A stretch of DNA of 33,231 nt from a virus. Below, piece by piece: positions 1 through 33,231 of this stretch. Where the stretch lies: IMG/VR virus record IMGVR_UViG_3300023099_000117, positions 1 through 33,231 of that record. One strand, given 5' to 3'. The position numbers were made by a program, and so were the translations under genes. Under the pieces are notes generated by a model. The model was not told the origin of the DNA. It saw only the letters and a list, made by a program, of their open reading frames with translations, and searched no databases. Within the stretch, counting starts at the first letter, position 1. Every line of letters begins with the position of its first letter.

Positions 1-1161
1 ATGAAACCAAATTTCACAAAACCGAAGGTTCTCATTCCAGAGGATCCTTCCAAAGACTGGCTTGTCTGGTTCAGGTATAACGGCAAATTGCAGCGTTATA
101 AAAAAGGAATTAATTACTACAAAGATTTAAAGGAGCGATTATCCGAAGCTAATGCTTTGGCCGCGGCTTTATATTCAAAACTTAAAACTGGATGGAATCC
201 GCTTGTTCCAGAAATTACCGCAACTCAAAGTGATCTGACATTATTTGAATGTCTTGACTTTGCAATGGAAAAGAAAAGACCGAACATTGGCCCGAAAACA
301 ATTTCCGGATACAACGGAACTGTCAAATTCATAAAAGCTGCCATCAAATCAATCGGAATTGAACACCTTACTATTGTCGATACAAAGCGGGTGCACATTA
401 AACTGATTATGGAAAAAGCAAAAGAGCAACGTCAGTGGTCAAATAACGCTTACAACAAACATTTGAATCATTTGAAGGCTATTTTAAGCGAGTTAATTCA
501 GTGGGATATCATTTCTGTTAATCCCGCACATACTATCAAAAATTTAGAGGTTGCTGAGAGCGATGCGAATGTTCCGGCCTCGTTCGATGATATCGAAAAA
601 ATCAAAAAAGAACTGCAGTTGAATCATCCGTATTTTTACAATTTCATAATCACAATTTTTCACACTGGAATCCGGCCAGAAGAGCTTGTAAATATCCAAC
701 TTTCGATGATCAATTTGACGAAATCAGAAATTACCTTACCAGCTGAGATCACAAAAACAAAGAAAAAGAGAATTGTTCCGATCAATCAGCACTTAGCCGC
801 CGATTTTGAAGGTATGGATTTTGAGCATTTGCCGAAAACCTTTTATTTGTTTGGAAGTTTCAGAGAACCGGGCAAAGGTAACGTTGGAAAACATCGGGAT
901 TTTTTACCCGCACCAACACGGATCAAACGAGATACTGCGACCAAGCGCTGGGAGCGAATTGTAAAGAAAGGTTTAGAAATTCCCATGAACATGTATGCGA
1001 TGAAACATTTGGGAGCCGACCGGAAAATCTTAGCTGGTTTGGAACTTGACAGCTTGCGAGAATTATACGGCCATACTTCAAAGTTGATGACTGAAAAATA
1101 CGCAAAAGTTGTAAAAGAAGTTTACAGGCAACAGATCATGGATAAGTCTCCACAATTTTAA
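1..1161 (+). CDS. int: Phage tyrosine recombinase (integrase)
   Basis: Site-specific recombinase expected to integrate and excise the prophage. The 386 residues show an N-terminal arm-type DNA-binding region (about 1-70), a helical core-binding domain (about 80-185) and a C-terminal catalytic domain. Visible catalytic residues are Arg225 in HTGIRPEEL, a lysine-rich beta-hairpin at about 253-257 (TKTKKKR), His358 in YGHTS and the nucleophile Tyr367 in TEKYAK. The usual HxxR box reads Tyr332-Ala-Met-Lys335 followed by His336, so the second arginine is replaced by lysine; I recall such YxxK variants from other Bacteroidota phage integrases. It is the first gene of the window and converges on the late operon, so the attachment site probably lies left of base 1. 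The ATG at base 1 gives a complete three-domain protein. Confidence 0.95.
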   Translation: MKPNFTKPKVLIPEDPSKDWLVWFRYNGKLQRYKKGINYYKDLKERLSEANALAAALYSKLKTGWNPLVPEITATQSDLTLFECLDFAMEKKRPNIGPKTISGYNGTVKFIKAAIKSIGIEHLTIVDTKRVHIKLIMEKAKEQRQWSNNAYNKHLNHLKAILSELIQWDIISVNPAHTIKNLEVAESDANVPASFDDIEKIKKELQLNHPYFYNFIITIFHTGIRPEELVNIQLSMINLTKSEITLPAEITKTKKKRIVPINQHLAADFEGMDFEHLPKTFYLFGSFREPGKGNVGKHRDFLPAPTRIKRDTATKRWERIVKKGLEIPMNMYAMKHLGADRKILAGLELDSLRELYGHTSKLMTEKYAKVVKEVYRQQIMDKSPQF

Positions 1162-1222
1162 AAAAAACACGTCCCAAAACATATATCGATTCAGCCGGAG
1201 CATCATATTTTTGGGATCGTGT
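1160..1222 (-). terminator. Probable terminator of the late operon
   Basis: An imperfect inverted repeat pairs CCCAAAA (1173-1179) with TTTTGGG (1209-1215) and ACACG (1167-1171) with CGTGT (1218-1222). On the minus strand the stem is followed directly by a run of eight T. This fits an intrinsic terminator for the leftward late operon, placed beyond its last gene and just past the integrase stop codon. The 29-base loop is long for a terminator. Confidence 0.6.
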
Positions 1223-1234
1223 CAGAACGAAGCT

Positions 1235-1435
1235 TTATTTATGGAGCAAATCTATGTTCCAATGATTCGCATCAGGAAGTAATTTTCTGATGCGTTTTAT
1301 TTTTTTCGGTTTATCTGCTGTGAATCCGATTTCTGGAAGTTTTTCGAACACTTCGCAATCCTCGTTTATGACATACAGTATCTGTGATTGCGTTTTGTAT
1401 TTAAGATAAAACCAAACTCGTTTATCGATGGCCAT
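1235..1435 (-). CDS. Small hypothetical protein, last gene of the late operon
   Basis: An ATG-started 66-residue frame begins four bases after the stop of the spanin-like gene, in the same direction, which supports it being a real terminal gene of the lysis end. The product is basic in its C-terminal third (KPKKIKRIRKLL) and has no membrane segment or recognisable domain. The opposing integrase terminator falls within its last codons. No function can be assigned. Confidence 0.5.
   Translation of the reverse strand: MAIDKRVWFYLKYKTQSQILYVINEDCEVFEKLPEIGFTADKPKKIKRIRKLLPDANHWNIDLLHK
1268..1306 (+). terminator. Probable terminator of the integrase transcript
   Basis: A perfect 8-bp stem, CGCATCAG (1268-1275) with CTGATGCG (1287-1294), has an 11-base loop and is followed on the plus strand by TTTTATTTTTTT. 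It lies inside the 3' end of the opposing 66-codon gene, so the same bases would serve as coding sequence on one strand and terminator on the other. Confidence 0.65.
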
Positions 1436-1439
1436 GCTA

Positions 1440-2027
1440 CTATTTTCTAATCCAGAAATATGCTAATAGAAAATTTAAAACAATCGAAACAATCAATGCA
1501 AACCATAACCAGAATATGTTTTTAGAAACCTTCACCGTCTTTTCCTTTTGTTTGATGGTTTCCCATTGGCTATTTTCCAATTGCCTGGTCAAACTCTTAA
1601 TTTCAGTTTTGAAATTTGCTTCATTTATTTTAGATTGCGCCAACTTTGCTATCTCTTCATTACGTTCGGAAATGCTTTGTCTGGAATTGGTTTGAGATTC
1701 AACCTTAACTTTTCCGGTCCCAGATATCTTTGTGGTACCTGACGGTGTTACAATCTCTAAAGGTTTAGCATCTGGGTGATCACCATCATAATCGACTGTT
1801 GTTTTGGAGTTCGTTTCCGTTTCATCGGTTTTATTCATTTCATTGACACGGTCAATGGTCTGTGATGAAGTCTCCTGTATTTTTTTCTCCGACAATTCAA
1901 TGCTATCGTTTTGTTTTTCGAAACCTTTTTCGATGTTGATTTTTTCCGATTCAGATGTCTGCTTTGTTTTTGTTCTACATCCAAAAAACAACACGGCAAG
2001 AAGTAAAATAATGGTTAAATTTTTCAT
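1440..2027 (-). CDS. Probable unimolecular spanin (outer-membrane lipoprotein with C-terminal membrane helix)
   Basis: The 195-residue protein begins with a lipoprotein signal (hydrophobic residues 4-16) ending in FFG-Cys17, a plausible lipobox. It ends with one strongly hydrophobic helix (about 170-192, IFWLWFALIVSIVLNFLLAY) and two basic residues. Between them is a charged, low-complexity stretch with a predicted coiled coil (about 115-165). A protein anchored by lipid in the outer membrane and by a helix in the inner membrane is the design of u-spanins, which fuse the two membranes in the last step of lysis. Position directly after holin and amidase supports this. No acidic surface-export signal follows Cys17, so it should stay facing the periplasm. 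The family call is from architecture and context, not sequence similarity. Confidence 0.75.
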   Translation of the reverse strand: MKNLTIILLLAVLFFGCRTKTKQTSESEKINIEKGFEKQNDSIELSEKKIQETSSQTIDRVNEMNKTDETETNSKTTVDYDGDHPDAKPLEIVTPSGTTKISGTGKVKVESQTNSRQSISERNEEIAKLAQSKINEANFKTEIKSLTRQLENSQWETIKQKEKTVKVSKNIFWLWFALIVSIVLNFLLAYFWIRK

Positions 2028-2029
2028 GT

Positions 2030-2572
2030 TTAGATTTTGTTATCGTACTTAATTAAAATGTCAGAGTATGCCTTGGCTAAACTCACTTTAAATTTGTCGA
2101 ATGCTGCCATGTCAGTTCTGTTTGACAGAAAACAAACTTCCAGCAAAACAGTTGTTCCGGCTTTATGAACAATTCCGATGCGACCGCGGGCCGTTTCGCT
2201 TTCAGGTTTTACGCCGCGGTTTTTTATACCCATGATTTTAGCTGTAACGTCTGTCAACTCTTTTGCCATCGCCTTACTTAAAGCATTTGCATCATTTGAT
2301 ACAATCGCCTCAGTTCCGGATGCTGTCAAATTCGCTGATGCATTTAAATGAAATTCGCAAACGACTGATCCGTTACCTGTTTTAATTCTGGATTGATGTT
2401 GAGATGCTGTTTCAGAATCCATATCAGGGACGTTTTCATGTCCTAATTTGTTCATATTGTCAACTACCAATGTGCGCAAACACATCATTTCCTGACTTTC
2501 TTTTCGGCCGTTGTAAACTGCACCGGGGTCATTGATGTTATGACCTGCTGAAGGGAATACTACTTTGATCAT
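2030..2572 (-). CDS. N-acetylmuramoyl-L-alanine amidase endolysin (Amidase_3 type)
   Basis: Zinc amidase that should cut the bond between muramic acid and the stem peptide during host lysis. The 180 residues are almost all catalytic domain. The N-terminal SAGHNINDPGA carries zinc ligand His11, Glu25 is the second ligand, His75 in EFHLNAS the third, and Glu145 in LLEVCFLSN is the expected catalytic acid. There is no signal peptide and no separate wall-binding domain, so export would depend on the holin encoded just upstream. The start overlaps the holin stop (ATGA, 2569-2572), and the spanin gene follows two bases after its stop, giving a compact lysis cassette. Confidence 0.92.
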   Translation of the reverse strand: MIKVVFPSAGHNINDPGAVYNGRKESQEMMCLRTLVVDNMNKLGHENVPDMDSETASQHQSRIKTGNGSVVCEFHLNASANLTASGTEAIVSNDANALSKAMAKELTDVTAKIMGIKNRGVKPESETARGRIGIVHKAGTTVLLEVCFLSNRTDMAAFDKFKVSLAKAYSDILIKYDNKI

Positions 2573-3090
2573 TGATCTTTGTTTTTAAATTCGTTTACGT
2601 CTAAATTTTGATTGAATTTGTCAAATTTCCCAATCAGCGCATCTGGGGGAAATGCGCCATTGGTAATTATCTTCACATTTCTTAAAATGCTTCGGGCCGG
2701 ATAAATGCACACGATCAATCGACCGGTCATTTTAATATACATGTAGATTAAGTTTTCTTCTTTGGTGAGATGTGCAAGGCTTTCCATTACAAAACCCACT
2801 ACCACAACCATCGTTAGCATTATGGTAAAGCCGATGATGTTTTTTTTCCAGTCAAAGTCACCTTTATAGAGCCAGTGGACCACGCTCCCGAGAACATGAG
2901 CGACTGCAACAAACATTATAGCGATAGTGATGTAATCGATATTCGTTTGAATCCACACATCTACTTTATTTGGTGATTTGATGAATATCAAACAACCTCC
3001 AATTGATGAATACCAACTTGCTGTTTTGATTTGATACATGTTGTCGAGAATAAACATTCCCAGATCTTTTATATTTCTCATGATATACAT
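2569..3090 (-). CDS. Probable holin
   Basis: A 173-residue membrane protein with three or four hydrophobic segments: around WYSSIGGCLIFI, IDYITIAIMFVAVAHVLGSV, IIGFTIMLTMVVVVGFV and a weaker one near TGRLIVCIYPA. Size, membrane topology and place directly before the amidase fit a phage holin of the type seen in Bacteroidota phages. The open frame extends further upstream but would overlap the tail-fibre gene by 100 bases. I chose the ATG at 3090, which overlaps the tail-fibre stop as TAATG; the ATG at 3081 (MRNIKDLG) is an alternative. The stop overlaps the amidase start. Confidence 0.75.
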   Translation of the reverse strand: MYIMRNIKDLGMFILDNMYQIKTASWYSSIGGCLIFIKSPNKVDVWIQTNIDYITIAIMFVAVAHVLGSVVHWLYKGDFDWKKNIIGFTIMLTMVVVVGFVMESLAHLTKEENLIYMYIKMTGRLIVCIYPARSILRNVKIITNGAFPPDALIGKFDKFNQNLDVNEFKNKDQ

Positions 3091-5225
3091 TACATTACTA
3101 CAGGCGTTGAACCCATAACCCAAACTCCAGCCGCGCCAGTACCTGAAACTTTTGTATAGATCGCTCCACCCATGGTGATGCTGCCGCAAATTACCCTGTA
3201 GCCAGGATTTACAGTTGGGTAAGCAGTATTCAGTTGGGATTTTGTTAAGCCGACTGTTGTGGTATTTATGGCAAAAAAAGGCGAGCCAGTTAAGAGTGTG
3301 TTAATTTGGCCTTGCGCTTGTCCTAATGATTGCCTAACGTCTGAGGCTGCTGTTATGGGTGTATCACTTATTGTTACACCAGTTAATGGCACGCTTCGAA
3401 CTTGAGAATCAAAATTTGCAGCAACTCCATTTCCGCGTATGTAATTATTTCCAGAACCACCCGTTATAGAAAGAGCTCCGTTTGGTAGAGTAAAAGTTCC
3501 AGTAAATGACGCGTTATTTATAGTAGCAAAAACACCGTTCAAAATAGTTCTGAAACGAGCCAACATCGACCAGCCTTTTTTAGGCGTAAGGAATTTTGTA
3601 TCTTCACTAGTATTCTCATCTTCGGCTTCAGAAGTTGCCGCGATCCTGGAATTACCGCGAACGAGTTCCGTTGCTTGTTGTGTGTTGTGATCCAACGCAT
3701 CCCATTTCGCAGGATCCTGCGCTGGCGCGTTGACCAATGCATAGAAAATATCTCCAACATCGTAAAGTTTGCCGCCGAATGAACCAGCCACCGAAACTTT
3801 CCAAGCATTACCCATCCGAATAACGCCGCTGGCACCAGTGCCACCCGTTGACGGATAAACACCTAGCCCAACCAAATCATAATTTCCACGCAAAATGAGG
3901 TTTCCTGTAACGAGATTGTCAGCATAGGCACGATCTGAAACTGATTTTGCATCGAGTTGGTTTAATGTTGCTGGCTGTTGCGCTGATGATGCATTTGCGA
4001 GATTATCAATTGTGTGACCGTTCGCGTTGATGTTTTCATTAAATTCGGAGAACGGAACAATATCATCCGTTGTGGCTAATGTGTAAATTCCTGTATCTTC
4101 AGGACTTACAGTAGATTTATCCGGTAATTGAAAAAAAGCAAACCCCTCGTTCAACAAATTTCCCGATCCAATAATCTTAGAATAAATATGAGTTACGCCT
4201 TGATCGTCTAAAATCGTTCTTCTGAAGTCAACTCCATTACCTGAATAATTAACATTAGAGGCCGCCGTTAAATCGATGTCGCCGTAATTAGCAAAGCCAA
4301 AGCCGGAACTATCTAAATAGCTTACGAATTGATCGTAACCAATTCCGAAAGGGTCTGATACGAACGTAATGTTTTTGTCCCTTGCGATTGATCCATTAGC
4401 TAAAGTTTGATCTATATTTTCGACACCGCCGCTACCACTTGTCGGCAAACTTGCAAGCGGCTCAAAGTTTCCTGAAACGGTTTGTGCTGAACCTTCACCG
4501 TAAATATTTCCTTCACCTAAAAAAAGCCAGGATACACTTTCGCCAGATATGGTTGCTCTAAAAACTGTCAAACCTAAAAGTCTGTTTTGAACTTCAACAG
4601 GTGTGTTGGTATTTACATATTCTGAAACTTCAGTATCTCCGATTTCGAGTAAATCAATAATTTGAGTTGTAGGATCATCAATAATGATTTGCAGATACAC
4701 TTGAGCCACATCCATGATCAGGATGTTTGAGGCTTGCAATGTTGTACCGCCAATTCCGTAGGATCCTTTTCCGACGTTCTGCAAAAAGATTTTATAATAA
4801 CTTGGTAATCCCAAATCGATCATTTCCGGAACGGCATTCAATACCAATATTTCCGTTTCTTCAACAGAAAACGGCGGCAATTGATTTATTGTTAATGCGA
4901 AGTTCTCTCTGGTTGCAACGCCAGAATAACGAAATGATAATGATCGATGGATATTATCCTGTGTTCCAATTCCGGTACCGCCACCTAACGACGCGCGGGT
5001 GTACAAAATTGGCAATAATGCATTTTGTAAGTCCTGAACGCTTTCATAAACGATTCCATTGACCGTATATCCGGAATAGTCCGTAAAGGGTGCCAGCTGC
5101 AACTTACTGTCATACGCATTTATCACTCTCAAATTGGAGTTTATGACATGCGGCATGAAGTTTTTAAAATAAGGAATGCCGTTAAGTGTAAATTTTTGGC
5201 TATTGACGTTTACAATGTAAATCAT
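3090..5225 (-). CDS. Tail fibre / receptor-binding structural protein
   Basis: A 711-residue acidic protein rich in Gly, Asn, Ser and Thr, with no signal peptide or membrane helix. The repeat-like motif NLANASSAQQPATLNQLDAKSV (around 405-430) and the later ATELVRGNSRIA followed by DTKFLTPKKGW match short motifs common in phage tail fibres, where they precede trimeric shaft or tip domains. The N-terminal part (about 1-250) probably attaches to the virion. It is the last virion gene before lysis, a common place for host-recognition genes. Start and upstream stop overlap as TAATG at 5225. The receptor cannot be inferred. Confidence 0.75.
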   Translation of the reverse strand: MIYIVNVNSQKFTLNGIPYFKNFMPHVINSNLRVINAYDSKLQLAPFTDYSGYTVNGIVYESVQDLQNALLPILYTRASLGGGTGIGTQDNIHRSLSFRYSGVATRENFALTINQLPPFSVEETEILVLNAVPEMIDLGLPSYYKIFLQNVGKGSYGIGGTTLQASNILIMDVAQVYLQIIIDDPTTQIIDLLEIGDTEVSEYVNTNTPVEVQNRLLGLTVFRATISGESVSWLFLGEGNIYGEGSAQTVSGNFEPLASLPTSGSGGVENIDQTLANGSIARDKNITFVSDPFGIGYDQFVSYLDSSGFGFANYGDIDLTAASNVNYSGNGVDFRRTILDDQGVTHIYSKIIGSGNLLNEGFAFFQLPDKSTVSPEDTGIYTLATTDDIVPFSEFNENINANGHTIDNLANASSAQQPATLNQLDAKSVSDRAYADNLVTGNLILRGNYDLVGLGVYPSTGGTGASGVIRMGNAWKVSVAGSFGGKLYDVGDIFYALVNAPAQDPAKWDALDHNTQQATELVRGNSRIAATSEAEDENTSEDTKFLTPKKGWSMLARFRTILNGVFATINNASFTGTFTLPNGALSITGGSGNNYIRGNGVAANFDSQVRSVPLTGVTISDTPITAASDVRQSLGQAQGQINTLLTGSPFFAINTTTVGLTKSQLNTAYPTVNPGYRVICGSITMGGAIYTKVSGTGAAGVWVMGSTPVVM

Positions 5226-5743
5226 TACTGTATCACACGTGTTTTTGACGGTCCGTAAAGCTTCTTTTCACAACTGTTATTGTTGTGCCAGCTTGGATAA
5301 TCTGAAATATTTCTGTCAATGAATTTTTTGACATCCTCAAACATTGCATTAGCTTCTTCTTTTCTTTTATAAGAGAAATTCCGGCGCTCCTCCAACGGAA
5401 GTGGTATTGAATTAGGGGTTGTTTTTATGACAAATCCATGAGATGAACTGACAGCATTTGAATTCATAACAAATCTTGCATAAGCAAAATAAGAAATAAC
5501 CGTTGCAAGGCCCTGAAAGTTGTATGTCCGCTCATCATATTGATACGAACCGCCATCTATGAGTTTTTTCCAAGGCTCCAGATCCTTTTTAGCCAACAGG
5601 TCAAAGTAAAAGTTCTCTTCAACAAGTGGCTTTAAATCGAATTCCTGAGCTTCATTAATATAGCTATTGAAATCCGCATCGCTATATCCGATGGCAGTCT
5701 GCAGTTTTGTGGCAACAACCGATTTTGTTATTAAAAGTATCAT
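5225..5743 (-). CDS. Phage head-tail connector-like protein (possibly DUF6712)
   Basis: A 172-residue soluble, mostly helical protein encoded directly after the portal gene with an ATGA overlap (5740-5743). The N-terminal pattern (ITKSVVATKLQTAIGYSDADFN) and the central YNFQGLATVISYFAYARFV resemble a Bacteroidota phage family that I recall as DUF6712, thought to act as a head-tail adaptor. Position next to the portal agrees. The family assignment is from memory and the role is inferred. Confidence 0.55.
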   Translation of the reverse strand: MILLITKSVVATKLQTAIGYSDADFNSYINEAQEFDLKPLVEENFYFDLLAKKDLEPWKKLIDGGSYQYDERTYNFQGLATVISYFAYARFVMNSNAVSSSHGFVIKTTPNSIPLPLEERRNFSYKRKEEANAMFEDVKKFIDRNISDYPSWHNNNSCEKKLYGPSKTRVIQ

Positions 5744-7128
5744 ATTGCTGGTGGATTATTTGTTATCTCCGGTTGGCCCAAAATAGATTTTGCAATTTCA
5801 TTCGAATACCCGAATATGTTTTCCAACATTGCCACTCCACTATCGTACGTTGTGGTTTTTGCAGCAACTGATGTTTGAATCGCTAAAATCGCAGTTACAC
5901 CTCCAACGCTTCCGCGTAACGTGGCTTGCGCTGTTCTAATTTCTTTAGCTGCTAAATCAGTTTCAGAATCTCGCTGAGTTCCGTCTTCAGCCGTGCCATC
6001 ATCAAGCAAAGAATATTGTTTGATCTTCCAGCTACCTGATGGATTTATATCTTCTTTGTAATTGTCGAAGATCTCAGCAAAAAACATTTCCAGCTTTTCC
6101 TGGTCACGTCCGATTCTGGAGTTGTAAACAGCTTGCGCTTTCAATAGATCGTCACCAGAAGTGTTACCCAACTTTCCAGAAATGAAATCAACCATTTGCG
6201 GTGGAATATCTTTGAATGCTTTTCTGATATAGTTTGATGAACTGGATTCGAAGTGAGCATACTTTTCAGGCTTCACATCATTTTTGATGGTGTCAAATTT
6301 GAAGTTCCCTACTGGCTTTTGATTTTGATCATCCCAATCATCCTCAATGATTAATTTGGAGCTGGCATTTTCCAAACCGCTCAACTTTTCTACATTGCTG
6401 TAAAATTCATTTTCAGCAGTCTTGTTTGGGAATGCTCTATGACGGATGTATGTGATATCTTCGAATGATCTTTTGACCGTTGCATTGTAATACAAACCTA
6501 AATTGTTTTCCACATCTGCGAATGTGTAAGCGCGTTCGATCAATGTTTTTGGGTAGGTATGTTTTTTTGAAAGTCTTAAAAAAGCAATCTGACCTTTGTA
6601 ATTATCCCAGCCTCCGGCCGCTTCAACTTGAGCTTGTATTACTTCTGGCCTCGGATTGTAGGAATCAAAAACATCGACATCTTCTTTTTTCAAATACTTA
6701 CCCCAACCATTTGGAGAAACTAAAATTTTCCCACTGTAACCAGCGCTGTCTTTTTTTCCAACGCGACAAAGTGAATAAGGCAAAATCTGATAACTGTCTT
6801 TTTGAAAATTGGCATTATAGCCAACAACCACATAAGCTGCCTGGTGCCTTGAAGCACTTTCAGAAACATCAAACAATAGATCGTTCGGAGTAACAGTTTC
6901 CCAAAAGTTACCTGAAAGATTAATTTTAGACAAATCAATTTCAAAGCCGCCGCCGCCTAAAAAGCTTTCATAAATCCAAGCACATTGCGAGGCCGTTGGA
7001 CTGGCATCGATCAGGTTTTCTATTATAAGCGGTTTGAGGTTATCTTCACCGTTGAAAATAACCCCAAACCGCTTATTATAGATTTCCTTATGTTCGGCTT
7101 TGTATGGCTCTACAAGTTTGGATTTCAT
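5740..7128 (-). CDS. Portal protein
   Basis: Predicted dodecameric ring at the capsid vertex through which DNA is packaged. The 462-residue protein has the general portal order: an N-terminal part with a glycine-rich segment (FLGGGGFEID), a central mixed region, and a helical C-terminal region with DIPPQMVDFISGKLGN then SGDDLLKAQAVYNSRIGRDQ, similar to the stem and crown part of portals that ends in KLEMFFAEIFDNY. It is placed after the capsid and tube genes instead of directly after the terminase, which is unusual. The start at 7128 follows the previous stop by six bases. Confidence 0.7.
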   Translation of the reverse strand: MKSKLVEPYKAEHKEIYNKRFGVIFNGEDNLKPLIIENLIDASPTASQCAWIYESFLGGGGFEIDLSKINLSGNFWETVTPNDLLFDVSESASRHQAAYVVVGYNANFQKDSYQILPYSLCRVGKKDSAGYSGKILVSPNGWGKYLKKEDVDVFDSYNPRPEVIQAQVEAAGGWDNYKGQIAFLRLSKKHTYPKTLIERAYTFADVENNLGLYYNATVKRSFEDITYIRHRAFPNKTAENEFYSNVEKLSGLENASSKLIIEDDWDDQNQKPVGNFKFDTIKNDVKPEKYAHFESSSSNYIRKAFKDIPPQMVDFISGKLGNTSGDDLLKAQAVYNSRIGRDQEKLEMFFAEIFDNYKEDINPSGSWKIKQYSLLDDGTAEDGTQRDSETDLAAKEIRTAQATLRGSVGGVTAILAIQTSVAAKTTTYDSGVAMLENIFGYSNEIAKSILGQPEITNNPPAI

Positions 7129-7134
7129 TGTTTA

Positions 7135-7767
7135 CTATTCTTTTGTTTCGGAATCAGAATTGTTTTGCTCGTTAGAATCATTACCTTCAGAATCTTCATT
7201 CACGTTGATTGATTCCAGCTCTTTTTTCCAGATATCTGTCAACGAGTTTAGCTCTTCCGGTTTCAATCCTTTGACTTTTTTGTTAAGGCCGTCTACGGTT
7301 GTGGCTTTTGTGCTGATTTCCGCTTTTGCGAAAAGCTCAATTGCTTTTTCAACTGAGAAATCGTAATCTCCAATTTTCACCACGTCACTTTTACCATCCA
7401 AATCTGAAACTTCCGGCAAACCTTTTTCAATCAGCTCATCAACATTTTCAGGAAGCACTTTAAAAAGTGATTTTCGATTTGGGTTTTCGATTAAAAGCTC
7501 AAGTGCTTTTTCATCAGTAACATTGTATTCTGAAATAACTTCAGAAGTTCCGCGAATTGGGATAATTACGCCACCCTCTAATTGGAACTTGCCTTTATTT
7601 TGTTCTGGTTTTGTTGACATGATTTTTAAATTTTTATAATTTTTAATTCTATGGATGTATCCGGGGATTTTGTTTGGACAACCTTCACATGTTTGCCCGA
7701 ATAATTTCAGGTGAAGGCGAAATACGTGACTTAAATAAGGGATGCTAGATTCGTCTTTTCCTTTCAT
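7135..7767 (-). CDS. Phage structural or assembly protein of unknown function (one or two genes)
   Basis: The frame is open up to 7893 with weak starts; the ATG at 7767 (MKGKDESS) gives 210 residues. The N-terminal part has a possible metal site, CEGC, in FGQTCEGCPNKIPGYI. The C-terminal part runs from about KFQLEGGVIIPIRGTSEV to an acidic tail (NVNEDSEGNDSNEQNN). An internal ATG at 7620 (MSTKPEQN) follows a very AT-rich stretch that looks like an intergenic leader, so the real product could be the 161-residue C-terminal protein. In that case the upstream part would be a separate product lacking its own stop. Neither half is recognised with confidence. It lies between the tube-like and portal genes. 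Confidence 0.55.
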   Translation of the reverse strand: MKGKDESSIPYLSHVFRLHLKLFGQTCEGCPNKIPGYIHRIKNYKNLKIMSTKPEQNKGKFQLEGGVIIPIRGTSEVISEYNVTDEKALELLIENPNRKSLFKVLPENVDELIEKGLPEVSDLDGKSDVVKIGDYDFSVEKAIELFAKAEISTKATTVDGLNKKVKGLKPEELNSLTDIWKKELESINVNEDSEGNDSNEQNNSDSETKE

Positions 7768-7816
7768 CAAGGTTAAAATATCAGCATCCCGAATAAATTT
7801 TAAAATTTCATCGTCA

Positions 7817-7897
7817 TTATTCTTCTTCCTCTTCGACTGGCTCAACATAAGAGTTTGTATTAATCCATGTTTCAGTCGCAGTTGCGCCGCCAACCAT
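7817..7897 (-). CDS. Possible 26-residue protein or 5' part of a frameshifted gene
   Basis: An ATG at 7897 overlaps the stop of the upstream tube-like gene as TAATG, the coupling used repeatedly in this operon. It opens a 26-codon frame beginning MVGGATATETWINTN and ending in five glutamates and TAA. The next gene's frame is open across the whole of this small frame, one base out of register (+1). It may be a real short protein, or the start of a product that shifts into the following frame, or chance. Confidence 0.35.
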   Translation of the reverse strand: MVGGATATETWINTNSYVEPVEEEEE

Positions 7898-8424
7898 TAA
7901 AACAATTTCACGGCTGTAGATTCTTCTTCACCTTCTTTGGTTGCAACGGTAACAGTTGTAGTTCCGCTATTCTCATTGCTATTCCAGGTGTCTTCTGTGA
8001 TTAGCATCCCAGATTCCAATCCGGCAATTTCAAAAGTAAGCTCGCCGTTTACGCCGGTGTCAACTTTCTGCGAAATTGTCGCTACACGCGCACCTTCAAC
8101 AAGCTCTTGAACTCGCTCTCTTTCGGATTCACCACGGTAAAGCATCGTAAATCCATCAGTATGGATGTAACCGTTTCCATAATCACCTACCGCTAATGCA
8201 TGGTTCAGTTTATGTGACTTGTCATTTCCGGCCGCTGGATATAATTTAGCTCCAGCTTTCAAAACCAGAATCGTTACTTTGGTTCCGCGGTTTACCTTTT
8301 GAGTTGCAACCTGATCGATATCATCATGGTTCACATACCATTTCTTTTTGATACCCTGTTTTGGTTTGTATCCGCATTTACGAACAAAACCACCTGCCAT
8401 TTTGCTTTCGCAATCTTCTGCCAT
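7897..8424 (-). CDS. Virion protein, possibly tail tube or capsid decoration
   Basis: A 175-residue soluble protein with no membrane segment, rich in beta-forming sequence. It begins MAEDCESKMAGGFVRKCGYKP and has a C-terminal third resembling a small immunoglobulin-like or lattice-forming domain (TGVNGELTFEIAGLESGML, then TTTVTVATKEGEE). It lies directly after the major capsid gene, separated by a hairpin. Capsid-adjacent genes of this size usually encode abundant virion proteins. The tube assignment is a guess from position and composition. Confidence 0.5.
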   Translation of the reverse strand: MAEDCESKMAGGFVRKCGYKPKQGIKKKWYVNHDDIDQVATQKVNRGTKVTILVLKAGAKLYPAAGNDKSHKLNHALAVGDYGNGYIHTDGFTMLYRGESERERVQELVEGARVATISQKVDTGVNGELTFEIAGLESGMLITEDTWNSNENSGTTTVTVATKEGEEESTAVKLF

Positions 8425-8438
8425 GATATAAAGTTTTA

Positions 8439-8464
8439 AAAGGGAAACTGTTACATTTCCCTTT
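8439..8464 (-). terminator. Hairpin between capsid and next gene
   Basis: A perfect 9-bp inverted repeat AAAGGGAAA / TTTCCCTTT with an 8-base loop lies between the major capsid stop and the next start. On the minus strand it is followed by TAAAACTTTAT, a weak T-run. It would act as a partial terminator or as a 3' stabiliser of capsid mRNA, reducing expression downstream of the most abundant protein. Confidence 0.5.
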
Positions 8465-8478
8465 GATTATTGTTTTAG

Positions 8479-9540
8479 TTAGATTGCCGCTCTGAACTGG
8501 TAAGGATTTACCATTTTGAAGTCGACTAGATAATTGGCTTTGATCCAGAATGTTTCTTCGGAACCTCCGATGTACTCCATTGTGATATCTTCCAACGATG
8601 CAGCATCATCAACTCCAAGTTGCAAGTACTCTTTTCGAGTGAACAATGCGAAGTGAGGTAAATGGATGTGAGCAGGATTTCCAGTAACGAAGTCGTTTTT
8701 TCTCCAACGATCATACTGAACAACAGGTGTAAGTTTCTCGCCACCTACGATAGGATCCGTTACACCTTTTTGAGTCATGTCGATATTACCCTGAACACCA
8801 TATCCGTTTGCGCGGGTAAGCCATTTAGTATAATTTTTATACAACCTGTTTGATGTCATAAGCGTGTCACCGTCGAAATCATATACATCATCCAAAAGCG
8901 ATTCATACAAATCAAGTGCGTATGTATCGGTAAGATTCAACTGATCCGTCATTGCACCAGTATTTTTGCTTAATGCCACAAAGTTGTTTTCGAACTCAGG
9001 AAGAGTTTTTAAATATTGCAGCGTTGGCAAAAGACCTTTATCGATGATGTCATAGAACTTTGTTTTACCTGCCTCATCTGCAAGGATGTCTTGAGCTGCG
9101 ATGTCTTTGTCACCCATCAAAGCAACACGTAGTAAATCCGCTTTCATTGCTTTTGTAACAAGATCTTCAATGAACAACGCAAGCTCAGTTCCGGTAAGGT
9201 CCTTTCTTTTGTAACCGTTGTTCAATCCCCATTGTACAAATGAGTTTTCAAAATCAGTGTAGCAATATTGGATTTTTACCTCAGCCATTCTCGGATTCCA
9301 TTTTTGAGAAAATGCCGGAAATTGTGGAGAAATACCAGCTCCACCACATCCAGCGGATGCAACGGTTACGTATTCAAATCCTTTCATTGCTGCAACTTGC
9401 TGCCCGCCTTTGATGCCAGGAACAATTGTAAACAGCTCAGAAGTATCTTGCTGGAAGACATCATTTTTCACGATCTCTTTTAAATCTGTGATGAACCGAT
9501 CAGATGTCGCTAGGTTCTTAAAGTTTGCAATTAATGCCAT
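8479..9540 (-). CDS. Major capsid protein
   Basis: Shell protein of the phage head. The 353 residues fit an HK97-fold capsid protein: an N-terminal helical arm (about 1-40) and a conserved-looking core with PQFPAFSQKWNPRMAEVKIQ, GTELALFIEDLVTKAMKADL and a C-terminal TRKEYLQLGVDD to MVNPYQFRAAI. There is no signal peptide or membrane helix. The upstream neighbour (three bases away) encodes the protease-scaffold fusion, the normal partner of a capsid gene. A downstream hairpin may insulate it. The identity rests on size, pattern and context; the fold itself is inferred. Confidence 0.82.
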   Translation of the reverse strand: MALIANFKNLATSDRFITDLKEIVKNDVFQQDTSELFTIVPGIKGGQQVAAMKGFEYVTVASAGCGGAGISPQFPAFSQKWNPRMAEVKIQYCYTDFENSFVQWGLNNGYKRKDLTGTELALFIEDLVTKAMKADLLRVALMGDKDIAAQDILADEAGKTKFYDIIDKGLLPTLQYLKTLPEFENNFVALSKNTGAMTDQLNLTDTYALDLYESLLDDVYDFDGDTLMTSNRLYKNYTKWLTRANGYGVQGNIDMTQKGVTDPIVGGEKLTPVVQYDRWRKNDFVTGNPAHIHLPHFALFTRKEYLQLGVDDAASLEDITMEYIGGSEETFWIKANYLVDFKMVNPYQFRAAI

Positions 9541-9543
9541 AGC

Positions 9544-10782
9544 TTATTTTTTTGCGTTTTGTTTGATTTTTTCGCGAGCTTCTGCAACGGCATCGGCATC
9601 GTAAGCGCTGTCAGCATCTTTCTTTTTACCTGATGCATCCGGTGCTGGCGGCGCTTGGTATTTTGACGTGATAGTTTTACCCATATCGTTGATTCTTTTG
9701 TCAAAAGTTTTTGCAACCATTTCAATCCCATCTTGGTTTTCCTTGATCGCGGTTGCGAACTGGGTTTGAAATGCTTTGAATTGTGTACCCAAAAGGGTAA
9801 CACCTTGCATAACTTCTGTCAATGTTGGTTCTTCACCTTCTTTGGCTGGTTCTGGAACCGCGCCTACCTCAGTGATCTCACCGTCTTTTGTGGTAATGGA
9901 ACTTCCATCTGCCAAAACAAGTGTTCCGGTATCTTTACCTTCATCATTCGGGTAAGGCTTGCCGTCTTTGTCCGTAACTTTATCTCCGACCTTTGGTTTT
10001 TCAGACTCAGTTACAACAGTGACAATGTCACCTGCTGCTGTCGTTACTTCCAGATCAAAGACGTTTTCTGTGCTGAACTGTTTTTTCAGCTTGTCTAAAA
10101 ACTTCATATCAAATTTGCTTAAGGATTTACTATTTAAGTAGGTTGCGTATCGACTGAAAAAGTCTTCGATTATCGCAGGGTTCTTTTGGACCGTTCCAAA
10201 TACGTCCGGGTTGTTGTCCAAAAAGTGAGTAACAACAACACCGAGGTCATCGCTATCATCGAAAAGACTGTCGGTTGCCGCTGGTGAATCAACCAGATCA
10301 GAAGCTACAAGGCTCTCAAATTTGTGAGAGATCACTTTAGATCCTTCGACATCTTCTTCGAACTCTTCACTTTTGATGTGAATGCTGTTACCGAACATGT
10401 CCGGATTGTTGTCGGCCATTTCAATGATGTATTCCCACATTGAAATTCCCTTGCCCTCGACTTGTGTTTTTTTGGTGAGTTGGTCCAGATGAAGATCAGC
10501 ATATACTTTACCTTCCTTTTCGGAAAAGTTTTTATACCTGCCAATGAAACTTCCAAGTGAAGTGCTGCACATATTTGGATGTCCGAAACGGGATTTTACA
10601 CCTTGCGTTTGAGCATTCCCGCCAGCTACCAAATCAGTTAAAAATTGAGAGTTGAAATAACTTCCGTTTTTATTTGCTCCTTGCTGAACGATAACAACAT
10701 TTTTGATGATGCCGTTTTCACGATCAACATTTAATGAAGGCTGTTTAAATTCTGGAGTTGTTTTAAAAAACTTTGAAGTCAT
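9544..10782 (-). CDS. Prohead maturation protease fused to scaffold
   Basis: The N-terminal domain (about 1-180) looks like a serine prohead protease of herpesvirus-assemblin type: KSRFGHPNMCSTSLGSFIGR contains a candidate catalytic His68 and serines at 73, 75 and 78, and VASDLVDSPAATDSLF is typical of the domain end. The C-terminal half (about 230-412) is acidic, low complexity and helical, ending in AVAEAREKIKQNAKK, as expected for an internal scaffold that the protease later degrades. Fusion of the two activities is known in several phages. The gene sits just upstream of the capsid gene. Which serine is catalytic cannot be settled by eye. Confidence 0.78.
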   Translation of the reverse strand: MTSKFFKTTPEFKQPSLNVDRENGIIKNVVIVQQGANKNGSYFNSQFLTDLVAGGNAQTQGVKSRFGHPNMCSTSLGSFIGRYKNFSEKEGKVYADLHLDQLTKKTQVEGKGISMWEYIIEMADNNPDMFGNSIHIKSEEFEEDVEGSKVISHKFESLVASDLVDSPAATDSLFDDSDDLGVVVTHFLDNNPDVFGTVQKNPAIIEDFFSRYATYLNSKSLSKFDMKFLDKLKKQFSTENVFDLEVTTAAGDIVTVVTESEKPKVGDKVTDKDGKPYPNDEGKDTGTLVLADGSSITTKDGEITEVGAVPEPAKEGEEPTLTEVMQGVTLLGTQFKAFQTQFATAIKENQDGIEMVAKTFDKRINDMGKTITSKYQAPPAPDASGKKKDADSAYDADAVAEAREKIKQNAKK

Positions 10783-10854
10783 CAGGGATTTATTTTGGTC
10801 AAAAATAAATGTGAAATAAACCGTGCGGTTAGGAATGAGTTTTCCTAAAATGTT

Positions 10855-10862
10855 TATATTTG
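10855..10862 (+). promoter_or_regulatory. -7 box of the opposite-strand gene
   Basis: TATATTTG matches the Bacteroidota -7 consensus TAnnTTTG and ends four bases before the ATG at 10867, so the mRNA would be nearly leaderless. No clear TTG -33 element is seen at the right distance, so this is only a partial match. Confidence 0.4.
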
Positions 10863-10866
10863 CTGA

Positions 10867-11136
10867 ATGCTAGCACTATACGCACTTGTTGTATTTGTAG
10901 GTTTAATCGCTTGCGCTCTTTGGGCGTGGCTTTGTTATGTATTAGTCTGGCCAAAGACAAAGGCAAAGCAAAATGGTAATCCATACATTGAGCAACATAA
11001 ATTGAAAATGTATAATGATAAGCTGTACGATGAATATGAAGACTGGCTTTCCGAAAATGGACATGGAGTTCCGGTTCCAAAACTAAAAAGCCCCGAGGAT
11101 ATCGAGGCTGAAAAGAAAATAAATAAATTGATATAG
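10867..11136 (+). CDS. Small membrane protein on the opposite strand (moron-like)
   Basis: An 89-residue frame on the plus strand inside the otherwise minus-strand late operon. Residues 2-30 form one hydrophobic helix (LYALVVFVGLIACALWAWLCYVLV). The rest is soluble and highly charged (IEQHKLKMYNDKLYDEYEDW, then SPEDIEAEKKI). The sequence looks more protein-like than the opposing minus frame. It carries its own -7 box (10855-10862), immediately before the start, and its own terminator hairpin after the stop. A gene with its own signals inserted against the direction of a structural operon fits a moron, expressed from the lysogen, but its function is unknown. Confidence 0.7.
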   Translation: MLALYALVVFVGLIACALWAWLCYVLVWPKTKAKQNGNPYIEQHKLKMYNDKLYDEYEDWLSENGHGVPVPKLKSPEDIEAEKKINKLI

Positions 11137-11137
11137 A

Positions 11138-11168
11138 TAGCTACTTACTTAAAGTAGCTATTATTTTT
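11138..11168 (+). terminator. Terminator of the opposite-strand gene
   Basis: A perfect 9-bp stem TAGCTACTT (11138-11146) / AAGTAGCTA (11152-11160) with a 5-base loop is followed on the plus strand by TTATTTTTT. It begins just after the stop of the 89-residue gene and overlaps the last codons of the converging minus gene. Confidence 0.75.
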
Positions 11169-11359
11169 TGCACACTACTCGAATCTTTCAATCCAAATTT
11201 TTGCGCAATAAGATCATACCTGCACATCACGCAAAGTTCCGGCCATGCGTGGAACTCTTCAAATATTTCCATGTTACGTAACCAGATCGGGTCCACAACT
11301 CCAAGCGTTTGCAATTCTTTTAAGATTTTTGTTTTGTGTTTTAATTTTGTGTAAAGCAT
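11141..11359 (-). CDS. Small hypothetical phage protein
   Basis: A 72-residue soluble protein, basic at its N-terminus (MLYTKLKHKTKILKELQTLG), with a central IWLRNMEIFEEFHAWPELCVMCRYDLIAQKFG and a helical end. It follows the zinc-ribbon gene by one base in the same direction, so the two are probably translated together. Such small helical proteins between tape measure and head genes are common in Bacteroidota phages, but no domain is recognised. The spacing of the last helix (AQKFGLKDSSSVQKIIATL) is reminiscent of a helix-turn-helix, without strong support. Confidence 0.65.
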   Translation of the reverse strand: MLYTKLKHKTKILKELQTLGVVDPIWLRNMEIFEEFHAWPELCVMCRYDLIAQKFGLKDSSSVQKIIATLSK

Positions 11360-11360
11360 A

Positions 11361-11615
11361 TTACCATTTATTTTGTGGACATTTATAATTCTTACTTCTT
11401 ACGGCCGTGGAAAGCGGACAACCGCAATCGCCGCAATACATACCTTTTATTTCGCTGATCGAGAAATCAGGTAATACACCCGCGTGTAATCCGTATCTCG
11501 ACAATGGACAATCAGAACAAATTGCCGCGCGTACCTTTGCGACTTTCAACGTTGCCTGGTCAGATCCTTTCAAATAGTTTTTCCAACCGTCAATGATATC
11601 ATCTACTTTACTCAT
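11361..11615 (-). CDS. Small zinc-ribbon protein
   Basis: An 84-residue protein with six cysteines: CSDC near residue 33, then CGDCGC and a final KCPQNKW. The pairs are arranged like a small zinc ribbon. It starts with a helical region (DDIIDGWKNYLKGSDQATLK). Its ATG overlaps the tape-measure stop (ATGA, 11612-11615). Similar short proteins with the pattern around GWxNYLKG and a C-terminal cysteine cluster recur next to tape measure genes in Bacteroidota phages as far as I recall. A role in tail assembly or nucleic-acid binding is possible but unproven. Confidence 0.7.
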   Translation of the reverse strand: MSKVDDIIDGWKNYLKGSDQATLKVAKVRAAICSDCPLSRYGLHAGVLPDFSISEIKGMYCGDCGCPLSTAVRSKNYKCPQNKW

Positions 11616-14440
11616 GAATTCGCTCCTTCCATAACTTGTGCGTAATTTTTTTGACCGTAATTAATATCTTCAATGGCCGTGTAAACGACTGGAGCTGGCA
11701 AACTTAAATTTGCTTGTGCGATTTTACCTGCCAACAAATCATAATCGATAGACGGACCTTGGTTTGTCACATTGAAAGGATTAGCTACATTCGACGGATA
11801 CTGAATTTCGCCTTTAGCAAACGATACTCCACCTCCAGCTACATTGATCGCCGATAAAAGAGGCGCGAACATCTTGGAACTGGTTCCATTAATTACAGTT
11901 TCGTCACCTTCCAGTTCACCAAATGGAGTTTTGATTCCACCTTCTTCGTGTGTTGGTCCTTTTAATCGACCACCTCGACGGAATTTTACACCAGCGATTT
12001 TCGCGATATTTGCTAGTCCGGTCGCGATTGCAACACCTGCAAACACGGCTCCCAATGCTGGAGATGCAACGGTCGGCACCGGATTAAATGCGGCCGCGTA
12101 TGCAGAAGTAGCATTTCGATAAGTTGCAATACTCGCCTCAGCAATGGCAGCGGCTTTATATGCCGTCGTATTTTCTTTGAATAAACCTTTTGCCATTCCG
12201 ATCGCATCGCCAACCATTGCAATTTTAGCATCCTCAGTTGTTTTCCGCAACGTCTTTTCGGCAGCTGCATATTTTTCGTTAATCAACTTTACGGAAGCGC
12301 CAGTTTGATCGCTTGCCTTGATTTCGTTTTGCTTTTTTAATTCAAGCCTTTGGAGCTGGATGTCTAAAGTATTCTGAAACAAAGCATCTTCGATAGCCGC
12401 CTGATTCTCAAGGTCGATGGCTTTACGCTCATCATCTGCAATCTTTTGCTCTTTGGCAGCTTCTTCTTTTTTAAGTCTGGTTTCTTCCTGAATTGCCGTG
12501 ATGGCATCCTGATAAGCGATTTCATCGATCACACCCTGATCACGACGTAACGCTTGGAACTGAGCATTCTTTTCAGCAATTAAATCAAGTCTGTTTTGCT
12601 CCTGTTGCAAGGCTAGTTCAGTGGTAAACTTATCATCATCCAATTTGGTTTTATTGGCTTTGATATATGCATCCACTTCACGTTGTGCGTTCGTAATTGT
12701 AGCATCTCTTTGAGCTTTGTTAAACTCATCCTTTGCGTTATTCTGGTCAATCAGAAGTTTTAATTTGTCGGCTTCAGTTTTTTTAGTTGCGTTGAATTCA
12801 TCCTGAGCAATCTTTAATTTCTGATCTCTAATTTGCTTTGCAAAATATACTTCATCCTGTAAAGATTTTGCGCGGATTCCCTGCTCTGAGATGAACAAAT
12901 CAAGTTGACTTTTAGATGCTTTGGCAGAATCATCAAGAATCTTTTGTCTAGCCTCTTCAGCTTTCTTAGCAGCGGCTTCAGCAGCGGCCCGAGCTTTTTC
13001 CTTTGCCGCTTCAGCATCCTCAATCAGTTTGTTTTGCTTGTTGATGTTTTTTTCCTGATTGGTGTAAAATTCATTTTCGATATCCGTTTGCGCAAGCGTT
13101 GCTTCTTTTAATTTATCGAAAAGTTCATCGGTATTGTTGGTTTTACCTTCGACATATTCTTTGTATGCAAAGCCGCGTTTTTGAAGTTCCGCAAATTCAG
13201 CCTCGGTGAGTTTCGCTTCATTCTTAATCTGCTGGAGTGCGATCCGCATTTGCTCATCGCTGTTTTTCTTACGTTGCTGGAAGTCTGCTTCTTCTATATT
13301 TGCCGCGGTTTTAAGTAACGCGATCCGCTCTTCTTCCGATTTGGTGCGATCCTTTGCCTGAATATTCAAACGGTTAATTTCCGCTCTGTTTTTAGCAGAT
13401 TGGATTTCCTGCGATTCCATAGCATCTTCCAAATCCTGTTGTGCTTTTTGAAGTTTTGCGGCTGCATTATACGCTTCGCCCATTGCTTTGCCCATCTCCC
13501 TAAATCCGCTGATAGGATCTGCCATAAACGAAGCGATTTTTTTTAACGTCCCGCCGAGATCATTCAATCCGGAAACGAAAGACATAATTCCCTGTTGAAC
13601 CACCTTCACGACCGCGCCCAATCCTGCCATTGCTTGCTCAACAATATCGACAATCGGCGTGAACGTTTTTAAGTAACCGATCAACAATGCGACAGCGGCA
13701 ATAATCAATCCGATACCGGTTGCCGCTAATGCTAATGCGAATATTCTCATGGCACCACTTCCAACGTTGGTGGCAATGGTAAGTGCTTTTTGAGAAGCTG
13801 CCATACCTTCGGTATCTTTTCCGGCATTTTTAATTCTCGCTCCCGTTTCTGTAAAATCATCCTTCAGTAATTTGAACGGACCGGATAATGCCGTAAGCGC
13901 TTTACCCATGTCAGCAAGTTGACCGCTGAATAATCCGGTATCTCCAATGGCTTCGCGAATTCCAGATGCGTAATCACCTATTCCGATTTTCTGCTGCTCG
14001 TATTGGGAAACATTTTCTTTGATAAACTTGTTATTTTCATCAAGCTTTTGATTGATTGCCGCCGCCGCCTTAGCGCCGTCCTCTGTTGCCAGGTTCAAAG
14101 CGTTTCTGATTTTCAGCAATTCAGTATTATTTGCGCGCGCTGCATCAATTGACGTAATCTCTTTATCAATTGCCATGGTCATCTTTTCCTGAACGGTTAG
14201 ATATTTACCACTCACATTTGTTAAGTTGGTTAATTGCTGCTGGTTTTTATTGTATTCAGCCGAAACCTTCGCAATTGTCGCAGCATTTTTAACGTATGTT
14301 TCGCTGGAAGTATCACCTGATTTTTTCAACTTATCCTGTGTTTCTCGAAGTTGGTCAAGCGTGGATTTTAAGTACACCGACTTACTGATGATACTTTCAA
14401 CATCAATGTCAAGTTCTAATATTTTTTGTTTGTCTGCCAT
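11612..14440 (-). CDS. Tape measure protein
   Basis: Sets tail length and probably enters the host membrane during DNA delivery. It is the longest gene of the window. The 942-residue product is dominated by long helical, coiled-coil sequence rich in Ala, Lys, Glu and Gln (about 20-170 and 330-700). A hydrophobic segment around 235-300 (ALALAATGIGLIIAAVALLI) is followed by further apolar stretches, and another apolar region lies near the C-terminus (ASPALGAVFAGVAIATGLANIA). I chose ATG 14440 (MADKQKILELD), one base after the upstream stop, over the 11-residue longer frame starting in the neighbour. It lies between the tail/baseplate genes and the small zinc-ribbon gene. Confidence 0.88.
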   Translation of the reverse strand: MADKQKILELDIDVESIISKSVYLKSTLDQLRETQDKLKKSGDTSSETYVKNAATIAKVSAEYNKNQQQLTNLTNVSGKYLTVQEKMTMAIDKEITSIDAARANNTELLKIRNALNLATEDGAKAAAAINQKLDENNKFIKENVSQYEQQKIGIGDYASGIREAIGDTGLFSGQLADMGKALTALSGPFKLLKDDFTETGARIKNAGKDTEGMAASQKALTIATNVGSGAMRIFALALAATGIGLIIAAVALLIGYLKTFTPIVDIVEQAMAGLGAVVKVVQQGIMSFVSGLNDLGGTLKKIASFMADPISGFREMGKAMGEAYNAAAKLQKAQQDLEDAMESQEIQSAKNRAEINRLNIQAKDRTKSEEERIALLKTAANIEEADFQQRKKNSDEQMRIALQQIKNEAKLTEAEFAELQKRGFAYKEYVEGKTNNTDELFDKLKEATLAQTDIENEFYTNQEKNINKQNKLIEDAEAAKEKARAAAEAAAKKAEEARQKILDDSAKASKSQLDLFISEQGIRAKSLQDEVYFAKQIRDQKLKIAQDEFNATKKTEADKLKLLIDQNNAKDEFNKAQRDATITNAQREVDAYIKANKTKLDDDKFTTELALQQEQNRLDLIAEKNAQFQALRRDQGVIDEIAYQDAITAIQEETRLKKEEAAKEQKIADDERKAIDLENQAAIEDALFQNTLDIQLQRLELKKQNEIKASDQTGASVKLINEKYAAAEKTLRKTTEDAKIAMVGDAIGMAKGLFKENTTAYKAAAIAEASIATYRNATSAYAAAFNPVPTVASPALGAVFAGVAIATGLANIAKIAGVKFRRGGRLKGPTHEEGGIKTPFGELEGDETVINGTSSKMFAPLLSAINVAGGGVSFAKGEIQYPSNVANPFNVTNQGPSIDYDLLAGKIAQANLSLPAPVVYTAIEDINYGQKNYAQVMEGANS

Positions 14441-14441
14441 T

Positions 14442-16940
14442 TTAAGATGAGATTGCGGTGTTAGAACTAACATTCCCTTTCGATAGGGTAATGCTCCAAT
14501 TTATTTGATTGCCAAATGCGTTATCCGTGCATGTTTTTACAATGAAGTAATCACTTCCGACAAATACGTTGTCGTTGAAAAATCCTGCAAACTGCGATTC
14601 ACTTCCAAACAGGTTTAAGAAACTCGGTAACTGAAGATCAGTTTCAAAGTATATTTTGATTGTGCGCATGTTGCCTTGAACTGAAAGCTTCTGTATCGTC
14701 GTTATTCTGATGTAAGTGAGTTCCGGTTGCGGTGGAACAAATATGCACGTGCCGTCGTTTGCAAATGGCCATGTGTTTGAATAGACATAATCAGCATCAA
14801 CATTATGAAGCTCCAGATTGAATTGCCAGAATCCACCTGATTCAACAGTTACTGTGATAGTATTTGAATCAGGAAAAACCGTATCGTTAAAGTATCTTTC
14901 AGGTCCTAACTGTGGCGGCGGTATTTGTCCAAACGCATTTGGTATTCCATTCACAACAATTCCGCGCGGCAATTCTGCATCAGTTTCAAATGTGATAGTA
15001 ACATCGCATCCGGATGTGACAATATTTGTAATTGTGATGTAAGTTCCCGGATTGGTTTGCGGCGGTGCAATTGTTTTTTTGTAATCAACTTCGATCAACT
15101 CGCACTTTGTAATATTACCCTTTACGAAACTTTTGATTTTGTTAACCAGATAGTAGCTGGAAAGCTGCTCAACATAAATCAGGTTTTTGAAAGTAAAAGA
15201 TTCAATGTCGCGTGGCTTCAAAAAGAACAATGCGTTATCAGACATTTTTGATTTGTCAAGTATGCTTTCAATCGAGCTGTAATTATCCAATACAATTTCT
15301 TTGAAACTTAATCTTGAGAAATTCGATACCGGCAATGATGAAATATTTTGAACGGTATTCAGTGCTTCCGAACCAATTGAAATTGAGCCGACCTGCAATT
15401 CCTCTGATCTCAAAAAATAAAACCTTCCGGAAAGTTCTTTGTACTTTACAAGATTGTCATCTCCGATTTCTTTGTTCCAAAATTTGTAAACATTTCTATC
15501 CGCTCCTAAAAATGGTAAACTCTTTTCAGGACTGTAAATTTTAGAAGATATTATTGTTGTTTCGTCAGATAGGTTTGCATTGTTTACTGTGATGTACCCG
15601 TCATTTCTATTGTCGTTTTCATCATTGTATTTGTACTTCAGCAAATTCCGTTTTGCATATTGCCCAAGTATATATTTTTCCGGTCCACGCTTTACAAACT
15701 TCTCTGACCAGTCAATAATATTTTCGTCTTGAAGGATCTCTTCCATTGTGCGGAACTCGACGTTATTTGAATACTTGTCTTTAAACATAGTCAGCGCGAA
15801 TCGCTGCACGATCTCGTTTACAAATTCCTTTGCAGAAAAATCGATTAAAGCATCTTCAAAGTTTGCATCGTAACCGATAACCAAATCCAAAGTCGTGTGA
15901 ATCGAGCCGCCAATATTATTCCCAACTGAAAAATACGGGAACTCAGAATCTGGAGATACAACATAAAATACAATCCGGTCCGTTGCTTCAGCTGACATGA
16001 TCACGCTTTCGTGAATCTTAGCATCGATTTCGCCTTTCGATTTAATGATGGTTCCCGAGCCGTTGGTCACGCGCCAATGAATTGCACTATACTCTACACC
16101 CGCCACGGTCAAAACTCCATCGCAAACAAGGCGATATGATCCTGTAATATTTACAATTGTCGAATTCGTTATTTCTGGAGTTGTAAAAGGTATCGGGCAT
16201 AATATCGGCGTGTAAACCGTATTTTCGAAAAACTGATCATACCTGGTTGAAACTCCGGAAATCTGATCTGTGATTTCTGTTACAATCGGATCAGATGTAG
16301 GAACTGGTTTAGGAAATGTCATCCAAAGGTTTACAAATTTAGGATCATTGAAAATGGAACCTGAAAATGTGAAACCTGCAAAATCAAAAATTCGGCTCCA
16401 AAAGAAACTCACTTTTGCGCTTGGTATTTGATAGTCGATATTTATCGATGCGCTGTCATAATAGTTTTTACCGTTGTAATCAGCAATGATGTATTTGTAA
16501 TTCAAATTGTCTGAAAAACTCGCAACCACGTTAGCCAGATTTTTAACATGATTCAATTCTGAAATTCCAACTTGCGTTAGATTTAGGTTCTCAATGGTTC
16601 GGTAAAAATCGATAACCCCGTCGTAAACGTACAACGAGAAATAATCATCGGATCCTTCTTTCAAAGTGGCCCAACCCTGATAAATTAAACATGCTCCGCT
16701 ATCAGAATCAAATAAATCAGCGGTTAGTTTTTCGTAAGGCAAATTTGATTGATTGCCTACCAAAGTGACCTTACCTAAATTTCTGATATTGTTGGCCGTC
16801 TTTGGAAGTCTGAAAGTATTAGTGACATTTGATTGCCTATTATCGAGACGTGCAAGGTCATTCACCTGCCTCGTTAAAGCAATTGGACTATCCGGGGACA
16901 TGTCCATCAAATTACCGTTTATGTAAAGAATGTAACTCAT
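14442..16940 (-). CDS. Tail tip / baseplate structural protein
   Basis: An 832-residue acidic, beta-rich protein beginning MSYILYINGNLMDMSPDSPI, without signal peptide. The first 600 residues look like a tail-hub type protein (for example ISELNHVKNLANVVASFSDN and ENIIDWSEKFVKRGPEKYIL). The last 220 residues contain two similar beta-sandwich-like segments, each opening with YITITNIVTSG or YIRITTIQKLS and a VTITFETDAELP or IKIYFETDLQLP strand, an apparent internal duplication. It is encoded next to the tape measure gene, where distal tail proteins are usual. It overlaps the upstream gene by four bases. Role inferred from size and position. Confidence 0.65.
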   Translation of the reverse strand: MSYILYINGNLMDMSPDSPIALTRQVNDLARLDNRQSNVTNTFRLPKTANNIRNLGKVTLVGNQSNLPYEKLTADLFDSDSGACLIYQGWATLKEGSDDYFSLYVYDGVIDFYRTIENLNLTQVGISELNHVKNLANVVASFSDNLNYKYIIADYNGKNYYDSASINIDYQIPSAKVSFFWSRIFDFAGFTFSGSIFNDPKFVNLWMTFPKPVPTSDPIVTEITDQISGVSTRYDQFFENTVYTPILCPIPFTTPEITNSTIVNITGSYRLVCDGVLTVAGVEYSAIHWRVTNGSGTIIKSKGEIDAKIHESVIMSAEATDRIVFYVVSPDSEFPYFSVGNNIGGSIHTTLDLVIGYDANFEDALIDFSAKEFVNEIVQRFALTMFKDKYSNNVEFRTMEEILQDENIIDWSEKFVKRGPEKYILGQYAKRNLLKYKYNDENDNRNDGYITVNNANLSDETTIISSKIYSPEKSLPFLGADRNVYKFWNKEIGDDNLVKYKELSGRFYFLRSEELQVGSISIGSEALNTVQNISSLPVSNFSRLSFKEIVLDNYSSIESILDKSKMSDNALFFLKPRDIESFTFKNLIYVEQLSSYYLVNKIKSFVKGNITKCELIEVDYKKTIAPPQTNPGTYITITNIVTSGCDVTITFETDAELPRGIVVNGIPNAFGQIPPPQLGPERYFNDTVFPDSNTITVTVESGGFWQFNLELHNVDADYVYSNTWPFANDGTCIFVPPQPELTYIRITTIQKLSVQGNMRTIKIYFETDLQLPSFLNLFGSESQFAGFFNDNVFVGSDYFIVKTCTDNAFGNQINWSITLSKGNVSSNTAISS

Positions 16941-18094
16941 AATGTGATGGCGTATCTTTCAGGGAAATCAAATTCAAAAAGCGGTGAGTATATTTTCGTG
17001 TTGGGTAACTTGGTATCAAATGATGTTGTTTTTAATCGAACCTCCATCCAATCGCTTGCATCGGCTTTCGAGAATCTTTCACCGGTGAATAATAATATTT
17101 TTGGACTGTCAATGATCCCTTCCAAAATCAACTTGTCGTTTTGTGTTAACCGTTTTGCTATAACCTTGAGGCTTTCATCTCCGACTTTACCCGACTGGAT
17201 TGTTGATGCTTGAGTATCTTCCAAGTTTTTAAAGTCGTTCGATATCTCAGTAAGATATTTAGAAGTGCGTTGACGGTCTTCTGCTGGTGAGAATAACCAA
17301 TAATTCCATTTGCTGTATTTGTTCAAGAATTTGACGTACACACCGCATTCTGAATCAATCTTATTGATGATCAGATTTAGGTTCTGATCAACATCATCTA
17401 CCGAAATCGCCAGATCATTATGCCCTATAAGCAACGGCAGAAAATCTTCAATCGAAACATCAATTCGGCCATCTGTCAGAAACAAGGAATTTACTTTTGA
17501 TTTTGATGTTATGTCCAGATCTAAACCGTTCGACCTGTTTAAAAGCTTCAGTTCCGCATCTGGATATTGACCGTTGTAAAAAGAAAATTCAAACGGATAA
17601 CCCTCCCAGAACTTTAAGTAGGTGGAATTGTTTGTTCTGGTTTGAACCGGAGATAACACTACGATGTTATTTTCGATCAGATCAATTCTATTTTTTTTGT
17701 ACGTTTCCAATTGCTCAACTCCCGCAATAAAGTGAACTGATCTGGTGATGCTTTCGCTGGTGCCGTCCGTAAAGTTTATTTTGAATGTCACGTCACCTTC
17801 CAGATAACATCCGTCTGCAACATCATAAATGAATGAATTAACATCACCATCAATGAGATCATAATCGAGATCATCAACAAAGTTTTTTGTATTGATCAAT
17901 GACGTTACATATTCCTGAAAGTTGAAATAAAAGGTTTTATTCGGGTGCGGATAAAGCAGCGCATCGATCCCTAAACCGATGATCTGACCAGTTGCCGGAA
18001 TCAATTCACTATCTGATCCGAATCGGACAATGTTATTATTGTAAGCCATCAACAATCGGTCAGAAGCAATGTCTTTTGTGAAGATTATAGCCAT
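16937..18094 (-). CDS. Tail structural protein
   Basis: I chose the ATG at 18094 (MAIIFTKDIASDRLLMAYNN), giving 385 residues. The frame extends 15 codons upstream but there overlaps a short membrane-protein gene. The protein is acidic and beta-rich, with no membrane helix. Segments such as IVRFGSDSELIPATG and YPHPNKTFYFNFQEYVTSLI resemble Bacteroidota phage tail or baseplate proteins, with no named family I can confirm. It overlaps the large tail-tip gene by four bases, so both are probably made together and may form one complex at the tail end. Confidence 0.6.
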   Translation of the reverse strand: MAIIFTKDIASDRLLMAYNNNIVRFGSDSELIPATGQIIGLGIDALLYPHPNKTFYFNFQEYVTSLINTKNFVDDLDYDLIDGDVNSFIYDVADGCYLEGDVTFKINFTDGTSESITRSVHFIAGVEQLETYKKNRIDLIENNIVVLSPVQTRTNNSTYLKFWEGYPFEFSFYNGQYPDAELKLLNRSNGLDLDITSKSKVNSLFLTDGRIDVSIEDFLPLLIGHNDLAISVDDVDQNLNLIINKIDSECGVYVKFLNKYSKWNYWLFSPAEDRQRTSKYLTEISNDFKNLEDTQASTIQSGKVGDESLKVIAKRLTQNDKLILEGIIDSPKILLFTGERFSKADASDWMEVRLKTTSFDTKLPNTKIYSPLFEFDFPERYAITL

Positions 18095-18204
18095 TTGATG
18101 AATTTTGTAATTTGTATAATGAAACTGAAAGCAAACCATACCAACCAGAAAGTGATAAGTATGCGTGAGATCGTGTTTTTCCTTTTTTTGTATTTCGATA
18201 TCAT
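18085..18204 (-). CDS. Hidden 39-residue single-helix membrane protein
   Basis: A short frame starting at an ATG that overlaps the upstream stop (TAATG, 18202-18206) and ending ten bases inside the next gene. The product has a basic N-terminus (MISKYKKRKNTISR) and one hydrophobic helix (ILITFWLVWFAFSFII), then QITKFIKWL. Tight coupling on both sides, a positive-inside membrane design and absence of any other gene in the gap make it likely to be real. Function unknown; candidates are a lysis or superinfection accessory protein. Confidence 0.65.
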   Translation of the reverse strand: MISKYKKRKNTISRILITFWLVWFAFSFIIQITKFIKWL

Positions 18205-18686
18205 TATGCTGCTAGTGTTAAGTCCTTAAATATTTTCAAAACATCGGATTCTATTCGGCCCAAATAAACCGTTCCAAGTTCTTTAATCATGTCGTATATG
18301 TCCTTTGCCAGAAACTCATCAACAACCTCCGAAATCACTTTGCCTGGGTTATGCTGGTTCGGAACTTTGATACCTTCCTTTGCGATCTTGTTTGCAATAG
18401 CGTACGCTATCGTTTCCTTTTTCTCTCTGAACTCAGACGGCAAACCTTCTTTCGTATCGATCCAGTCTTTTATAACCTGAACGGGAACAAATCCGGTTCC
18501 GCGGCCATTCTGCATGAACCAGCTGTGATACGCGCCACTCATCACCATTTTGTTATTTGAAATCTCATACTGAAGTTCATCGGCATAACTTCCCGAAGCT
18601 TTCAATCCAAGCGCTTCATATTTTGCAATCAGCTTTAGCCGCAATTGCTCCATGTACTTGGTGTATATGTCGCGCTCAGATTGCAT
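18204..18686 (-). CDS. HK97 gp10-like neck/tail-completion protein
   Basis: A 160-residue soluble protein with a long N-terminal helix (RDIYTKYMEQLRLKLIAKYEAL), a central YHSWFMQNGRGTGFVPVQVI and a downstream KETIAYAIANKIAKEGIKVP. This pattern is typical of phage head-tail joining proteins of the gp10 or virion-morphogenesis type, where the apolar loop precedes the xxAYAIxxKIxKxGI helix. It overlaps the upstream gene by 11 bases and hands over to the short membrane protein by TAATG. Confidence 0.7.
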   Translation of the reverse strand: MQSERDIYTKYMEQLRLKLIAKYEALGLKASGSYADELQYEISNNKMVMSGAYHSWFMQNGRGTGFVPVQVIKDWIDTKEGLPSEFREKKETIAYAIANKIAKEGIKVPNQHNPGKVISEVVDEFLAKDIYDMIKELGTVYLGRIESDVLKIFKDLTLAA

Positions 18687-19110
18687 AGGTTGCCGTAAAT
18701 CTAATTTTCAAACCGTCCATGTTCGTGTCATACTGATTTTCAACTTCCGATTCCTTCCAGCGAGTGATGTTCCATCCGTCGCAATCGCTGAACTCATTAA
18801 ACAACATCTCAGATAACCCTTCAAGATTCTTAATATGGGTTTCGTATTTGTATGAGTAACTCGGATCGGTAAATCTTGAACGAACCGCGAATACAATTTC
18901 ACCTTCAAAGCTGTAACCCTGAATTCCGCTCTGATTGTTTAAAGTGAAATCTTTATCTTTCCACAACAGCAGAACATATTTTGCACGTTGGTCAAATGGC
19001 AGATCTCCATCATCTGGATAGTCACCGCGGTTTTGCTCATAGTCACGGCCATAATTGAAAACCCATCCTAAATCAACCTCGGTTATTTCTTTGATTTTTT
19101 CTACTAACAT
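18676..19110 (-). CDS. Probable tail terminator / neck protein
   Basis: A 144-residue soluble protein with mixed alpha/beta character (MLVEKIKEITEVDLGWVFNY, then YVLLLWKDKDFTLNNQSG and a C-terminal DGLKIRFTATYAI). Size, fold impression and position between terminase and tail genes fit a tail terminator. Its ATG lies 38 bases inside the upstream gene, a longer overlap than elsewhere in the operon. A later start would remove the N-terminal helix. Confidence 0.5.
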   Translation of the reverse strand: MLVEKIKEITEVDLGWVFNYGRDYEQNRGDYPDDGDLPFDQRAKYVLLLWKDKDFTLNNQSGIQGYSFEGEIVFAVRSRFTDPSYSYKYETHIKNLEGLSEMLFNEFSDCDGWNITRWKESEVENQYDTNMDGLKIRFTATYAI

Positions 19111-19696
19111 TTTCCTGATATGTTTTTCTGATTTGGTTATTTAATTTGTCCAGGCACATCTTGCGGAAAATGACCGCGTATGGCTTACTCAATATTTCTT
19201 TGTGTTTCAAAATGTCACCGTTTGCGATTGAATCGACCGCCGCCATATATCCGAACTCGATGAGCTGATCAGCGCCAGCTTCTTTCATTTCCGGATCGAC
19301 ATCACCTCCCAGTTCCTGAACTTCGATTTCGGCCATCTCCATGAGATTATTTGTAACCCACTTGTAAACTGAGAATGCGTTGAACATGTCCAATTTTAAA
19401 AACTGCTTCTCATCGATGCCATACAGGATCCTGAACACGTCGGCCATTTCATTTTCTTTGACAGCCTCACGGACCAGAACCAGATCATTCCACGTAAGAT
19501 TCCAAAAGCTTTCAGATTTCGCTTTGATCATTTTGGTTCTGATCATTGCGGTAACCCGTAACACCGGATTGGGTTTCAAACTTTCTTTGACGGTGTAGTC
19601 AACCAGTTCGCGAACTTCCGGTGAAAGCGAATTATAATGCAGCACCTTTGGCCGCTTACTGAAAACCTGATCTATGCTGTACGACTTGATCCCCAT
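19073..19696 (-). CDS. Unknown phage protein following terminase
   Basis: A 207-residue soluble helical protein (MGIKSYSIDQVFSKRPKVLH at the start, a basic asparagine-rich end). The middle has WNLTWNDLVLVREAVKENEM and AVSVYKW-like tryptophan-rich helices. It starts 25 bases inside the end of the large terminase gene and overlaps the next gene by 38 bases. Position between the terminase and the neck genes suggests a role in head or neck assembly. No family is recognised. Confidence 0.6.
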   Translation of the reverse strand: MGIKSYSIDQVFSKRPKVLHYNSLSPEVRELVDYTVKESLKPNPVLRVTAMIRTKMIKAKSESFWNLTWNDLVLVREAVKENEMADVFRILYGIDEKQFLKLDMFNAFSVYKWVTNNLMEMAEIEVQELGGDVDPEMKEAGADQLIEFGYMAAVDSIANGDILKHKEILSKPYAVIFRKMCLDKLNNQIRKTYQENVSRKNQRNNRG

Positions 19697-21105
19697 GATC
19701 CTGTTCGTTTTTTTAATGAGTTATTAATTCCGATCACCAAACAATCGATCTGGCCATCCTGTCCATTTGGAAAGGTTTTAACTTCAGAAAGGAAATTATC
19801 ATTCCATGATCCACGGATTAGCTTAACCCGCTTTGATTCGCAGATTGGAGATACATCATTTACACGTGCTACTTTGTCTTTGAAAGGCGGCACATCCTCT
19901 TTGATGTTAATGTTGTAGTTCGGATCACGTTTTACCGTCTGGACCAAACTCTTTCCGCTGGCTTTCGGCTCGACAAATACAATCGATTGCGAGTTGTAAC
20001 CGTGGAGTTGTGAAAAAGACACCGTGTATTTAACCAGTTCAGGAAACTCTTTGTAAACACCTTCTGAATACCGGATGATCATTTCATTATTCAGCTTCCC
20101 GAATTGAAGCATTCCGGATTCGTCATTTGCTTCATTGTCCGTGTAAGCCGAATCGATAGCGGTGTTCCATGTGATGCTGCTGTATTCTGGTTTCCAGTCG
20201 ATGATCTCGAACCAATCAACTTTTAATATTCCACCTTCTGGCGGTGAAGACAGTTGACCATACTGATTTGCGTAACCGTATGATCCTAAATCGATCTTAG
20301 CTTCTGCAAGCACACGCGCTGGCATTCTGATCGGGTCCAGAAGATCATTGACATAATTCAACTTTAGCTCAGCAGGTTTAACCTCGTTCGATAATTCAGC
20401 TGGCAAACAAATATGTTTTATGCTTTCGCTTTTCTTTGTCAACAGGTACCCGGTCACGTCGTTTTCGTGAAGACGCTGCATTACCGTAATTGTCGGAGTA
20501 TTCTCTTTATCGACCTTACGAGATGATAATGTTTTGGTATGCTCGTTTGCGGCTTTTCTGTCCGCTTCAGATGTGGCTTGACTTGGATTTAATGGGTCAT
20601 CGGTGATTATGATATGAGCATGTTTACCGGTGATGGTTCCACCTGTTGATGTTGTGTACCGCGCGCCGCCTTTCGTGTTGTCATAATTCTGCTTTGCGGA
20701 CTTATCAGCACGTAAACGAATATCAGGAAACAGGTTTCGGAACTTGTCACTAAAGAGGATGTCACGTGATTTTACCGAATGCTCCGTTGATAGGTCGCTG
20801 GAATACGAATTTGTAATTATTCTCAGCGTTGCATCTTGTGTCCATAACCAAACCGGAAACATGATTGTACATATTGTAGTTTTCGATGTTCCAGGCGGGA
20901 TGTTGATAATGACATCATACGGCTTTGGCTTGCGTTCTACGATGTATGGAGCCAATTTCTGCAATTCATCGCATAAGTATTTAATGTGCCAATTATAAAC
21001 AGGCTTTTCCTTGATGATCGTATCCCAAAACAAGCGCACGAAATCGTAGAAAGATGCTGTTGCTCTTTCTTTCTGAATTGCTTGTATGGCGATGGTATCA
21101 ATCAA
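19672..21105 (-). CDS. terL: Large terminase subunit (packaging ATPase-nuclease)
   Basis: Motor that pumps DNA into the capsid and cuts it. The N-terminal ATPase domain has a Walker A-like PPGTSKT (70-76), Walker B with catalytic acid IIITDD (165-170) and a downstream TVMQRLHEND coupling region (207-214). The C-terminal RNase H-type nuclease domain shows the three acidic positions expected: Asp318 in AIDSAYTD, Glu379 in VFVEPKASG and Asp454 in GQIDCLVIG. At 477 residues it has the normal length. It starts one base after the small terminase stop. Confidence 0.95.
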   Translation of the reverse strand: MIDTIAIQAIQKERATASFYDFVRLFWDTIIKEKPVYNWHIKYLCDELQKLAPYIVERKPKPYDVIINIPPGTSKTTICTIMFPVWLWTQDATLRIITNSYSSDLSTEHSVKSRDILFSDKFRNLFPDIRLRADKSAKQNYDNTKGGARYTTSTGGTITGKHAHIIITDDPLNPSQATSEADRKAANEHTKTLSSRKVDKENTPTITVMQRLHENDVTGYLLTKKSESIKHICLPAELSNEVKPAELKLNYVNDLLDPIRMPARVLAEAKIDLGSYGYANQYGQLSSPPEGGILKVDWFEIIDWKPEYSSITWNTAIDSAYTDNEANDESGMLQFGKLNNEMIIRYSEGVYKEFPELVKYTVSFSQLHGYNSQSIVFVEPKASGKSLVQTVKRDPNYNINIKEDVPPFKDKVARVNDVSPICESKRVKLIRGSWNDNFLSEVKTFPNGQDGQIDCLVIGINNSLKKRTGSWGSSRTA

Positions 21106-21106
21106 T

Positions 21107-21595
21107 CTATTTTAGCTTTAGTGATAATTCGAATAATTGAGCTTTCTCATCTTCCGAGAGATTGCTGGTATCGAAAATGACGTTTGAATTTGTGTTTTCA
21201 GTCTTCTCTGCCAGTCCAAGATCACGAGCGATGATACTGGCATTGAAAGCGCCGACTGTCGCACCTTCGAACTTCTGAGTGTAGATGATTTCTTCCACGC
21301 GTGATGTGACTGGGAAAAAGTCTTTGTAAGCAGCCTCGCTTCTGTAGTTATCCCATGTGCTTCGGTCGATGTCTAAAAAGATGAAAAGGCCCGTTAATGT
21401 GTACGGAGTGATTGATTCTCTATCTACTTCCTCAGCATTCTTACCTACCCAGTCTTTTCTTATCCACTTCCGGTTATCGGTGGCTTCAAAATATTCCGTA
21501 CAAGCGTTCCAAAGCATGTCAGGACTTGAAAATATCTTATCTCTTCCGTGCTTTGCTCTTAGCTTCCACCATTGATTATTTTTTTTTGCTGCCAT
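21107..21595 (-). CDS. terS: Small terminase subunit (DNA-packaging protein)
   Basis: Recognises phage DNA and recruits the large subunit. The 162 residues have a basic N-terminus (MAAKKNNQWWKLRAKHGRDK), then FSSPDMLWNACTEYF, TPYTLTGLFIFLDIDRSTWD and a C-terminal KFEGATVGAFNASIIARDLG segment, the recurring pattern of Bacteroidota gp3-like packaging proteins. The frame directly precedes the large terminase. Its ATG overlaps the stop of the small membrane protein as TAATG (21593-21597). Confidence 0.88.
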   Translation of the reverse strand: MAAKKNNQWWKLRAKHGRDKIFSSPDMLWNACTEYFEATDNRKWIRKDWVGKNAEEVDRESITPYTLTGLFIFLDIDRSTWDNYRSEAAYKDFFPVTSRVEEIIYTQKFEGATVGAFNASIIARDLGLAEKTENTNSNVIFDTSNLSEDEKAQLFELSLKLK

Positions 21596-21756
21596 TATAT
21601 GATGATTGTGTTATGACAAATACAGATGATCTCGAATACAATTGATGCAATGAATGATATTAATCCCAATACTGAGAATAAGCATCCGATGTGGTTTGTG
21701 TGTTGTTCTGGGTGTAGCTTGTAGAATTGTTTTGCTACTCTTATTTCTTTGAACAT
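21595..21756 (-). CDS. Hidden 53-residue single-helix membrane protein, first gene of the late operon
   Basis: An ATG-started frame ends exactly at the terminase start as TAATG. The product begins MFKEIRVAKQFYKLHPEQHT and has one hydrophobic helix (CLFSVLGLISFIASIVFEIICI). A different, longer frame over the same bases gives an unconvincing protein. Coupling to the small terminase and a clear membrane segment argue that this is the real first gene. It is downstream of the late promoter, the hairpin-rich leader and the second palindrome. Function unknown. Confidence 0.65.
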   Translation of the reverse strand: MFKEIRVAKQFYKLHPEQHTNHIGCLFSVLGLISFIASIVFEIICICHNTIII

Positions 21757-21779
21757 TTGCCTTTGCGCTATTCGAAATA

Positions 21780-21794
21780 TTTTGCTTAAGCAAA
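21780..21794. promoter_or_regulatory. Operator-like palindrome, copy 1
   Basis: TTTGCTTAAGCAAA, a perfect 14-bp palindrome with an extra 5' T, lies about 25 bases upstream of the first late gene. The same 14 bases occur again over the late promoter. A weaker dyad AAGCA-AC-TGCTT lies a few bases away (about 21800-21811). Confidence 0.55.
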
Positions 21795-21804
21795 CATTGA
21801 AGCA

Positions 21805-21955
21805 ACTGCTTTGAATTTGGTATAGCAGCGTATTAGCAGTTCAATTTAATTGTTTGCTGAATTTCGTATAAAGGAGCATTGCTCTTAATGGATTGGCTTT
21901 CGCCTTACTGAAGTGAGGATATACCTCTTATAGATAATCCGTTAGGATTTGTAGT
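21805..21955 (-). ncRNA. Hairpin-rich leader of the late operon
   Basis: The transcribed leader between the late promoter and the first gene contains four short perfect stems in a row on the minus strand: AATCC-TAAC-GGATT, GAGG-TATAT-CCTC, GGC-GAAA-GCC (a GNRA tetraloop) and GAGCA-A-TGCTC. Such a cluster is unlikely in plain spacer DNA. It may be a structured regulatory RNA, for instance an antitermination or attenuation element for a 20-kb operon, but no known RNA family is recognised. Confidence 0.4.
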
Positions 21956-21959
21956 AGTG

Positions 21960-21967
21960 CAAATATA
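21960..21967 (-). promoter_or_regulatory. Late promoter -7 box
   Basis: TATATTTG on the minus strand matches the Bacteroidota -7 consensus. Where a -33 TTG would be expected there is instead the edge of the 16-bp palindrome at 21985-22000, whose centre lies near -40. Absence of the -33 element plus a palindrome at this position suggests a promoter that needs an activator. Confidence 0.5.
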
Positions 21968-21984
21968 AAAAAGTTCATACTTAC

Positions 21985-22000
21985 TTTTGCTTAAGCAAAA
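21985..22000. promoter_or_regulatory. Operator-like palindrome, copy 2, over the late promoter
   Basis: TTTTGCTTAAGCAAAA is a perfect 16-bp palindrome sharing 14 bases with the copy at 21780. It sits about 17 bases upstream of the -7 box at 21960. The plus strand also contains TACTTTTG at 21982-21989, another -7-like match overlapping it. Confidence 0.6.
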
Positions 22001-22220
22001 TTTTAAAAAAAAGGATTTACTTATCAACATTGACTAAAAATAATTTCACGACATAAATTATACAACTAGTGCACAAATCATAACTGTCGGAAACATTTTT
22101 CTAAACCTCCAAAATCCCATTGTTAATAAGCTTTACGGGCCGAAGTTATAAAAAAATTTAATCAATTTGGTAGAACTAAAAGGAATGTCGACCTTTGTAA
22201 GTATAATGAAACGCTCATAT

Positions 22221-22255
22221 AAAAAAAGAACCCGCTTCTTAAAACAAAGCAGGCT
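22221..22255 (-). terminator. Intrinsic terminator of the small RNA / SRAP operon
   Basis: On the minus strand AGCCTGCTT pairs with AAGCGGGTT (nine pairs, two of them G-T), with a 9-base loop, followed by CTTTTTTT. Anything transcribed leftward from the SRAP operon or the small RNA promoter should stop here, so the late operon needs its own promoter. Confidence 0.75.
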
Positions 22256-22415
22256 CGTAGTGGACTTACTAATCTCGGTATCAAAGCTTGCAACCTTTCC
22301 GGGATTGGTATTTGTGGTAATCTTCTTTAGGTAGAAGTAAATATGATGGACAAACTCTGCATCTGCTGTAACAGTAGGTGCAGTTTTATTTAAATCATCT
22401 ACTTGTGTACCGTTC
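22221..22415 (-). ncRNA. Candidate independent small RNA (about 195 nt)
   Basis: A full promoter (TTG-N19-TATATTTG) and an intrinsic terminator frame about 195 bases that hold no ATG-started frame longer than 12 codons. Inside is an imperfect hairpin, 22358-22382, whose arms pair TGCA/TGCA and CTG/CAG with two mismatches. This is the best explanation for the gap between the SRAP gene and the late operon, which otherwise has no gene over 22256-22568. An alternative is a decayed gene: one minus frame without ATG stays open for over 100 codons through this region and across the terminator. Confidence 0.5.
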
Positions 22416-22421
22416 AGAGTA

Positions 22422-22451
22422 CAAATATAATCATTATAATTGTTATTGCAA
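22422..22451 (-). promoter_or_regulatory. Promoter of the candidate small RNA
   Basis: On the minus strand TTG (22451-22449), a 19-base spacer and TATATTTG (22429-22422) give a textbook Bacteroidota promoter. A dyad TGTAC (22406-22410) / GTACA (22419-22423) is centred on the expected start site and could be an operator. Confidence 0.65.
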
Positions 22452-22568
22452 GTCCTCCCTTCATTATCTCTTGTGCAAATTCTTCCTCTTGCTACATCTT
22501 CTCCCTCACCTCTTGCATTTCCTTTTGCTGCTTGTCTTGCTTATGTATCTATGTTCTGTAACGATAAT

Positions 22569-23252
22569 TTAGAAAAGAGATAACTGTGGCGCAGGTGGTG
22601 GATCTTGTCCAGCTACAGGTTCTGCAATCAATTTAGGGTGGTAGTTTGGAAAACCAAATTCCATGTAAGGGATTTTCGTATCGAGCCATTGGCGCTCATC
22701 TTCGGGATTTAGCATCAGCGGCATCCGATGGTAGTCTTTTTCAGCGTCTTTATTGTGCACAAACTTCATCCGGTCGTTAGCTTCAGTTGTCAGAACCGTG
22801 TATGAATTATAGGTTGAGCCATCATGGTTGACGTATGTAGAATACAATCCGGCGAGTGAAAAAATTTCTGTTTCAGGATGCCATATTTCGTAAAGAGTTT
22901 TAGTCTTTCCTTTAGGGTCGTTCCAGTGGTGCTCGAAGTACGATGTTGCTGGTACGAGGCACCGCTGGTGCGAGATATTTTTATAAGAACTTCGCTTGTG
23001 TAAGTATTCCAGTTTTGCGTTGTAGGTACTATTCCAGATTTTATCTATCGGTCCGCTCCAATGAGACGGTACCAGTCCCCAATGAAAATTTGTATCGATA
23101 ATTTCGGGTGTTTCGGTTCTGACGATTGGACACGTATCGTGATCGAACGCGTATTGGCGAGGGATAATCCCTTCCCGCAACATATCGATCGCAGCTCCAT
23201 ATTTTTTGATCAGATTTTTATAGTCAGTTTCGAGTTTCTTAATGTTGCACAT
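22569..23252 (-). CDS. SRAP (YedK/HMCES-like) protein with C-terminal beta-clamp motif
   Basis: SRAP proteins form a covalent thiazolidine bond between Cys2 and abasic sites in single-stranded DNA and so protect them. I chose ATG 23252 because it puts Cys at position 2 (MCNIKK); the frame extends five codons upstream. Other family residues are visible: Asn78 (TYNAKLE), Glu107 in RCLVPATSYFEH and His175 in YHRMP. The 227-residue protein ends APQLSLF; QLSLF equals the consensus of bacterial sliding-clamp binding peptides, comparable to the PCNA box at the end of animal HMCES. It overlaps the glycosylase gene by 14 bases and is the last gene of its operon. Confidence 0.9.
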   Translation of the reverse strand: MCNIKKLETDYKNLIKKYGAAIDMLREGIIPRQYAFDHDTCPIVRTETPEIIDTNFHWGLVPSHWSGPIDKIWNSTYNAKLEYLHKRSSYKNISHQRCLVPATSYFEHHWNDPKGKTKTLYEIWHPETEIFSLAGLYSTYVNHDGSTYNSYTVLTTEANDRMKFVHNKDAEKDYHRMPLMLNPEDERQWLDTKIPYMEFGFPNYHPKLIAEPVAGQDPPPAPQLSLF

Positions 23253-23862
23253 GGTGGCAGTATTCACAAACTTTATTTAAAATACACTCATCGTGTTTAG
23301 GATTTGTCGGACGGCAAACTTCTGCGCCCAGCCTTGTTAGAGCCAGACCGACATCACTCCACATTTCTTTTGGTAGTATGTTCATCAAATCTTTTTCCAT
23401 TTTATCTGCGACTTTAGCATGGGAAATACCCAATCGGTCAACGACTCTCAAAACATGTAAGTCAACAACAATGCCTTCAGCTTCCACACCGGCATAATGC
23501 ATAATTACATTGGCCGATTTGCGCCCGATGCCGCTCAGTGCAGTCAAACTTTCCATTGTCGTTGGGAACTCTTTGTCTTTAAGTTCTTCAGCAATTGACA
23601 ATATCCAATCTGATTTTTTTAGTGAACCTCGTACTTTTGAAAAGAACTCGTAAAGTTCAGATGGATTTGCTTTTGATAAAGATTTGAAGTCTTGATATTT
23701 CTCGAAAAATGGAACCGTTACCTGGTTTACTTTAGCATCCGAATCCCGCGCTGCCAATAAAATCATAATCAGCAGTTGGTACATATTCTTGAATTCTAAC
23801 GGATGATCGGCATCCTTATATTTTTCGATAAGTGGCTGTAATGCCAAAGCCCAATTGGTCAT
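23239..23862 (-). CDS. Endonuclease III-like DNA glycosylase / AP lyase
   Basis: Base-excision enzyme of the HhH-GPD family. The 207 residues include the helix-hairpin-helix SGIGRKSANVI with the catalytic Lys115 and VVDLHVLRVVDRLG with the conserved Asp134. A C-terminal set of four cysteines is expected to hold an iron-sulfur cluster, but the spacing here is C-x9-C-x5-C-x2-C and not the usual C-x6-C-x2-C-x5-C. The ATG at 23862 overlaps the upstream stop as ATGA; an upstream start at 23901 would sit inside the neighbour. It is immediately followed by SRAP, an abasic-site binder, so its reaction product is the substrate of the next gene's product. Which base it removes is unknown. Confidence 0.88.
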   Translation of the reverse strand: MTNWALALQPLIEKYKDADHPLEFKNMYQLLIMILLAARDSDAKVNQVTVPFFEKYQDFKSLSKANPSELYEFFSKVRGSLKKSDWILSIAEELKDKEFPTTMESLTALSGIGRKSANVIMHYAGVEAEGIVVDLHVLRVVDRLGISHAKVADKMEKDLMNILPKEMWSDVGLALTRLGAEVCRPTNPKHDECILNKVCEYCHHVQH

Positions 23863-24227
23863 ATACTGATTGTAAAATAATGATCTTGTAACTCGCGCCA
23901 ATGTTTTTTAACGACAAGCGTTTCATAATTGATGGATTCACGCACATGCTTTAATGTCTCGTGTTTCGCTTCCTTATAGCCCGCAATCATACTTTCCTCC
24001 AAATGCGTCAGCAGGAAAACAAAAACCCTGCTCCTTTTACTTGCGACCTGCTGCTTGTACTCTACGGTTCTGTCATCGCTGTCAAATATCTGGATATTTA
24101 CTAAAACCGACCCTTCTAAGCCTTGACTGAGGTATGCTGACATGTAGTCATCAATCACATCGTCATTGAGATAATGAGATGCTATTGGCGATCCGAACTG
24201 GCATAGTACTGCTACTGGCTTAGTCAT
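23859..24227 (-). CDS. Unknown small protein A of the glycosylase-SRAP operon
   Basis: A 122-residue soluble acidic protein with alternating strands and helices (KPVAVLCQFGSPIASHYL at the start; SRVFVFLLTHLEESMIAGYK then QDHYFTISI at the end). The C-terminal half resembles that of the next gene upstream (FVxLL, E-x-x-x-I-x-x-YK, HYF/HFVI), suggesting an old duplication. Both its ends overlap neighbours by ATGA, so it is translated as part of a four-gene unit with the glycosylase and SRAP. No known family is recognised. Confidence 0.7.
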   Translation of the reverse strand: MTKPVAVLCQFGSPIASHYLNDDVIDDYMSAYLSQGLEGSVLVNIQIFDSDDRTVEYKQQVASKRSRVFVFLLTHLEESMIAGYKEAKHETLKHVRESINYETLVVKKHWRELQDHYFTISI

Positions 24228-24622
24228 ACTGTTTCGTCAAAAATGTTTTCAACTGCGTCTCCATGTGCGATCACAAAATGGTTATCATTGCCATTCATGT
24301 AATGTTGATGAACTGTTGTAATTGACGGTTCAAAAATATCATACACATAATCTGAGATTGCCTGAGGATCGGCTTTGTAGTTTTCAATCAGGTCAAGATC
24401 CTCGAATGCAATCACAAGTAGCACGAAAGTATCCGACGTTTCAGTTTCGTCATCGGCCGGATGGTCGATCTCTCCCTGATAGAGCCCTGCATCTAACAAG
24501 TCAGCAGTTTTAATATTTTCATGAATCCAAGTCGCCACCTTTTCGTGGTTGTAATCATGGCCACCAATCATGAAGTCATCAATCGGGGCGTTTATTTTGT
24601 ATTGTAGGATTGCGGTTTTCAT
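24224..24622 (-). CDS. Unknown small protein B, first gene of the glycosylase-SRAP operon
   Basis: A 132-residue acidic protein (MKTAILQYKINAPIDDFMIG at the start, TFVLLVIAFEDLDLIENYK in the middle, DNHFVIAHGDAVENIFDE at the end). Histidines and aspartates are frequent, but no catalytic motif is recognised. Similar in its C-terminal half to the following gene. It begins the operon and diverges from the plus-strand gene at 24762, with a 139-base control region between. A weak -7-like TATCTTTA occurs upstream on the minus strand near 24682. Confidence 0.7.
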   Translation of the reverse strand: MKTAILQYKINAPIDDFMIGGHDYNHEKVATWIHENIKTADLLDAGLYQGEIDHPADDETETSDTFVLLVIAFEDLDLIENYKADPQAISDYVYDIFEPSITTVHQHYMNGNDNHFVIAHGDAVENIFDETV

Positions 24623-24713
24623 AGAATTTATTTTTAAACACGATATACTTCAGCGAAATCTCTGTCTCGCTTTTTTATTAAAGATAAAAATAATTTTTGA
24701 ACAGCAGTGTTAA

Positions 24714-24749
24714 TGTTGTTATTGACAACAAGGTTGTTTTCTAACTTTG
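24714..24749 (+). promoter_or_regulatory. Promoter with overlapping dyad for the plus-strand gene
   Basis: TTG (24722-24724), a 17-base spacer and TAACTTTG (24742-24749) match the Bacteroidota promoter. A dyad TGTTGT-TATTG-ACAACA (24714-24730) covers the -33 element and may be an operator shared with the divergent operon. Confidence 0.6.
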
Positions 24750-24761
24750 ATAAAAAAAATT

Positions 24762-25121
24762 ATGGCTTATATGTGGGATAAGGGCCCGCCGAACACGCAT
24801 TATATTTCTGGAATCTGGGAGGACTATTCCGGAGTTGTATCGCATTATGGTGTCCATGATTTTTTGAATCCTGGAGTTTCCGGTCTTCGAAAATTTACGA
24901 AAGCTCAGTTGATCGAGTTGGTTGAGACTGAGGGCAAACTTGTGTACGTTTTTGGATGGGATTACAAGCAAGGCAAGTTTGTACGTGGCAAACAAGTTTT
25001 TTGTTCAAATGGTCACCAAGGAAAATATTTGCATCACAATCCGTACGAAGATCGCACCAAAAATCTGAAACATCTTATAAAGATTAGCTGGTTCGAGCCG
25101 CTTTCGCAAAGTAATGTATAG
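24762..25121 (+). CDS. Hypothetical protein, possibly DUF3892-like
   Basis: The ATG at 24762 (MAYMWDKGPP) gives 119 residues; an earlier TTG at 24747 lies in the promoter box and is unlikely. Soluble, basic, with HYISGIWEDYSGVVSHYGVH then KFTKAQLIELVETEGKLVYV and a C-terminal LKHLIKISWFEPLS. This three-part pattern resembles small DUF3892-type proteins, without certainty. It has its own promoter and is divergent from the glycosylase-SRAP operon. The sequence up to 25253 after it holds a 6-bp hairpin (25209-25225) and no clear gene. Confidence 0.6.
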   Translation: MAYMWDKGPPNTHYISGIWEDYSGVVSHYGVHDFLNPGVSGLRKFTKAQLIELVETEGKLVYVFGWDYKQGKFVRGKQVFCSNGHQGKYLHHNPYEDRTKNLKHLIKISWFEPLSQSNV

Positions 25122-25253
25122 CTCGATTTGTGTTAAAAAATGTTTGGTCGTTACGATAACCTTATGTCATTACAACAGTAGACTTTAGCGTGTCAGGTTC
25201 TAAAGCTACTGATGCGATTCATCAGATCGAGCGAACAAATTATCCATCTAACC

Positions 25254-25514
25254 TTAATTTTTTCGCGTGATGCTTTTCTTCGGAGATGGGAAGTAATGCG
25301 AATAAAGCTTGTAAGTAGTACCGCAAAGAGCGGCTTCTAATGCTGCAAAGATATATCGGGCTGTATCCTTAGTTTCAGGATCACATAAGTGAAAAAGGAT
25401 TACAAAAAAGCCAATAATACCAGTTCCTACCAATAGGGCTTTCATTGCCATTGCGAACACGGCTTCATAAACTTTCATTTTTTCCGGAGTGAGATTATTC
25501 TTTGATTCATTCAT
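25254..25514 (-). CDS. Two-helix membrane protein, third gene of an unknown cassette
   Basis: An 86-residue protein with a charged N-terminus, a first hydrophobic helix (ALLVGTGIIGFFVILFHLC), a short acidic hairpin (DPETKDTA), a second apolar helix (ARYIFAALEAALCGTTYKLY) and a basic tail (SPKKSITRKN). The start overlaps the upstream stop (ATGA, 25511-25514). Small two-helix proteins at the end of such operons often act as membrane effectors or their regulators; that role here is only inferred. Confidence 0.7.
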   Translation of the reverse strand: MNESKNNLTPEKMKVYEAVFAMAMKALLVGTGIIGFFVILFHLCDPETKDTARYIFAALEAALCGTTYKLYSHYFPSPKKSITRKN

Positions 25515-25885
25515 GATTTGTCCGAAATTAATCTATAAAACGGAGTAACCACACATTCGGATTTTCTAAATTCATATCTATCGCGTTCCAATAGCTGACA
25601 AGTTTCGCAATAAATTATTTCTGGAAAAGAAGTCTCAAACCTTGCTGAGTCAATAATCCTATTGCAATTAGGACACTCAACCCCATGCATCTTTTCGAAC
25701 AAGTTCTCTTTCACTGCCATTTCACAAAAAAAGTGCGCAACAGGAGTTGTAATTCCATAGAAACTTCTGATATTTTCAACATATATCCTTTCTGGTTCCG
25801 TGTTTCCGATAAGTTCTAACTTCCTTTCGATGAATCTACCGATGAAGGAGTTGTCAATTGTTTGAAAGAATTTGAGTAATAACAT
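25511..25885 (-). CDS. Winged-helix-like plus zinc-ribbon protein, second gene of the cassette
   Basis: The ATG at 25885 (MLLLKFFQTIDNSFIG) gives 124 residues and overlaps the preceding gene by 32 bases; the frame extends to a TTG at 25921. The first part (about 30-62, PERIYVENIRSFYGITTPVA) looks like a small helical, possibly winged-helix, domain. The second has two CxxC pairs, CPNC and CETC, separated by about 22 residues, consistent with a zinc ribbon. Such a protein could connect a sensor to the membrane partner. Family not recognised. Confidence 0.65.
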   Translation of the reverse strand: MLLLKFFQTIDNSFIGRFIERKLELIGNTEPERIYVENIRSFYGITTPVAHFFCEMAVKENLFEKMHGVECPNCNRIIDSARFETSFPEIIYCETCQLLERDRYEFRKSECVVTPFYRLISDKS

Positions 25886-26714
25886 TTGGAATATCGTTTT
25901 GAGTTGTTGGGTATAAGGCAACGCTTAATTGACCTCTGGCAGGATCAATGGTAAAATGTCTCGGCATATTATCGTCGTCAGGCATATATCTAAACAACGT
26001 TTTATTAATAGGCTTTTCGATTATGCTTCTATAGTGCTCAGGATATTTTTCCTTAAGAGTGAAATTTTCATCCATCGTTTTCGTATCCGTTGAAGCGCTA
26101 TCTTTCCACTTCGCAAATCTAGCATCGATTGTTCCTTCATCCCAAAGATGTTTAACGCCTTTATTTAAATCGCATTCGATAGGTAACGAATCTGTAAAAT
26201 AATCTAAAATATTATTAATTGCAACTTTTTCATCATTTAACTTGTCAACTTTAATTACCGTCCTGTCGTCATTGAAATATGACATCATGTTCTTTTCTAG
26301 TATTGTGGCTTGGAAAACAATATTTCTACGTGATACTGTGATAATATATGGCTGCGGAAAATTCAAAATAACCTCTTCAAATGGGCTTCCCAATATAACT
26401 TTGAATTCCACCATTGGACTGATAACAATCTGTAATTTTCCATCAAGATTTGTCTGGTTTATTACAGGATAGGGAAACGCGTTTCTATCAAAATTATCTA
26501 ACCTAAAGTTATTTTGGAATCGATAGATGTAAACATGTTGCTTAGTAGAGTTTATATTTGAGAAAGCGAAATCTTTTATATTTTGAGGGACTATGTTCTC
26601 AACTACTCTGGAATAAAGCCGTTCGCCACTTTCGGATATTTGGAAGTTTTCTTTTATTTCTTTTACAGGAAACAATTTTAAGATTCTAGTTAAAATATCA
26701 ACTTCAGTATTCAT
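25854..26714 (-). CDS. Unknown 286-residue protein, first gene of the cassette
   Basis: Soluble protein with a helical beginning (MNTEVDILTRILKLFPVKEI), a beta-rich middle (QHVYIYRFQNNFRLDNF, LQIVISPMVEFKVILG, PYIITVSRRNIVFQATIL) and a helical-charged C-terminal third (WDEGTIDARFAKWKDS, YPEHYRSIIEKPINKTLFRY). No membrane helix, Walker motif or nuclease motif is visible. Base composition is more AT-rich than in the phage structural genes, which suggests separate acquisition. It heads the three-gene unit and has its own upstream promoter box and leader hairpin. It is not a match to any family I know. Confidence 0.65.
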   Translation of the reverse strand: MNTEVDILTRILKLFPVKEIKENFQISESGERLYSRVVENIVPQNIKDFAFSNINSTKQHVYIYRFQNNFRLDNFDRNAFPYPVINQTNLDGKLQIVISPMVEFKVILGSPFEEVILNFPQPYIITVSRRNIVFQATILEKNMMSYFNDDRTVIKVDKLNDEKVAINNILDYFTDSLPIECDLNKGVKHLWDEGTIDARFAKWKDSASTDTKTMDENFTLKEKYPEHYRSIIEKPINKTLFRYMPDDDNMPRHFTIDPARGQLSVALYPTTQNDIPNVITQILSNN

Positions 26715-26739
26715 AAAAAATATTTTTTAGTTCTAAAAT

Positions 26740-26784
26740 AAAAATCCACATGATCATACAAATAAGTAGATTATGTGGATTTTT
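26740..26784. terminator. Bidirectional hairpin in the leader of the three-gene cassette
   Basis: A 12-bp perfect stem, AAAAATCCACAT (26740-26751) with ATGTGGATTTTT (26773-26784), with a 21-base loop and T-runs on both strands. On the minus strand it lies between the -7 box at 26813 and the start of the cassette, so it could either end transcription from the NdpA-like gene or attenuate the cassette. Confidence 0.6.
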
Positions 26785-26812
26785 TTAATTTCGCAATGGG
26801 GCTTGCCGTGGT

Positions 26813-26820
26813 CAAATATA
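26813..26820 (-). promoter_or_regulatory. -7 box for the three-gene cassette
   Basis: TATATTTG on the minus strand, about 100 bases before the first gene of the cassette and upstream of the hairpin. No good TTG is seen 17-23 bases further upstream. Confidence 0.4.
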
Positions 26821-26865
26821 ATACTTTTTAGCTCTGTTAGACATATTATAAAAAAGATTTGTAAA

Positions 26866-27933
26866 TTATAATCGGTGCTGCTTGATTTCTCTATTAAAAT
26901 AAGCCAAGTAATAATACATCTGCTTTTCTTCATCCCAGCCTTTTTCTAAGAACCGTTCGGCGCTTTCCGGATTGATGAAGTCCAATTTAATTTGGATATT
27001 CGTATCCAAGTTGATGACATTTTTGATTTGCTTGCGCGCATCGGTTACGGCCGTGTTTGAGATTTGGAAATTTGAAACATCTTCAATACTATATTTCTCG
27101 CCTTTGTCAACTTTGTAGTTTTTGAATTCGGGAATTAAATCGGGATTGTCTAAAACTTCATTTAAGAAATTCGTTTCCTCGAATTGGTCGTTTTTTGCAA
27201 AATAGTTTACCGAACGATTCAGGAACATGATCTCTTCTTTCTTATCTTCAGCTGGCAGTACTACATCTTTGGCAAAGCCTTGACAGAATTTAAGGTACTT
27301 TCTGGTAATGAAATTCTCATCTTCAAATGCATCCACTTGTAGAAAATGCTCCAGCCAATATCTGGCATCGTAACGGTTGCTGTCCACGGTCAGGACTTTG
27401 TAACCTTCGTCCTTTTTGTAATTGAAAATGATAACGCCTTTGTCCAATTTATCCAGAGATGTACCATGTTTCAAATTCATTTCAAGCCTACTTTCCTTTT
27501 CGTTGAATTCAAGAAAGTCAGACTGCAGTTCAGATTTGAAAACTCCTATGGCATCCACAATTTGATTATCGATTGAAACGTTTGTCAGATAGGCAACATA
27601 CACCTCGCCGTTTTTGATGTGTGGATGATTCGACTGGTCAAACAGATGTTGAGTGATCAGTTTTGAAATTCGGTGCAACGCGGACGGCTGCTCGAAGATT
27701 TGACGGCATAGGTTGAACATGTCATTATATTCCAGATCGACCTCGTGTGAGAACTGGTAATACATCTCTTCTTTTTCCCTGAACGGTTTTAAAAAGAATT
27801 CTTTTAACAGTGGTGTGATTTCATCGTTTAGACGATAAGGAGCCTCGGAAATAAATATCGGCTCGTTCCGGCTTTTGTTTCCAACTTTGTGGAGTGAAAG
27901 CGTTTCAATCTGAGTGTTGTACAAGTTGATCAT
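26866..27933 (-). CDS. Nucleoid-associated protein (NdpA/YejK family)
   Basis: A 355-residue soluble protein resembling the 37-kDa nucleoid-associated family. It has IFISEAPYRLNDEITPLLKEF near the start, VYVAYLTNVSIDNQIVDAIG in the middle, KGVIIFNYKKDEGYKVLTVD and then DARYWLEHFLQVDAFEDENF, and a C-terminal YYYLAYFNREIKQHRL. Members bind the bacterial nucleoid; their exact function is unclear. A phage or mobile-element copy in an accessory region may be involved in host chromosome control or be a component of a defence island. It is divergent from the DUF3606 gene. Confidence 0.72.
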   Translation of the reverse strand: MINLYNTQIETLSLHKVGNKSRNEPIFISEAPYRLNDEITPLLKEFFLKPFREKEEMYYQFSHEVDLEYNDMFNLCRQIFEQPSALHRISKLITQHLFDQSNHPHIKNGEVYVAYLTNVSIDNQIVDAIGVFKSELQSDFLEFNEKESRLEMNLKHGTSLDKLDKGVIIFNYKKDEGYKVLTVDSNRYDARYWLEHFLQVDAFEDENFITRKYLKFCQGFAKDVVLPAEDKKEEIMFLNRSVNYFAKNDQFEETNFLNEVLDNPDLIPEFKNYKVDKGEKYSIEDVSNFQISNTAVTDARKQIKNVINLDTNIQIKLDFINPESAERFLEKGWDEEKQMYYYLAYFNREIKQHRL

Positions 27934-27966
27934 TGTAATTTTATGAATTAATTAATATTTAGGATG

Positions 27967-28000
27967 TAACTATTTTAAACATCTAACGTTATAATAGTTA
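27967..28000. promoter_or_regulatory. Dyad in the divergent NdpA-DUF3606 promoter region
   Basis: An 8-bp perfect inverted repeat TAACTATT (27967-27974) / AATAGTTA (27993-28000), 18 bases apart, lies in the 86-base space between two divergent genes. It could be a shared operator. No clear promoter boxes were found beside it. Confidence 0.4.
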
Positions 28001-28019
28001 GTGCTTTAATGATTGAAAT

Positions 28020-28232
28020 ATGAAAGTGACAAAAAGTAAAAAGTCCAAGGTTCCGACAATTGATGTAAATAATTTTAGACAGGTTCGGAATGCTGCCGTT
28101 TCATTCCGAACAACCGAGGATCATGTTAGGCAAGCGGTCGCTGCTGTTGGAAATGTAATTGCAGATGTGAGATTATATTTTAACAGTAATCACAATCCTA
28201 TTCACCGGCCGGCTCGGGGTTTGCGCCTTTAA
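28020..28232 (+). CDS. DUF3606 small protein
   Basis: A 70-residue protein whose core reads TIDVNNFRQVRNAAVSFRTT, then HVRQAVAAVGNVIADVRLYF. The family pattern is ID-x-x-x-x-x-x-VRxxxxxFxVTxxxLRxAVxxVGxxxxxVxxYL, a very good fit. A basic N-terminal tail (MKVTKSKKSKV) and C-terminal tail could contact nucleic acid. The function of the family is unknown. The stop codon overlaps that of the converging gene (28229-28232). Confidence 0.75.
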   Translation: MKVTKSKKSKVPTIDVNNFRQVRNAAVSFRTTEDHVRQAVAAVGNVIADVRLYFNSNHNPIHRPARGLRL

Positions 28233-28636
28233 CGTTTTCTATTCTCAATTAAATCTCGCAAAGCCATTGACTTTTCATAGACTTCTGGATGATTCTCTTT
28301 TAACCAAAAGTCACATGTCTTCCTTTCATCGATAAGAGCATTGTGGTTTAGTTTTCGAATTTCGCTTTCAGGATCGCAAATGCCTTTAAGTTCATACTCG
28401 CTAACGCTTTTATGCATCGTTCCCGGACATCCGTTTGATAAAATTTTGTTGTAACCATCACCATGCTGATTGTCAATTAAAAACTGATCTTTATTTTCCG
28501 TTGTGACTAATATCCCTTGTCGCGTTTGTCCAACGAATGCACCATACCACCATGTTGGAGTTGCAGGTGATTGCACTTCATAAGTCACAAACTCGTAGTT
28601 AACGTCTTCGCTGTAATTCCATTTCCCTTTGTACAT
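28229..28636 (-). CDS. Hypothetical phage protein
   Basis: A 135-residue soluble protein (MYKGKWNYSEDVNYEFVTYE, then TWWYGAFVGQTRQGILVTTE and DQFLIDNQHGDGYNKILSNG). The glycine- and aromatic-rich centre followed by a helical tail (NHPEVYEKSMALRDLIENRK) suggests a small beta domain with a helix. It follows the AP2-like gene by two bases and is the end of an early-region operon. No family recognised. Confidence 0.6.
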   Translation of the reverse strand: MYKGKWNYSEDVNYEFVTYEVQSPATPTWWYGAFVGQTRQGILVTTENKDQFLIDNQHGDGYNKILSNGCPGTMHKSVSEYELKGICDPESEIRKLNHNALIDERKTCDFWLKENHPEVYEKSMALRDLIENRKR

Positions 28637-28638
28637 AA

Positions 28639-28830
28639 TTATTTTTTTAGTGGTTTCAAAATTTGCAAAGGAGCTTTCAATCCTTTCTCTAAGATTTTCC
28701 GGTCACGTGCTTTGACCGCTTCGATTTCAGTATCATGAGTTCCGCAATTATGTCGGAGCCTTCCTTCCTGAACTGATGATTGATATTTTCTGAGTAGATG
28801 GCTATAACTTACGCCAGTGTATTTCGACAT
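28639..28830 (-). CDS. Stand-alone AP2-like DNA-binding protein
   Basis: A 63-residue basic protein whose order of motifs follows the AP2 fold: YTGVSYSHLLRKYQSSVQ (strands 1 and 2), an exposed basic loop EGRLRHN, then CGTHDTEIEAVKARDRKIL, equivalent to the strand-3 and helix segment LGxFxTxEEAAxAYD. In phages, AP2 domains usually occur fused to homing endonucleases; here no nuclease is attached. It could be an endonuclease remnant or a small regulator. It is two bases from both neighbours in the same operon. Confidence 0.6.
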   Translation of the reverse strand: MSKYTGVSYSHLLRKYQSSVQEGRLRHNCGTHDTEIEAVKARDRKILEKGLKAPLQILKPLKK

Positions 28831-28832
28831 AA

Positions 28833-29171
28833 TTATTTGAGTATTTTGTTACAAATTCCGTTAAGACTTTTAGGATCCTTGTCGTGAGCATCAATCATAA
28901 AGCTTATGTTCGCCATATCGTAGATGGCAACGCCGCTAATTTTCTTGATGAAATTTTCAAAGACCTGATACACTTGTTCAGTCGCTTCATCTTTTACCTG
29001 AAAAAACATGTCATAATGATCTCGTTCAGATTTGATGAGTTCCGGATATACCAGATTAAGTTTCCGTTTCAACTCTCTATTAAAATATCTGGTGTGTTTA
29101 ATGGATTCGAGCAAATTCAATGTTACCTGGCTTGAGATAACAGATGCTGTTATTTTGTCAATTTCTGTCAT
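28833..29171 (-). CDS. Hypothetical phage protein
   Basis: A 112-residue, mainly helical protein (KITASVISSQVTLNLLESIK at the start, YFNRELKRKLNLVYPELIKS in the middle, and VYQVFENFIKKISGVAIYDM). The pattern resembles small phage proteins that bind single-stranded DNA or interact with replication enzymes, but this is only an impression. It precedes the AP2-like gene by two bases and follows the PP-loop gene by 20 bases. Confidence 0.6.
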   Translation of the reverse strand: MTEIDKITASVISSQVTLNLLESIKHTRYFNRELKRKLNLVYPELIKSERDHYDMFFQVKDEATEQVYQVFENFIKKISGVAIYDMANISFMIDAHDKDPKSLNGICNKILK

Positions 29172-29191
29172 TGTATTTATAGAAGATTCTT

Positions 29192-30100
29192 TTATTTACC
29201 ACAGACTAATCCGCAACTGGTTATTGATAATATGTCGATGAAATTTTCATCATCGGAATTTGGTGTAATTGTCAATCGTTTTTCTGCCATCACCTTTTCA
29301 ATTATTTTAATGATCGCTTTGATTCTCTTTTCGATAATCGCATCCTGGTTAGCAATTATTTTTTCTAATGGATAATCTTTGCCATTCCAAAAGAAATCCG
29401 AACCGTTATGCTCCATTTTCATTGCATTCTTGAACAATTCCGGTTCATGCCTTAGCAATCCAACCCATTCATATTTCATTTGATTAAAACAGAAATAGCA
29501 ATTGGCGCGAGTTCTCCACGAAAAAAGCATATCGATAACCCATTCTGGCAAAATTGCTTTTAAATCTAAATTCATTCGGGTACAAACTTTGTCGTATACT
29601 TCCTGCCAAAAGAAAGTTGGCGGTTTCAATCCTGCATTTTTAATAATTTCGTAAACCATCCGCAAATTAATTCCAGCCTCAACCAATGGATATTTCGGAT
29701 AAATGTTGCGCTTTGAAGCATTATTATAACCACTCCGATCTTCATCGGCCCGGATTCCGTAGTAGACAAAACACGGTGTACTTCCAATGTAATTTTCCAT
29801 TGGCACCATTTTACTCTGTTTCGTGCAATACCTATCATTCCATGATGGAAGAAAGCCACCGCGCTCAGTTGTAATTATGTATTCTAAATTTTTACCTACA
29901 CGGACTATCGGTTTTCCTAAGTAAATTTCAACTCGATCAAGCCAGTCAAAAACTTGTGGCAATTCCGCACCGGTCGGATTAAACATAAATTCATAGGGTA
30001 AATTCGGTTCTTTCGCCATTTGCCACAATGCAGTTGCAAGGCTGTCTTTTCCAGAAATTGGAATGATGTGACGTTCTTCTAAAAACAAGTCTTTTTGCAT
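29192..30100 (-). CDS. PAPS reductase-like (PP-loop) adenine nucleotide hydrolase family protein
   Basis: The N-terminal PP-loop IPISGKDSLATAL (Ser16-Gly-Lys-Asp-Ser20) is the ATP-pyrophosphate site of this family. Further typical segments are FNPTGAELPQVFDWL, the RYCTKQSKMVP cysteine and ANCYFCFNQMK, and a C-terminal SCGLVCGK. These cysteines may bind zinc or an iron-sulfur cluster. At 302 residues it is a normal length. Related proteins in bacteria reduce activated sulfate or sulfurate nucleic acid (DndC type); in phages the substrate is usually unknown. It is 25 bases downstream of the helicase-methyltransferase, so a DNA-modification role is possible but unproven. Confidence 0.8.
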   Translation of the reverse strand: MQKDLFLEERHIIPISGKDSLATALWQMAKEPNLPYEFMFNPTGAELPQVFDWLDRVEIYLGKPIVRVGKNLEYIITTERGGFLPSWNDRYCTKQSKMVPMENYIGSTPCFVYYGIRADEDRSGYNNASKRNIYPKYPLVEAGINLRMVYEIIKNAGLKPPTFFWQEVYDKVCTRMNLDLKAILPEWVIDMLFSWRTRANCYFCFNQMKYEWVGLLRHEPELFKNAMKMEHNGSDFFWNGKDYPLEKIIANQDAIIEKRIKAIIKIIEKVMAEKRLTITPNSDDENFIDILSITSCGLVCGK

Positions 30101-30125
30101 TTTTATAGATTTAATATTTCAGGCA

Positions 30126-31724
30126 TTACGACAGAATATCAAACAATGTTGGAACATTGATTTTGTACTCGATTGATTTCAGGTAGAACAAACCGTCATC
30201 ATAATATGCAGGGTTCAGCTCAGCAGATATCGCTTTGCGTTTCATTTCCAAAGCTTTGTAAGGAGTTGAGAAAAGACCTCCAAATGGATCATCTACCACA
30301 TCACCTTCGTTTGTGAACCTGTAAATCAACCGTTCGATAATATCAAGCTGCAACGGGCAAATGTGCTTTTCTTTCTTACGGTTCACCTGATTGGCGTTAA
30401 GAGTAAGCATCCTGTTTACGTCGGTCCAAACGAGATCATTTGAGCTGGTAGGTGGAATTGTCATGTACAACTTCGATAGTTTTCCGACTGCATCCAGATC
30501 ATTGCACACTCTCAAGTGTTCCTGAAAATCGTAAATGTTTTTCATGTCGTAGTCTTTCCACTTGTTGAAAACATACTTCATGTCAGCAGTTGTAAGTTCC
30601 TCTGAACTTAGAAAGCGATCACCAGATGATTTCCAATAAGCATGTGCATCGAGCTGCCAAAGTGAAAGCAAATACGCATCGATCTTTTTAATTACGGGAT
30701 CATCTGCATAAGCGTTATTCATTTCCGTTGGGCGCTTTCTGAAAAGCAAAACATATTCCGGTAGACCAACTCCCATTTTAGTAGCATCTTTCCGTTGTTC
30801 TCCCCATGTTAAGCGATATGTTTGATTGTTTTCACGAACCACGTCAGTTGTGATTGTTATCTTACCAACCAAATAGAATCCGTGCTTTTCAAAGTGTGCA
30901 ACAGTCTGTCCGGAAAAATCTGAGATAGTTGTAAATGAAGTTCCGTTTTGATAACTGTAACGTATCCTGTCTTTTACATGGATCGCAGCTATTCTACCTG
31001 GCTTTAAAGTTCGCAGCAGATTTGGCGTAAGGAAATCCATTTGCTTAAAAAATTCAGCGTTACCATGGTTATGTCCGAAATCATTATAATTATCTGAGTA
31101 TTCGTAATGATCGCCAAAAGGAATTGAAGTGAGAATCATGTCGGTCGAGTTATCCGGCATTTCTTCATGTACAATTGTCGTATCGTTATTGTGTACCGTT
31201 GCGCCGCCAATGGTCGCGGTTCTGATATTTTCAAATATTTGTCGTTTCATGTCTTCTGTAATTTTGTCGATGTTGAGGCCGTATTCACGCACCAGATTGA
31301 TCATTTCGGTTTGTAGCTCGATATGCTTGCGCCACTTTTCTTTTAGGGTTTTAAGTACGTCCCTTTCGTTTTGAGTAAACAACACGTAAATGTCTACTTC
31401 ATGCATTTGACGGAATCGGTACACACGATGCACCGCCTGTATGAAGTCATTGAATTTGTAATCAATACCGACAAAGATCATTTTGTGGCAAGCATGCTGG
31501 AAGTTGCATCCGGATCCTGCGATCTTTGGTTTTGTAGAAAGTATCTGGTATTTGGTATGTTTGAAATCAATCAACAACCTTTGCTTTTCATCGTTCGATT
31601 GTGATCCGTAAACGGACCGTAAATCAATCCAATCATCCTGTTTAAACTTCTTTTCGATTGCAAGCCGTTCCGCTTCCAAATGGCTCCATAAAATCCACGT
31701 TTCGGCATTGTCGGGAGTAATAAA
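30126..31724 (-). pseudogene. N-terminally truncated SNF2 helicase-DNA methyltransferase fusion
   Basis: The product starts within a SNF2-type helicase C domain: residues encoded from about 31715 read PDNAETWILWSHLEAERLA, followed by AGSGCNFQHACHKMIFVGID (motif V) and QAVHRVYRFRQ (motif VI). Behind it (about 155 onward in the ORF) is a beta-class DNA methyltransferase with motif IV TSIPFGDHYEY and motif I DDPFGGLFSTPY, then AELNPAYYD. The reading frame runs back to a stop at 31725-31727 without an ATG and without the first ATPase lobe (Walker A and B), so the gene is cut. A start at the TTG at 31679 is unconvincing. The methyltransferase part may still be intact. It is 25 bases upstream of the PP-loop gene. 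Confidence 0.8.
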
Positions 31725-31728
31725 TTAT

Positions 31729-31875
31729 TTTAATAGCTTTAATAGTTTTAACGACAGTGAGGCTACGTTTAATAATCACTGTACATTCAATCCATTAGAT
31801 AAGCTAATTGAAGCTTATGATGAAAATAGAAAACTTTATGAGAGATTGATATCCGAAATTAAAGGTAAAATTTAA
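31729..31875 (+). pseudogene. C-terminal remnant, probably of the phage regulator (repressor)
   Basis: A plus-strand frame ending at TAA 31873-31875 encodes YFNSFNSFNDSEATFNN then CTFNPLDKLIEAYDENRKLYERLISEIKGKI. Asparagine-rich strands followed by a leucine-heptad helix (LDKLIEAYDENRKLYERLI) are typical of the C-terminal end of Bacteroidota phage XRE-type regulators. No DNA-binding domain precedes it: left of about 31725 the same frame runs into the antisense of the truncated helicase. It is followed by a terminator, as an intact gene would be. Confidence 0.6.
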
Positions 31876-31907
31876 ACTCAAATGTTAAATACCACATTCC
31901 AATTTTT

Positions 31908-31930
31908 AAGGCCGCATTGCGGTCTTTTTT
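31908..31930 (+). terminator. Terminator after the regulator remnant
   Basis: AAGGCCGC (31908-31915) pairs with GCGGTCTT (31919-31926) (eight pairs, one G-T) with loop ATT, followed by a T-run. A strong intrinsic terminator 33 bases after the remnant's stop. Confidence 0.85.
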
Positions 31931-31968
31931 GTATAAAGAATAATAGTATATTTATTCGCTTATATTAA

Positions 31969-31976
31969 GTTATAGG
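31969..31976 (+). repeat. GTTATAGG boundary repeat, left of the TIR gene
   Basis: GTTATAGG occurs here, 18 bases before the TIR ATG, and again at the right end of the inverted-repeat site after the gene (32954-32961). A promoter-like TATATTTA lies just before it (31946-31953) with TTG 15 bases upstream, slightly short spacing. Confidence 0.45.
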
Positions 31977-31993
31977 TTATTTTATAGAACATC

Positions 31994-32833
31994 ATGGATA
32001 TATCAAGAAATATTGCTCAGTTAAAGAAACTTATAGAAACGTCAAAAGACATTGAACATAATTTTTCAAGTTCAAGTTTTAAAACTTGGATTAATAATGT
32101 CGAGAGAGTTTTTGCTAAAGTATTTGGTAAAAATTCTGTAGAAATGAAACATTTACAAGAATTAGATTTTTGTTATAACGACCTTGAGTATGACGATCAT
32201 GATTATACAAGAGAATATCGATTAGCATTTGATAATGATTTTAATATCCTTATATCATCAATTGAAACATATCTTGAGGATTTAGATGAAGAAGTGAAAA
32301 ATTCTTTTGTGGATGAACCAAGGATAATTGGAAATAAAAAAATCAATAAAGTTTTTATTAGTCATTCCTCATTAGACAAAAACTTTGTCGAAGAATTAAT
32401 TGAAATTCTTGAATCCACTGGATTAAATAATTCTCAGATTTTCTGTTCTTCATTTAACGGATACGGCTCTGAGTTCGGAGAAAACTTTTTAGAACGAATC
32501 AAAACCGAACTTGATAGCAATATTTTAGTTTTATTCTTACTATCAAGTAATTTTTATAATAGCCCCGTATCGCTCTGCGAAATGGGCGCGACTTGGATGA
32601 AGACAAATATTCATATTCCGATTCTTATTCCACCTTTTGATTTCAATGATATGAAAGGGGTTATTCCATTAACCCACGGATTTAAAATTAATGATTCCAT
32701 AGCTTTAAGTCAATTTAAATTACAAATAGAAAAAATATTTGAAATTGAAGGTTCGGCCAATTTGGTTTGGGAAAGAAAAAGAGATAAAATTGTTAACAGG
32801 ATAACAGAATTACTCAAGAAAAACAACCTATAA
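31994..32833 (+). CDS. TIR-domain protein with an unknown N-terminal domain
   Basis: Residues 118-235 form a TIR domain: KVFISHSSLDKNFVEELIEI (strand A and helix), then SQIFCSSFNGYGSEFGENFL, ILVLFLLSSNFYNSPVSLCEMG with the expected NAD-cleaving Glu196, and a C-terminal IPILIPPFDF. The first 110 residues are a helical domain (FKTWINNVERVFAKVFG, YTREYRLAFDNDFNILISSI) unlike common sensor domains. Prokaryotic TIR proteins usually act in antiviral defence by NAD depletion or signalling once a sensor is triggered. The composition is AT-rich and unlike the phage genes. It stands alone between repeats, with the attC-like site starting at the last codons. Function as defence is inferred. Confidence 0.8.
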   Translation: MDISRNIAQLKKLIETSKDIEHNFSSSSFKTWINNVERVFAKVFGKNSVEMKHLQELDFCYNDLEYDDHDYTREYRLAFDNDFNILISSIETYLEDLDEEVKNSFVDEPRIIGNKKINKVFISHSSLDKNFVEELIEILESTGLNNSQIFCSSFNGYGSEFGENFLERIKTELDSNILVLFLLSSNFYNSPVSLCEMGATWMKTNIHIPILIPPFDFNDMKGVIPLTHGFKINDSIALSQFKLQIEKIFEIEGSANLVWERKRDKIVNRITELLKKNNL

Positions 32834-32961
32834 CAGCGGCTATGCGAGATTGCTGGTTCTCGGTAAGTTGAACTTATGTTTTTCACGAAGAAAGTTTTAT
32901 CTTGGCAGAGAAAACTCAGTCCGCTGGCATCGCAACCTCGCTTAAGGCGAAACGTTATAGG
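32827..32961 (+). repeat. attC-like imperfect inverted repeat after the TIR gene
   Basis: A 135-bp site whose ends are exact inverted copies, CCTATAAC (32827-32834) and GTTATAGG (32954-32961). Inner boxes pair imperfectly, GCGAGATTGC (32844-32853) with GCAACCTCGC (32932-32941), separated from the ends by 9 and 12 bases. Nested outer and inner boxes at the end of a gene are the layout of integron attC sites. The ends do not exactly fit the core RYYYAAC/GTTRRRY and the inner spacers are longer than usual, so this is a candidate only. It overlaps the TIR stop codon. Confidence 0.5.
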
Positions 32962-32986
32962 CGATTTTTGAGCTCGTCGAAAAAAT

Positions 32987-33017
32987 TTGACATTGCGAAT
33001 AATAAAGTTTATATTTA
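32987..33017 (+). promoter_or_regulatory. Promoter of the last gene
   Basis: TTG (32987-32989), a 20-base spacer and TATATTTA (33010-33017), one base off the -7 consensus. It lies 13 bases before the ATG at 33031 and supports that start. Confidence 0.5.
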
Positions 33018-33030
33018 CAGAAAAAATATT

Positions 33031-33231
33031 ATGGGACTGTGGAAAGTACTGACAAATTGGAACACTAGAAGAGAAACTTCTGATGTAAAGAGGATTAAAG
33101 TAACTTCTAGCGGAGCTTTTTATATGAAGTCGAAAGATATTTTCAATGATAAAAAAGAGACAGTTGAGTTAATCCAAAAACTCAACAAATCAGTTGATAA
33201 ATATAATTCTCGCCTAGCTGAAGCTAAATAA
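33031..33231 (+). CDS. Small hypothetical protein at the window end
   Basis: A 66-residue soluble basic protein (MGLWKVLTNWNTRRETSDVK, then SSGAFYMKSKDIFND and a helical C-terminus). The frame is open further upstream to a TTG at 32902, but that part would be coded by the inverted-repeat site and the promoter, so ATG 33031 is preferred. It is the second gene of the plus-strand, AT-rich region and may be another cassette cargo. No family recognised. Confidence 0.55.
   Translation: MGLWKVLTNWNTRRETSDVKRIKVTSSGAFYMKSKDIFNDKKETVELIQKLNKSVDKYNSRLAEAK

Follow-up and report, generated by a model that had tools for sequence, protein, structure and literature searches.

An apparently mobile phage cassette that joins two new small proteins to an SRAP protein with a predicted clamp-binding tail

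Introduction

Proteins of the SRAP family, which includes YedK of E. coli and human HMCES, share a Met-Cys start and the signatures NA[RK].E, [FY].E and HN/HRMP. YedK cross-links the 3′ aldehyde ends made by DNA lyases (PMC9436759), and human HMCES has been proposed to travel with forks via a C-terminal PCNA-binding motif (PMC8053108). The position of SRAP genes beside those of translesion polymerases is a known context of the family (PMC3765255). In SOS mutasome operons (UmuCD, ImuA-ImuB-DnaE2, DinB), SRAP is likewise part of a DNA-damage operon. Clamp binding in bacteria has its own consensus motif, QL[S/D]LF, which PolC of B. subtilis carries as QLSLF at its C-terminus (PMC12309361).

Abasic-site chemistry has also been linked to phage biology through a glycosylase. 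Brig1 is a defence enzyme, mainly monofunctional, that acts on alpha-glucosyl-hmC; it shows that the making of abasic sites can serve hosts as a weapon against phages (PMC11078745). The locus described here, which belongs to a phage, places an SRAP gene in one operon with the genes of two small proteins, A and B, and of an endonuclease III (EndoIII)-like glycosylase. Its core, A-B-SRAP, is a variant of the known SRAP operons with new A/B protein(s).

The locus and its phage

The window, that is, the whole stretch of DNA that was analysed (33,231 nucleotides, the IMG/VR record IMGVR_UViG_3300023099_000117), represents a 33.2-kb virus with integrase, portal protein and small terminase genes. The large terminase shares 56% identity with its counterpart in Croceibacter phage P2559Y, and the phage is therefore assigned to a Bacteroidota type. 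None of the ORFs of the record that were scanned was identified as a DNA polymerase or a clamp. The four genes lie on the minus strand in the order A, B, glycosylase, SRAP from upstream, with overlaps of 4, 4 and 14 bp (Table 1), just where a sequence-only reading of this DNA had put them. Two of the program-made ORFs begin further upstream than the starts used here: that of the glycosylase at a TTG, and that of SRAP at a GTG, 15 bp ahead of the ATG from which the Met-Cys start is read. Positions 22228-22383, where 970 bp separate the SRAP gene from that of the small terminase, hold two strong terminator-like hairpins, one per strand.

Table 1. Features of the cassette and their positions in the window
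Feature	Position	Strand	Remarks
Protein A	24224..24622	-	132 aa; no known family; probable paralogue of B
Protein B	23859..24227	-	122 aa; probable paralogue of A
EndoIII-like HhH-GPD glycosylase/lyase	23239..23862	-	207 aa counted from ATG; between B and SRAP
SRAP (YedK/HMCES family)	22569..23252	-	227 aa from ATG giving Met-Cys
Glycosylase codon 190 (His replacing second Fe-S cluster Cys)	23293..23295	-	
SRAP C-terminal QLSLF, consensus beta-sliding-clamp-binding motif	22572..22586	-	
Non-coding stretch conserved upstream of A	24670..24754	-	contains TATCTTTA

A conserved unit of three genes

Proteins A and B were found in just two further IMG/VR contigs, one of 48.3 kb and one, a fragment, of 8.5 kb. 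In each relative the genes A, B and SRAP keep their order and spacing, and the place between B and SRAP holds no glycosylase, so that the conserved unit is A-B-SRAP; all comparisons of the cassette rest on three copies, one of which contains the glycosylase. A profile search, positive in 14 of 14 control genomes, detected no HhH-GPD gene in either whole relative record. The conserved neighbourhood expected by the sequence-only reading thus exists in both relatives for A, B and SRAP and fails for the glycosylase, which was rejected as a conserved partner of the cassette. Nor is the idea of a conserved pathway from glycosylase to SRAP supported, given the absence of the former from both relatives, the 48.3-kb contig over its whole length included.

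DNA identity with the relatives is about 75-77% inside the cassette and almost nil outside it. Beyond its borders no convincing DNA match of the window to either relative was found, except for 86 bp that directly precede A in the 48-kb phage. A single window protein has a relative in that phage (27% identity over part of its length), and only the small terminase has one in the 8.5-kb contig (36%). As phages that otherwise share almost nothing are this similar here, A-B-SRAP behaves as a horizontally moving phage cassette. The stretch upstream of A, 79% identical over the 86 bp with the 48-kb phage (L049), is bordered on its far side by a divergent gene that differs between the two, and is probably the promoter/operator of the cassette. 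Matches to sigma-70-type promoters were no commoner than chance.

Among the three phages dS is at least 1.5 or saturated, and dN amounts to 0.08 for A, 0.17-0.18 for B and 0.10-0.17 for SRAP. With synonymous sites near saturation and dN at just 0.08-0.18, the three genes are no chance ORFs, and strong purifying selection acts on every comparable gene of the cassette. In Bacteroidota genomes the small proteins did not turn up: the profile of A had no match in 395 genomes, and a joint A+B profile reached only an unconvincing E-value of 0.013 at best in an overlapping sample of 376, both being searches without a positive control. Neither were A or B seen among the examined neighbourhoods of cellular SRAP or glycosylase relatives.

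SRAP and its C-terminal tail

The SRAP protein matches PF02586 with an E-value of 7.5e-33 and 114 bits (gathering cut-off 27.1). In all three phages it starts with MCN, which gives the catalytic Cys2 after removal of the methionine. Alignment to 2f20 and to cellular relatives places the active-site residues at N78 and E107, with H166 (in VHN) or H175 (in HRMP) as the candidate histidine. By sequence it is a true member of the family. Even the nearest cellular SRAPs share only about 37-42% identity with it. A 5-residue insert ahead of HRMP, the fixed C-terminal QLSLF and its partners, A and B in place of UmuC, ImuB, DnaE2 or DinB, set it apart from the family.

SOS mutasome operons hold the nearest cellular relatives of the phage protein. 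In three Bacteroidota loci (L112-L114), SRAP lies directly downstream of Y-family and DnaE2-type polymerases, as the last gene of a mutasome operon. The same polymerase genes are found nearby in L139, and a Y-family polymerase adjoins SRAP in L116 and L118. The phage cassette, unlike these operons, has no polymerase, ImuA/B or UmuD-like gene. On the cellular side, too, the proposed glycosylase-SRAP pathway finds no counterpart: the relatives of SRAP keep company with mutagenic polymerases, and those of the glycosylase do not lie near SRAP.

In all three phages the protein ends exactly in QLSLF followed by the stop codon, after a proline-rich linker that varies. The codons of these five residues differ synonymously in each phage (CAGTTATCTCTTTTC, CAATTATCACTTTTC and CAATTATCATTGTTC). 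Because the codons differ and the linker drifts while the peptide stays the same, selection must act on the peptide itself. Each of the three proteins presents QL[S/D]LF (more generally QxxLF) in an accessible tail, and SRAP is predicted to bind the beta clamp of the host through QLSLF.

Similar tails occur outside the cassette. In a sample of 56 non-cassette SRAPs (loci L008-L081 and L137-L138), bacterial and archaeal with one from a Leptospira phage, 23 (about 40%) have L[FW] among their eight C-terminal residues; shuffled sequences give 1.7 (sd 1.3, about 3%). The same tail is present in 15 of 573 other ORFs, and the next upstream blocks of the 56 SRAPs give 0-3 hits. Many of these tails are QxxLF-like and many are loose matches; archaeal ends read QATLF or QSTLF. 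A C-terminal QxxLF/LF could thus serve the SRAP family in general as a motif for binding the clamp or PCNA. The closest cellular SRAPs, those of L112-L114, have no clamp-like tail. A literature search of partial coverage found no paper that describes a clamp-binding motif in bacterial YedK/SRAP proteins.

Proteins A and B

Protein A contains 27 Asp/Glu and 5 Lys/Arg residues (pI 4.2, net charge -22), and across the three phages its net charge is about -19 to -22 in some 130 residues, which makes it the most negative per residue among the 122 ORFs of these phages. It is 85% identical in both relatives and is the best-conserved gene of the cassette at protein level, with B at 74-75%. Neither has a match in Pfam, NCBIfam, PADLOC or, by sequence, among solved structures, which bears out the novelty claimed for them earlier; PHROGs returned nothing for A and one sub-threshold match for B (E 0.04).

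The two proteins resemble each other. Comparison of their profiles with hhalign gives an E-value of 0.0019 at a probability of only 14.6%. Local alignments of A with B score z 4.0-7.2 over shuffled sequences in 9 of 9 pairs, as opposed to at most 2.2 for A or B with 20 other phage proteins. Their joint alignment retains F-V, an H, a D and an F in the C-terminal part, and other positions. AlphaFold models are of low confidence (pLDDT 67 for A and 54 for B), and both have the order strand-helix-strand-strand-helix-strand; a fold search with them gave no match for either. The case for A and B as paralogues of each other is thus strong but not proven, and they represent new protein families, either two separate ones or a single paired one.

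A profile match of A to the anti-CRISPR chain 23aa_A (E 0.022) was rejected, as it reflects acidic composition, runs into an apparent His tag and is not found by a single-sequence search. DNA-mimic inhibitors of the Ugi, Ocr and ArdA type are strongly negative, as is A; its low-confidence model gave no fold match. Ugi inhibits uracil-DNA glycosylase. Strong acidity makes a DNA mimic possible for A and does not show it. Since neither protein has an assignable fold, their roles are guesses. The simplest is that of accessory partners or regulators of the SRAP step, which is also the most likely one, because both are always found with SRAP and exist without the glycosylase. For the latter reason A and B cannot be general specificity factors of the glycosylase, a role once suggested for them.

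The glycosylase

The glycosylase matches PF00730 (HhH-GPD) with an E-value of 1.9e-12 and the NCBIfam model nth (TIGR01083) with 3.2e-40 and 137.8 bits, below the equivalog cut-off of 211.7 bits. It is accordingly classed as an EndoIII-superfamily member that is not canonical Nth; both enzyme identities proposed from the sequence alone thus stand. Lys115 (in GIGRK) and Asp134 (in VDLH), the catalytic residues shared by Nth and its Bacteroidota paralogues of the HhH-GPD fold family, are retained, from which, on knowledge of the family, glycosylase/lyase chemistry is expected. The abasic-site chemistry suggested for the operon fits the intact catalytic residues of this enzyme and of SRAP.

An extra EndoIII paralogue occurs in addition to a canonical Nth-like gene in 24 of 296 Bacteroidota genomes (about 8%; L082-L105), and these paralogues are 43-53% identical to the phage protein. 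The paralogue group carries the signatures HPL[DE]Y, GRKSANVI, VDLH and CRPTNPKC and is distinct from canonical Nth. The phage protein shares HPL, GIGRKSANVI, VDLH and CRPTNP with it. In a tree it falls inside this subfamily with L086 and L089 (support 98/86), the subfamily is split from canonical Nth at 100/100, and the phage branch is long (0.75). This nesting means that the gene was most likely captured from a Bacteroidota host chromosome. The three copies of the cassette fit either a gain in the window phage or two losses in the relatives. The cellular paralogues are chromosomal housekeeping-type genes that stand alone, with neither SRAP nor a conserved neighbour of evident relevance nearby, in contrast to the phage gene in its operon with SRAP.

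The phage protein departs from Nth and the paralogues at its cluster. Three of the four Fe-S cysteines are kept and the second is His190 (Cys in 24 of 24 cellular subfamily members), leaving the four-Cys [4Fe-4S] set of the endonuclease III superfamily incomplete; an extra Cys occurs in CEYC. In all it differs at 9 of 56 near-invariant positions, this cysteine and Arg180 to Ala among them, where cellular members differ at 0-4. Its activity may be altered or lost. The one base-modification gene seen in the window codes for an ordinary N6/N4 adenine/cytosine methyltransferase, which leaves the modified-base target of the sequence-only reading without footing, and a hypermodified base was rejected as target. 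A phage Nth family was also considered for the phage collection. The annotated record H8 is a bacterial chromosome (rnfB-nth-adk) and the other 'phage' matches appear to be unannotated contigs from hosts or fragments; no such family is therefore shown.

Discussion

Somewhat better than even, in our judgement, are the chances that A-B-SRAP is a clamp-tethered abasic-site shield in which A and B have accessory or regulatory parts and the glycosylase is an optional add-on. What we infer about clamp binding, capping in vivo, the roles of A and B, the coupling of glycosylase and SRAP and the glycosylase substrate fits together as follows. The cassette would protect phage or prophage DNA at the replication fork. 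SRAP would ride on the host's beta sliding clamp through its C-terminal QLSLF, find abasic sites in exposed template and cap them covalently via Cys2; probably it would also cap the 3′-unsaturated-aldehyde ends left by lyases. Capped in this way, the genome would be neither broken by AP endonucleases or lyases nor copied mutagenically. A and B, made together with SRAP, would serve as accessory partners or regulators of capping, and the acidic A may mimic DNA and in that way act on a repair protein that binds DNA.

In this phage only, the glycosylase would remove some damaged base and so supply abasic or 3′-PUA intermediates to SRAP; alternatively, SRAP would rescue products left unfinished by the EndoIII-type lyase that shares its mRNA. 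As YedK cross-links to the 3′ ends that lyases produce, a co-transcribed EndoIII-type lyase could feed SRAP, a coupling that is conjecture because one cassette of three has the glycosylase. Less likely than not is a broader picture, in which phages trade an A-B-SRAP that hijacks the host clamp to cap abasic sites, bacterial and archaeal SRAPs are in general clamp clients via a C-terminal motif that corresponds to the PCNA motif proposed for HMCES, and A and B are a new family that regulates SRAP as a pair, with a DNA mimic as one member.

That the cassette serves counter-defence seems unlikely. SRAP, with A and B, would here shield phage DNA from a host defence that acts via abasic sites by means of a glycosylase, an AP endonuclease or a nuclease, and A, as a mimic, would inhibit a DNA-binding host enzyme as Ugi does. 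Phage-only, mobile, small and co-transcribed genes, an extremely acidic A and the precedent of Brig1 would suit such a function, but acidity alone does not make A a DNA mimic, and a glycosylase in the same operon would be senseless for a pure shield. The precedent itself is imperfect: Brig1 targets alpha-glucosyl-hmC, a base of which the window gives no sign, and its immunity is unchanged by loss of the host's own yedK (PMC11078745). Unlike Brig1, the phage glycosylase is of the EndoIII type, has a lyase lysine and is encoded inside a phage, and PADLOC gave no match to a glycosylase defence system for it. On present evidence the cassette does not appear to be a Brig1-type defence.

Slightly less likely again is a loose collection, in which SRAP and glycosylase are independent repair morons that share a promoter, and A and B act elsewhere, for example in host takeover. 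Morons often stack at one site, and none of the cellular relatives examined has glycosylase and SRAP side by side; against this, A, B and SRAP stay together, tightly overlapping, in three otherwise unrelated phages. It is highly improbable that the operon is an attack module, whose glycosylase/lyase damages competing or host DNA while SRAP, A and B keep the DNA of the phage itself safe or control the damage. The shared operon, possible regulators in A and B and the defence cargo implied by an SpbK-like TIR gene speak for it; against it are two of three cassettes that lack the glycosylase, the housekeeping type of its relatives and the weak match to a generic nicking-endonuclease model that is PADLOC's only one for it.

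Of all the leads the clamp motif is worth most, and it is no part of what had been hypothesised for these genes. It is fixed in three phages, and similar tails are present in about 40% of sampled SRAPs; it offers a direct, testable answer to how bacterial SRAPs reach abasic sites, and tethering to the clamp would parallel the way in which human HMCES is proposed to be held at forks. A and B are two tractable new proteins, and their inheritance together with SRAP suggests a regulatory or assisting role. With the cassette, the protection of abasic sites would become part of phage biology, in which immunity based on a glycosylase is already known.

Other genes of the window

A TIR-domain gene at 31994-32833 (plus strand) matches the SpbK defence model of PADLOC (E 5e-38); it and the integrase lie at opposite ends of the record, and it is a phage-borne defence cargo. 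At 29192-31679 (minus strand), a PAPS-reductase-like gene that matches SspD (E 4e-55) adjoins that of a protein that combines a helicase C-terminal part with an N6/N4 DNA methyltransferase (PF00271 and PF01555); no Ssp genes other than the SspD-like one were identified. The minus strand also codes, at 26866-27933, for a phage homologue of the 37-kDa nucleoid-associated protein (PF04245, E 1.4e-50).
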